Assembly: GCA_016929295.1 (NCBI GenBank)
Contig: JAFGJB010000066.1
Span: 1 to 47,945, forward strand
Direction of reading: 5' to 3'
Origin: Candidatus Zhuqueibacterota bacterium
GTDB lineage: Bacteria; Zhuqueibacterota; Zhuqueibacteria; Residuimicrobiales; Krinioviventaceae
Length of the DNA stretch: 47,945 nucleotides
Shown here: piece after piece, positions 1-47,945 of the stretch
Position numbering within the stretch: position 1 is the stretch's first letter
Layout: every line of letters begins with the position of its first letter
Translations under genes and position numbers: made by a program
Notes under the pieces: generated by a model
Databases searched by the model: none
What the model was told of the DNA's origin: nothing
The model's input: the letters and a program-made list of their open reading frames with translations, nothing else

Positions 1-1127
1 GCAGGCAGACCGGCCAGTTCCACGAGGGTGGGATATATATCCAGCAGATTGACTGGCTCTGCGCATCGGCCCGCGCGCGTTATGCCCGGCGCAACGCACA
101 TCAAGACGTTGTGCGTCGCTTCTTCCCATAACGCAAATTTGCGCCAGTGCAGCTTTTCGCCGAGATGCCAGCCATGATCGGACCACAGCAGGATGATCGT
201 ATTATCGGCATAGCGACTCTGGCGCAGCCCATCGACGACCCGTCCAACGGACTCGTCGATAAAGCTGATGCTGGCGAGATACGCCTGAACCGCCTTGCGC
301 CACTGGTCATAACGTATGACATTTTCATGATCGCTGATTCTCGCCATCTCTCGACCGGCTTGCGGAACATCATCGAGATCATTCTTTTTGACATTTGGCA
401 GGGTGACGCGGTCAAGCGGATAGAGATCAAAATACTTTTGCGGCACATACCACGGCAGATGCGGCCGAAAAAAGCCGCAGGCGAGGAAGAAAGGTCTGTC
501 GTGCGTTTCATTGAGCTGACCGATGATCCAGTCAGCGACCTGCCAGTCGCTCATCTCATCCGGCGCCGCATCGATCGCACCCCAGTCAAAATGCGCCGCG
601 TTCGGGATGCCATTCAGCGGCCGATGGGATGGCCGGGGATCAGGCGGGCGATCCGATTTTTCTCCGGGATAGTAATAATCCCATGATTGTGGATCAAGGT
701 AGCGGCCATGATAGATTTTGCCGCTCCCCATCGCCTTGTAGCCATGCGCGCGAAAATATTGCGGCAGGGTGACGGCATCTTTCAGCACTTCGCTGCGTCG
801 CCATGGCTGATTGTTGTGATAAACGCCGGACGTCGACGGCCGGATGCCGGTCATGAGCGCTGCCCGCGACGGATTACACGCCGGCGCCGCGCAATAGGCG
901 TGGGTGAACAAGACACCTGCGGACGCCAGCCGATCCAGGTTCGGCGTCTTGCTATCCGGATGACCAGCCAGACAGCCGATCCAGTCGTTGAGATCATCGA
1001 TGGCGATGAACAAAATGTTGGGGTGCGCTTTTTTTGTCCCTGCTGCGGACCAGGCCGCCAGCGCGCCGGCGGTCAAGCCTGCACCGGCAGCGCAGAGAAA
1101 GCGTCGGCGAGATATGTCACTTGGCAT
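1..1127 (-). CDS. Sulfatase (S1 family), C-terminus outside window
   Basis: Probable exported sulfatase that hydrolyses sulfate esters, perhaps on sulfated glycans. The frame is open from an ATG at 1125-1127, preceded by TGAGGAGAG, to the window edge, giving 375 codons without a stop. Residues 6-30 look like a Tat signal (SRRRFL then an Ala/Gly-rich stretch). Residues 38-45 (ILFIAIDD) provide the metal-binding aspartates. CNPSR at 84-88 is the C-x-P-x-R site whose Cys84 would be converted to formylglycine. A later SDHGWHLGEK segment is typical of the family and resembles iduronate-2-sulfatase-like members. The converting enzyme is not in the window. It lies 57 bases downstream of the glycosyltransferase gene, probably in one transcript. 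Family assignment is strong; the substrate is unknown. Confidence 0.93.
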   Translation of the reverse strand, partial: MPSDISRRRFLCAAGAGLTAGALAAWSAAGTKKAHPNILFIAIDDLNDWIGCLAGHPDSKTPNLDRLASAGVLFTHAYCAAPACNPSRAALMTGIRPSTSGVYHNNQPWRRSEVLKDAVTLPQYFRAHGYKAMGSGKIYHGRYLDPQSWDYYYPGEKSDRPPDPRPSHRPLNGIPNAAHFDWGAIDAAPDEMSDWQVADWIIGQLNETHDRPFFLACGFFRPHLPWYVPQKYFDLYPLDRVTLPNVKKNDLDDVPQAGREMARISDHENVIRYDQWRKAVQAYLASISFIDESVGRVVDGLRQSRYADNTIILLWSDHGWHLGEKLHWRKFALWEEATHNVLMCVAPGITRAGRCAEPVNLLDIYPTLVELAGLP

Positions 1128-1184
1128 TTTTCTCTCCTCAGAGGTTATGCAAAAAACTACACATCGAACCTCTCATCATTCACA

Positions 1185-2702
1185 TCAGTCCGATCCGTCG
1201 GCGTCCGGCAGCGCCTCATGTAATATTTCTTCTTTTGCTTCTTGAGACAGCCGAACCGCATAGATGGCAAATGAATCTGCATATGATGCGGTCATTGGCC
1301 GCTCAAGCAGCGCCAGGCGGTTTGCAGAAAGAAAATATTTCTCCAGATGCCTCGGCAGTGCGCCGCGCTCGACTGGCGTGACAAACAGCAACGAATCTTC
1401 TATAATGGACGCTCGTCCCTCGAGATAGGCGTAATGATTGGTGCGCGAACTCAAATTGAGCGCCCAGGTGCGCGGCTGATCCTGGCAGTGAAAAGCCAGC
1501 AACGAGCCCAGCTGATAGGTATTGGCGCAGAGAGGCATTTCATTTACAGGATCGATGCGCCCGCGGATCGCATCGATCTGCTGCGCCAGAGCGTCCCAGC
1601 CGCGCGAATCCAGGGTTCGATCCTGCTTTGGCGGAATGGGCAGAAATGGCAGCACGGCATGCAGCACCACCAGGACGGTCGTCATGATTGAAAACAGCAT
1701 CGAAAAACGGACAAATTTTCGCAGCCGTCCTGCAGGGCCAAGGCGTTCATAATACCACAGCAGAATGATCAGTCCGCTGAGAAACGCGGGCGCCGGCCAG
1801 TTGGCCTCCACCCGCGCGCCGAGACTCGACCAGGTGAAAAACAACAGCGGCACGGCGAGGAATGTGAGCAGATAGAGCAGCGACGACTCGCGTCCATGTC
1901 GAAAATAAAAAATGACGGCGAGCACGAGCACGACGAACAAAAAGGGCGAAAACAGGCCAACTTGTCCGCCGAGATATTCGAGCAGCAGGTTAAATTTTGG
2001 CCAGGCTCCCGCGCTGTTGAATCCATGACCAAACTGGAAGGCGTAGGAGGCCCATGCATGCCGGGCGTTCCACAGGAGATTGGGCGAAAAGAAAAGGGCA
2101 GCGAGGAGCAGGGCGAGCCACGGTTTCCAGGTCAGCAGCAGCGGGCGATAGCTTTTGTCGATCAATAGATAGAGCCCAAAAGAGCCGATGAAGAGAAGGA
2201 ACAGATATTTTGACAGCAAGCCAAGACCGGCGACCATGCCGAGGGTCAGCCAGGCAGGCGTACAATTCTTAAAAACGGCCTCGTACCCCACGAACAGACC
2301 CAGCGACCAGAAAAAAAGAAACGGGATGTCGGGGGTGAGCAGCAATCCACCGACGGCATAGAGGAGCGTGGCGTTCAAAATGATGACCAGAAGCACCAGG
2401 CTGACGGATTTCAAATAGCGGGTTGCCAAAAGGAACATGACAATGGAGACGCCAAGTCCCGTCAGCAGCGGCGCCGCTTTGATGCCCCAGTATGTATCGC
2501 CGAACAGGGCTGTCGTCAGATGCACGAGCCAGGCCACCATGGGCGGATGATCGTAATAGCCGAACGAGAGAAATCGACTCCAGTCCCAGTAATAGGCCTC
2601 ATCCGGAAAAATATCCAGGCGCATGAGGACGAGGATGCGCAACAGGAAAATGAGTGCAATGGTCACGATAGGCATAATGTGTTTTTTCATGGGGCTTTCC
2701 AT
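1185..2702 (-). CDS. Glycosyltransferase family 39/83 (ArnT/PMT-like) membrane protein
   Basis: Polytopic inner-membrane glycosyltransferase of the dolichyl/undecaprenyl-phosphate-sugar-dependent type, which moves a sugar from a lipid-phosphate carrier onto a lipid or protein acceptor on the outer face of the membrane. After the first helix the sequence reads DIFPDEAYYWDWS, then YYDHPPMVAWL. The first loop with an acidic pair and this HPP motif is characteristic of the PMT_2/ArnT fold. About ten further hydrophobic helices follow and the C-terminal 150 residues are mostly soluble. ATG 2702 has AGG seven bases upstream; a TTG one codon earlier is also open. The acceptor cannot be inferred from its neighbours (sulfatase downstream, carbonic anhydrase upstream). 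Confidence 0.88.
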   Translation of the reverse strand: MESPMKKHIMPIVTIALIFLLRILVLMRLDIFPDEAYYWDWSRFLSFGYYDHPPMVAWLVHLTTALFGDTYWGIKAAPLLTGLGVSIVMFLLATRYLKSVSLVLLVIILNATLLYAVGGLLLTPDIPFLFFWSLGLFVGYEAVFKNCTPAWLTLGMVAGLGLLSKYLFLLFIGSFGLYLLIDKSYRPLLLTWKPWLALLLAALFFSPNLLWNARHAWASYAFQFGHGFNSAGAWPKFNLLLEYLGGQVGLFSPFLFVVLVLAVIFYFRHGRESSLLYLLTFLAVPLLFFTWSSLGARVEANWPAPAFLSGLIILLWYYERLGPAGRLRKFVRFSMLFSIMTTVLVVLHAVLPFLPIPPKQDRTLDSRGWDALAQQIDAIRGRIDPVNEMPLCANTYQLGSLLAFHCQDQPRTWALNLSSRTNHYAYLEGRASIIEDSLLFVTPVERGALPRHLEKYFLSANRLALLERPMTASYADSFAIYAVRLSQEAKEEILHEALPDADGSD

Positions 2703-2784
2703 CAATCAACCTGGATTATTCGCAAATAGATCATACAAAGACACAAAATACAAAGAAAATAGTATCAGGCTCTATTCTAAAGAT

Positions 2785-2802
2785 ATCAATGACACCATTG
2801 AT
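2785..2802. other. Short perfect hairpin after the carbonic anhydrase gene
   Basis: ATCAATG and CATTGAT form a seven-base perfect inverted repeat around a four-base loop, directly beyond the stop codon of the carbonic anhydrase gene. There is no T-run on the minus strand, so at best it is a weak terminator or a transcript-end stabiliser. Confidence 0.35.
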
Positions 2803-2803
2803 C

Positions 2804-3421
2804 CTATTCTGCTAAAAGCGTCACCCGGCCGCTGTGCAGATCATAGACAGCGCCGGCGATCAACAGCTTTTCGTCCTGCACAAGGCTTTGCAGGGTGCGT
2901 TCACTTTTGAGCCGTTTGACGATCCGCTGCGCATTCGCCGTCACAGCGCCAGCCACACGCTCGGCCAATGGCACCGAGGCATCCACCTGCGCTATAGCCG
3001 GATCGATTTGTCGCAGTAGTCGCTGTATGGCCGCGGGCTCTTTTGTTCGCTCCTCTTTTGGCGCCAAGGCCGCGGTGATGGCGCCGCAGAACGTATGACC
3101 CAAAACCAGGATGAGGGGTACGCGCAGGTGAAGTGCGGCGTACTGCAGGCTCGCCAGTTCGTTGGGCCCGATGATATTGCCGGCCACGCGCACGACGAAC
3201 AGATCATTAAAGCCCCGATTGAAAATCAACTCGAGGGGAACGCGCGCATCGCTGCAGCCAAGTATGGCGGCGAAGGGCGCTTGCCCGTCGATAACCCGCG
3301 TCTCCGGCGAAGCGATTCGCGCCGGCGCAGCGCTCACAAATCTGGCATTCCCCTGCATCAACTCTTGCAGCGCCTGCTCCGGCGTCATGTTTCGCTTCCC
3401 TGATGAGCACGCCGCTGTCAT
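2804..3421 (-). CDS. Beta-class carbonic anhydrase
   Basis: Zinc enzyme interconverting CO2 and bicarbonate; 205 residues, normal for the family. The conserved CSDARVP contains the first zinc cysteine and the Asp-Arg dyad, VVRVAGN follows, and LGHTFCGAI supplies the zinc histidine and second cysteine. The ATG at 3421 has GGGAG seven bases upstream. A second ATG eleven codons in (MTPEQAL) also has a GGGAAG upstream and would remove the odd Cys-containing leader MTAACSSGKRN. That leader is too short for a normal lipoprotein signal, so the protein is most likely cytoplasmic. It lies about 70 bases downstream of the photolyase gene, in the same orientation. Confidence 0.93.
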   Translation of the reverse strand: MTAACSSGKRNMTPEQALQELMQGNARFVSAAPARIASPETRVIDGQAPFAAILGCSDARVPLELIFNRGFNDLFVVRVAGNIIGPNELASLQYAALHLRVPLILVLGHTFCGAITAALAPKEERTKEPAAIQRLLRQIDPAIAQVDASVPLAERVAGAVTANAQRIVKRLKSERTLQSLVQDEKLLIAGAVYDLHSGRVTLLAE

Positions 3422-3489
3422 ATCGCTTCTCCCATCTGATTTTCTGCGCTGCGCAATATAGAAAAATTTGTCATCAATTCCCGCAGATT

Positions 3490-5034
3490 TTAGAGCCTTT
3501 CTATATCCTGCAAGTACTGTTCCGCCTGCTGTCGTATCGCCTGTCGCGCCGAGTCAGCCATGCGATCCCAGGTCCGATAGAGCATGCCGATGCGCGGATT
3601 CTTTGCCAGCTTGGGGCGGTGGCGATCATAAAAATGCCAGTACAAACTGTTGAACGGACAGGCCCGCTCGCCAAACTTGGCATTTCTATCATAATGACAA
3701 TTTTGACAATAGTCGCTCATTTTATGGATGTAGTTGGCGGAGGAGACGTAGGGTTTGCTGGCGATGAGGCCGCCATCGGCGAACTGGCTCATGCCGCGAG
3801 TGTTGGTGATCTCCACCCATTCGATAGCGTCAATATAGATGCCGAGGTACCAGGCGTCGAGCGCATCCGGGTCGATGCCGGCGAGCAGCGCGAAATTGCC
3901 GGTCACCATGAGGCGCTGAATGTGATGCGCATAGGCCTTGTGCAGCGACTGCTCGATCACCCTTTTCAAGCAGTTCATTTTTGTCCGGCCATCCCAATAG
4001 TAATGCGGCAGAGGACGCCGGTGCTCGAAGAAATTCATCCGCGCCAATTCGGGCATGCGCGCCCAGTAGACGCCGCGCATGTATTCCCGCCAGCCGAGGA
4101 TCTGGCGAACAAATCCCTCCACCTGCGGTAAAGTGATGGTCTCCTGATGCTGAGCCCACGCCGCCGTCGCCCTGTCGATCACCTCCATCGGATGCAGCAT
4201 TTTGGTGTTGAGAGAGAAAGAGAGTCTGGAATGGAAGAGGGACCACTGGTCTTGCTTCATCGCATCCTGAAACGTGCCGAAATAGGGCAGACTGACATCG
4301 ATAAAATAGTCCAGCAACGCCAAGCTCTGCTGCCGGTTGATCGGCCAGATCAATCGATCGCCCGTCTCTCCCATCGTGCTAATTTTTTCTTGCTCAAGGA
4401 GTTCGCGCAAATGCGAGACGTCATTCTCAAAGCAGAGCGGCGCCGGAACGGGCGCCGCGCCGTCGTAGCGATGCCGATTCTCGATATCAAAATTCCAGCG
4501 CCCGCCCATGGGCTGGTCGCCCTGCATGAGGACTGCGGTGCGTCGCCGCATCGTACGATAGAATGACTCCATGCGATAGTGCTGCTTGCCGCCAAAGTAT
4601 TCTTGCACGCTCTCCCTGGATGAGAGAAAATGCTCCGTATCCACGGCCGAGGTTTCGATCGGGAGCGACTCGCAAAAGCGCCTCAGTTGCTGGTCCAGAC
4701 GGAACTCATCAGGCAGCAGGTATTCGAACCGTTTGATCCGCCAACGGCGTATCAGCTGCAACAAATTTTCAGTCAAATGGCCGCTGTTCGAGGCATCATC
4801 CAGAGTGACATAGTGGAGGCGATGGCCATCCTGGCGCAGCTCGTGCGCAAAAGCGCGCATCGCCGCAAAAAAGGCCAGCACTTTTTGAATATGATGTCGA
4901 ACATAAACGGTCTCCTGACGAAGCTCCATCATCACATAAAGGACATGCTCGTCCGGTGCCCGAAACCACGAATGTCGCCCGTTCAGCTGATCACCGAGTA
5001 TGAGTCTCAGGGTGTCCGCTTTCAGATCGCTCAA
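3490..5034 (-). CDS. Fe-S bacterial cryptochrome/(6-4) photolyase (PhrB-like)
   Basis: Light-dependent DNA repair flavoprotein of the prokaryotic (6-4) photolyase class (FeS-BCP). The N-terminal antenna domain begins LRLILGDQLN, as in PhrB. The C-terminal FAD domain contains four cysteines (one in MNCLKRV, two in YCQNC, one in ACPFN) placed like the [4Fe-4S] ligands of this class. SLYWHFYDRHR follows, typical of the family. The frame is open to an ATG at 5085, but AAGGAG at 5043-5048 sits eight bases before a TTG at 5034. Starting there gives MSDLKADTLRLILGD, which matches family N-termini better, so I prefer the TTG. No folate-photolyase or other repair gene is adjacent. Confidence 0.9.
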   Translation of the reverse strand: MSDLKADTLRLILGDQLNGRHSWFRAPDEHVLYVMMELRQETVYVRHHIQKVLAFFAAMRAFAHELRQDGHRLHYVTLDDASNSGHLTENLLQLIRRWRIKRFEYLLPDEFRLDQQLRRFCESLPIETSAVDTEHFLSSRESVQEYFGGKQHYRMESFYRTMRRRTAVLMQGDQPMGGRWNFDIENRHRYDGAAPVPAPLCFENDVSHLRELLEQEKISTMGETGDRLIWPINRQQSLALLDYFIDVSLPYFGTFQDAMKQDQWSLFHSRLSFSLNTKMLHPMEVIDRATAAWAQHQETITLPQVEGFVRQILGWREYMRGVYWARMPELARMNFFEHRRPLPHYYWDGRTKMNCLKRVIEQSLHKAYAHHIQRLMVTGNFALLAGIDPDALDAWYLGIYIDAIEWVEITNTRGMSQFADGGLIASKPYVSSANYIHKMSDYCQNCHYDRNAKFGERACPFNSLYWHFYDRHRPKLAKNPRIGMLYRTWDRMADSARQAIRQQAEQYLQDIERL

Positions 5035-5211
5035 TAAAAATTCTCCTTCTCGCATACTGTGCAATCCATTCATTTTATGAGACAATCAAGGAATGACTAA
5101 TATTTGTCTAATTTATTTCTATTATTAAGGAATATTATCTTATACAAATAGGTTACAATAGACGAAATAAATTGAAAGATAATCATCAATAAAGAAAAAA
5201 GGAGCAATAAA
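5035..5211. other. AT-rich divergent intergenic region
   Basis: Separates the photolyase gene (minus) from the DUF4397 lipoprotein gene (plus). It is much richer in A+T than either gene and must hold both promoters. I see a possible -10 (TACAAT, 5154-5159) for the plus gene but no convincing -35 at the right distance, so I do not call a promoter. Confidence 0.4.
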
Positions 5212-5898
5212 ATGAAGTTACGTATCTTATTCTCGATGATAGCAGCTTTTTCGTTTCTGGTCGTCAGCGGTTGTAGCGACGATGACAATGGCACGACCCC
5301 GACACCGGCGGGCAAGGCAATGGTTCAGGTCATTCATGCATCCCCGGATGCTCCGGGCGTGGATATCCTCGTTGACAATGGCGTGGCGGTGACGAATCTG
5401 ACATTTCCGCAGAACACGAGTTACCTGCAAGTGAATGCCGGGACGCGAAATATCAAAGTCAACGTGACCGGCACAACTCAGACCGTCATTGAGGCGAATC
5501 TCGATCTCATGCAGGACAAATCATACTCCATCTTTGCGACGAATGTGGTTGCCAATCTGACGCCGCTCGTGTTGCAGGACAATCTGGCGACGCCGGCTGA
5601 TGGTAAGGCGCATGTCCGCTTCATCCATCTGTCTCCCAACGCGCCGGCAGTGGACATCACGCTGACGGATGGCACCGTGGTATTCGGCAATGTCGAGTTT
5701 TCTGGCTATGTCGACTTCACCCCACTGGCCGTCGGGACATATAATCTGCAGGTTCGCGTCCACGGGACGGAAACAGTGGTTCTTGAACTGCCTGGAGTGC
5801 AACTGGCGAATCAAAAGATCTACACTGTCTTTGCCAAGGGCCTTGTGGGCGGCAGTGGCGCTCAGCAACTGGGAGCCGGCATTATAGTCAATAACTAA
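5212..5898 (+). CDS. DUF4397 lipoprotein
   Basis: Predicted lipoprotein of 228 residues. The signal peptide ends in VVSGC, with Cys21 as the acylated residue, followed by an acidic linker. The mature part is two copies of a DUF4397-type beta domain. Copy one starts near residue 36 (MVQVIHASPDAPGVDILVD) and copy two near 133 (HVRFIHLSPNAPAVDITL), so the protein looks like an internal duplication. The family is extracytoplasmic and lacks a defined biochemical role. AAGGAG lies seven bases before the ATG. The gene stands alone, with a divergent gene upstream and two hairpins downstream, and is probably monocistronic. Confidence 0.9.
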   Translation: MKLRILFSMIAAFSFLVVSGCSDDDNGTTPTPAGKAMVQVIHASPDAPGVDILVDNGVAVTNLTFPQNTSYLQVNAGTRNIKVNVTGTTQTVIEANLDLMQDKSYSIFATNVVANLTPLVLQDNLATPADGKAHVRFIHLSPNAPAVDITLTDGTVVFGNVEFSGYVDFTPLAVGTYNLQVRVHGTETVVLELPGVQLANQKIYTVFAKGLVGGSGAQQLGAGIIVNN

Positions 5899-5908
5899 AA
5901 CCAGAAAT

Positions 5909-5932
5909 GACTGACCGGTTTCAGTCTTTTTT
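5909..5932 (+). terminator. Rho-independent terminator
   Basis: GACTGA (5909-5914) pairs with TCAGTC (5921-5926) and is followed by six T residues, eleven bases after the DUF4397 stop codon. Confidence 0.75.
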
Positions 5933-5985
5933 AGAATAAACGAACAATTAACCGGCTTTTTATCACCCACACATTATTTATATCT

Positions 5986-6021
5986 GCAAAAGCCAGGAGC
6001 AACACCCTGGCTTTTGCTTTT
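5986..6021. terminator. Symmetric 12-bp hairpin, probably a bidirectional terminator
   Basis: GCAAAAGCCAGG (5986-5997) is perfectly complementary to CCTGGCTTTTGC (6006-6017). T-rich sequence follows on the plus strand and the AAAA in the other arm gives T residues on the minus strand. It lies between converging genes (5212-5898 plus and 6060-6737 minus), where a two-way terminator is expected. Confidence 0.8.
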
Positions 6022-6059
6022 ATGGCGCTTTCATCTCAGGGCGTGCATCGAGCATGCGA

Positions 6060-6737
6060 TCAATACACAGACGTTGGCAAGGGGAAAAATCGCTGTACGA
6101 TTTCCTGCAGTTCATCTTTTAACCGGGGATATGACGCTTCGGTCGTCTCCAGTCGAATGACATACAGCCAGTCTCCCCGCGGCAGGAACGCGGCGATCCA
6201 GACAGGCATGCATATGCCGGCATCTGCCGGCATGACAATGACAAAATAGGCACCCTTGAGCAGCTGATGCGCCGGACTTTTCACTTGCTGGATGATCCTG
6301 AGACGCTCCTGTGGCCTCTCATGCGCCGCGATCAGCTCGGCTAAATAATCGAGCGCCACTGCATTTGAATTCCTCTCACTATCGCTGCGAATGACACCGA
6401 TCCTGGCCATGGCCAACGTATCGGCATTGCCAATGCGATGCGACAGCAGCAGCCAGAGGATCTGCTCTTCCATCGGCCGATCTGGTACAAGACTGGTGAG
6501 CGTTGTATCGTGCACCAGAGACGTCAAGCGCCACCGCTGATCCGGCATTTTGATCATGAATCGAAAGGGCAGGTGTATGTACATCGAATCGATGACGCCG
6601 ATTCGTCTGCCCTCGAGTCGAGCGATTTCTGCTAATGGTCGTGGTGCAGACCGACGCCATTGCATCATGATGAGCAGGACTGCGACGAGACAGAACGACA
6701 GCATGACGATGGCACGGATGTCAACATTTTTTCGCAT
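6060..6737 (-). CDS. Membrane-anchored protein of unknown function
   Basis: 225 residues with one N-terminal transmembrane helix (about 9-27, after MRKNVDIR) and no lipobox, so it is probably an inner-membrane anchored protein with a soluble periplasmic part. The soluble part alternates short hydrophobic strands and helices (IGVIDSMYIHLPFRF, FVIVMPADAGICMPVWI), reminiscent of small secreted alpha/beta folds. I recognise no family motif. Its ATG overlaps the stop of the sugar kinase gene (TGATG), indicating translational coupling. It is the last gene of the long minus-strand run and ends just before the bidirectional hairpin. Confidence 0.75.
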   Translation of the reverse strand: MRKNVDIRAIVMLSFCLVAVLLIMMQWRRSAPRPLAEIARLEGRRIGVIDSMYIHLPFRFMIKMPDQRWRLTSLVHDTTLTSLVPDRPMEEQILWLLLSHRIGNADTLAMARIGVIRSDSERNSNAVALDYLAELIAAHERPQERLRIIQQVKSPAHQLLKGAYFVIVMPADAGICMPVWIAAFLPRGDWLYVIRLETTEASYPRLKDELQEIVQRFFPLPTSVY

Positions 6738-7657
6738 CAGATACTTTGCAAAACAAATTCATCCAAGTCATGAAATGACCACGCCGGCACAGCGCCTTTT
6801 TGCGTGGAGACATAGGCGCCCAGGCGATTGGCAAAATCGGCAATATCCCGCAGCGGGGCGCGCTGCAGAATTTTGAGCACCAGTCCTGCGGCAAACGCAT
6901 CACCAGCGCCGGATGAATCGAGAGGAGTGACGGAATAACCCGCGTCAAACTCTTCCTCTTCCGGCGTGATCAGATAACAGCCGTTGGCTCCCATTGTCAA
7001 GGCGATGAGTCGAATGGCGTGTTCCTGCGATAACCGCCGCAAAAAAGAGATAGGATCGACATCCACATGCAAGCCGCTCTTGAGCAGCTCGCATTCATTT
7101 TCATTCAATTTTAACACATCCGCTGCGGCGAGGGATTGATTCACCGCATATTCTGACATTGAATCCCACTTGCGTATATTCAGATCACAGACTTTGAGAG
7201 CAGTCGTGGCTTTATTCAAAAAGGCATGTATCGCCTCTCGTGAAGGCTCCGACCTTTGGGCGAGCAATCCAAAAAAGACGCCGTCCATCTTTGGCGCCAG
7301 ATCCTCCCAAATGGAATCCAGGCGCAGGTGATCAAATGCCACATCCCGCGTGCAGTGATAGGCCGGATTGCCGTCGCGCTCCAGGGTGATATTCAACCGG
7401 CCGGTGGGCTTGAAAATATCGAACTGCACACCATCGGTGGTCACCCGCCTATCGTTCAACTTTTCAACCAGCTCGTGGCCGTCCGTATCATCGCCAACGC
7501 GACTGCACAAATAGGCATCCTGCCCGGCATTGGCAATATGCACGGCAAAATTTGCCGCCGACCCGCCGATGAATTTTTCATCGCCATAGACATCCCACAT
7601 AACCTCACCCAGTCCGGCGATTTGAAATTTTTTCTCTTTTTTATCGTCCGGCAACAC
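6737..7657 (-). CDS. PfkB-family carbohydrate kinase
   Basis: ATP-dependent sugar kinase of the ribokinase/fructokinase family, 306 residues. GGSAANFAVHIANAG (31-45) is the N-terminal PfkB signature. DSSGAGDAFAAG (247-258) is the C-terminal signature carrying the anion hole and catalytic Asp253. The sequence resembles fructokinases, but substrate cannot be fixed from sequence alone. The apparent start is GTG 7657, with GAGGA eight bases upstream overlapping the end of the PBP gene; the stop overlaps the next start by one base. Its position between a PBP and two membrane proteins gives no clear pathway. Confidence 0.9.
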   Translation of the reverse strand: MLPDDKKEKKFQIAGLGEVMWDVYGDEKFIGGSAANFAVHIANAGQDAYLCSRVGDDTDGHELVEKLNDRRVTTDGVQFDIFKPTGRLNITLERDGNPAYHCTRDVAFDHLRLDSIWEDLAPKMDGVFFGLLAQRSEPSREAIHAFLNKATTALKVCDLNIRKWDSMSEYAVNQSLAAADVLKLNENECELLKSGLHVDVDPISFLRRLSQEHAIRLIALTMGANGCYLITPEEEEFDAGYSVTPLDSSGAGDAFAAGLVLKILQRAPLRDIADFANRLGAYVSTQKGAVPAWSFHDLDEFVLQSI

Positions 7658-7659
7658 CT

Positions 7660-9609
7660 TTACATTCCTCGTCGAATGGCAACACGAATCCCATCTTCAT
7701 AAGCGGAAACCTGTTCGCCTGTCGTTGGATTGACCTTGAGGAATTCGATCCCGGGTGGAATGGGAAACTCTGAATAGGGTGTATCTTTGAGAACGGTTTT
7801 CATGAAAGAGATCCAGATGGGCAGAGCCCCGGTGGCGCCGGTGATTCCCCCACCCCACTTGTTTCGCAGCGGCCGATTGTCGTCATAGCCGACCCAGACC
7901 GCCGCGACCACATCCGGCGTAAAGCCGATGAACCAGGCATCGCGATAGTCATTTGTCGTCCCGGTCTTGCCGGCACAGGGTCGAAAGAAGCCGCGCCTCT
8001 GCACATCGGTCGCCGTACCATATTCGATGACCCCTGTCAGCATATCAATCAGCACATAGCATGTTTGCGGATCAATCACGCGTTGTGATTCAAGCTTGTG
8101 ATCAAATAAATTTCGTTCGGTTGAAAAAATTTTACGGATCATATAAGGTTCGCGGCGAAAACCCTGGCTGACGATGGTCGCAAAAGCCGCGGCCATTTCC
8201 AGAGGAGAAACGCTGGCCGCTCCCAGGCCGAGAGAGAGATGGGGTTCCAGCGGGCCTTTAATTCCCAAATCCCTCGCATAATCAACGACAACCTGCGGCG
8301 TCACCTTTTCAATGACCTTGGCGGCGATGACGTTGCGCGACTCGGCCAGCGCCATCTTGAGCGTCAGCGGTCCGCGATACTTGCGATCGAAATTGCGTGG
8401 CTCCCACACCTGGTTATAAATCCTGAACTGCGTCGGCTCATCGACCATTACCATTGACGGATCGATCAGTCCCTTGTCGAGCGCAGCAAGATAGGTGATG
8501 GGCTTGAAAGCCGAGCCGGGCGCGCGATTCTCGCCGAGCGCGCGATTGAAAGGAGCGCGCTGATAATCTCGTCCGCCGACGAGCGCTTTGACCGCGCCGG
8601 TTTTTGGATCGATGGCGACCAATGCGGCCTGCGGATAGGTCTCGCGTTCGGCCCATGTCGATGTCTCGTAGGGTTCGAGGCCGATGAGATCATCGAGCTC
8701 GGTCAGGCCGTCTTTGACAGCGCGACTGGCGGCGAGCTGATAGCGCGAGCTCAATGTGGTATATATATCGAGGCCACCGTACATGACCGCGTGACGGCCA
8801 AACTCCTCGCTCGCCTGGTCGACGGCCGCATCGATGAAATATTCAGCATGTCCGTAGAGATCGTAAATCCGTCTGTATGAGAGCCGCTCGACGGTCGCGT
8901 TGCTGTATTCATCCGTGGTGATGACCTGCTCGTCTAGCATGCGTTTGAGAACAAATAATTGTCGTTCTTTGGCGATGTCCGGATATTTATACGGATTATA
9001 TCTTGCCGGCCATCGCGGGATGCCGGCCAACATGGCAGCCTCGGCGGTGGTCAGTTCGTCCGCGTGCTTTGAAAAATAGGTTTGCGCAGCTAATTCAATG
9101 CCATAGATGCCCGAGCCAAAATCGATTTGATTCAGATAGGCTTCGAGAATGTCATCCTTGCTGAACTGCTGCTCAATTTGCAGCGTCACAAAAAGTTCCT
9201 GAACCTTGCGCATCCAGGAACGCTCAAAGCTGAAAAACAGATTCTTCGCCAGCTGCTGGGTGATCGTGCTGCCGCCCTGGGTGACACGGCCGACGCGCAG
9301 ATTGGAGATGAAGGCGCGCAGGAGGCCGCGTTTGCTGATGCCATGATGCGAGTAAAAAGCCTCATCCTCCAGCACCAGCACAGCATTGACAAGGGATGAC
9401 GAAATCTGTTCGATGGGCACGATCTGACGATCCGCAAGGGTCTTGATCAACTGTCCGTCATCCGCATAGATCTTGGTCGGGGAGGCGAGGGCAATTTTGT
9501 TCAGATCATCCGGGATTTGCGGCAAACGCAACAGTGCATAAATGGCCGTTCCCGAAATGAAAAGAGCAACGGAGATCACACCTATTTTAATGATCCTTTT
9601 CAGCATCAT
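7660..9609 (-). CDS. Class A penicillin-binding protein (PBP1A-like)
   Basis: Bifunctional peptidoglycan synthase: polymerises lipid II and crosslinks stem peptides in the periplasm. Counting from the ATG at 9609 (GAAGGGA just upstream), residues 6-28 are the membrane anchor. EDEAFYSHHG at 81-90 and GGSTITQQ at 112-119 are the GT51 glycosyltransferase motifs. SAFK at 366-369, SRN at 424-426 and KTG at 548-550 are the transpeptidase motifs. All catalytic residues are present; 649 residues is compact for PBP1A because there is no large insert or C-terminal tail. The frame extends 16 codons further upstream, but that would lie inside the preceding gene and lacks a ribosome-binding site. Confidence 0.95.
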   Translation of the reverse strand: MMLKRIIKIGVISVALFISGTAIYALLRLPQIPDDLNKIALASPTKIYADDGQLIKTLADRQIVPIEQISSSLVNAVLVLEDEAFYSHHGISKRGLLRAFISNLRVGRVTQGGSTITQQLAKNLFFSFERSWMRKVQELFVTLQIEQQFSKDDILEAYLNQIDFGSGIYGIELAAQTYFSKHADELTTAEAAMLAGIPRWPARYNPYKYPDIAKERQLFVLKRMLDEQVITTDEYSNATVERLSYRRIYDLYGHAEYFIDAAVDQASEEFGRHAVMYGGLDIYTTLSSRYQLAASRAVKDGLTELDDLIGLEPYETSTWAERETYPQAALVAIDPKTGAVKALVGGRDYQRAPFNRALGENRAPGSAFKPITYLAALDKGLIDPSMVMVDEPTQFRIYNQVWEPRNFDRKYRGPLTLKMALAESRNVIAAKVIEKVTPQVVVDYARDLGIKGPLEPHLSLGLGAASVSPLEMAAAFATIVSQGFRREPYMIRKIFSTERNLFDHKLESQRVIDPQTCYVLIDMLTGVIEYGTATDVQRRGFFRPCAGKTGTTNDYRDAWFIGFTPDVVAAVWVGYDDNRPLRNKWGGGITGATGALPIWISFMKTVLKDTPYSEFPIPPGIEFLKVNPTTGEQVSAYEDGIRVAIRRGM

Positions 9610-10495
9610 CGTCCCTTCGGTATGGAATCTGCAATTTCGGCGCGTCCTCAATGGCATTGATCTCTCTGATCAGATACTCAACTGCCATTTCGGAGGCGTA
9701 CATGGAATGCATCTTTGTCCTCGAATCGCCATTGACCTCAAATACTATTTCGACGCCGTCATCTTCAAGCCAGAGCGATATGCCAACGCGCAGCAGTGAA
9801 TTCTGCCACTGCACCAACCTATACGGATCATTGACAATCTGCAATTGATAGGCACGCGGCAATTGATCAAAAGCTCGAAAAAAAATGGACGCCGGCACCA
9901 TTCGACCGCGATATTTTTCCCGCTGCTCCACCTCGGGAAGCGCCGTGGTCTCGCTCTCGGCCGCAGATTCCAGGGTCAGGTGGCTTTCTCGTATCGGTTT
10001 TTCGTAGCCGTCCAGGAAATGGAAGACGAGCTGGTTTCCTGAGAGAGAGAGCTGCGTTTTTTGCCATTCCATCGTGCGATTCATCGCAAAGAGATCAAGC
10101 GGATCAACAATCCGCCTGGCCATATTCTGCGGAACAGTCTTGTAAAAATCGTTGAATTCTTCTCGCGTCATGCTCATACTGTGACGAATGGACAATACGG
10201 CTTCGAGATCCTCGAGATTATTGATAGCGTGCTCGACATTCTCCGGGCTCGTCACCACCTGTGCGGAGTCAAGTTCATCGAGCCCTAGCTGCTCTTTGCG
10301 ATCCTCTTCCCACAATCGGCCCGTTTGCGGTCGAAGGGGATTGGACAGCAACAGGAGTTGGCCCATTCCGATTTCGACCAGATCAAAAAGTAACTCGGCG
10401 ACAATGAGAAACAGGAAAGCAATGCCGACAAAAATAATCTTTGAGCGCAAGCGTTGAGCCGTTCCATTGTCGAGATTTTCATGATTCTCTTTCAT
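9587..10495 (-). CDS. Membrane-anchored protein of unknown function
   Basis: 302 residues: a short cytoplasmic N-terminus, one transmembrane helix at about 22-48 (FVGIAFLFLIVAELL), then an acidic, probably periplasmic domain. The segment around 90-115 is helical and charged. The C-terminal half alternates strands (YQLQIVNDPYRL, ISLWLEDDGVEIVFEV). I see no catalytic motif. A good AGGAA precedes the ATG. The end overlaps the start of the PBP gene by 23 bases, so the two are translationally linked; a role in cell-wall assembly is possible but is inference from position only. Confidence 0.75.
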   Translation of the reverse strand: MKENHENLDNGTAQRLRSKIIFVGIAFLFLIVAELLFDLVEIGMGQLLLLSNPLRPQTGRLWEEDRKEQLGLDELDSAQVVTSPENVEHAINNLEDLEAVLSIRHSMSMTREEFNDFYKTVPQNMARRIVDPLDLFAMNRTMEWQKTQLSLSGNQLVFHFLDGYEKPIRESHLTLESAAESETTALPEVEQREKYRGRMVPASIFFRAFDQLPRAYQLQIVNDPYRLVQWQNSLLRVGISLWLEDDGVEIVFEVNGDSRTKMHSMYASEMAVEYLIREINAIEDAPKLQIPYRRDDDAEKDH

Positions 10496-10546
10496 TCGTT
10501 TTTCCTGTTTGCCAGAACGAACTGCAAGGGATATGGACTCTCCCCA

Positions 10547-11401
10547 TCAGAATTTAAACGGGATCGGCGTAAAACAAGTTACAAAAATGATGAACATAAT
10601 GACGGCAAGAAATTTGCGTTTGCGATCCAGCGGCGTCACATCATCAAGAGGCGGCGGATGTTTTCGCCCCAGCAGCAGCAAGACAAATAGCAGCGCCCAG
10701 CCGCTGTATATCGCTGTCAAACCAGCGAGAGCGACGATGAAAAGCGGCATATATCGAAATCCTCGCCGGCCGAATAGGCTGTAAAATATATGCCCGCCAT
10801 CCAGTTGGCCAACGGGAAGTAAATTGAGCGACGTGACAAAGAGCCCCACCCAGCCGGCATAGGCCATCGGGTGGAGTAAAACGTCATTTTCTTTTGCAAC
10901 GGGGCCGATCGCCAGACAGGAGATCAACTTGTAGATCAACGATTCGCCCAACACGATATTCATACCTTCGGATAAATCCGAGGTCGGCGTAATGTCTGAC
11001 AGGGACACGCCAAAGTAAATGACCGGGATCGTCACGATGAAACCGGCCAGCGGTCCAGCCGCGCCGACATCAAAGAGCGCCTTTTTGTTGGGAATCGGCC
11101 CGCGCATCTGAATCATCGCCCCCATGGTGCCGAACGGATTGATATAGGGAAACGGGATGAAAAAAGGCAGCGTCGCCGCTATTTTATAACGACGACACAT
11201 GAGATAGTGCCCCATCTCGTGGGCGAGCAGGATGGTAATGACGGCAATGCTGTACCACATGCCCACGGTGATCCACGTTGACGCAATGGTGAGAAAGAAA
11301 AGTAAAACGTTGATCCATGGTTTGTCAACCGGCAGCGGACGGAGTCGAATGCGACGTCTGGCTGGCGGAGATGGTGTTGGGTAAAAATCTTCTGTTTGCA
11401 T
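10547..11401 (-). CDS. Site-2-protease-family (M50) membrane metallopeptidase
   Basis: Integral-membrane zinc peptidase, 284 residues. HEMGH at 61-65 is the HExxH zinc site, inside a transmembrane helix. NLLPVGQLDGGH at 193-204 carries the third zinc ligand, Asp201. At least six hydrophobic helices are visible. It lacks PDZ or CBS domains and is shorter than RseP, resembling the stand-alone M50 group whose substrates are mostly unknown. It may cleave membrane-embedded regulators, but no anti-sigma factor is adjacent. Upstream lies a decayed SAM hydrolase remnant and then the deoxynucleoside kinase gene. Confidence 0.9.
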   Translation of the reverse strand: MQTEDFYPTPSPPARRRIRLRPLPVDKPWINVLLFFLTIASTWITVGMWYSIAVITILLAHEMGHYLMCRRYKIAATLPFFIPFPYINPFGTMGAMIQMRGPIPNKKALFDVGAAGPLAGFIVTIPVIYFGVSLSDITPTSDLSEGMNIVLGESLIYKLISCLAIGPVAKENDVLLHPMAYAGWVGLFVTSLNLLPVGQLDGGHIFYSLFGRRGFRYMPLFIVALAGLTAIYSGWALLFVLLLLGRKHPPPLDDVTPLDRKRKFLAVIMFIIFVTCFTPIPFKF

Positions 11402-11421
11402 AGTGATCTGCTTGGGCCTCG

Positions 11422-11571
11422 TCAGGGGATTTCATTCAGGACAACCTGTTCACCTTTTTTTATTTAGAGATATTGGGCGGCGTTGCCATCGCGTACGGCG
11501 ATCTTCAAATGATCCTGAGTGCCAAAATCAGTCGCCAGCGTAATGATCGATGATTTTTTCGTCATCGTCAT
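11422..11571 (-). pseudogene. Remnant of a SAM hydroxide adenosyltransferase (DUF62) gene, centre deleted
   Basis: A frame starting at ATG 11571 or 11565, overlapping the end of the deoxynucleoside kinase gene, reads MTKKSSIITLATDFGTQD, which is the typical N-terminus of the DUF62/SAM hydrolase family. It then passes directly into LKIAVRDGNAAQYL, which resembles the C-terminal end of the same family (normally 250-270 residues). A TAA at 11464-11466 interrupts the frame, but the same frame continues as IKKGEQVVLNEIP to a second stop at 11422-11424, again matching the family tail. I read this as a gene that lost roughly 200 codons in frame and acquired a nonsense codon. A mis-assembly is the main alternative. 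Confidence 0.7.
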
Positions 11572-12220
11572 CCCGTCGGTTCATGAAAGGCATCAACTGG
11601 TCGTACACAGTATGGATCTGCTCGGGATGTTTTTCGAAATCAAATTCATCCGCATTGACTGTCAGCACGGTCATCTGCTCGGAAATTCGCCCGATCCATC
11701 GATCATAAGCGCCATTCAATTCATGCAGATAATCGACGGTGATATTCCTCTCAAATTCGCGACCGCGCTTGCGGATATGGGTGATCAACGTCCAGGTCGA
11801 TGCTTTGAGATAAAGGACGAGATCCGGTTTGCGCAGATAACTGGTCATGACAGCGAAGAGATCCTGATAGTTGCGATAATCGCGATCTGACATATGTCCC
11901 TGTTTGTGAAGAATATAGGCAAATATTTCAGCATCTTCATAGATAGATCGATCCTGCACGCACGGCACCGGGCTTTCTGAAATAGCTTTCTGGTCGATGA
12001 ATCTTTGCGATAAAAAATAGACCTGCAGGTTAAAGCTCCAGCGATCCATGTCCCGATAAAAATCTGTCAGATATGGATTATTGATGACGCGCTCAAAATA
12101 GGGGCGTAAATGAAACCGAGCTGAAATTTTAGTTGTCAGGGTTGTCTTGCCAACGCCGATGTTGCCGGCTATGGCCATGAAAAACGGCTTTTTCAAGGTG
12201 TCCGCTGGCTGAGCTATCAT
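11528..12220 (-). CDS. Deoxynucleoside kinase (dNK/dGK-dAK family)
   Basis: Phosphorylates deoxynucleosides in the salvage pathway, using ATP; cytoplasmic. 230 residues. The P-loop is GNIGVGKT at 19-26, and DRS at 90-92 (in CVQDRSIYEDAEIFA) is the conserved deoxynucleoside kinase motif. RKRGREFE further on fits the lid region. The length agrees with bacterial deoxyadenosine/deoxyguanosine kinases. The start is ATG 12220, eight bases after the TPR lipoprotein stop. The last codons overlap, in another frame, the start of the DUF62 remnant, so the ancestral operon had overlapping genes here. Confidence 0.92.
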   Translation of the reverse strand: MIAQPADTLKKPFFMAIAGNIGVGKTTLTTKISARFHLRPYFERVINNPYLTDFYRDMDRWSFNLQVYFLSQRFIDQKAISESPVPCVQDRSIYEDAEIFAYILHKQGHMSDRDYRNYQDLFAVMTSYLRKPDLVLYLKASTWTLITHIRKRGREFERNITVDYLHELNGAYDRWIGRISEQMTVLTVNADEFDFEKHPEQIHTVYDQLMPFMNRRDDDDEKIIDHYAGD

Positions 12221-12228
12221 GCTTTAAC

Positions 12229-14775
12229 TTAGCTTCCATAGTATGTCGTGCGATTTGACCGAGCCGCGAGAGTCGCAGGGTGAAATTGAACATCTTTCAC
12301 GCTATTGCCGTCCAGATCTGTCAAGCGAAAATAGAAACCTATTTCTCCCATGATATCATCCACGCGAACGAGGAGGTAATTCGTGCCGATCCGCAGCTTT
12401 GCCGGCGTAATATACTCATCCAGGACGGCATCTCCACGAACATTTTTCATCATCACCAATTCATCATTGAGCCAGGCTTTCAATCGCCCGTTCATGCCGA
12501 ATCGAAGCCGAACGTTTTTAAAATTTTTAGAGTTTATTTCCAGCAAGGCATAGACAGCGTGATTCAGGGAGGTCCCGGCTATTTCCTTAAGATCGACATA
12601 ACCGTCGAACAGCTCATCGCGGCGGGTGATAATCGCTTTGGAATATTTATCATTGCCAATCCAGCGATCGACAGCTATTTTTTCCGGCCAGAACTGCTGG
12701 TGAAATCCACGCTGTAGATCAAAAGGTCCGATGATTTTCCAATCACCTTCGCAAGGAACGCCGATGTCGTTCAACATCTTTTCAGCGACATCGCCACTGT
12801 CCAAGAGATGCTCGGCAGCAGCCATCGCAATCGTGCCATTCATTTGAAAATGTGGATTCGTGGATGCACCCCCGAAATGATAGAGTCCCGCCGCCCAATC
12901 GCGTATCGGAAAACCACGCTTATGGGCAAGCTGAAGAGAGTTGAAATAGTATCGCCAATAGTTGCTCCACGAGGCTGGACCTGCATATTGATACGTCTGG
13001 TGATCAGTCACCTGGTCGAACAGATTTTCGGCCTCCGTGGTGCTGCCGCTTCGCAGATCAAAGATCAATTTAAACGCCACTGCCGCACGGCGGGTGATCG
13101 GATCACTGCTTGATGCAATCGTCATTTCCAGCAAGTTATCCACCAGGTCCAGTCCCACGTTGAAATAAAGCGCCCATGACGCAAGATAAAGCAATCTGTT
13201 GCCTTTGAAACCGCCTCGGCCAATTTCATCTGTCTCTTTTTTGAGTATATCAATGAAATATTTTTCATACTCTGCCGAGCTGCGATTCAAGTAGAGCAGA
13301 GCAATTTTATAGCCTACATTCTCGGGATTTTCCTGCGCCGCACTCTGCAAATACTCTTCCGCTTTCGCCACATTGCCCTGTAACAGTTCATTATAAGCCA
13401 GGCGATTCAGGGTGCTGGCGCGAAACCTTTTCTCGGATGAGTTTGCCAGCGTCTCCTGCAGTATCTTTTCGGCTTTCCTGATATGGCCGAGATCTTGATA
13501 GGCGATCGCCAGATGATCGCGGGAAGGCCAAAAATCGGCATTGAGTGACAGAGCTTGTCGATACATGCGGATGGATTCCTGCAGACGTCCTTCCCGCTGC
13601 AGGAGCTCGGCATAGCTGTCAAATGGATTTGGCTCGTCAGGCGCCAATTCGGCATACTTTTCCAAAATGTGAAAGGCGTGATCGATTTCTCCAATGTAGG
13701 CGTACGCATATGCAAGCTGGTTATAGGCCATTTTATGTTTTGGATTCAGCTCGATGGTGGTCTCGTATTTCTCGATCGCCTTTACATAATTATGGGCCAC
13801 AGAAAAATAGTAATTTCCGAGCTCATAGTGCACGCCGTCGTCCTCCGGATACAACTCGATGACTTGATTGTACAGCTGAACGGCGGTGTAGAACTCGCCC
13901 GCCAACAGGGCCTGCATCGCGAGGATGGGCGCTTCCTCGCGAAACGACAGGGCGTGAGAATATTTGACGGCTTTTTCCAGATAGGGCCTGGCCTTTTCTT
14001 CATAGCCGAGGTTGATCAACGCGTACGCCAAATTTTGATAAGCGGTCGCGAAAGTGGTGTCAATTTCAACAGCCTTGATGAACAACGGCACTGCGTCCGG
14101 AAAATAAAATTGCTCCATCTTTTCGACGCCGGCGATGAAATACTTGTAGGCTTCTTTTGAGGTCGTCGAAATATCCGCATAAACCTCCGGCTTCGCTTCC
14201 TGCTTTTCTTCGAGCAGACCGAGTAGCGTAAAAGACAGATCTGCAATGACGCTGTTGAGAGCATCCAGCGTATCCGCCTTTGCGCTCTGGGCTGACAGTT
14301 GGCGAATGACCTGCCCATCCTGCCGCTGCCGCAGTTCAACATCGACGTGCAAGATGGTGTCATCCATGTGAAAACGGCCAGCCACCAGGACATCCGCGTT
14401 CAGCTCCGCGGCCAATCTCTGGCCGGCGCGATCGTCAGTCAGATCGCTTGCCGATATCCCCAATTTCACAAAGGCGTCGCCAACGAAGCGGGACGGAGCA
14501 AGATTGAGTTGGGGAGATTGAGCCAAAGCCCGCAGCAACTTTTGCTTCAACCCATCCTGCAGCCATGCGGGCGCATTCGCTGATGAATCGGCTTGAAAAT
14601 CCAGGAGCGCCACTTTTTTCTTCTGGGCGGCGGCGATTTGTATCGTCTCCACCTCTTGCCGCATGAGGGCAGTGATTGGCTGCGTGCCCAACCTGATTTT
14701 TCGATCACTTTGATCACCGCAGCTGACCACGATCAACAGCGTCGCAATGATCAAGATCTCATTCATTTTTTTCAT
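12229..14775 (-). CDS. TPR-repeat lipoprotein with N-terminal TolB-like domain
   Basis: 848-residue predicted lipoprotein. The signal ends IVVSC with Cys19 as lipidation site. Residues about 52-195 form an alpha/beta domain (KKVALLDFQADS, ADVLVAGRFHMDD) like the FlgO/CsgG/TolB-N type that often precedes TPRs. Residues about 205-520 hold eight or more tetratricopeptide repeats with the A/Y/P pattern (AYQNLAYALINLGYEEKA, MAYNQLAYAYAYIGEIDHA). The C-terminal 150 residues look like a beta-sandwich, PA14-like module (VRLRFGMNGRLKAWLNDE, NYLLVRVDD). It is probably a periplasmic scaffold or sensor. It starts 13 bases after a SpoIIE phosphatase gene with AGGTGAG before the ATG, so the two are likely co-translated. 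Confidence 0.85.
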   Translation of the reverse strand: MKKMNEILIIATLLIVVSCGDQSDRKIRLGTQPITALMRQEVETIQIAAAQKKKVALLDFQADSSANAPAWLQDGLKQKLLRALAQSPQLNLAPSRFVGDAFVKLGISASDLTDDRAGQRLAAELNADVLVAGRFHMDDTILHVDVELRQRQDGQVIRQLSAQSAKADTLDALNSVIADLSFTLLGLLEEKQEAKPEVYADISTTSKEAYKYFIAGVEKMEQFYFPDAVPLFIKAVEIDTTFATAYQNLAYALINLGYEEKARPYLEKAVKYSHALSFREEAPILAMQALLAGEFYTAVQLYNQVIELYPEDDGVHYELGNYYFSVAHNYVKAIEKYETTIELNPKHKMAYNQLAYAYAYIGEIDHAFHILEKYAELAPDEPNPFDSYAELLQREGRLQESIRMYRQALSLNADFWPSRDHLAIAYQDLGHIRKAEKILQETLANSSEKRFRASTLNRLAYNELLQGNVAKAEEYLQSAAQENPENVGYKIALLYLNRSSAEYEKYFIDILKKETDEIGRGGFKGNRLLYLASWALYFNVGLDLVDNLLEMTIASSSDPITRRAAVAFKLIFDLRSGSTTEAENLFDQVTDHQTYQYAGPASWSNYWRYYFNSLQLAHKRGFPIRDWAAGLYHFGGASTNPHFQMNGTIAMAAAEHLLDSGDVAEKMLNDIGVPCEGDWKIIGPFDLQRGFHQQFWPEKIAVDRWIGNDKYSKAIITRRDELFDGYVDLKEIAGTSLNHAVYALLEINSKNFKNVRLRFGMNGRLKAWLNDELVMMKNVRGDAVLDEYITPAKLRIGTNYLLVRVDDIMGEIGFYFRLTDLDGNSVKDVQFHPATLAARSNRTTYYGS

Positions 14776-14787
14776 GATCTCACCTAC

Positions 14788-16761
14788 CTAGATAAACTGA
14801 GCGATGATCATGGTGATGTCATCGTGCTGTCTGGCGCCTTGCACAAATTCGTTGATCTGTCGCATAATTCGGCGCTGCATGTCGTAGGCGCCAACGACAT
14901 GATTCGCCGCAATGATATCATACAGCCTTTCCTCGCCAAACTCTTCCAGATTTTCATTCATTGCCTCGGAAATGCCATCCGTATACAGGATGAGCACATC
15001 ACCGGCCGCGAATTGAATACAATGTTCCTCGGTAGACTCTAAAAATGTGACATCATCAACCAGGCCGAGCCCCATACCGCGAGGGATGTAGACATCGACA
15101 TCATGGTGATTTTTACATCGCTTGGCAATGACCGCGTTATGGCCGGCGCGAACGTATGAAAACTCGAGTTTTTGCATGTCCAGGACGCCATAGACCATCG
15201 TTGTAAATACGCGCTTGTCTATATTTTTGTTCAGATATTTGTTCAATTGTGCGACAAGATTTTTCGGCGAGCTGACGAGATCGGCCAGCGATGTCATCAT
15301 ACCCTTGATTTCAGCCATATAAAAAGCGGCGGACGCGCCTTTGCCCGAGACATCGGCAATGGCGATGCCGATGCGATAGTCATCTATATAGAAATAATCG
15401 TAATAATCACCACCCACTTCTGCCGCAGGAATGCAGAGGCCGACGATATCCAGTCCCGGCAGTTTTGGCTGAAATACCGGCAACAGACTCTGCTGAACCG
15501 ACCTGGCGATCTCCAACTCTTTTTTAATCCGCTCCTGTTCGGTCAAATCCTGCAAAAGCAGTGAATTGCGAATGGCCAGGCCCGCTTGATGACTCAGGGT
15601 GCGCAGAAACATTTTCTCATCCGGGTCATAGCCGGACTCATCGACCTCTTCGGACAACAATAAAAATCCAATTGTTTCGCCCTGGCTCACCAGAGGTGCG
15701 ATGAGATCAATGCTCTTGAACTCGACTTGTTGATTCAACAACCTGACGAGGTCATTGAACTGATCTCTGTGGGTGATCTCATCCGTCGTGAATGGCTCGC
15801 GTCTTTGCAGACATTCCTGGTAGCACACCTGAGGAAACTCTTGTTCAATTCTTTTGACGATATTATGCGGGTGGCCCCATTGCGACATGATGACCTTTTG
15901 CGCACCGCGCTCCTGAATCAGGAACAACACGCCCTGTTTGGCGCCCATGTAATTCACAATTCGTTCGGTCACCAATTGCACAAGCCGGGAATGTTCAAAC
16001 GAAAAAACAAGATCACGGGAAAAATCTTCAATGGCGCTTTTTTCGCGCAAGCGCAGCGTCATATAGTTGAATGAGGCCGAGAGTTTGCCGATTTCATCTC
16101 TGGAGCGACTTTCAACATGCGTGTCATAATTGCCATTGGACACATCCAGCATGGCGAGCGACAGCGTATTGAGGGGTTTTGTGATTCGTCTGCCAATGAT
16201 TATCGACAAAATGACGACGACGAGAAACGCGATGCCGAGGATGTAGATGTTCATCCATAACTTACGACGCGAATTAATATTGAATTCAATCAAAGAGAAA
16301 CCAACATCGACTTTTCCTCTGGATTCACGATCAAAGCGGATGGTCACTGCCAGCCGATCAAAATCATTCCAGCTTTCTTCGGCGATCTGCCCTTTCGTCA
16401 AACGCAGCACCAGATCATATTTTTCATCCGGCGTTAAAAAACTCGATTCAACATCGAGGTCCTGCGTATCAAGGGTGTAGGCGATCAAATTGCGATCCTG
16501 ATCAAAAATGGCGATATAAATCAGTCCCTCGCCCGCCTCTGATTCCATGATGCGGTCGATCCAGTCTTGATACATAAAGAGGTCCGCTGCATCGGCAAAT
16601 CGAATTGAAGCGATGAGCTTGGCGACTCGCTCCATATTCTGCTGCAGCTCCCGACGTTCGAGCCGAATCTCCCTGCGGGTGAAAAAATGAAAGACCGTAC
16701 CCATCAGAATGAGTAGGAGCACGATGATGACAGCGGATAATTTAACCCAGATTCGATTCAA
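14788..16761 (-). CDS. HAMP-GAF-SpoIIE phosphatase with periplasmic sensor
   Basis: PP2C-type serine phosphatase expected to dephosphorylate a STAS-domain anti-anti-sigma-type protein. It has TM1 at 7-27, a periplasmic sensing region of about 140 residues (30-168), TM2 at about 171-190, HAMP at about 190-243 (ITKPLNTLS), GAF at about 255-400 and SpoIIE phosphatase at about 435-655. Metal-binding aspartates are visible in GGDYYDYF (Asp452), IADVSGKG (Asp470) and near the end in HDDITMI. The linker LEIARSVQQSLLPVFQP is the helical segment normal for RsbU-like enzymes. Of the four phosphatases here, it has the clearest two-helix transmembrane sensor. Confidence 0.93.
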   Translation of the reverse strand: MNRIWVKLSAVIIVLLLILMGTVFHFFTRREIRLERRELQQNMERVAKLIASIRFADAADLFMYQDWIDRIMESEAGEGLIYIAIFDQDRNLIAYTLDTQDLDVESSFLTPDEKYDLVLRLTKGQIAEESWNDFDRLAVTIRFDRESRGKVDVGFSLIEFNINSRRKLWMNIYILGIAFLVVVILSIIIGRRITKPLNTLSLAMLDVSNGNYDTHVESRSRDEIGKLSASFNYMTLRLREKSAIEDFSRDLVFSFEHSRLVQLVTERIVNYMGAKQGVLFLIQERGAQKVIMSQWGHPHNIVKRIEQEFPQVCYQECLQRREPFTTDEITHRDQFNDLVRLLNQQVEFKSIDLIAPLVSQGETIGFLLLSEEVDESGYDPDEKMFLRTLSHQAGLAIRNSLLLQDLTEQERIKKELEIARSVQQSLLPVFQPKLPGLDIVGLCIPAAEVGGDYYDYFYIDDYRIGIAIADVSGKGASAAFYMAEIKGMMTSLADLVSSPKNLVAQLNKYLNKNIDKRVFTTMVYGVLDMQKLEFSYVRAGHNAVIAKRCKNHHDVDVYIPRGMGLGLVDDVTFLESTEEHCIQFAAGDVLILYTDGISEAMNENLEEFGEERLYDIIAANHVVGAYDMQRRIMRQINEFVQGARQHDDITMIIAQFI

Positions 16762-16847
16762 AATGAAGCATCCTCTGACACGACTTTTTCAGCAGTTCTG
16801 AACTGCCTAGTTTAACGATAAACAACAAGGATTTCAAGTCTATTCTT

Positions 16848-18212
16848 TCAAAGCTGACTATTGAGAGAATTTATCCAGAGCAACAGATCAAGGCATTGCT
16901 GATAGCCGATCGTATTGGACCAGATGGGAAAAATCGTGCAGTTGGTGAGCAGCAGATCTGCGCCCGGCGACCAGAGACCAAGATCAACGGCGTTTTGCCA
17001 TTCCACGGTGCCGGGAATGGGCGAAAAAGAGGCGACCTTGACGCGCGCGCCAAGGCGATGGACGAATGCAGCCGTTTCTCTGACTTCCGCCGCCCTTTGA
17101 CCCGGCAAACCCATCAGCACATAGACGCCGATCTCTTTTTTTTCGAAACCAGCGCGTTCAAGGTTATCGAGGGCTCTCGCTAATTCAAAATTTGTCACTT
17201 TGGCGGACATGGCCTTTTGCCGTCCTTCATTCGATGTCTCAAAGCTCAAACGTATGTGGCGCACCCTGGCGCTGAAAAAGAGTTCTGCCATCTCCTCATC
17301 AATGTAACGCGGTGTGAGACCATTCGGCGTATAAAAATTGATCGACCAGCCGCTGTCACGCACGCCGCGCAAGACAGGTTTGATGAATTGCGACGAGCGA
17401 TGCAACAGCGCATCATCAAAGAATGTGAAATGCTCTATCTCGTACTGCTGTCGCCAAAAGCGGATCTCATCGATGACATTCTCAACAGAACGTCTTCTAT
17501 AGCCCGCCGTCAGTATTCCGGAGGCGCAAAAGCTGCACGCATTCGGGCAGCCGCGAGATGTGAGCAGAGCAACAGAGTACAAGGTTGGGTAGAGATCAAA
17601 AGCCGGCATCGGCAACTCATCCAGCTCGTGATAGTCATAGTCTCTTCCCGGGCCATTCAGCAGTTCCGCAATCAGGCGCACTGCCTTCACCTCTCCCTCA
17701 CCAGTGACGATATAATCCGGCGCAGCATGGATGCGCGCATGTTCCGGACACAGCGTCGCATATATGCCGCCGAGAATGATCTTTGCATTGGGAAAACATT
17801 TTCGCAGCAGGAGGATGGCATCGATGACAGCCGGATACCAATAGGTCATGAACGAAGTGACGAGCACAATATCCGGCGGTGTGCAGGAAAGCAACAACTG
17901 CTGCACGAGCTGAAATGGCATGCCATAACGACTATAGTGGCGCGGCACAAAACTCACGGCTTTGGGTTTTGCGATCCTTTCCCGATGAAACTTGCCGCTC
18001 AGATCCGGACGAGTCGTCCGGCTGTGCGCCGGGATATTCAACAGCGCTGGATGGAATCGATCGAGACAATCGATGAGCTGAACATCGTAACCATGATCGC
18101 GCAATACCGAACCAATGTAGAGCAATCCGAGGGGTTTGAACCAAAAATCGTATGCGGCAAAATCATAAATCCATGGATTAAAAAGCAAAACAGTTTTTCT
18201 GATAAAAGCCAT
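16848..18212 (-). CDS. B12-binding-domain radical SAM protein
   Basis: 454 residues. The N-terminal Rossmann-like cobalamin-binding domain (about 1-185) includes FKPLGLLYIGSVLRDHGYDV and KIILGGIYAT. The radical SAM core has the cluster motif C222-x3-C226-x2-C229 (GCPNACSFCASG) and runs to about 420. This architecture occurs in BchE-like and other B12-dependent methyltransferases or cyclases; the reaction here is unknown. The B12 domain lacks an obvious DxHxxG, so cobalamin binding is uncertain. It is embedded between two SpoIIE phosphatase genes (9 bases from one, 86 from the other) with no metabolic neighbours. Confidence 0.88.
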   Translation of the reverse strand: MAFIRKTVLLFNPWIYDFAAYDFWFKPLGLLYIGSVLRDHGYDVQLIDCLDRFHPALLNIPAHSRTTRPDLSGKFHRERIAKPKAVSFVPRHYSRYGMPFQLVQQLLLSCTPPDIVLVTSFMTYWYPAVIDAILLLRKCFPNAKIILGGIYATLCPEHARIHAAPDYIVTGEGEVKAVRLIAELLNGPGRDYDYHELDELPMPAFDLYPTLYSVALLTSRGCPNACSFCASGILTAGYRRRSVENVIDEIRFWRQQYEIEHFTFFDDALLHRSSQFIKPVLRGVRDSGWSINFYTPNGLTPRYIDEEMAELFFSARVRHIRLSFETSNEGRQKAMSAKVTNFELARALDNLERAGFEKKEIGVYVLMGLPGQRAAEVRETAAFVHRLGARVKVASFSPIPGTVEWQNAVDLGLWSPGADLLLTNCTIFPIWSNTIGYQQCLDLLLWINSLNSQL

Positions 18213-18221
18213 AGCGCTCGA

Positions 18222-19391
18222 TTATCGGATCTCGACAATGATCAGCATGATATCATCGCGGCAATATTCACCGCTAAAGCGTCGAACATCGGCGACGATA
18301 TCCCTGCACGCCGAAACGCCTTGCTCGATATGAGCCTCAATGGATGCCAGCAAGCCCGTTGTGCCGAACTGGTTCTTGTTGGGATCTTCGGCCTCCACAA
18401 TGCCGTCTGTATAGATGATGATTCTGTCGCCTGTTGCAAGTTCTTTCGCATCTTGCTTGAACAGGCCGTCTTTTTTGTCAAAACCAATGATGGTATTTTG
18501 CGAGACGAGCTCGGTCATCGTTTTTTCGCCTGAACTATAAAGCAACGCGGCCGGATGGCCGCCGCCGGCATAGCTGATCTTCTTGGCTTTAAAATCCAGT
18601 TGAATGGACATCATGGTCAGAAAGAGGCCCATACTGCCAAAGGTGTCAAAACAAAATGAATTGATCGCCGTGAGAATGTCTCTCGGATGAGGATTTTTCT
18701 TGAGAATGGCATTGATTTCGTTGTGAATTCGGTTCACCAGCAGGGCTGCAGCGATGCCATGGCCGGTCACATCGACCATATTCAGATGGACGTGATCACC
18801 ATTCTGATAGATATGACAAAAATCTCCGCCGATGCCGATCATGGGATGATACTCAACGCCAACGGCAATGCGTTCATTTTCAAAATTCTTCGGCACCAGA
18901 CTCGCTTGCACCTTGCCGGCGAGTTCAAGGTCTCTCTCAATCATCAGATTATGGGCCGCCAGCTTTTTTTGCTGCGCTTCGAGACGAAGCTGCATATCGC
19001 GCCTTTCCAGCGCTTTTTCAATTCGCATCAGAAACGCGTCCTTGTTGACCGGCTTGGACATGTAGTCAAAGGCGCCCTGCTGAATAGCTTTCACAGCTGT
19101 CGGGATGCTGCCATAGCCGGTCATGATGACGACCTGGGTGTGTGGATCTTTTTCTTTCGCAACCTGCAGGACATCCAGTCCACCCAAGCTATACATCTGC
19201 AGATCGGTCACAATGAGGGCATAACTATTCTGCGCGATAGACTCGACCGCCTCCTCGCCGGATGCAGCCTCATCCACTTGATGGCCATTTTTTCTCAACA
19301 CATGAAGATAATACTTGCGATTATTGGCGTCATCATCGACGACAAGTATTTTCGCCGAGCTCTCCGGCGTGATAGGCAATTCTCTGCTCAT
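18222..19391 (-). CDS. Response regulator with SpoIIE phosphatase output (RsbU/RssB-like)
   Basis: 389 residues. The receiver domain (about 13-130) has the acidic pocket VVDDD, phospho-acceptor Asp63 in IVTDLQM, Thr in IMTGYG and Lys in MSKPVNKD. A helical linker follows, then a PP2C/SpoIIE domain (about 185-388) with GGDFCHIY, VDVTGHG and a terminal DDIMLI. An unseen histidine kinase would phosphorylate Asp63 and so adjust phosphatase activity on a STAS protein. None lies in the window. The ATG overlaps the stop of the GAF-GAF-SpoIIE gene by four bases (ATGA), so the two are translationally coupled. Confidence 0.93.
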   Translation of the reverse strand: MSRELPITPESSAKILVVDDDANNRKYYLHVLRKNGHQVDEAASGEEAVESIAQNSYALIVTDLQMYSLGGLDVLQVAKEKDPHTQVVIMTGYGSIPTAVKAIQQGAFDYMSKPVNKDAFLMRIEKALERRDMQLRLEAQQKKLAAHNLMIERDLELAGKVQASLVPKNFENERIAVGVEYHPMIGIGGDFCHIYQNGDHVHLNMVDVTGHGIAAALLVNRIHNEINAILKKNPHPRDILTAINSFCFDTFGSMGLFLTMMSIQLDFKAKKISYAGGGHPAALLYSSGEKTMTELVSQNTIIGFDKKDGLFKQDAKELATGDRIIIYTDGIVEAEDPNKNQFGTTGLLASIEAHIEQGVSACRDIVADVRRFSGEYCRDDIMLIIVEIR

Positions 19392-21145
19392 GACTCCAGT
19401 TTCAAAGCCAACATTGTTATGTCATCCGCCTGCGGCACACCTTTGGCAAAAATGCGCAATTCATTGATCAATATGTTGGCGAAATCCTCAACCGACACAT
19501 CCTTTTTCATGCATTCCCTGACGAGATTTTCGAGGCGCAGCTCTTCATACATGTCACCGCCTTTGTTTTTTGCTTCGGTAACTCCATCAGTATAGGTGAT
19601 AAGAAAATCTCCGGGTGCGAGCGTCACATAGCCCGTCTCATAGATCCTGTTGCCCATCATACCGAGGAGCAATCCCCCTTTTTCCAACAATTCGCACGAA
19701 CCATCGCGGTGAAAAATATAGGGAGGATTGTGGCCGGCATTAATGTAAGCCAATATCCTTGTCCTCACATTGTATTCAGCATAAAAAAAGGTGATAAACT
19801 TGTCTATATTTGTGTTCTCATAAATCAGATTATTCAACCTGCTAATCACCCTATCCATGCTCATATCCGAGTCCGTGAGTATATGCAGACCGGCGTGCAG
19901 ATTGGACATGAGCAGTGCCGCACCGATGCCCTTTCCCGAAACATCACCAATGGCGAGCGCCACCCGATCATCATCCAGCAAAAAGCAGTCGAAATAGTCG
20001 CCGCCAACCTGCCGGGAAGGGATGTTAAAACCATAAATTTCAAGATGATCTAATTGCGGAAAGCTGCTGGGTAAAAGCCGCTGCTGAATGTCACGAGCGA
20101 TGGCGATTTCCTCTTCCAATCTCTCTTTTTCGAGCGCCTCCTCAAAGAGTCGCGCATTTTCAATGGAGATCATCGCTCTGTTGCCCAGCGAGGAAAGAAA
20201 ATCCAGTTCGTCGTCCGCATAGGGAATAGTGGACATTTTGGGTCCAAGGAGCAAGATACCTTTTGTCTCTTGCTGGATGCGCATCGGCACAATGACCTGA
20301 AAACCGCCCTTGCGTATCAGCGCCAGTGCTGCGGTCAAATTATCTGCTTGAACGTAACAAGGCGATTGTTGTTGAGCCAACTCCCCAAGTATGGGCTGCT
20401 CCATCATCGACTGGAAGAGCTGCGAACTGCTGTTGACGCCTCGATTCGCCGCAAGATAAAACTCTTCATTCCTTTTCAAGAACAACAAGAGTTTATTCAC
20501 CGCCATTTCGCCCATGATTGTGAACTGCAGTATGTTTATTATTTTGGCCAACTCGAGGGTGCTATTTAACTCTTTGCCAATATCGAACAGTGTGTTCAGC
20601 TCCTGGACTTTTTTGTCCAGTTGACGATTCATCCTTTCAATCTTGTTGAACATGAGGGCATTCTCAATGGCAGCCGCCGCAATGTTCGACAGTGAATTGA
20701 GAAATTCCAGTTCCTTTTTGGTGAATTTTTGCCCGTTCATTTTGTCACCCAGGCATAATGCGCCGACCAGGCGATTTGTGCGTAGCATTGGCACGGCCAG
20801 GCTCAGACCTTTGGACAAAAAATAGTCCCTGTTCGGGCACTGTTCGGCTGACAAGCTGGTCAGCAGGACGGGATGCTCAAATTGATATTCGAGAAAGATT
20901 TTCTGATCCTTTAACTTTGCCGAGAATCCTTTGACGACCTTGACGACATAACCGCCATCGTCATCGACAGCCAGAGCCATGCCGCGACTGATGAGCATTC
21001 TACCCATTAACGTCAGCAGGCAATTGTTCAATACATGAGAAACATCCAGTGATGAGTTGAGTATTTGGCTTAACTCGAAGAGGGATCGTAATTCAACACT
21101 TTTGTAGTCAAGAGTGGCTTGCGGCGATTGTGGTTGTTGCTCCAA
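19388..21145 (-). CDS. GAF-GAF-SpoIIE phosphatase
   Basis: Soluble PP2C phosphatase with two N-terminal GAF sensor domains (roughly residues 25-175 and 195-345) and a SpoIIE domain in the last 210 residues. GGDYFDCF, IGDVSGKG and ADDITML mark the metal site; ITYTDGVTEAKN is also typical. No transmembrane segment, so it senses a cytoplasmic signal. The frame is open to a TTG at 21166 inside the upstream kinase gene, but no ribosome-binding site precedes it. A TTG at 21145, one base after the kinase stop, has GAGGG about 11 bases upstream and is my preferred start; this choice is uncertain. Confidence 0.92.
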   Translation of the reverse strand: MEQQPQSPQATLDYKSVELRSLFELSQILNSSLDVSHVLNNCLLTLMGRMLISRGMALAVDDDGGYVVKVVKGFSAKLKDQKIFLEYQFEHPVLLTSLSAEQCPNRDYFLSKGLSLAVPMLRTNRLVGALCLGDKMNGQKFTKKELEFLNSLSNIAAAAIENALMFNKIERMNRQLDKKVQELNTLFDIGKELNSTLELAKIINILQFTIMGEMAVNKLLLFLKRNEEFYLAANRGVNSSSQLFQSMMEQPILGELAQQQSPCYVQADNLTAALALIRKGGFQVIVPMRIQQETKGILLLGPKMSTIPYADDELDFLSSLGNRAMISIENARLFEEALEKERLEEEIAIARDIQQRLLPSSFPQLDHLEIYGFNIPSRQVGGDYFDCFLLDDDRVALAIGDVSGKGIGAALLMSNLHAGLHILTDSDMSMDRVISRLNNLIYENTNIDKFITFFYAEYNVRTRILAYINAGHNPPYIFHRDGSCELLEKGGLLLGMMGNRIYETGYVTLAPGDFLITYTDGVTEAKNKGGDMYEELRLENLVRECMKKDVSVEDFANILINELRIFAKGVPQADDITMLALKLES

Positions 21146-21146
21146 C

Positions 21147-21620
21147 TTATTTCTTTCCCTCACCAAAGCCAGAGTTATTTTTGTCGATGAAATACTTTAC
21201 CATTTTGACCTGATTCTTGACCCCCGGCTGTATTTGATAATCGACCTCGTCCATCAAGGTCTTCATGAGATAAATCCCCAGTCCGCCAACCTTGAGCTGA
21301 GCCAGATATTCTTGCATATCGGGCATTTTTATGGAATCGGGATCAAATCCTTTGCCATGATCGGTGACGACGAGCGTAAATTTATCAAAGTCTATTTTTA
21401 TCAAGATGTCGAGGCTCTTTTTGCCATTGTTCCGATCCGATGCATAGGCATGTTTTATGACATTTGTACATGCCTCATCGCAAGCAAGTTCAATTTTTCC
21501 AACGTCATCCGAGTTGAATCCCACTTTGTCGGCCACCTTGGTGACAAACTCGCGAATCAACTCCAGGTTGTCCGTCTCGCTGGGAATCCGCAATCTATAT
21601 TCGTATGCAGTAGTTGGCAT
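21147..21620 (-). CDS. RsbW-like anti-sigma-type serine kinase
   Basis: 157-residue GHKL ATPase of the RsbW/SpoIIAB kind, which phosphorylates a STAS antagonist and, in well-studied systems, sequesters a sigma factor. The N box is IELACDEACTNVIKHAY with Asn53. The G1 box is VTDHGKGFD and the G2 box GGLGIYLMK. AAGGTG precedes the ATG. It lies between the STAS gene (69 bases upstream) and the GAF-GAF-SpoIIE gene, the classic partner-switch order. No alternative sigma factor is adjacent, so its output partner is unknown. Confidence 0.93.
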   Translation of the reverse strand: MPTTAYEYRLRIPSETDNLELIREFVTKVADKVGFNSDDVGKIELACDEACTNVIKHAYASDRNNGKKSLDILIKIDFDKFTLVVTDHGKGFDPDSIKMPDMQEYLAQLKVGGLGIYLMKTLMDEVDYQIQPGVKNQVKMVKYFIDKNNSGFGEGKK

Positions 21621-21689
21621 AATCTCGCACCTTATTTGATTGAATTGAAGTTATTCAAACAATCCCGTTCCCACTCTCTTAATTACGAG

Positions 21690-22049
21690 TCATTTTTGCT
21701 CAGGTTTGTAAAATAATTCGATGGCACGATCTTCCTCTTGCACAATATCATACAGGGTTGGAAATCCCAAAAGATCAAATACGCGGAAAATTTTCGGCGA
21801 CATGCTGCACATCTTGATGTCGCCCTGATTATCACGAATATTTTCGATATATCCCATAAAAACACCCAGCCCGGCACTGCTGATATAAGTCAGATCTTTA
21901 AAATTAACGATGATATTAAAGCGTTCTTCAGCTATCAACTTTTCAAGTTCATTTTCAAGCTCGGGCGCAGTATGAGCATCCAAAAATCCGTTCAGGTACA
22001 GAATAGAACATCCGTTTTTGTTCACTCGGCTAATACTAAACGCGTCCAT
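21690..22049 (-). CDS. STAS-domain anti-sigma factor antagonist (RsbV/SpoIIAA-like)
   Basis: 119 residues, a single STAS domain. The site of regulatory phosphorylation is in YISSAGLGVF; by alignment with the DSSGLG motif of SpoIIAA, Ser58 is the likely acceptor, with the usual preceding Asp replaced by Ser57, a common variant. Unphosphorylated protein would bind the RsbW-like kinase encoded next; the SpoIIE phosphatases would restore it. GGAGG lies four bases before the ATG. It is the only STAS protein recognised in the window, so all four phosphatases may converge on it. Confidence 0.93.
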   Translation of the reverse strand: MDAFSISRVNKNGCSILYLNGFLDAHTAPELENELEKLIAEERFNIIVNFKDLTYISSAGLGVFMGYIENIRDNQGDIKMCSMSPKIFRVFDLLGFPTLYDIVQEEDRAIELFYKPEQK

Positions 22050-22091
22050 ATATCCTCCGCAGGTTGAATGGTATCGGTATCAGATTTATCG

Positions 22092-24170
22092 CTAGAGTGC
22101 CTTAATTATGACAAAAGTCAAATCGTCGTAGGCGTTTTGTCCGTCAAAAAAGCTGTAAATAGTATGGATGATATGTTTTTTTATTTCAATCGATACCTGG
22201 TCTTTCACGGCTAGCAAAGCTGTCTCCAGTCCTTTTTCACCAAATTCATCGCCATCGCGATTCCTCGCATCGGTGACGCCGTCGGTATAGAGCAGGAGAG
22301 TGTCGCCGCGCTTCAGCTTGATCCTCTCCTGTTGCAGAGATTTTGCAAAAATGGGACCCGGATCAAGCCCGACGCCCAGTCCTTTCGGCTCCAAACGTTG
22401 ACAGATGTCCTTCTCTCCATGGACAAAAAATATGGGACAATGTCCTGCGCGACAAAATGTAAATGATCTGTTTTTCGCATCAATGATCCCATAGATCAAA
22501 CTTATGAACGTCTTGCGATCAAAGTTCTTGTACAAGATCTCGTTTGCAGCGACGAGCATCTGTTCCGGTGACAACACTTCTTTCGCAAGCGCTTCCATTA
22601 TCCCTTTCACTTCCGCCATATAAAATGCCGCGGATGGTCCTTTGCCCGAAACGTCGCCGATGACGATGCCCAGTTTTGCGTCGTCCAGTTTGAAAAAATC
22701 GTAATAGTCGCCACCCACTTCGTTCGCGGTCACGCAAACGGCATCCAGCTCAATGCCTTCGATCACCGGCATCTTTTTGGGCAGCAATTTCATTTGCGCT
22801 TCGTGGGCAATTTTCAATTCCTGTTCCAGCCGCTCCTTGACGATGGATTCCTCGACTAAACGAGCGTTTTCAACTGCAATGGTCGCTTGATCGCTAAAAG
22901 CCCGCAACATTTCGGCATCATCCTGCTCAAATCCGAATTCAAAACGTTTTCCCACATATAAAAATCCGACAACTCGATCGGAAGTGATCATCGGCACGGC
23001 GATGAGCGAACCAACATCCTTTTTCCAGGTCTGAATATTTTTCACCAGATCATTTTTATTGACCTGGTTGCAAATCATCGTCTCTTTGGTGCGCTTCAAC
23101 CACTCTATCAAGGGCCCAATCCGCTCGGCTTGCCAATTCTGCCGTTCGAATTCCAGCAGTTGCTTGGAGGAGATGAGAGAGAGCGCACCGTCTCTATGGT
23201 TATAAAGCTCGAGCCAGGCATATTCGGCCTGCGTCACCTCCGAGGCCAGCTTTACTATTGTCCTCACCAGTTTGGTCCAGTTGAACTCGGAACTGAGAGC
23301 GCGACTCAGATCGTGCAGCGATTGAATTTGCTGCATTTTGCGGTCATATAACTTGGCTGTCGGTAAATGCGCGAGCAACGCCAGAAAAGAGATGGATAAA
23401 TAGACAGTGATGAAAACCATCCCCATTTCGATAAATCGTTCCAGCAGGGGACTGAAGGATACAATAGGATTGATTTCGCGAAATTGAACTACAAAAAGGC
23501 CTTGCACCGGTACAAGGATCAAACCGCCCCAAAAGCAGGCGATCTTTTGCTTTTTATTGAGATAATTGATCCAGCCAACGCGAAAAGAATTGATGACGGA
23601 AAAATTGATCAGAATGAAGAGCACTACATAATTGATATATTTGAACAGAGCAGCGTCATGAATGACAGAATCAGGATAGTATTCTGGCAAACTCGTGAGC
23701 GAGTAGAGCAATAAAAAAATCATCAGCCAGGTGAATATGGCCGCGGTCGATTTTTTCCTTTTAATATAGATTAAATTTCGCAGCGTTCCCAGGGCTATCA
23801 GGATGAAAACGATGGCAAAAAACGCCCAGGAAACGACGAGGACATTATCACCCAGATTAATCCTGAAAAAATCGCTGTCAAAAAACTGCTCGCGCAAAGA
23901 GGCAAGACGATTCTCCGACAGAAACAAAATGGCGCTGGTGATGAGCACAAGAAAAAAAAGATGCCGCAAACCGCGCAATACATTGCGGTCCGAAGTCCAC
24001 TTTTGTTTGTAGATGAGCGGCAACGACAAGATCAATGAAATCAGGATGAATCCATCGCGGATAATCATGGAAGCAATGGTATAATCCGACGACTGCCCCA
24101 TGTACTGGATAGCAGCCCCTAAAAAAAACGCCAAAGGCAACAAGAGAGAAAGCTGACTGAGATATTTCAT
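22092..24170 (-). CDS. Multi-pass membrane GAF-SpoIIE phosphatase
   Basis: 692 residues. The N-terminal 270 residues contain about eight hydrophobic helices, giving a 7TM-like integral membrane sensor. A short linker (about 272-300) leads to a GAF domain (about 300-450). The SpoIIE phosphatase occupies about 475-690, with GGDYYDFF, IGDVSGKG, LLYTDGVTDARN and YDDLTFV. It starts 42 bases upstream of the STAS gene and is the first gene after a recognisable promoter (24270-24298), so it probably heads the signalling operon. The membrane part may bind a ligand or sense membrane state; no specific family was recognised. Confidence 0.92.
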   Translation of the reverse strand: MKYLSQLSLLLPLAFFLGAAIQYMGQSSDYTIASMIIRDGFILISLILSLPLIYKQKWTSDRNVLRGLRHLFFLVLITSAILFLSENRLASLREQFFDSDFFRINLGDNVLVVSWAFFAIVFILIALGTLRNLIYIKRKKSTAAIFTWLMIFLLLYSLTSLPEYYPDSVIHDAALFKYINYVVLFILINFSVINSFRVGWINYLNKKQKIACFWGGLILVPVQGLFVVQFREINPIVSFSPLLERFIEMGMVFITVYLSISFLALLAHLPTAKLYDRKMQQIQSLHDLSRALSSEFNWTKLVRTIVKLASEVTQAEYAWLELYNHRDGALSLISSKQLLEFERQNWQAERIGPLIEWLKRTKETMICNQVNKNDLVKNIQTWKKDVGSLIAVPMITSDRVVGFLYVGKRFEFGFEQDDAEMLRAFSDQATIAVENARLVEESIVKERLEQELKIAHEAQMKLLPKKMPVIEGIELDAVCVTANEVGGDYYDFFKLDDAKLGIVIGDVSGKGPSAAFYMAEVKGIMEALAKEVLSPEQMLVAANEILYKNFDRKTFISLIYGIIDAKNRSFTFCRAGHCPIFFVHGEKDICQRLEPKGLGVGLDPGPIFAKSLQQERIKLKRGDTLLLYTDGVTDARNRDGDEFGEKGLETALLAVKDQVSIEIKKHIIHTIYSFFDGQNAYDDLTFVIIKAL

Positions 24171-24237
24171 TCACTATCACCGATGAATTCAACTCTTTCG
24201 AAATATCACCCTACATAAGGAATTGACTAATAGGGAG

Positions 24238-24267
24238 ATACGAAATGTTCCTTTTCGAGTTTCGTAT
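24238..24267. promoter_or_regulatory. Inverted repeat downstream of the signalling-operon promoter
   Basis: ATACGAAA (24238-24245) and TTTCGTAT (24260-24267) form a perfect 8-base inverted repeat with a 14-base gap. It starts about three bases below the predicted -10 element, so it lies over the transcription start and early leader of the 692-residue phosphatase gene. It could be an operator or a 5'-leader hairpin. No T-run follows on the minus strand, arguing against a terminator. Confidence 0.45.
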
Positions 24268-24269
24268 TT

Positions 24270-24298
24270 AAAGTAAACAACGACCGGAATTAAATCAA
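24270..24298 (-). promoter_or_regulatory. Predicted promoter of the signalling operon
   Basis: Read on the minus strand: TTGATT (24298-24293), a 17-base spacer, TACTTT (24275-24270). The position, 100 bases before the first phosphatase gene in a 136-base gap, is sensible. Prediction from consensus only. Confidence 0.45.
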
Positions 24299-24306
24299 GG
24301 ACAATA

Positions 24307-24885
24307 TCACTCCGATGACAGCTCTTTTTCCCCAAATACCTGCGCCGAGAATATTTTTATAACCGTATCTTCATAGCGCCAGGCATCAACGGGCAGGCCG
24401 GCTTTGCGGCATGTCTGCTGCAAAAATGTCTCGGAATCCCAGTGATAATCGGCAGCGACCTGCGGCAGCAGCAAGCCGGAATAGAGTCCGTTCTTGATAT
24501 AGAGGCCATGCCGTCCCACCTCGATCTCCTGAATATCCCTGATTTGCTGCAAGGGAGACAAGACAGATATCTCGATATCGATATCAGCTAACTCATCGGC
24601 GGCGACCGGTTTGAATCTCGGATCGCGACAGGCAGCGACGGCCATTTCGCAAACGGTCTCTCGCAATGGCTTGTACGCCATCACATAGCCAATGCATCCC
24701 CGCAGCTTGCCATCGTTATGCAGCGTCACAAAAGCGCCGCGCTTTTCCGAGAAAATCTTTGCATCGAACGCAACAGGTTCTGTTTTTCTCGTACCCAGAG
24801 CTTCTTCAATAGCACTGCGCGCGGCGATGAGCAGGACCTTTTTTTCGTCTTGCGTCAGAGGACGATCGGCCTTTTCAGCTGTCAT
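24307..24885 (-). CDS. amrA: AmmeMemoRadiSam system protein A (AMMECR1), stand-alone copy
   Basis: 192 residues, a full AMMECR1 domain without a signal peptide, so cytoplasmic. The diagnostic segment is LRGCIGY, followed by MAVAACRDPRFKPV and later IEISVLSPLQ, all typical of the family; the biochemical role is not established. GGGGTG precedes the ATG. It is 15 bases downstream of the Memo-AMMECR1 fusion gene and so is a second A-type domain in the same operon. The two copies differ substantially, e.g. LRGCIGYVMAYKPL here against LRGCIGHHESDMPL in the fusion, so this is not a recent duplication. Confidence 0.93.
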   Translation of the reverse strand: MTAEKADRPLTQDEKKVLLIAARSAIEEALGTRKTEPVAFDAKIFSEKRGAFVTLHNDGKLRGCIGYVMAYKPLRETVCEMAVAACRDPRFKPVAADELADIDIEISVLSPLQQIRDIQEIEVGRHGLYIKNGLYSGLLLPQVAADYHWDSETFLQQTCRKAGLPVDAWRYEDTVIKIFSAQVFGEKELSSE

Positions 24886-24900
24886 ATTTCACCCCGCATA

Positions 24901-26403
24901 CTAATGAATCAGAATATTCTCATCAAACACCTGTGTTCGATAAAGCCAAAATTCGGCGCCCTGCTTCCAGGCGCTCGACGGCAGTCCTGCTTTGCGGCAT
25001 AAATTCGCCATCTCTTCGTCCACAGTGCGCCAGCCGGCCTCGACAGGCACTTCCGGCAGAAAAGTGGCGCCATGTGTTCCTTTGCGCATGATAATGCCGT
25101 GCACGCCCATTTCAAATTCGGCCAGGCTGGCGATTTTGTAGACATTGGTCAAATAGACCGACACCTTGATTTTGATGTCATCGAGTTCGTCCGCCGCCAA
25201 TGGCGGGAAACGCGGATCATCAAATGCCGCGGCCACGGCCATGTGCGGCACCAGCTGATAGAGCGGCATATCGGACTCGTGGTGGCCGATACAGCCGCGC
25301 AAAAGACCATTTTTTGTGATCGTCACAAAAACGCCTCTCTTTTGTCGCTGCACATCGTTTGCCGGTGCGGTTTCGAGAATGGCGCCTTTTTCAATATAGT
25401 GGACGATGGCCGTACGCGCCAACCCGACCAGCACTCGCTGATCATCAATATTCAGCGGTGCAAAGTCGATCCTGCCGGACTCGATCGAGCGATAAACGGC
25501 GACGGCGCCATATCCCACCACATAACCGCCCTTTTGACCGATGACATCATTCGAGTTGGTTTTTGCCAGCAGCTCCGTCGCGTTCGCGCCGCGTTGCTGT
25601 GCGGCTATTTGCATGACAACCACCGGACCGCCGCCGCACGCCTGCGAGGATCCCGACTGCAATCCCTGATAAAGATTTTTGGGTTGCAGCGCCACAATCG
25701 CCGCCAGCGTTTGGTCGCCCAGTTGCACGCAGTCGTCGTACGACTCGCCATGGTAAAGGTCGGTGCTGGCGACGATCAGCGCACTTTTATTCTCCAGAAC
25801 CCTGGCCAGCGATCGGCCAATGCTCTCGCACGCTGACCAGTCGACATATCCCATGACAATTGGAATGATCTTCGTCTGCGGAAAGATGAACTGCAGAAAA
25901 GGCACCTGCACTTCAATGGCATGCTCTGCACGGTGTCCATATTCGGAAAAATGCACCTGGTCGCATAAATCGACGAGCTCGCGTGCCAAAGAGACATCGA
26001 TAGCCGCGGCGCCCAGAGGCGTCTCGTACGCTCGCCCGGGATATATCGTCGCGCCGCGAAATGAATCGTGATGGCTCGGCGCAATGATGACAATGACGTC
26101 ATACTTTTTGCCGATGACCTGCTTGTAGGCCGCCGCAGCGATGGCGGCGGAATACTGATATCCGGCGTGCGGCGCCACCAGACCAACGATGTCCCCCTCG
26201 ATGACGCGCACCGCGGCACTCTTTAACTTTTGCTCAATGTCGCTTGCCAGCTGGATGGGATCATTCGGATAAAACTGACCGGCGACCACAGGCCGACGAA
26301 CCTGACTGGAGGCGCAAAAAACAGGAATGAAGCTGAAGCCAATCAGTATACAAACAAACCGAGCGGAAAACCATCGCTTCTGCATGGAAACACCCTTTTT
26401 CAT
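24901..26403 (-). CDS. amrB: Exported AmmeMemoRadiSam B-A fusion (Memo-AMMECR1)
   Basis: 500 residues. The ATG at 26403 has GGAGAG just upstream; the frame runs 21 codons further but into the upstream gene. Residues 1-34 look like a signal peptide (KRW then a hydrophobic core ILIGFSFIPVFCASS). The Memo domain (about 37-310) has VAGQFYPND, PHAGYQYS, APSHHDSF, STDLYHG and SSQACGGGP, matching conserved His and Cys residues of MEMO1 homologues. The AMMECR1 domain (about 325-500) contains LRGCIGHHES and PLAADELDDI. The fused, exported form contrasts with the short cytosolic A copy next door. The operon also encodes the third partner, the radical SAM enzyme. Confidence 0.93.
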   Translation of the reverse strand: MKKGVSMQKRWFSARFVCILIGFSFIPVFCASSQVRRPVVAGQFYPNDPIQLASDIEQKLKSAAVRVIEGDIVGLVAPHAGYQYSAAIAAAAYKQVIGKKYDVIVIIAPSHHDSFRGATIYPGRAYETPLGAAAIDVSLARELVDLCDQVHFSEYGHRAEHAIEVQVPFLQFIFPQTKIIPIVMGYVDWSACESIGRSLARVLENKSALIVASTDLYHGESYDDCVQLGDQTLAAIVALQPKNLYQGLQSGSSQACGGGPVVVMQIAAQQRGANATELLAKTNSNDVIGQKGGYVVGYGAVAVYRSIESGRIDFAPLNIDDQRVLVGLARTAIVHYIEKGAILETAPANDVQRQKRGVFVTITKNGLLRGCIGHHESDMPLYQLVPHMAVAAAFDDPRFPPLAADELDDIKIKVSVYLTNVYKIASLAEFEMGVHGIIMRKGTHGATFLPEVPVEAGWRTVDEEMANLCRKAGLPSSAWKQGAEFWLYRTQVFDENILIH

Positions 26404-26416
26404 AGTCTCTCCAATC

Positions 26417-27523
26417 TCATGACCAGATGCCGGCAATGGCCGCACCGCATTTGTCGCACGTGCCATTGTGCAGAGACATACTCACGACCGCAAAGCCAAC
26501 CCGTTGGATGACGATCTCTCCGCACGCCGGGCAGTAGGTGTTTTCGCCGGGATCTCCCGGCACATTGCCGGTGTAGACAAAATGCAGCCCGCTATCCAGA
26601 CCAATCTGCCGTGCCATGGTCAGGGTCTTGACTGGCGTGGAAGGCAAATTTTTGAGGCGATATTGCGGATGAAAGCGCGAGAAATGAAGGGGCGTATCCG
26701 GACCCAACTCTTTATAAATCCACGCGCACATAGCCTCCAGCTCCTTTCGATCATCATTTTGCCCGGGGATGACCAGGTAAACAATTTCGGTCCACATTTT
26801 TTGTTTCCTGAGCAAAACGAGCGTATCGAGGACGGGTTTGAGCTCACCGGCGACGAGCTCGCGGTAAAATCGTTCGGTAAAGGCTTTGAGGTCAATTTTC
26901 ACGCCACTCAGGACCGAACATAAATCTTTCATCGGCTGGGGATTGATATAGCCGTTGGTGATCATGACGCTGCGCACTCCCACTTCATTGCCTTGCACCG
27001 CAGAATCGTGCATATATTCCGTAAAGATGACCGGCTCACTATAGGTATAGGCGATTGATGCGCACGCGCGATTTTTCGCGACGTGCGCGACGTCGTATGG
27101 CGGCAGATCAAACGATTTCACCTGGTCGGGCGTCGATTGCGAGATTTCCCAATTTTGGCAAAATTTGCACATCACGTTGCAGCCGACCGTCGCGAGTGAA
27201 AAGGCTGATGTGCCGGGCAAAAAGTGAAAGAGCGGTTTTTTTTCGATCGGATCGATGTGCGCTGTGCAGGGTTTGCCATAAACCAAAGTATAATAGGTGC
27301 CACCGATATTCTCGCGCACCCCACAATAACCGCGCTCCAGATCGTCGATGACGCACTCGCGCGGACAAAGTTTACACTGTATCTTCCGATTGGCCAACTT
27401 TTCATAATAGCGCGCCTCCACCAGGTCGGCTTTGCCGCTCGTCCCTTGTGCGATCAGTCGCACCGGTGAACCGGCAATGGAGCAGCCCAGGGCTGCGGCG
27501 GCTAGAAATTCTCGTCGATTCAT
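26417..27523 (-). CDS. amrS: AmmeMemoRadiSam radical SAM enzyme with Tat-type leader
   Basis: About 368 residues. The leader MNRREFLAAAALGCS has the RRxFL twin-arginine motif, and ALGC could even be a lipobox. An N-terminal cysteine group follows (CKLCPRECVIDD, GYCGVRENIGG), as usual in this family. The radical SAM cluster motif is CNVMCKFCQNWEIS. The C-terminus is a zinc-ribbon-like pair of CxxC motifs (CPACG, CDKCG). I chose ATG 27523; a GTG three codons earlier overlaps the DUF362 stop. The reaction catalysed by this family is unknown. It sits between DUF362 and the Memo-AMMECR1 fusion with 4-13 base junctions, so the proteins presumably act together. Confidence 0.93.
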   Translation of the reverse strand: MNRREFLAAAALGCSIAGSPVRLIAQGTSGKADLVEARYYEKLANRKIQCKLCPRECVIDDLERGYCGVRENIGGTYYTLVYGKPCTAHIDPIEKKPLFHFLPGTSAFSLATVGCNVMCKFCQNWEISQSTPDQVKSFDLPPYDVAHVAKNRACASIAYTYSEPVIFTEYMHDSAVQGNEVGVRSVMITNGYINPQPMKDLCSVLSGVKIDLKAFTERFYRELVAGELKPVLDTLVLLRKQKMWTEIVYLVIPGQNDDRKELEAMCAWIYKELGPDTPLHFSRFHPQYRLKNLPSTPVKTLTMARQIGLDSGLHFVYTGNVPGDPGENTYCPACGEIVIQRVGFAVVSMSLHNGTCDKCGAAIAGIWS

Positions 27524-27528
27524 TTCGC

Positions 27529-28533
27529 TCACACTCTTACAACTTGAATTCTTGCGGGGTCATCTGTGCCCAGGCGATGCTCGACATCAGCGGCTCGCGC
27601 GATATAGACGGGCTTTCGCCCGGCTTTTTCCAGCGACTCGATGCCGTTTTCCGCTCTTTTTTGCTCGATGATATCCCAGGCGATGCGATCCATCGCCACC
27701 ATGTCGGTGGCGCACATGAGACTATCCATTGGCCACGACCACTCCCGCATGAACGGCGGTCCTCCTTCATATTGGGCTGTCAAGGCGTCGCAGATGGTCA
27801 AACGGACCTTATCCCGGATTGGCGGCAGCATATTCACGTCCGCGACAAAAGGATCGCCGACATTCATATGATACTTGTTTGGATTATTAATCACGCCAAA
27901 AAAATTCTTCAGCGCGCAGCTCAGCCCGACGATGCCGTGATCTTTCAGGATGGGCAGGTTGATGACCGCGGTACATCGCTGCGTCAGGATGCGGCATATC
28001 TGACTGGCGACAGCGCCGTGCTCAAAAAGCTGCTCCGTGAAACCCGATTGATCATTGCCCACGCACTGCACCTGGCCGCGTTCCTGCGATATTTTGAATC
28101 CCGCGCCGATGAGATCCCGGTTGCGCCGGTCAAAAATGATGATATTTTGTCTTCTCACCCCCGCAAGCAGCAGGCGGTCAATGATTTCACTGACAATTTC
28201 AGGATGCGTGGATAGATTCACCCCGGCAAGACAGTTTACCTTGAGGCCAACGACATCGTGCGGCGAGAACAGCGATCTCCACGCTGCCGGCGCGGGACGC
28301 TGAAAAAAAGCCTCAATCGTTGCGTCCAAAAGTCGGGCAAGATGTGGCTGCGACAGGCTGTGATCGGTCTTGTTCAAGTCGGAACCATGCGCGATGACCA
28401 CGCGGGATTTGGCATCGTCGTTCGCCTGAACCGGGCTTCTTGCCATCGCCGGCTTGAATGAAGAGGCCTCGAGCCCTAAAACCAGGGCGCTGCCGAGAGT
28501 CGCGGAGGTTTTGATAAATCGTCTGCGTTCCAT
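27529..28533 (-). CDS. DUF362 protein with Tat signal
   Basis: 334 residues. MERRRFIKTSATLGSALVLG is a twin-arginine leader. The body matches DUF362: VVIAHGSDLN, GLKVNCLAGVNLSTHP, VINLPILKDHGIVGLSCALKNFFG and ICDALTAQYEGGP are characteristic. The C-terminal ferredoxin module of some members is absent. Function of the family is undefined. It is the first gene of the AmmeMemoRadiSam operon, with a promoter directly upstream whose predicted start point coincides with the ATG. There is no ribosome-binding site before this ATG, consistent with a leaderless message. Confidence 0.9.
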   Translation of the reverse strand: MERRRFIKTSATLGSALVLGLEASSFKPAMARSPVQANDDAKSRVVIAHGSDLNKTDHSLSQPHLARLLDATIEAFFQRPAPAAWRSLFSPHDVVGLKVNCLAGVNLSTHPEIVSEIIDRLLLAGVRRQNIIIFDRRNRDLIGAGFKISQERGQVQCVGNDQSGFTEQLFEHGAVASQICRILTQRCTAVINLPILKDHGIVGLSCALKNFFGVINNPNKYHMNVGDPFVADVNMLPPIRDKVRLTICDALTAQYEGGPPFMREWSWPMDSLMCATDMVAMDRIAWDIIEQKRAENGIESLEKAGRKPVYIARAADVEHRLGTDDPARIQVVRV

Positions 28534-28538
28534 ACTAT

Positions 28539-28567
28539 AAGATATGCAATGTTGGATCGAATGTCAA
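28539..28567 (-). promoter_or_regulatory. Promoter of the AmmeMemoRadiSam operon, probably giving a leaderless mRNA
   Basis: On the minus strand: perfect TTGACA (28567-28562), a 17-base spacer, then TATCTT (28544-28539), only five bases before the ATG of the DUF362 gene (28533). A start point seven bases below the -10 would be at the ATG itself. The -35 overlaps the stop codon of the upstream GAF gene (28564-28566). Confidence 0.5.
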
Positions 28568-30240
28568 CGCAGAAAACGCTCGATCATTTCTTTAAAGCCG
28601 CCAGCGGTGAAATCCCGGGTTGAAATCGAATTCCTCACACCGCCGCTGTGGCGAGAGGATGATGATTCTTTGACCCGGGCGTACATGATCCGGTTGTCGA
28701 TCGCCACGGCGATCTGATTTGCCAATATTTCCAGGATTTGCACTGTTGCCGGCGTCGGAATTCGTGATTCTTGCGGATCATCGGCCATGAAGAATCCGAC
28801 TGTTTTCCCATCGCGCCCCCGAACAGGCACAAGCAGCAATGCCTGTTGCGGCCAGCCACCTGTCGGATGCGGGCGCGTTTCAGCACCGTAATAAATCTGC
28901 TTGAACTGCTGCAAAACAGCCTCTTCGCGGTTGACGAGATAGGATTGACCGATGAGATAGTCATCTTTTAGCAGAGCGCTAAATTCGGCTACAGCAAATG
29001 TCAATGCCAGCAGCTGCGTTTGTTTGATCTTGTCATCGCACGCCACGGCTTTTGTTTCGAGCATTTGTGTCTTTTTGCTGATGAGGACAATGGCCACCAG
29101 ATTGAAATCGAGACCGCGTTTGGCAGACCACGCTATTTCATCCAACAGCTCGGTGAGACTGAGATGCAATTTGAAAATATTGCTGTTGGCAAGGACCTGG
29201 CGCAGTCGACGATTTTTGTTAGCCAACACGTTGAATCGGTGACAGTTTTCAATACTCATGCTCACCAGCCGAGTGATCACGTCGAGACTTTGAAGAGTCG
29301 ACCGAGCTGGTATGACGTTATCGAGAGGTTCATCCAGAGAAATATAGCCATAAGGGCGATCGTGATAATCCCTGAGGCTGAGCAATATGAGGTCGCGTTT
29401 GTGCCATTTGTCCGACGGGCGTCGGCGCTCCGCAACAGCAGAATGATCGTCCTCGGAGGCATCTCGCTGATCCTGATCATTGTGTATGATCTTCATTCGA
29501 TAGCGATCGTGAAAAATACGCTCGATGACCTGGCGTGGAATCTCACTCATGCGTCGATCTGGCGAAGTGGCGCCGTTTGCCGCGTAGCCGACCATCATCT
29601 GCTTTACATATACGTTGCGGCGAACATCGAGCAGTGCCAGTGTCGCGCGTTTGAAGTGAAAGAGCTGACAAATCACCTCGAGGATGCGGCGCAAAAAGAG
29701 ATGCACCGGATCGGAGTAGCCCCGGTGCATGAGGCTGACGAACCCGGCGATCAATTCGCTCTGATCAATTGGATGGCGTTGCCCTTGCTGGGTCGCGGGC
29801 TCAGGACTGAGAGTAGCTTGAAAGCCAATGACATCGTGACGAGATGCACTCTCTGCTGATGCGGCGAAGCGGCTGCGAATGGCTTCTGAAATGGACAGCA
29901 GATAGTCACCGCTTTTGACAATTGTCTGCTGAGCGCCGATTCCGCCGACCTGCTCGAGCAATGGATCATTTTCGCGCAGCAAAACGATGATATAGGATTC
30001 ATCCACCAGCGCTTCAAGCGGCTTCAACGGGGCGGCGTTATTTCCCGTAAAATCCCCATCTATCAAGCAGACCTGAAAAGATGCGTGCGCAGTTTTCTCC
30101 GCTACAGCGTCGAGTGTCTGTGCGCCGACGATTTCATAGTTCGCATTTTGCGCCGACAACATTTGTGTTGCAGCGTCGATAAAAGATATTTCAGGGTGTG
30201 CGATTAAAATGTTCATTTGAGAAGTATTTTTCTGATCCAT
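28564..30240 (-). CDS. Receiver-like/GAF-GAF signalling protein without output domain
   Basis: 558 residues, soluble. Residues about 8-135 have a receiver-like fold pattern: ILIAHPEISF, then CLIDGDF with an Asp at the phospho-acceptor position, then IVKSGDYLLSISEAI. The usual acidic pair at strand 1 is replaced by HP, so phosphorylation is doubtful. Two GAF-like domains follow (about 165-335 and 350-525). The C-terminus ends in a short tail with no phosphatase, kinase, GGDEF or DNA-binding domain. It may regulate the neighbouring PP2C network by protein contact; that is inference. ATG 30240 is used here; ATG at MNILIAHP is an alternative, and neither has a clear ribosome-binding site. Confidence 0.8.
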   Translation of the reverse strand: MDQKNTSQMNILIAHPEISFIDAATQMLSAQNANYEIVGAQTLDAVAEKTAHASFQVCLIDGDFTGNNAAPLKPLEALVDESYIIVLLRENDPLLEQVGGIGAQQTIVKSGDYLLSISEAIRSRFAASAESASRHDVIGFQATLSPEPATQQGQRHPIDQSELIAGFVSLMHRGYSDPVHLFLRRILEVICQLFHFKRATLALLDVRRNVYVKQMMVGYAANGATSPDRRMSEIPRQVIERIFHDRYRMKIIHNDQDQRDASEDDHSAVAERRRPSDKWHKRDLILLSLRDYHDRPYGYISLDEPLDNVIPARSTLQSLDVITRLVSMSIENCHRFNVLANKNRRLRQVLANSNIFKLHLSLTELLDEIAWSAKRGLDFNLVAIVLISKKTQMLETKAVACDDKIKQTQLLALTFAVAEFSALLKDDYLIGQSYLVNREEAVLQQFKQIYYGAETRPHPTGGWPQQALLLVPVRGRDGKTVGFFMADDPQESRIPTPATVQILEILANQIAVAIDNRIMYARVKESSSSRHSGGVRNSISTRDFTAGGFKEMIERFLR

Positions 30241-30640
30241 GGCAACGGACAGATCTCATGCTTTTCTGAAATTAATAAAAAATTATGCAGAATAGCAAGG
30301 ACTGAAATGCTGAAATCGTAAAATCCCAGTTACAGGCGGTACAAACCTCAAGAACCTGATAAAAAAGCACGCACCCCTCTATAAGATCGCCCAGAATATC
30401 CATTGTGGGCGTGTAATTTAGTTGGGACATCTGTCCCAATCGGGCGTATGTCCGAATCCATTTCCCGTCCGGTACATCCCGTTAGGGGCACATCCCGTTA
30501 GGGGCACATACCGTAAGGGGCATGAATATGCCGAACGATCTGGATCCAAAGATCGATGTATCTTGTTCTATTTTGCGTTAGATAGTTCTGATAACCTGTA
30601 ACTGACATTTTACATCCTTTATGAGAAAAATTTGCATTTG
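30241..30640. repeat. Non-coding region with short tandem repeats and palindromes, probably a dispersed repeat
   Basis: I see no credible gene between the GAF protein and the KamA-like gene. It contains a perfect palindrome TTGGGACA-TC-TGTCCCAA (30422-30439), three tandem 16-base units of CATCCCGTTAGGGGCA (30475-30490, 30491-30506, and a variant at 30507-30522) and a small GGCAT/ATGCC hairpin (30518-30531). The minus strand carries a 40-odd codon frame from ATG 30403 that looks spurious. The mix of short GC-rich repeats with a unique-looking flank resembles repetitive intergenic elements common in FCB-group genomes; its copy number cannot be tested here. Confidence 0.5.
30475..30522. repeat. 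Tandem repeat, three 16-base units
   Basis: Two identical units CATCCCGTTAGGGGCA, followed by CATACCGTAAGGGGCA (two differences), directly adjacent with no spacers. Each unit holds CCC..GGGG, able to pair with itself or its neighbours. Confidence 0.85.
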
Positions 30641-30665
30641 ACTGATAATTTATCTATTCTACAAT
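30638..30665 (+). promoter_or_regulatory. Predicted promoter of the KamA-like gene
   Basis: TTGACT (30638-30643), a 16-base spacer, TACAAT (30660-30665), ending 45 bases before the TTG start. It fits a housekeeping-type promoter. Confidence 0.55.
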
Positions 30666-30709
30666 AGAAAGAAATTCTCAATCGTGTACACTCAATGAGG
30701 AGGTTTACA

Positions 30710-32500
30710 TTGTATAATAAAAAATATAAAAACCGTCTTTTCGCGATTCATCCAATAATCAAGAGTTTGTTACTGGAAGCCCATTCAATGCAGAGCGCGC
30801 GCGATTACCTTCGCACCTATCTGCACCAATATCACATAATCCTGCAGCAAAGCAGTGCGCGCATTCAACCGCTGGAATGGAATCTGCAGATTACGGCGTT
30901 GGAGACATTCAAAAGGATGATTTCACTCCGCAGCGAACGACTGACGAAATTCAGTCTTGTTGCGACCCTCTGGAAACTGGCGCACAACCTGGAAGAGCAA
31001 CTCCCACAAGACTTGAGTGACGGCTTTTTTGAGGAGATGATTCATCTTTTCCTCGGCATTCAGGGAAAGGGCGATATCTATTCACAAGAGACAGTGCCGG
31101 ACGTGCAATTGACCGGTCGAAAAGCGGCGGTCGTGCGCTCGGAACAGCTGGACAAACTGGCCGAGATCGGTCGAGCGAGCATGATAAAGTATCGCTCGGG
31201 ATTGTTGCCGGCGATCATCAAGCGCCGCCAAAAAAACAAGAGACGAATACTGTCCGTTTTGCAGGCAAACGATGAGGACTGGGACAACTATTTGTGGCAT
31301 CTACGCCATGTCGTCCGAACATCCGAGGTGCTGGAACAGCTCATCGATTTGTCGCCGGCGGAAAAAGAGGCCATCGACAGAGCGCGCGCCGGCAGACTTC
31401 CCTTTGGCATAACGCCCTATTACGTCTCTCTGATGGATGAAAAACCGACGCGCACGTTTGATCATGCCGTTCGAGCGCAGGTCATACCGCCCGTGGACTA
31501 TGTGGACGTTATGCTCGCCAATCGTCAAGACCGCTCCTGCCAGTTCGATTTTATGCTGGAACGGGACACCTCCCCCATCGACCTCATCACCCGTCGTTAT
31601 CCGCGCATCGTCATCCTCAAACCGTACAATACCTGCAGTCAGATCTGCGTCTACTGTCAGCGTAACTGGGAGATTGATGACGTATTGTACGAAAAGGCAT
31701 TTGCCACGAGGACGAAAATATTAAAGGCAATAGAATGGATCGCCGAACACCCGGCGATTGAGGAGGTGCTGGTCACCGGCGGAGATCCGCTGGTCATGAC
31801 GGATAAACGAATTGATTTTGTGCTGTCAAATCTGGCGAAAATTGATCATGTCGTGCGAATTCGCCTCGGTTCGCGCACGCCCGTCGTCCTGCCGCAACGT
31901 ATGACGGACGATCTCATCGACATCATCGCACACTATCATGTTCCGGGCATGCGCGAGGTCGTTCTCGTCACCCATTTTGAACATCCCTATGAAGTGACTC
32001 CCGATTCGATGGCAGCCGTGCAGAAATTCAGACGGCGCGGCATCTCGGTCTACAATCAGGCCGTGTTCACCGTTGAGAACAGTCGCCGCTACGAGTTGGT
32101 GGCGTTGCGCAAAGCACTGCGCTCGATCGGCGTTGATCCGTACTACACATTCAACACAAAAGGCAAAGAGGAGACAAAGAGCTATCGGGTGCCGATGGCT
32201 CGCCTGATGCAGGAGATAAAAGAAGAGGCCAGACTCATGCCGGGAGTCATTCGCACCGACGAACCCGTGTACAATGTGCCGCGATTGGGCAAAAACTATC
32301 TGCGGGCGCAGCAACATCACACCCTCATCATGATCCTGCCCAACGGACGGCGCGTGTACGAATTTCACCCGTGGGAGAAAAAGCTGGCGCTGGCGGACAC
32401 CTATATCGATACGGATGTGTCGATATGGGACTATCTCCAGGAACTGAAACGACGCGGTGAGAATATCGAAAATTACAAGTCGATCTGGTACTATTACTAA
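30710..32500 (+). CDS. KamA-family (lysine 2,3-aminomutase-like) radical SAM protein
   Basis: About 596 residues. The radical SAM cluster motif is C309-x3-C313-x2-C316 (TCSQICVYCQRNW). VTGGDPLVMTDKRID, RIRLGSRTPVVLPQRMTD and VNVTHFEHP-like VLVTHFEHPYE are hallmarks of the lysine/glutamate aminomutase group, which interconvert alpha- and beta-amino acids using PLP and SAM. Here about 250 residues precede the catalytic core, longer than in simple LAM enzymes. AGGAGG (30698-30703) sits six bases before a TTG at 30710; an ATG at 30695 precedes the AGGAGG and has no ribosome-binding site, so I prefer TTG. Exact substrate unknown. It is monocistronic, convergent with an SDR gene. Confidence 0.9.
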   Translation: MYNKKYKNRLFAIHPIIKSLLLEAHSMQSARDYLRTYLHQYHIILQQSSARIQPLEWNLQITALETFKRMISLRSERLTKFSLVATLWKLAHNLEEQLPQDLSDGFFEEMIHLFLGIQGKGDIYSQETVPDVQLTGRKAAVVRSEQLDKLAEIGRASMIKYRSGLLPAIIKRRQKNKRRILSVLQANDEDWDNYLWHLRHVVRTSEVLEQLIDLSPAEKEAIDRARAGRLPFGITPYYVSLMDEKPTRTFDHAVRAQVIPPVDYVDVMLANRQDRSCQFDFMLERDTSPIDLITRRYPRIVILKPYNTCSQICVYCQRNWEIDDVLYEKAFATRTKILKAIEWIAEHPAIEEVLVTGGDPLVMTDKRIDFVLSNLAKIDHVVRIRLGSRTPVVLPQRMTDDLIDIIAHYHVPGMREVVLVTHFEHPYEVTPDSMAAVQKFRRRGISVYNQAVFTVENSRRYELVALRKALRSIGVDPYYTFNTKGKEETKSYRVPMARLMQEIKEEARLMPGVIRTDEPVYNVPRLGKNYLRAQQHHTLIMILPNGRRVYEFHPWEKKLALADTYIDTDVSIWDYLQELKRRGENIENYKSIWYYY

Positions 32501-32521
32501 ATCGTTTCTGCGGCTGAATTC

Positions 32522-33283
32522 TCAATCCATCAGCATGCCGCCATTGATCTCGATCGTCTCACCCAAAATATAGTCCGCGAACTCTGACGCCAAAAAGAGC
32601 ACGACGTAGGCGATCTCCTCCGGTTTGCCCTCGCGCGCGAGCGGAATCATCGACTTGAACTGTTCCCGCAATTCCGTCGTCGAAAAGCGATCATGATAGC
32701 GGGTGGTGATCACTCCCGGCGCCACAGCATTGACCTGGATGCCGCTGCCGGCCAATTCTTTGGCCAACGCTTTTGTCAGGGTGAGCACCGCCGCTTTGGT
32801 GGCGGCATAGTGTCCGGCGCCGCGGCCGCCGCCATTGCGCGCGGCAATGGATGACATATTGATGATGCGGCCATATCCACGCGCCTGCATATGGGGGATG
32901 ACCGCCCGGCAGCAGAGGAAAGTGCTGGTGAAATTGACATTCACGATCTTGCGAAACAACTCTTCTGACGTATCAGCGAGCGGCTTTCGTTCCACCAGGG
33001 TGCCGGCGTTGTTGAACAAGATATCGATCTGTCCATAATGATCGAGAGATTGTCGCACCAGGCGACCGACCTGGGCACCATCCGTCACATCCGCCTGAAG
33101 TGCCAGAGCCTCGCCGCCCAGAGAGTGAATCTCGTCCACCACCGCCCGAGCGCCGGCTTGAGTGGCATTATAATTGACCACAACCTTGGCGCCGCTTTTG
33201 GCAAACTCGACCGCCGTCGCCGCGCCGATGCCGCTGCTGGCGCCGGTGATCAGGGCAACCTTGCCGTCAAATCGTATGTTCAT
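32522..33283 (-). CDS. Short-chain dehydrogenase/reductase (FabG-like)
   Basis: NAD(P)-dependent oxidoreductase, 253 residues, classical SDR length. TGASSGIGA near residue 13 is the cofactor loop, NNAG is present, the catalytic serine lies in MSSIAARN and YAATK gives the Tyr-x3-Lys pair. VNYN after the second strand is typical of FabG-like enzymes. GGAGGA lies six bases before ATG 33283; an ATG two codons earlier overlaps it too closely. The upstream sequence holds the tail of an apparently deleted gene whose stop codon overlaps this ribosome-binding site, suggesting that the SDR once followed it in an operon. Substrate unknown. Confidence 0.92.
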   Translation of the reverse strand: MNIRFDGKVALITGASSGIGAATAVEFAKSGAKVVVNYNATQAGARAVVDEIHSLGGEALALQADVTDGAQVGRLVRQSLDHYGQIDILFNNAGTLVERKPLADTSEELFRKIVNVNFTSTFLCCRAVIPHMQARGYGRIINMSSIAARNGGGRGAGHYAATKAAVLTLTKALAKELAGSGIQVNAVAPGVITTRYHDRFSTTELREQFKSMIPLAREGKPEEIAYVVLFLASEFADYILGETIEINGGMLMD

Positions 33284-33285
33284 GC

Positions 33286-33408
33286 TCATTCCTCCAGATG
33301 TTTGTCGACATGCAGGAAACAGACGTCGCTGCGGCGCCCTCTCTCCATCGCATCATCGCCAACCTTCAACCGCACGAATCTCGTCGCCTTCAACTGCGCG
33401 CACTCTAA
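33286..33408 (-). pseudogene. Isolated tail of a lost gene
   Basis: Read on the minus strand, a frame ending at TGA 33288-33286 gives DDAMERGRRSDVCFLHVDKH before the final LEE, placed exactly like a C-terminus coupled to the SDR start. Upstream, the frame has a stop at 33409-33411 and no start codon or ribosome-binding site. A parallel frame reads VRVRAVEGDEIRAVEGWR. I do not recognise either. The simplest reading is the end of a gene that preceded the SDR and was lost by deletion. Weak evidence. Confidence 0.35.
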
Positions 33409-33998
33409 CTATTCTGAGCTGGTCCATTGCACCACAACTGTCTCCTGCGGTTTCAGCGTGAGAAGACCGGCCTCGATCGACTCCAGTGCATTGGCGTCGC
33501 GCCCGACGCCGGAATAATCGCGTCGGGTGCGGGCCTGCTGCATCATGGTGCGGTAGCTGTAGATGATAGTGATATCGGGCAGAACCGGCCTGGCATTGTG
33601 CAAGAATGAGCTGTTTTCTTTCACGATCGCAGCCATCTGCACCGCTTCGAGGAGGCGTTCGGTCGGTTGGCCATGGAAATCGAGCATGGTCCATTCGCCC
33701 GCTTCATTGCCGCGCATCCGCCAGTTGAGCAGCCAGAAAATGACATGATCAGCGCCGCAGCAAAGGCGAGATCGTAAAGATCAAAGTCCCAGACATCTTT
33801 CTCAGGCTCGATGACATTCCACAGGATGAACAGGCGGGTGATCGGCATCTGCAAATTGGCCAGTGTCATGAACCAGCCGTCAATTTCTGCTTCCGTTTGT
33901 CCCGGCTCGATCCAGATTTGTGCGCCAATGCTCGGCATGCCGGCGAATAGAGCGCACGGCAAAGCCAACAATATAATATAGATGACAAACTTGTTCAT
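33409..33998 (-). pseudogene. Collapsed GH42-like glycoside hydrolase gene
   Basis: An ATG at 33998, with GGAG upstream, begins a signal peptide (MNKFVIYIILLALPCALFAG). The mature part GAQIWIEPGQTEAEIDGWF ... LFILWNVIEP ... WDFDLYDLAFAAA is the N-terminal strand region of a GH42/clan GH-A enzyme. Around 33745-33755 the sequence jumps frame (+1) into DHVIFWLLNWRMRGNEAGEW, LDFHGQPTERLLEA and ARPVLPDITIIYSYR, which correspond to the late part of the same barrel and following domain. It ends GLLTLKPQETVVVQW, like the C-terminal beta domain. The catalytic middle (likely several hundred residues) is missing. Either a real internal deletion plus frameshift or an assembly join. Confidence 0.7.
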
Positions 33999-34090
33999 AG
34001 TGCGGTCTCCGTGCGCAAGGTCAATGGATTCTGGCAAATTTTTGGTGTGTTTACAAAACGATAGACCAAATGCTGCCGAAATCATCTAAC

Positions 34091-34216
34091 TCATTCAACA
34101 ATAATTCCTTTGAATGTCTTGACTTCATTTAAAGGTGCATTTCGGGAAAGCCATCTTTTTAACTCTTCCGTCCCAATCAAACGTAATAATACTTTTTCAT
34201 TTTGTATCTTGAGACC
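34091..34216 (-). pseudogene. Isolated A+T-rich gene tail
   Basis: A frame ending at 34091 reads LKIQNEKVLLRLIGTEELK, then RWLSRNAPLNEVKTFKGIIV and a final Glu. It looks like a real C-terminus, rich in TTA, AAA and GAA codons, unlike the GC-rich neighbours. It has no start of its own and begins where the small lipoprotein frame ends, overlapping it. I interpret it as the remaining end of another deleted gene, of unrecognised family. Confidence 0.4.
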
Positions 34217-34652
34217 AGCAGCATCTCTTTGTGGCAGTGAATCGCCCGCTGCTCGTTGGCCCGGCAATGGTCGCCCACGTCCATCTGCCTTCAAATCCGT
34301 CATCCGAAAGAGCACCATCCAGAAACACGTTATCATCCACCCAGGCAGGATTCAAATTGATCCAGATCGAACCCTGCTGGATGCTGCCCACCAACTCTCC
34401 CGCGCCGACCTGCGGGCCGATGTCGTGCGGATCGCCGATCTTGTCGATCTGCCAGTCGCCGGTGATGAGCGCCGAATCGGAAAAGTCGATGGTCAACCAG
34501 CCGCGGGCCACCATATGCGTTGTCGTGTCGTAGCTCGCATATGAAAAGGTTCCCATCGGTGCATATAGGGGCGGGCGAATGGGTGACTTGTCCCGCGCAC
34601 ATCCCGTCAGCAGGACGGCCAAAAACAGCAAAAAGCAGGTCTTGCGTTGCAT
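34197..34652 (-). CDS. Small lipoprotein, possibly with an altered C-terminus
   Basis: 151 residues from ATG 34652, with AGAGG upstream. MQRKTCFLLFLAVLLTGCAR is a lipoprotein signal with lipobox LLTGC (Cys18). The mature domain is an all-beta, Gly/Asp/Trp-rich sequence (GTFSYASYDTTTHMVARGW, LDGALSDDGFEGRWTWAT) like small lipocalin-type or beta-barrel secreted domains; no family recognised. The natural end is probably GRFTATK; the last residues RCCWSQDTK look unlike a normal terminus and coincide with the junction to the A+T-rich tail at 34091-34216. It may therefore be a fused or slightly truncated gene. Confidence 0.65.
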   Translation of the reverse strand: MQRKTCFLLFLAVLLTGCARDKSPIRPPLYAPMGTFSYASYDTTTHMVARGWLTIDFSDSALITGDWQIDKIGDPHDIGPQVGAGELVGSIQQGSIWINLNPAWVDDNVFLDGALSDDGFEGRWTWATIAGPTSSGRFTATKRCCWSQDTK

Positions 34653-34681
34653 AAAACCTCTTCGTATCATGTTGTGTATCT

Positions 34682-34812
34682 TTAATAAACGCTGACGTCT
34701 GCCTCCGGTTCCTCGTTTCTCAGAAATTTCATTGCCTCACCCTGCCGCGCCAGCTCGACGCCGTGAAGATCAGACGCGCTGAAGAGAGTGACATGCGCGT
34801 GCGACGAGAATT
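34682..34812 (-). pseudogene. Isolated C-terminal tail of a lost gene
   Basis: On the minus strand a frame ending at TAA 34684-34682 reads EFSSHAHVTLFSASDLHGVE, then LARQGEAMKFLRNEEPEA and DVSVY. It has codon use like the surrounding genes but no start codon or ribosome-binding site. Immediately upstream in the same frame is a TAG, preceded by plausible coding sequence (RSLDSFS), so a nonsense change in an older gene is possible. Family not recognised. Confidence 0.4.
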
Positions 34813-34935
34813 CCTATGAGAAGCTGTCCAGCGATCGCAGCCGTCGCGCTCTCAATCGCTTCGGTTTCATATTGCGAAACAAAACAGGAATGGCTATATT
34901 GCGCAAGTGCTGAATCTAAATTTGATTTGAGACAT

Positions 34936-35934
34936 ATGAGAGTTATAGCTACCATGTTCGCTTTGCTCGCCTGCAGTTCGATGCGCGCGGCGACGGTGAC
35001 GGGCGTGCTCATCAATGCGACGCGCGACAGCAGCGTCGTCCCGGCCGCGACAATACATCTGCTGGCAATGACTGCACAATCGAACTTTCCGGCATTTATC
35101 GCCGCGACGACCACCAACAATCGCGGCGAATTTCGCTTCAACATCGCCGGCGTAGAGAGCAGCGCAACATATTTTGCAGCTGTTGACCATGAGGAGGTGC
35201 GATATTTCAGCGAAGGCGTCGACCTCTCCGCCAAGGGGGCCGTCGATATTTCCCTGGCCGTTTACGACTCGACGCACTCGACGGCGGATGTGCACGCCCT
35301 GATGCATCATCTGATCATCGAGGATCTGGGTGATCGGGTCAAGTTTCGCGAGATACGAGTTTTGCACAATCCGAAGGGAAAGACCATCACCCACGCCTTT
35401 GTCGACGAGCAAATGGGAGCCGCCTTGTTTCAATTTCTCCTGCCGGCCGGGGCGATCAACTTTGCCTCCCAATCCGGTTCCGAGCTCACGCAGCACCTGA
35501 ACTATGCGCTCGATCGAGGCGTCTTTTTGCCGGGCAGCAAAACCGTCAGTTATGCCTATGAGATCGCTATGCCGCAGAAAAGCCTTGATGTCGCCATCCA
35601 CGCGACGCATGCGGCGCAGACAGTCGATCTTTTCATCCGCGGCGACAACCTGGTCATTGAGTCACAGCAGCTCATTGACAAAGGAATGTTTGATATCCGC
35701 GGTGCGCTTCACCATCGCTATGGCGCCGCCGACATTGACGCCGGCGCCACTATCCGGTTTCGAATGCAACGAGTCGGCCGCGCCAGCAATGCCCCGTCGC
35801 CGGCGCCGGCGATCATTGTGACATCTGTCTTTCTCGTCCTTGCAACGGCGGTGAGCATCTTGCGCCGAAAAAAGACAGCCCCCCGAGAGCCATCGGCCGG
35901 GCGACAGCAGTCAAAATCCCGGACGAAAAAATGA
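34936..35934 (+). CDS. Secreted membrane-anchored protein with carboxypeptidase-regulatory-like fold, upstream of ccm genes
   Basis: 332 residues from ATG 34936. MRVIATMFALLACSSMRA is a signal peptide. Residues about 20-115 resemble a CarboxypepD_reg/transthyretin-like beta domain (ATVTGVLINATRDSSVVPAA, TTNNRGEFRFNIAG). A middle beta-rich domain follows. Residues about 293-315 (IIVTSVFLVLATAVSIL) form a C-terminal transmembrane helix with a basic tail. The protein therefore faces the periplasm. Its stop overlaps the CcmA start by four bases (ATGA), so it is translationally linked to the haem exporter genes and may assist cytochrome c maturation; this is inference. The frame is open 40 codons upstream but without support. 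Confidence 0.8.
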   Translation: MRVIATMFALLACSSMRAATVTGVLINATRDSSVVPAATIHLLAMTAQSNFPAFIAATTTNNRGEFRFNIAGVESSATYFAAVDHEEVRYFSEGVDLSAKGAVDISLAVYDSTHSTADVHALMHHLIIEDLGDRVKFREIRVLHNPKGKTITHAFVDEQMGAALFQFLLPAGAINFASQSGSELTQHLNYALDRGVFLPGSKTVSYAYEIAMPQKSLDVAIHATHAAQTVDLFIRGDNLVIESQQLIDKGMFDIRGALHHRYGAADIDAGATIRFRMQRVGRASNAPSPAPAIIVTSVFLVLATAVSILRRKKTAPREPSAGRQQSKSRTKK

Positions 35935-36620
35935 TAGATGTCCGCACTCTTTCGAAAAAATTTGGCGCCAAAAAAGCGCTGGACAATGTCAGTTTCACCA
36001 TTGAGCAAGGCCAGTATGTCGCCCTGCTCGGCGTGAATGGCGCCGGCAAGACGACTTTGATCCGACTTCTGGCGACGCTCGCGCGTCCTTCAGCCGGATA
36101 TATCGAAATTGCCGGATTTGAGCAGAAAAAAGAGCAACAGCAGATTCGACGATGTGTCGGGGTGATGACCCACGACAGCTTTTTATATGCCGACCTGACA
36201 GCTGAGGAAAATCTGCACTTTTACGGCCGGATGTACGACGTCGATAACCTGCAAGATCGAGCAACGGACTTGCTGAAAAGCGTCGGCCTCATCACCCGTC
36301 GGCACGATAAAACAAGAACATTTTCTCGCGGCATGCTGCAGCGATTGTCACTGGCGCGAGCGGTTCTGCATCAGCCGCCGGTGCTGCTATTGGACGAGCC
36401 GTTTGCCGGCCTGGACGTGAACGCTGCGGACATGCTGAAGCAGTTGCTCGACTCGCTCATCGCCAGAGAGTGCACTCTGTTGCTGAGCCTTCATGATATT
36501 GACTATGCACTGCAAAACTCGACGCGCACTTTCATTCTTAAACAAGGCAAACTGATTATCGATAGTGCGACGAAAGAGTTGCACCATGATCAGGTTCGAA
36601 AGGCATTGGCCGTCCCGTGA
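35931..36620 (+). CDS. ccmA: Haem ABC exporter ATP-binding protein CcmA
   Basis: 229 residues. Walker A is GVNGAGKTT, the signature is FSRGMLQRLSLAR, Walker B LLLDEP followed by FAGLD. The order with CcmB, CcmC and a CcmD-like protein identifies it as CcmA of the System I cytochrome c maturation pathway. CcmAB use ATP hydrolysis to release holo-CcmE from the CcmC complex. Start and stop overlap its neighbours by four bases each. An alternative assignment, a generic ABC-2 transporter subunit, is disfavoured by context. Confidence 0.93.
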   Translation: MIDVRTLSKKFGAKKALDNVSFTIEQGQYVALLGVNGAGKTTLIRLLATLARPSAGYIEIAGFEQKKEQQQIRRCVGVMTHDSFLYADLTAEENLHFYGRMYDVDNLQDRATDLLKSVGLITRRHDKTRTFSRGMLQRLSLARAVLHQPPVLLLDEPFAGLDVNAADMLKQLLDSLIARECTLLLSLHDIDYALQNSTRTFILKQGKLIIDSATKELHHDQVRKALAVP

Positions 36621-37294
36621 AATCACTCGGGCACATCCTGGCAATCATTCAGAAAGACTTGCTCACAGAGCTGCGCAACAAGGAGATCATCATGTCCATG
36701 CTGGTTTTTTCCTTGATTGTCGTGGCCGTTTTCAATTTTACCTTTGATCCCGGCTCGGAACAGATGCAAAAGACAGCGCCGGCAATTTTATGGGTGGCCA
36801 TTCTTTTTGCCGGCAATCTCGGTCTGTCGCGCTCTTTGTCCCGCGAGTACGAAAATGGCAGGATGCAAGGGCTGCTCCTCTGCCCGATGGACCGCAGTTT
36901 GATCTTTGTCGCCAAAGTGATCGGCAACATCTTTTATATGGGCATCATGCAAATGGTCACCGTGCCGGTGATGATTGTGCTCTTTGGGGTGACGATCGGT
37001 TCTTTCGCCGGCCTCCTGGTCCTCATTTTATTTCTCGGCACGCTCGGATTCGCCGCTGTAGGCACCCTCTTTTCGACCATCTCGGCCAATACGAAATCTC
37101 GGGAGATCATGTTGCCGATCTTGATGTTCCCGGTCGTTGTTCCGATCATATTGGCGGCGACAAAGAGCACTGCCGGTTTGATGAATGGTGATCCAGCCGG
37201 GCACATTTGGGCATGGATGAAAATCCTGATCGCATTTGATATTATTTTCACCGTCGCCTGCTATCTTCTCTACGAGCATGTGCTGGAAGAGTAA
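36617..37294 (+). CDS. ccmB: Haem exporter membrane protein CcmB
   Basis: 225 residues, six predicted transmembrane helices. ELRNKEIIMSMLVFSLIVVA and SLSREYENGRMQGLLLCP are typical of CcmB. The start is GTG, overlapping the CcmA stop (GTGA). Partner of CcmA in the transporter acting on CcmC/CcmE. Confidence 0.93.
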   Translation: MKSLGHILAIIQKDLLTELRNKEIIMSMLVFSLIVVAVFNFTFDPGSEQMQKTAPAILWVAILFAGNLGLSRSLSREYENGRMQGLLLCPMDRSLIFVAKVIGNIFYMGIMQMVTVPVMIVLFGVTIGSFAGLLVLILFLGTLGFAAVGTLFSTISANTKSREIMLPILMFPVVVPIILAATKSTAGLMNGDPAGHIWAWMKILIAFDIIFTVACYLLYEHVLEE

Positions 37295-37318
37295 CCGGAC
37301 CAGCGGAGATATATCTTT

Positions 37319-37993
37319 ATGAAAAAATCATATGTGCTTCTGAGCATCCTCTCATATGTTGCTATCCTGGCCAGTTTGTATATGGCCCTCATCTATGCGC
37401 CGACAGAGAAGAGTATGGGCGCTGTGCAGCGCATTTTTTATTTTCATGTGCCGTCGGCATGGGTTTCTTTCATCGCCTTTGGCGTCGTGGCGGTGGCGTC
37501 TTTTCTCTTTCTGCGGAGCGGCGCAGCAAAGTGGGATCTGTTGGCCCGCAGTGCCGCCGAGGTTGGCATGTTGTTCCTCACCCTTGTGCTTCTGACCGGG
37601 CCACTGTGGGCAAAACCGGTGTGGGGTGTTTACTGGACATGGGATGCGCGATTGACGACATCCTTCATCTTGTGGCTCATTTACATGGCCTATCTGATGC
37701 TCCGAAGCTATGTGGTGGACAGAGAACGCGGCGCCAGGTTTGCGGCCGTCTTTGGCATTATCGGCTTTCTCGATGTACCCATTGTTTACATGTCGATTCG
37801 CTGGTGGCGCACTCTTCACCCGTCGGCCGTCATTGCCGGTAGTGATGGCAGTGGCCTGGAATCGTCCATGTTGCAGACGCTGCTTGTCTGCGTGGTTGCC
37901 TTCACATTATTATTCATCACCTTGCTCATCTATCTTTATCAATCAACGATGCTGAGTGATGAGATTGAACAGTTAAAGACGACCGATTCATGA
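37319..37993 (+). CDS. ccmC: Haem handling protein CcmC
   Basis: 224 residues, six transmembrane helices. WGVYWTWDARLTTSFILWL is the tryptophan-rich WWD-type motif that binds haem at the periplasmic side. Flanking histidines are in YFHVPSAW and RTLHPS. CcmC transfers haem to the chaperone CcmE. It begins 24 bases after ccmB with GCGGAGA upstream. CcmE, CcmF, CcmG and CcmH are not in the window, so they must lie elsewhere in the genome. Confidence 0.93.
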   Translation: MKKSYVLLSILSYVAILASLYMALIYAPTEKSMGAVQRIFYFHVPSAWVSFIAFGVVAVASFLFLRSGAAKWDLLARSAAEVGMLFLTLVLLTGPLWAKPVWGVYWTWDARLTTSFILWLIYMAYLMLRSYVVDRERGARFAAVFGIIGFLDVPIVYMSIRWWRTLHPSAVIAGSDGSGLESSMLQTLLVCVVAFTLLFITLLIYLYQSTMLSDEIEQLKTTDS

Positions 37994-38003
37994 GGACAGA
38001 CTC

Positions 38004-38153
38004 GTGGGAAACATGATATTTTTATTTGCGGCTTTCGCGGTTATTTGGACCGGGCTATTTGTTTTTTTGCTCATGATTGCCAGGCGCCTGACGAGCTTGC
38101 AGCAGGAAGTGAAGAGCTTGCGACGGGAAATGAAATCCGGCGAGTGTGCATAG
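38004..38153 (+). CDS. ccmD: Small CcmD-like membrane protein
   Basis: 49 residues from a GTG at 38004, with GAGG eight bases upstream; an ATG three codons in is an alternative. MGNMIFLFAAFAVIWTGLFV is followed by a basic, helical tail (ARRLTSLQQEVKSLRREM). One helix followed by charged coiled coil, FxFAAFAVIW and the position directly after ccmC are characteristic of CcmD, which holds CcmC-CcmE-CcmAB together. Too short for routine gene callers. Confidence 0.8.
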   Translation: MGNMIFLFAAFAVIWTGLFVFLLMIARRLTSLQQEVKSLRREMKSGECA

Positions 38154-38164
38154 CAAAGCGGGCG

Positions 38165-38488
38165 TCAGGTCGCAGCAAATCCTTGCGCCGATTCCATCAA
38201 TATCTGCTCGACCTGCGACAAAATCTCCTCGACATCATCGAGTGAAGTGTGCGAATACCATATCTGCTGAGGATAGATCATCACGTTCGGTCCGTCCTGG
38301 CATTTCCCCAGACAGCCGCTTTGTGAAACTCGCACCCATTTCTTCCATCCCCGCGCTCCCACTTCTGTTTTGAGCACAGCGCGCAGCTCGACGCCCTCTT
38401 CATCCCCGCACGATTTTCTTTCACCGTTACGATCAAAAGTGCAGATAAAAATATGACACACATAAGGGGTGCTGCTTTTTCGAGCCAT
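38165..38488 (-). CDS. Thioredoxin-like [2Fe-2S] ferredoxin
   Basis: 107 residues. Cysteines at 16, 27, 59 and 63 (ICTF, KSCGDE, SGCLGKCQDGP) match the C-x10-12-C...C-x3-C pattern of the thioredoxin-fold [2Fe-2S] ferredoxins. MIYPQQIWY completes the family pattern. Cytoplasmic electron carrier; partner unknown. It converges with ccmD (11-base gap) but is on the other strand and is not part of that operon. Confidence 0.9.
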   Translation of the reverse strand: MARKSSTPYVCHIFICTFDRNGERKSCGDEEGVELRAVLKTEVGARGWKKWVRVSQSGCLGKCQDGPNVMIYPQQIWYSHTSLDDVEEILSQVEQILMESAQGFAAT

Positions 38489-38667
38489 AAAACCTCACAC
38501 GGTATCAATTTTGTTGAAAAATAAGAATAATTATTAAAATAATAAACTTTAAAGTCGAATGAGGCGAACTCGAAAATTTGCATAATGAGAGCTGAAGAGT
38601 AGCTATATTATGGTGATCAGAGAGAAGCGGCGAATGGCCGATTGTGACAACATGGCGCTTTGCCAGA

Positions 38668-39078
38668 CTAGCGGAACATAGCCTTCAGACTACCCCACGT
38701 CTGCCGCGCCGAGGAGATCTGCGGCGATACGGTGACACTTTTTTCGAAATTGTCCACCGAGCCATCCGAATTAACGAGCTGAATTTTATAATGGTAGGTT
38801 CGGTTTGCAGATTTAAATACGGATTTGTCAATAAATGAATAGGACCGCTCGTTCGATGAGACGCCGAGTGCGGCGACAAAGCCAACTTTTTGAAAGCTTG
38901 CGCCGTCCATGCTGCGAAGAATTCGGTAGCCTTGTAGACCCTGCTCGGCGGTTACGATCCACTTGAGTATCACCTGATTCGTCGCTGTTTCGGCGCGAAA
39001 ATCTATGATGACAGCTCCCGCAAAAGAGACAGTCACATAAGTGATCAATGCTGCGAATAGTATGAATCTTTTCATCAT
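38668..39078 (-). CDS. Secreted fibronectin-III-like protein
   Basis: 136 residues. The signal peptide runs to about 20 (MMKRFILFAALITYVTVSFA). The rest resembles a single FnIII-type domain: VILKWIVTAEQGLQGYRILR (about 37-56), then YSFIDK and YHYKIQLVNSDGS. Similar sequences occur in FCB-group surface proteins that end in a sorting or anchoring tail, but no such tail is visible here. Monocistronic, divergent from the sigma factor gene. Confidence 0.8.
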   Translation of the reverse strand: MMKRFILFAALITYVTVSFAGAVIIDFRAETATNQVILKWIVTAEQGLQGYRILRSMDGASFQKVGFVAALGVSSNERSYSFIDKSVFKSANRTYHYKIQLVNSDGSVDNFEKSVTVSPQISSARQTWGSLKAMFR

Positions 39079-39188
39079 TCTGCTCTCGTCCTCAAATCAA
39101 GTTCATAATTTATAATCAAAAAATCAAGGATTTTTTCATAAATATGCAATTTTATCAAATTCATTTTTATCTGCCGTCCTTATTTTAA

Positions 39189-39216
39189 TTGACATTTGTG
39201 GAAAATTTTATAAATT
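39189..39216 (+). promoter_or_regulatory. Possible promoter of the sigma factor gene
   Basis: TTGACA (39189-39194), then AT-rich spacer and TAAATT at 39211-39216 (16-base gap) or TATAAA at 39209-39214 (14-base gap). About 60 bases before the start codon. Confidence 0.4.
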
Positions 39217-39275
39217 GCACAACATTCGCAGGCTCCGCATTGATCAGAACTTTACTCCAGCGGTGAGGTGTTTCT

Positions 39276-40130
39276 GTGTCGATGGTGTTCTCTCAAAAAA
39301 ATCAGATTGAACCCTCTCTCGATAAGTATTTGCACGAGATCAGTATGATTCCGCTGCTTTCTGCGGATGAAGAAATTTCCTACGCCAAAAGAATAAAAGC
39401 GGGTGACCACACGGCCTTGGATAAACTAACCAGGGCAAACTTGAGATTTGTTGTCAGCATTGCCAAGCAATATCAGAATCAAGGCCTTTCTTTAGGGGAT
39501 CTGATCAATGCAGGCAACCTGGGATTGCTCAAAGCTGCCGGCCGCTTTGATGTAACACGCGGCTTCAAGTTCATCTCCTATGCTGTCTGGTGGATTCGCC
39601 AGTCCATACTACAGTCTCTTGCCGAACAATCTCGTATCGTTCGTCTCCCTCTGAATAGAATCGGACTCTTGAATAAAATTGAAAAGCTGTTCGGCGAGCT
39701 GGAGCAAGTTTATCAACGGGAGCCGATGACATCTGAGATCGCCGCCGAATTGAATATGCAGCCGGCGGACGTCAATAATGCGTTGCACAACGTCTCCAGC
39801 CATTTATCGCTCGACGCACCATTCACTCAAGATGATGAAAACAGTCTCCTCGATATGCTCGAAAGCAGCGAAGAGCCATCGCCGGAGAACACGCTCATCA
39901 AAGAATCGATGCTGAGCGAAATCGAAAGGATACTCGCATCATTGACGCCGCGAGAGGCCAAGGTTGTGCGTCTATATTTTGGCATCGACTGCGAGCACCC
40001 GTTGACACTGGAAGAAATAGGCGAATCATTCAATCTGACGCGCGAAAGAGTACGCCAGATAAAAGAAAGAGCCATTCAAAGACTGCGACACAACAGCAGG
40101 AGCAAAATCTTACGCAAATATTTAGGTTAA
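39276..40130 (+). CDS. rpoD: Primary-type sigma-70 factor (short, FCB-type RpoD/SigA)
   Basis: 284 residues. It begins [19 protein letters not shown] (region 1.2), then [20 protein letters not shown] (region 2.1-2.2), [20 protein letters not shown] (2.3-2.4), [20 protein letters not shown] (region 4.2) and a terminal [10 protein letters not shown]. Region 1.1 and the nonconserved insert of proteobacterial RpoD are absent, as in Bacteroidota and Chlorobi primary sigma factors. The start is GTG 39276 with GAGG seven bases upstream. No other sigma factor is in the window. Whether it is the housekeeping factor or a paralogue cannot be settled from this window alone. Confidence 0.92.
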
Positions 40131-40187
40131 CGAGTATATTTCCTATAATGACCGTGATGATTTTCTTGGACAAATCTTATTTTTCTC

Positions 40188-40216
40188 TTGACAATCCTTG
40201 ATCAAGTTCTTACATT
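40188..40216 (+). promoter_or_regulatory. Possible promoter of the M23 peptidase gene
   Basis: TTGACA (40188-40193), a 17-base spacer, TACATT (40211-40216). The sequence TACATTTA also resembles the TAnnTTTG element of Bacteroidota. The spacer holds the palindrome CTTGATCAAG (40197-40206). Confidence 0.5.
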
Positions 40217-40341
40217 TATTATAAATATGATAGAAAGCCCACCTAAGTTGATTATTTTATACCTACCTAAACCAGTTGAAGGTAGAAGCTGCGAAAAAAG
40301 ACATCGATGTGGTGCACCGAATATCATTAAAAAGGGAAAGT

Positions 40342-41262
40342 ATGTACGGAAAGCGCTTGAAGCTGATCTATTTCTCGACCGGGGGCTCGGACGTAAAAGA
40401 ATACAGTTTAGGTTGGCAGCGAATAGTGGCATTTTTTCTGGGATTCCTGGCCGTCTGTCTGGTTTTTGTCTTCATAGGGCTTGCACTATTCACTGATATT
40501 TTACACGATGCGCAAAATGTCGACCTGAAACAGCGAAACACGCACCTCAAAACAATGCTTGCAGAAATTGAAGCGAAGGTGCAGGCGTTGGAAAAGCAAG
40601 TCAATAATATCCAAAAAGATGATAAAGATTTACGAATATTTTTAAGCATGGAAGATCCGGGCGAGGATACGCGCAAGTTGGGTCGAGGCGGTTTGGCCAA
40701 ACCGCAATCAATATATTCCAAATCCGAAGACGAAGCGCTGCGCAATGCCAACAGGATAAACCAGCTCCTGGAAGAACTCGAAAATCGAATGGACTTTGCC
40801 GCCAAGAGCAGACTGGAAATTATCTCCAAATATAATGAAAACGACCAAAAGTGGCGAAGAATGCCCTCTATCCGTCCTGTTGAAGGAGGACGAATGACCG
40901 ACGGTTTCGGACCGCGGACGCATCCCACTATTGGCATCCAGCAATTTCATGATGGTTTGGACATAGCAGCCCCTCGAGGTACAGCCGTCTACGCACCTGC
41001 TGATGGCAGAGTTGAAAAAGTCATCATTAAATACCAGCCAAATCAAAGTTACGGCAGACAAATTGTCATTGATCATGGCAACGGCATCAAAACGCGCTAT
41101 GCGCACCTTCGAAATATCGACGTCGTCGAGGGAGAAGAGGTCACGCGCTTTTCCCAAATTGGCACCGTTGGTGATACGGGGCGCGCGACCGGCCCCCATC
41201 TTCATTACGAAGTTATTGTCGATGGCGAACACCAAAACCCGGTGTTTTATATACTCGAATAA
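40342..41262 (+). CDS. Membrane-anchored M23 peptidoglycan endopeptidase
   Basis: 306 residues from ATG 40342 (GGGAAAG upstream; a TTG 22 codons earlier lacks support). A single transmembrane helix lies at about 27-50, a coiled coil at about 58-100 and a second helical stretch at 128-170. The M23/LytM domain occupies the C-terminus: H203-x3-D207 (FHDGLD) and H286-x-H288 (PHLHYEV) with the zinc-binding His/Asp set. The architecture resembles MepM/NlpD-like cell-wall hydrolases or their EnvC-type regulators; here all metal ligands seem intact, so it is likely active. It lies between the sigma factor and a TPR gene. Confidence 0.93.
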   Translation: MYGKRLKLIYFSTGGSDVKEYSLGWQRIVAFFLGFLAVCLVFVFIGLALFTDILHDAQNVDLKQRNTHLKTMLAEIEAKVQALEKQVNNIQKDDKDLRIFLSMEDPGEDTRKLGRGGLAKPQSIYSKSEDEALRNANRINQLLEELENRMDFAAKSRLEIISKYNENDQKWRRMPSIRPVEGGRMTDGFGPRTHPTIGIQQFHDGLDIAAPRGTAVYAPADGRVEKVIIKYQPNQSYGRQIVIDHGNGIKTRYAHLRNIDVVEGEEVTRFSQIGTVGDTGRATGPHLHYEVIVDGEHQNPVFYILE

Positions 41263-41284
41263 TCAATTCAATCTGAATGAGCCA

Positions 41285-41319
41285 AGCCTGTCAGAAGCAA
41301 AGAATGACGGGCTTTTTTT
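41285..41319 (+). terminator. Rho-independent terminator after the M23 gene
   Basis: AGCCTGTCA (41285-41293) pairs with TGACGGGCT (41305-41313) with one G-U pair, followed by seven T residues. It ends 15 bases before the ATG of the TPR gene, so that gene needs readthrough or an internal promoter. Confidence 0.75.
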
Positions 41320-41334
41320 ATATCTATCCACGAG

Positions 41335-42354
41335 ATGCGCATTTCAAATCGAATTCCATACATCTTTTTCATAGTGCTGTCCCTGCCAGGCACTCTGCGG
41401 AGCACGATCCCGATGGATATGGTTGCGCAAGGGATGGAATGGAGTATTAGAGAACAGTACGATCAAGCCGTAGCGCTCTTTACCCAGTATGCTATGAATG
41501 ATCCTCGCGATCCGGCGCCGCATTTCTTTCTGGCGACCGTATGGCAATCCAAGATGATGGATTTCGAAACAAAAGAGTGGCGCCACCTTTTCATGCGAGA
41601 GATCGATAAAACGATGGAGCTGTGCGATTCGCTGCTGATTCATCAACCACATGATAACGCCATCCGATTCTATTATGCCTCAGCTTTGGCTTATAAAAGT
41701 TTTCAGATATCAAGAGAGGGGAAAATTATCAAGGGATTCAGCCTGGCGTTGCGGGCCGTGGACATACTGCAGAAAATCATCGACCAGGACAGCACCTTTT
41801 ATGACGCTTATCTTGGCACCGGAAGTTATCTCTATTGGCGCAGTTATTTGACGCGGCATTTCGCCTGGCTGCCATTTTTTCACGACCAGCGCGCGACCGG
41901 CATTGCGCAAATTGAGAGAGCGTGCCGCAACGGCGCATTATCGCGCTGGGCTGCTCTGTCAAATCTGGCATGGATTTATATCCAGGAGAAAAATTACGAT
42001 AAAGCTGTCCAATGCGCCCAACGCGGTCTGGAGTCGTTCCCGATGAGTCGCTTTTTTCTCTGGCCATTGGGAGATGCACAATTCCACCAACAAAATTTTC
42101 AGGCTGCACTCTCGACATATTCGACCCTGCTGCAATCGGTCACTTTGGAAAGACACAATAATGGATATAACGAAACCGTTCTGAATTTAAAAATTGCAGC
42201 TTGTCATTTTCAACTGCGCAATCTGGCCATGGCCACTCACCACGCACAACGTGTGCTGACAATAGAAGCGGACGAGCAAGTGAGAAAAAGACTTGCGGAA
42301 AAATATGCAGAGGCAGCCAGGTTGCTCGATCAGATCAAGCAGTCCGATGACTAG
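41335..42354 (+). CDS. Secreted TPR-repeat protein
   Basis: 339 residues with a signal peptide (about 1-24, ending near GTLRST). The mature protein is helical with tetratricopeptide-like repeats: QYDQAVALFTQYAMNDP, RFYYASALAY, ALSNLAWIYIQEKNYDKAV and AALSTYSTLLQS. It lacks enzymatic motifs and is probably a periplasmic scaffold. No strong ribosome-binding site precedes the ATG; a second ATG (MDMVAQG) is inside the mature part. Its last 20 bases overlap, tail to tail, the end of the hydrolase-like gene on the other strand. Confidence 0.8.
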   Translation: MRISNRIPYIFFIVLSLPGTLRSTIPMDMVAQGMEWSIREQYDQAVALFTQYAMNDPRDPAPHFFLATVWQSKMMDFETKEWRHLFMREIDKTMELCDSLLIHQPHDNAIRFYYASALAYKSFQISREGKIIKGFSLALRAVDILQKIIDQDSTFYDAYLGTGSYLYWRSYLTRHFAWLPFFHDQRATGIAQIERACRNGALSRWAALSNLAWIYIQEKNYDKAVQCAQRGLESFPMSRFFLWPLGDAQFHQQNFQAALSTYSTLLQSVTLERHNNGYNETVLNLKIAACHFQLRNLAMATHHAQRVLTIEADEQVRKRLAEKYAEAARLLDQIKQSDD

Positions 42355-42799
42355 AATGCTCCTTCAGCCGTTGCAAAATCTCGGCTGCGAGCACCAGCAC
42401 ACACCAGAGCGGGATCAAACTCACAAAATCTTCCGGCCAAAACAAGCCGATTTCAAATGACTTCCAGGAGAACGGAAAAAACCAGTAATATCCCGCCGCC
42501 AAATGTTTTTGCAGCAGGTCGAGGGCAAAGTGCACGACTATTCCCGCCCCAAGGAATTTCACCACCGCCCATCGATCTTTTCGGAAAAATTCACTGAAAA
42601 ACAGTGTGAAAATGGCCATAAAAATCGGCGTATGGATGGCAACGGAGTAAAAATAGAGCTGGGGAAAAATGATATGAATCGGCCGCGCCAGAATGTCCGG
42701 CAGGATGGTTCCGAGATAAAATAGGACTCGGTAGCGCTGAAAGCAACGATGCCGTGACAGGAAATAGGCGGCAGCAGTGTGCGTCACCAGATCGGGCAT
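42335..42799 (-). CDS. Small integral membrane protein, DUF457/YdjM-like
   Basis: 154 residues, about four transmembrane helices. MPDLVTHTAAAYF and LGTILPDILARP resemble the N-terminus of the membrane-bound metal-dependent-hydrolase-like family (DUF457/YdjM), which has conserved His and Asp at these positions. Function of the family is unclear. I chose ATG 42799; a GTG two codons earlier overlaps the previous stop. Confidence 0.7.
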   Translation of the reverse strand: MPDLVTHTAAAYFLSRHRCFQRYRVLFYLGTILPDILARPIHIIFPQLYFYSVAIHTPIFMAIFTLFFSEFFRKDRWAVVKFLGAGIVVHFALDLLQKHLAAGYYWFFPFSWKSFEIGLFWPEDFVSLIPLWCVLVLAAEILQRLKEHSSHRTA

Positions 42800-42801
42800 A
42801 G

Positions 42802-43236
42802 TCACCGCTCTTCAAAATAGAGTGTGCGAAAATCAAAGCGAAATCGCGCCACGAAATAGATGCAGATGAAAACCGCTGGAAAGACGGAGAGCCAGATTTT
42901 TGCCCGACGCTTTTCGGCAATTCTCATCCTTTTTACTTCCAGCCAGCCTTCTTTGTGAAAAACGGCATTCAATATGATGAATTCACCGACACGCACATCC
43001 CTCGGGCCGAGGACACGAACGCGCCGGCCCAATTGTTCAAGGGAAAATCCATCTGGCAGGACCTCAACGATAACTGCTTCATTGCCAACATGGATGGTAA
43101 CGCCATCATATTTTTCCGGATCTGCCAGGCACATTTGCAGCGTCACAAAAGGATGGAAAAAGCGACCGTAGAGCACAAGAAGGACAAGTGAACTGAAATA
43201 GACCGCCACTCTCAATAGTCGATACCGCCAGATCAT
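42802..43236 (-). CDS. Two-helix membrane protein of unknown function
   Basis: 144 residues: a transmembrane helix at about 9-28, a soluble beta-rich region of about 80 residues (VTIHVGNEAVIVEVLPDGF, RRVRVLGPRDVRVGEFIIL) that looks like an OB-fold, and a second helix near 112-130. No known domain recognised. It is flanked by overlapping genes on both sides (its ATG overlaps the IMPase stop by four bases), so it belongs to the same transcript as inositol monophosphatase and MutS2. Confidence 0.75.
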   Translation of the reverse strand: MIWRYRLLRVAVYFSSLVLLVLYGRFFHPFVTLQMCLADPEKYDGVTIHVGNEAVIVEVLPDGFSLEQLGRRVRVLGPRDVRVGEFIILNAVFHKEGWLEVKRMRIAEKRRAKIWLSVFPAVFICIYFVARFRFDFRTLYFEER

Positions 43237-44039
43237 TTGTCAACCAGGCCGCCAAAAATATCCTTGATCGTCTGCAACATCATCGGATGCAGGTGTGAAT
43301 TCGAGGCGATGGTATTGCCGGTCTGCAGCACGTCTGTTCCCCCGCCAAAATCGGTCACCAATCCGCCGGCTTGTTCCAAAATGAGCGATGCCGCAGCAAT
43401 ATCCCAGGGATGCAGTCCCAACTCCCAAAAACCGTCAAATCGCCCGCAGGCGACGTAGCACAAATCAAGCGCAGCGGAACCGGCTCGCCGAATGCCGCTC
43501 ACCTGCTGAAAAAATCGTTTAAAAGACTCCTGATAGAGATCGAGATATTCTTTGATGCGAAAAGGATAGCCGGTTCCCAGCAGCACCAACTCGGCTTGAT
43601 CCACCTGTGACGCGCGAATGGATTTGTCATTCAGAAAGGCGCCTTTATTTTTCTCGGCATAAAACAACTCATCCCGTGTTGGATCATAGACGACGCCAAC
43701 AATGACATCGCCATCGTATTCCACACCAATGGAGACGGTGAAAATCGGTACACCATGTATATAGTTGGTCGTGCCGTCCAGGGGATCGATGATCCAGCGA
43801 TAGCCGCCGGCTGCCTGCCGCAGGGACTCTTCAGCATAAATTTTGTGATCCGGGAAATAATTATGGATGATAGTGACAATACATTCTTCCGATTTCTTAT
43901 CCACGGTTGTGACAAAATCAGACTTGGATTTTGTCTCAATTTCCGCGTGCGTCAATGTTCCCAGGCTCGCCATGAGAATATCGCCTGCTTCATAGGCAGC
44001 CCTGGTCGCAATGCGGCCCAATTCAGTCTTTTGTTTCAT
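43233..44039 (-). CDS. suhB: Inositol monophosphatase family protein
   Basis: 268 residues. Metal-dependent phosphatase: Glu70-Glu71 in IYAEES, then IDPLDGTTNYIHG (Asp85, Asp88) and HPWDIAAASLIL with the third metal-binding Asp. Such enzymes hydrolyse inositol-1-phosphate or related sugar phosphates. GGAGATGG precedes the ATG; the first 17 bases overlap the end of mutS2. The gene symbol is by family resemblance only. Confidence 0.93.
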   Translation of the reverse strand: MKQKTELGRIATRAAYEAGDILMASLGTLTHAEIETKSKSDFVTTVDKKSEECIVTIIHNYFPDHKIYAEESLRQAAGGYRWIIDPLDGTTNYIHGVPIFTVSIGVEYDGDVIVGVVYDPTRDELFYAEKNKGAFLNDKSIRASQVDQAELVLLGTGYPFRIKEYLDLYQESFKRFFQQVSGIRRAGSAALDLCYVACGRFDGFWELGLHPWDIAAASLILEQAGGLVTDFGGGTDVLQTGNTIASNSHLHPMMLQTIKDIFGGLVDK

Positions 44040-46416
44040 CCATCTCCTTCGCTCCGCCGTGCAAATCGATCACCGTCACCCCGGAATCACCTTCATTCCA
44101 GTATCCCAGGCGAAAGCTGATGACATGCGGATGTTTGTCCAGATAGTGACCGACATGGCCACGCAGCTTGCCGCTGCCTTTTCCATGAATGATACTGACC
44201 TCGTGAAAGCCTGCCAAAAGCGCCTGATCGAGAAATTGATCCAGAACTTTGATCGCCTCCTCGCCGGTCATGCCGCGAATGTCCAGTTCTCTGCTGTATC
44301 GCTTGTCCGCTTCCACGTTGAAGCGAACGCGCGCTGCCGGTTGAGGTGCATGCCGGCTTTTTGAAAGTTCTTTCAGGGATACGCGCGCCTTGATGCCGCT
44401 GCCAAATTGCACCAGAACGCGCCCTTTCTTATCAATGTCACCAATAATCTGGCCACTGCCACCGGTATTATGCCAGATGACATAGTCACCTTTTACAATC
44501 GATTCATGCGCAGAGTCCGCGGCTATCTGTGCTGTCTGCAGGATAGATTTTAAATTTTCGACCTTTTCCTTTTGAATCTGCAGTTTTTCACGTGACTTTT
44601 TCACGTACTCTTTTTGCGCATGAGACTCGCGAATTTCCCGTATAGCGCCTTCAACCGCGGCATTTGACTCGCTCAATAGCGCTTCCGCCTCCAGCACGGC
44701 GCGGTGCTTGATCTCTTTTATATTTCTTTCAAGCGCGTCTTTGCGTTCGGTATATAGTTTCACTAATCCTCTGTAGCGCGTCTCCTCGAGATGGGCTTGT
44801 CTCTCGAGCTGACCATATTTCTGCACCCGCTCTTCCAGTTCAAGGATCAGTCCCTCCAGTCTGTTTTTATGTGCGCCGACCAGGGTGCGCGCCCGGTCGG
44901 TCATATCGCCGGGCAAGCCCATACGTTGGGCGATCTCAAAAGCATAGCTTGAGCCGGGTATGCCGGTGCGAAATCGATAGGTCGGTTGCAGAGAAGTGAC
45001 ATCGAACTCGAGCGAGGCGTTGTCGATGCCGACGGTTTCAAATGCAAATGCCTTCAATGAGCTCTGATGCGTCGTGACAATTGAAAGCGCCCGTCGCTCT
45101 GTCAGCCGCTCCAGCAGGGCAATGGCCAGAGCTGTGCCCTCTTCCGGATCAGTGCCCGAACCGATTTCATCGATGAGGACCAGCGAGCGATCATCGGCTT
45201 TCTCGGCTATTTCTTTGAGCGCCTGCAAATGAGACGAAAAGGTGGACAAATCATTTTCAAGAGATTGCTGATCACCGATATTGGCAAAGAGACTGGTGAG
45301 TAATCCGACGCGCGAATGAGATTGCGCCGGGATGTGCAGACCGCAAAGGGTCATCAGCACCAGCAATCCTACCGTCTTCAGCGCCACAGTCTTGCCGCCG
45401 GCATTTGGCCCGCTGATGATGAGCGTATGACTTTTTTCGCCCAATTCAATATCGAGAGGCACCACATCTTTTCCCATTCTCAGGTAGAGCAGTGGATGAA
45501 ATGCCAGAGCGAGAGCGAGCACCGGCTCCTCGCACACGATCGGCTGGAAAGCATTGAGCGCCTGCGACAGCCGGGTCTTGGCATAGATAAAATCAAGATC
45601 GCCATAAAGGACGAGATTGCGTTCGATCGCATTCTGCTCGGCCCGAATGTCCTCTGTCAGGTGGCGCAGGATGCGCTCGATCTCTTTCTGCTCCTCTGTC
45701 TGCAGCTCGCGGATGCGATTGTTATCATCGACCACAGTGAGAGGTTCGATGAAAAAGCTCGAACCGGTCGCCGATTGATCATGCACCAGCCCCTTCACCT
45801 TGCGCCTGAATTCATCCTTGACCACAAGAACCCATCTGCCATTCCGCACAGAGATCAGATTTTCCTGCAACATACCGCTGGCGGAGTAGATTTTGAGCAG
45901 GGATTCCATTTTTTTCCGCACAGCACTGTGGGCGCGCTCAATATTCTTGCGGATCGATGCCAGCTCTGGGCTCGCGTTGGTTTTCACCTCGTTGGTCTCG
46001 ACATCAATAGCAGTAGCGATCTTGTTTTCCAGGCTTTTCAGCGGGATCAGTTCAGAGGTGATCAATTTCAACGTGGGAATTCGCTCGTGGCGCTCGGAAA
46101 AATAGGCGGTCAATCTTCGAATGAGGATGAGAAAACGGAGCAGATAGGCGAGCTCATCCGGCTGCAGCATGCTGTTGAGAATTCGACTTTTCTTCATGAC
46201 GGGACGCAAATCGACAATGTCGTCAAATGGGGGTGATTGATCATAATCGAGGAGAGAGCGGAATTCGCTAACCTGAGTTTGGGATTTTTCAATATCGGCG
46301 AGCGTCGCAAATGGCCGCATATCATCAACCCGCTCTCTGCCCAGGAGAGACAGTGTCAGATCAGCGAGGTGATCGCGGAGGACATCAAATTCCAGGGTTT
46401 CATAGAGAGAGGTCAA
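44023..46416 (-). CDS. mutS2: MutS2 (endonuclease MutS2)
   Basis: 797 residues, normal for MutS2. Lacks the mismatch-recognition N-terminus of MutS. Residues about 285-500 hold the ABC-type ATPase: Walker A SGPNAGGKTVALKT, Walker B LVLIDEIGSGTDPEEG. A long coiled coil follows (about 515-630), and the C-terminus is an Smr nuclease domain (LDIRGMTGEEA, IIHGKGSGKLR). Bacterial MutS2 acts at recombination intermediates and, in some species, in ribosome rescue. The neighbours CvpA, YqeY and RpsU form a cluster often seen around it. Confidence 0.95.
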   Translation of the reverse strand: MTSLYETLEFDVLRDHLADLTLSLLGRERVDDMRPFATLADIEKSQTQVSEFRSLLDYDQSPPFDDIVDLRPVMKKSRILNSMLQPDELAYLLRFLILIRRLTAYFSERHERIPTLKLITSELIPLKSLENKIATAIDVETNEVKTNASPELASIRKNIERAHSAVRKKMESLLKIYSASGMLQENLISVRNGRWVLVVKDEFRRKVKGLVHDQSATGSSFFIEPLTVVDDNNRIRELQTEEQKEIERILRHLTEDIRAEQNAIERNLVLYGDLDFIYAKTRLSQALNAFQPIVCEEPVLALALAFHPLLYLRMGKDVVPLDIELGEKSHTLIISGPNAGGKTVALKTVGLLVLMTLCGLHIPAQSHSRVGLLTSLFANIGDQQSLENDLSTFSSHLQALKEIAEKADDRSLVLIDEIGSGTDPEEGTALAIALLERLTERRALSIVTTHQSSLKAFAFETVGIDNASLEFDVTSLQPTYRFRTGIPGSSYAFEIAQRMGLPGDMTDRARTLVGAHKNRLEGLILELEERVQKYGQLERQAHLEETRYRGLVKLYTERKDALERNIKEIKHRAVLEAEALLSESNAAVEGAIREIRESHAQKEYVKKSREKLQIQKEKVENLKSILQTAQIAADSAHESIVKGDYVIWHNTGGSGQIIGDIDKKGRVLVQFGSGIKARVSLKELSKSRHAPQPAARVRFNVEADKRYSRELDIRGMTGEEAIKVLDQFLDQALLAGFHEVSIIHGKGSGKLRGHVGHYLDKHPHVISFRLGYWNEGDSGVTVIDLHGGAKEMDETKD

Positions 46417-46461
46417 GACAACTCTTCAATCGCTTTCAAACAAGAGTTCAGGTTCATCTCA

Positions 46462-46968
46462 TCAGCCCAACGCGTCCAGAACATCCTTAACATTCGGAAT
46501 CTTTTCGATCGTTATGAGAACAACCTGTCTTGCAAACTCTTTAATATGGGGATAAAGAATCGCATCCTGAGTATATTTATCGAGCGCGGACTGCAATCCC
46601 ATTCTGGGCATCAAGAGAAGGATGACGCTGGTGAAAAAAGCGCCCTTGAAAAATCCGATGGCGCTGGCGCTGAGGTTGAGAAACGTCCCTCCCGCCCCTT
46701 TGAGAGTTTCGGGCAAAAGTTTGATAATGCCCAGTAATAATAAACGCAACACCGCGAGGACGATGATGAACGAGAGATAGGGGCCGAGATCTGCAAACTG
46801 GCGCCAATTTTTGGCGATCAGGTTGCCGATTGCCTCGCTTGAGCCGATGGCGGCGACAATGGCGAGGAGCCAGCCAATCGCACCCAGCAATTCACCCCGC
46901 ATACCGGCACGAAAACTGCGCACACAAAAAAGAAATAAAATAATCACAATGACCAGATCGATGATCAT
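46462..46968 (-). CDS. CvpA-family membrane protein
   Basis: 168 residues, four predicted transmembrane helices. MIIDLVIVIILFLFCVRSF then RAGMRGELLGAIGWLLAIV is the CvpA N-terminus. Homologues are linked to colicin V secretion or envelope stability, without a fixed role. ATG 46968 has GGA eight bases upstream; the frame extends 11 codons further without a ribosome-binding site. Confidence 0.9.
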   Translation of the reverse strand: MIIDLVIVIILFLFCVRSFRAGMRGELLGAIGWLLAIVAAIGSSEAIGNLIAKNWRQFADLGPYLSFIIVLAVLRLLLLGIIKLLPETLKGAGGTFLNLSASAIGFFKGAFFTSVILLLMPRMGLQSALDKYTQDAILYPHIKEFARQVVLITIEKIPNVKDVLDALG

Positions 46969-47057
46969 GGAGAGTTTCCTACCTGCACCACTTGCAAACA
47001 ATAGAGTGAAAAGATAGATATGAAATCTTGCACCCTATCGACAAATATAGTGGGCGT

Positions 47058-47504
47058 CTAGTCTGCAAGTTTTTTGCGAACAATTGCGTTTATCTCTCGC
47101 CCGTCCGCCCGACCCGCTGCCATTTGGATGGCGATCGTCATCACTTTGCCCAAATCGTGCACGGATTTTGCATTGACTTGTGCGATAGCAGCAGTGACAA
47201 TATTTTCAATCTCTTCGGGGCTCAATGGCTGAGGCAAATAGGACTGGATCACTGCCAGCTCAGCCGACTCTTTTGCCACCAGATCATCGCGTCCGGCGTG
47301 AGCATATGCCTCTATCGATTCTTTTCTCTTTTTGGCGGCGCTGACGAGAACGGCTATTTCCTCAGCGTCAGTCAGCTCCCTCCTCTTCTCGATCGACTCA
47401 TTTTTAATGTAGCCGCGCAACAGCCTGATGGTGGAAAGCCGATCCTTTTCCCCAGCTTTTAAAGCGCTCTTCATATCCTCGGTCAATCTATCAAACAGAC
47501 CCAT
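47058..47504 (-). CDS. YqeY (GatB/YqeY domain) protein
   Basis: 148 residues. MGLFDRLTEDMKSALKAGEK then STIRLLRGYIKN is the typical start; SYLPQPLSPEEIENIV follows. Resembles the tRNA-binding tail domain of GatB, but the stand-alone form has no assigned activity. AGGTGA just upstream. Adjacent to rpsU, as in many bacteria. Confidence 0.92.
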   Translation of the reverse strand: MGLFDRLTEDMKSALKAGEKDRLSTIRLLRGYIKNESIEKRRELTDAEEIAVLVSAAKKRKESIEAYAHAGRDDLVAKESAELAVIQSYLPQPLSPEEIENIVTAAIAQVNAKSVHDLGKVMTIAIQMAAGRADGREINAIVRKKLAD

Positions 47505-47546
47505 TCACCTCTCCCGGCCAACTCAAACAGTGCACTCTTTGTCTCT

Positions 47547-47741
47547 TTATCTTTCCATCATTTGGAGTTTGCGCATTTTGCGGCGAGCGGCATTCATTTT
47601 TCTGCGTTTCGCCTCGCTCGGCTTCTCATATTGCTGATGTTTGCGAATATCAGACATGAGACCCGATTTTTCACAGGTCTTTGTGAACCGCCGCAGAGCT
47701 TTTTCAAATGACTCATTTTCACGAACTCTCACTGCAGGCAT
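47547..47741 (-). CDS. rpsU: 30S ribosomal protein S21
   Basis: 64 residues, highly basic. VRVRENESFEKALRRFTKTC at the start, then EKPSEAKRRKMNAARRKMRK, is clearly S21. A strong AAAGGAGG lies about ten bases before the ATG. It heads the rpsU-yqeY-cvpA-mutS2 group and has a good promoter about 50 bases upstream. Confidence 0.95.
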   Translation of the reverse strand: MPAVRVRENESFEKALRRFTKTCEKSGLMSDIRKHQQYEKPSEAKRRKMNAARRKMRKLQMMER

Positions 47742-47786
47742 CTGAAATTCAACCTCCTTTCATTTGGGTATTTAGATCAAGTAAAA

Positions 47787-47815
47787 AATATAAATATTTC
47801 CTGGATGAGAATCAA
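47787..47815 (-). promoter_or_regulatory. Predicted rpsU promoter
   Basis: Minus strand: TTGATT (47815-47810), a 17-base spacer, TATATT (47792-47787). It lies 46 bases before the S21 ATG. The rest of the right edge (47816-47945) is A+T-rich with no visible gene. Confidence 0.6.
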
Positions 47816-47945
47816 GCACTTTTATCAAGAATTCGTAAAACGTCAGTCTCTGGCAAAATCGATTAAAAAGCAGCATAAGATACTATGTTTAGCAAAAATA
47901 TTATTTCACTTTGCATGATGCCTCGATTGGATTTTCTGCACTCAC

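Follow-up and report, generated by a model that had tools for sequence, protein, structure and literature searches.

The four-gene operon at positions 24307-28533 of the window (the whole 47,945-nucleotide stretch of DNA analysed here) is, with reasonable probability, the extracytoplasmic member of a duplicated pair of AmmeMemoRadiSam systems. Its three leadered proteins are very probably exported, and we lean towards SAM chemistry taking place outside the cytoplasm. The operon, the conservation of its leaders, the two clades, the intact catalytic motifs and the co-occurrence of a membrane protein are read from sequence, and it is from these that we infer actual export, activity outside, a substrate, a SAM supply and an electron source. 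AmmeMemoRadiSam is already known though uncharacterised; the exported form appears to be new, and a phrase search of a library of papers found none that speaks of a periplasmic, exported, secreted or extracellular radical SAM.

Organization of the operon

The genes are arranged head to tail, all of them on the minus strand, and the order given in the original prediction (DUF362, radical SAM enzyme (rSAM), Memo-AMMECR1 fusion, AMMECR1) holds, with each open reading frame (ORF) in its predicted place and matching the expected family. The DUF362 protein (27529..28533; PF04015, 70 bits) carries a twin-arginine leader, MERRRFIKTSATLGSALVLG, and its stop codon overlaps a GTG at 27532 that is the alternative start of the rSAM gene (26417..27532; TIGR04337, 396 bits against a cut-off of 220). 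The probable rSAM start is the ATG at 27523, giving the N-terminus MNRREFLAAAALGCS, and the twin-arginine leader of this protein, MNRREFLAAAALGCSIAGSPVRLIAQG..., spans 27434..27523. For the fusion, the ORF is listed from 26466; the ATG at 26403 (gene 24901..26403; N-terminus MKKGVSMQKRWFSARFVCILIGFSFIPVF) is preferred as the start because GGAGAG lies just upstream and because it falls about 14 bases after the rSAM stop codon. The fusion matches PF01875 with 188 bits and PF01871 with 166 bits, and comprises a Sec-type signal, a Memo domain (25504..26292) with the motifs PHAGY, SHH, STDLYH and CGGGP, and an AMMECR1 domain (24925..25425; PF01871) that the AMMECR1 tree assigns to a putative exported type. 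After a further 15 bases, a stand-alone AMMECR1 of predicted cytosolic type (24307..24885; PF01871, 190 bits) forms the 3' end of the operon. As had been claimed, this short AMMECR1 is the only one of the four proteins without a signal. The curated models agree with these assignments, as the Memo-coding gene, which adjoins the rSAM ORF, reaches 238.7 bits with TIGR04336 (cut-off 26), and the two AMMECR1 copies reach 156.9 and 184.8 bits with TIGR04335 (cut-off 99).

A TIGR04337 profile search of 82 genomes of the phylum (candidate division KSB1) found two full rSAM copies in most of them, and 80 loci were retrieved for comparison. Among these loci the order DUF362, rSAM, Memo-AMMECR1, with or without the final AMMECR1, repeats throughout KSB1, and some loci are without DUF362 or the last gene. 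The regions flanking the operon (19388-24170 and 28564-30240 of the window) encode regulators that resemble GAF and PP2C/SpoIIE-type proteins, and similar genes recur beside the operon at other KSB1 loci.

Predicted export leaders in KSB1

A twin-arginine leader is present in all 41 rSAMs of the operon class and in none of the 42 other rSAMs examined in the phylum. It consists of RR, a following residue that is aromatic or hydrophobic, and a run of hydrophobic residues, approximately 25-50 residues ahead of the core, with R3 and R4 invariant and F6 nearly so. Members of the leaderless class start by ATG at the core itself (for example, MKEALFY). In a tree built from the rSAM core only, which like our other trees came from a short search, leadered and leaderless enzymes are split by one branch (SH-aLRT 97), a single change. 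The leader is thus kept in orthologues and missing from paralogues, and the suspicion that it might be a start-site error did not hold. The DUF362 protein of the window also exceeds the cut-off of TIGR01409, a curated model of Tat signals (21.1 against 16.7 bits), and an RR..F leader is found on nearly all of its relatives, in agreement with the Tat-like start proposed for it. The Sec-type signal proposed for the fusion is likewise supported by a hydrophobic N-terminus in the fusions examined, which is lipoprotein-like in some relatives. TatC is encoded in the genome from which the window derives (G000, contig C134).

The Tat-like start claimed for the rSAM is conserved across the whole operon class, although generic Tat HMMs respond weakly, with the leader of the window's own rSAM falling below threshold (TIGR01409 included) and PF10518 scoring only 5 of 34 rSAM leaders, weakly. 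TIGR01409 does exceed its cut-off on the rSAM of locus L157. Those weak scores are what speaks for reading the leaders as non-functional export signals on proteins that are cytosolic or merely tethered. We regard such a reading as very improbable, given the perfect split of leaders between the two rSAM classes, the presence of leaders on three proteins of the operon but not on the fourth, and a low background, the motif RRx[FLVI][LIVM] occurring soon after the start codon in only 14 of 702 other ORFs of at least 220 amino acids from the same loci.

Spread beyond KSB1 and variant leaders

A scan of 84,980 species genomes yielded 80 loci, about 55 of which have a leader on the rSAM; leader classes outside KSB1 were set by simple rules, and a handful of Omnitrophota entries assigned to Tat probably belong to the Sec/anchor type. 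Leadered enzymes come from Latescibacterota, Planctomycetota, Acidobacteriota, Poribacteria, Verrucomicrobiota, Kiritimatiellota, Lentisphaerota, Myxococcota, Thermodesulfobacteriota, Armatimonadota, Eiseniibacteriota, Chloroflexota, Stahliibacteriota, Omnitrophota, Auribacterota, Elusimicrobiota, Chlamydiota and Bacteroidota, and across these approximately 18 named phyla they form essentially one clade. On a tree of 138 rSAMs from about 20 phyla, the exported and leaderless states need 5 changes compared to 35 with shuffled labels, indicating that export is old and has been kept.

Two variants bear on where the enzyme might act. Most leaders in Omnitrophota, Auribacterota, Chlamydiota and Elusimicrobiota resemble a Sec signal or an anchor and not a Tat signal; individual examples of such leaders were noted at L160, L161, L163, L165, L166 and L173. 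In addition, the rSAMs of L157, L180, L181 and L191 have a Tat-like leader followed by CxxCH with a later His and only then the core, and together with the 5'-truncated L176 they form one starred clade drawn from several phyla. Haem c is attached through CxxCH, a step that takes place outside the cytoplasm; the segment accordingly looks haem-c-like, a zinc site being an alternative reading. A CxxCH in L202 was dropped, as it lies upstream of the likely start of a leaderless member. Since one type of leader has been swapped for another and a CxxCH sub-clade exists, export itself looks conserved, and the location outside appears to be the feature that has been retained.

These variants weigh on the possibility that the rSAM acts in the cytoplasm before or during folding, with Tat carrying the finished or spent protein to the membrane as a docked partner. 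SAM and low-potential reductants are cytosolic and Tat exports folded proteins, both of which speak for this possibility, and we know of no extracytoplasmic SAM pool, a point against an enzyme active outside. A Sec-exported rSAM would, moreover, have to acquire its iron-sulphur clusters outside, a further point against. On the other hand, the partner fusion, given its Sec signal, would not be folded while in the cytoplasm, sister lineages bear a Sec/anchor leader on the rSAM, and the CxxCH clade points to a role on the outer face, so that chemistry confined to the cytoplasm appears improbable. The same sister leaders and CxxCH motif weaken the rider in the original prediction, by which the rSAM might act as it folds, ahead of its export through Tat.

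The probably exported rSAM as an enzyme

The catalytic cysteines and SAM-site motifs of the leadered enzyme are intact. CxxxCxxC (C118/C122/C125) is invariant in both rSAM classes, as are four N-terminal cysteines (C53/56/60/70) and four C-terminal ones (C334/337/359/362), and the SAM-site motifs TYxEP and DLK are invariant or nearly so in both, with E166, D214 and K216 conserved. The AF2 model of the rSAM (pLDDT 91) has as its best PDB match PflA with SAM and peptide (3cb8, TM-score 0.83 on the PflA length), and a profile alignment to PflA spans the cluster-binding cysteines as well as DLK (PflA residues 129-131). Among the partner proteins, the AMMECR1 motif RGCIG is retained in 69 of 72 fusions and the Memo motifs in most exported fusions. 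Separately, the class-specific cysteines C89, C205 and C269 were considered as disulphide evidence and rejected, because they vary too independently across the class.

An exported rSAM might instead have ceased to use SAM and serve as an iron-sulphur or metal scaffold, or as an electron carrier, for Memo-AMMECR1. No SAM would be expected outside, the auxiliary cysteines are invariant and some members have CxxCH, all of which would suit such a role; however, neither class has lost CxxxCxxC or the SAM-site motifs that PflA also has (DLK, TYxEP), and there are no relaxed positions of the kind that a pseudo-enzyme would show. We therefore judge a scaffold unlikely and continue to favour an active, exported enzyme.

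Two sets, probably for two compartments

Besides the operon, the genome G000 encodes a leaderless rSAM on contig C10 and a leaderless Memo on C138, and no AMMECR1 other than the two copies in this operon. In the AMMECR1 tree, the fusion-borne domain of the window falls in a separate starred clade, whereas the stand-alone copy groups with the stand-alone AMMECR1 of G042, a genome with the leaderless set only. On this grouping the last operon gene most likely serves the cytosolic set. The two forms thus separate in the window's own lineage, which lends support to the proposal that they serve different compartments, with the caveat that other fusions lie nearer the stand-alone group and that resolution is poor deeper in the tree. 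A stand-alone AMMECR1 is missing from several genomes in which the exported operon occurs, so the trio is not always complete.

Other relatives of these families were noted in passing. A third, divergent Memo with an extra N-terminal part is encoded in an ORF of about 420 amino acids in the same genome (G000:C277:4377-5234, L114), and similar ORFs occur in many genomes across the phylum. At two loci (L095 and L096, G055:C201 and G056:C445) an ORF of about 935 amino acids encodes a divergent rSAM of the AmmeMemo type; the C-terminal part of this ORF resembles, by eye, an adenylating domain of the phenylacetate-CoA-ligase type.

A co-occurring membrane protein

Clustering of neighbouring genes revealed a protein of about 750 amino acids beside exported rSAMs in many phyla, represented in the window's genome by G000:C287:14134-16275 (L213) and elsewhere by, for example, L046:8322-10586. 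It is MFS-like, with 12-14 transmembrane (TM) segments and a spermidine-synthase-like domain between the membrane halves, and the two halves constitute an internal 6+6 TM repeat (score 256, compared to 76 for shuffles, SD 11). K+R are abundant in all of the predicted inner loops and scarce in all of the outer ones, a pattern that is predicted to place the central domain outside.

Across the 82 KSB1 genomes, with presence sets compiled by hand from search outputs, the membrane protein is found in 49 of 53 genomes that have the exported module compared to 2 of 29 that do not (49/4/2/27; Fisher 3e-15, a value that ignores kinship). The exceptions are G031, G036, G043, G057, G039 and G061, of which five are less than 90% complete and G036 has matching fragments. 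Both the module and the membrane protein are missing from families f7, f12 and f13 and from genomes G005, G006, G042 and G044, implying several separate joint absences. By position, the gene lies near 31 of 53 leadered loci compared to 4 of 26 scored leaderless ones, and three of those four have a particular explanation (a truncated contig in L176, a Tat-like leader missed by the rule in L184, a frameshift in L185). It adjoins the rSAM in only one of the 40 KSB1 loci of the batch, which counts against the explanation favoured here. In seven related genomes (L215, L222-L227) the gene lies near what appears by eye to be an RnfB-like gene, in a cluster of the tpi-secG-cysS type; this RnfB-like neighbour is a possible lead on electron transfer.

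A true spermidine synthase was considered and rejected for this protein. Where the catalytic Asp is usually found, 31 of 51 sequences have Asn, which makes aminopropyl transfer unlikely, and curated cut-offs are not reached, PRK03612 giving 186 bits against 472. Of four proteins tested, two pass NF037959 and three pass PF01564. A SAM-binding type of fold, placed outside on a transporter-like body and tied to an exported SAM enzyme, suggests a supply of SAM, although we put this role forward as a tentative and rather doubtful one.

Proposed mechanism and implications

In the explanation that we favour, DUF362 and the rSAM would exit folded via Tat, the rSAM carrying its iron-sulphur clusters, and the Memo-AMMECR1 fusion would exit via Sec, after which it would be either tethered to the membrane's outer face or set free there. 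Once outside, the rSAM, with its build like that of a glycyl-radical-enzyme activase, would probably cut SAM so as to remove hydrogen from a small molecule or from a peptide, which the Memo/AMMECR1 protein would then handle. The membrane protein of contig C287 would be the best candidate supplier of SAM or of a SAM-derived substrate. The leaderless rSAM and Memo, together with the AMMECR1 at the operon's end, would make up the cytosolic system. A broader combined proposal, more tentative even than SAM supply taken singly, is that about 20 phyla run radical SAM chemistry outside, where the MFS-like protein would move or present SAM, the haem-c-like segment would sometimes feed electrons and the exported Memo-AMMECR1 would handle the target.

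To our knowledge, radical SAM chemistry is known only inside cells, and we know of no work establishing SAM and low-potential electrons outside the cytoplasm; if the rSAM is active where its leader sends it, both must exist there. That many bacteria hold a second AmmeMemoRadiSam copy with export signals suggests that this chemistry may occur beyond the membrane. Human relatives of Memo and AMMECR1 are linked to disease and have no settled function, and concrete candidate partners for these families are offered by the pairing of an exported with a cytosolic set, by the membrane protein that co-occurs with the exported one and by the clade with CxxCH.

Comparison with known systems

The DUF362 protein resembles LarA nickel-pincer racemases in fold. 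Its AF2 model (pLDDT 87) has LarA family members or relatives as its 11 best PDB matches (E from 1.4e-5), suggesting a LarA-fold protein, but the TM-score is about 0.45, no convincing sequence match was found among PDB chains, and LarC (PF01969) was not found in G000 or in seven more of the 10 genomes of its family. Despite the similar fold, a functional nickel enzyme of the LarA type was rejected on the last two grounds. The membrane protein resembles fused MFS/spermidine synthase proteins in that it passes the NF037959 and PF01564 models in part, and differs in its TM-domain-TM order, its 6+6 repeat and its mostly replaced Asp. With PflA and other glycyl-radical-enzyme activases the rSAM shares the fold, CxxxCxxC and the DLK motif; it differs in its extra N- and C-terminal cysteine motifs, in its leader and in scoring 50 bits with the curated PFLA model, far under the cut-off of 231.75. 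Like the operon, the Memo-Ammecr1 systems of Burroughs et al. 2019, as cited in PMC7159879, include Memo and AMMECR1 together with a radical SAM family that is related. Finally, AmmeMemoRadiSam itself (TIGR04335, TIGR04336, TIGR04337) is matched by all three families, adjacent and above curated cut-offs, and the locus described here departs from it in the export leaders on three of four proteins, the fusion of Memo with AMMECR1 and the leaderless second set elsewhere in the genome.
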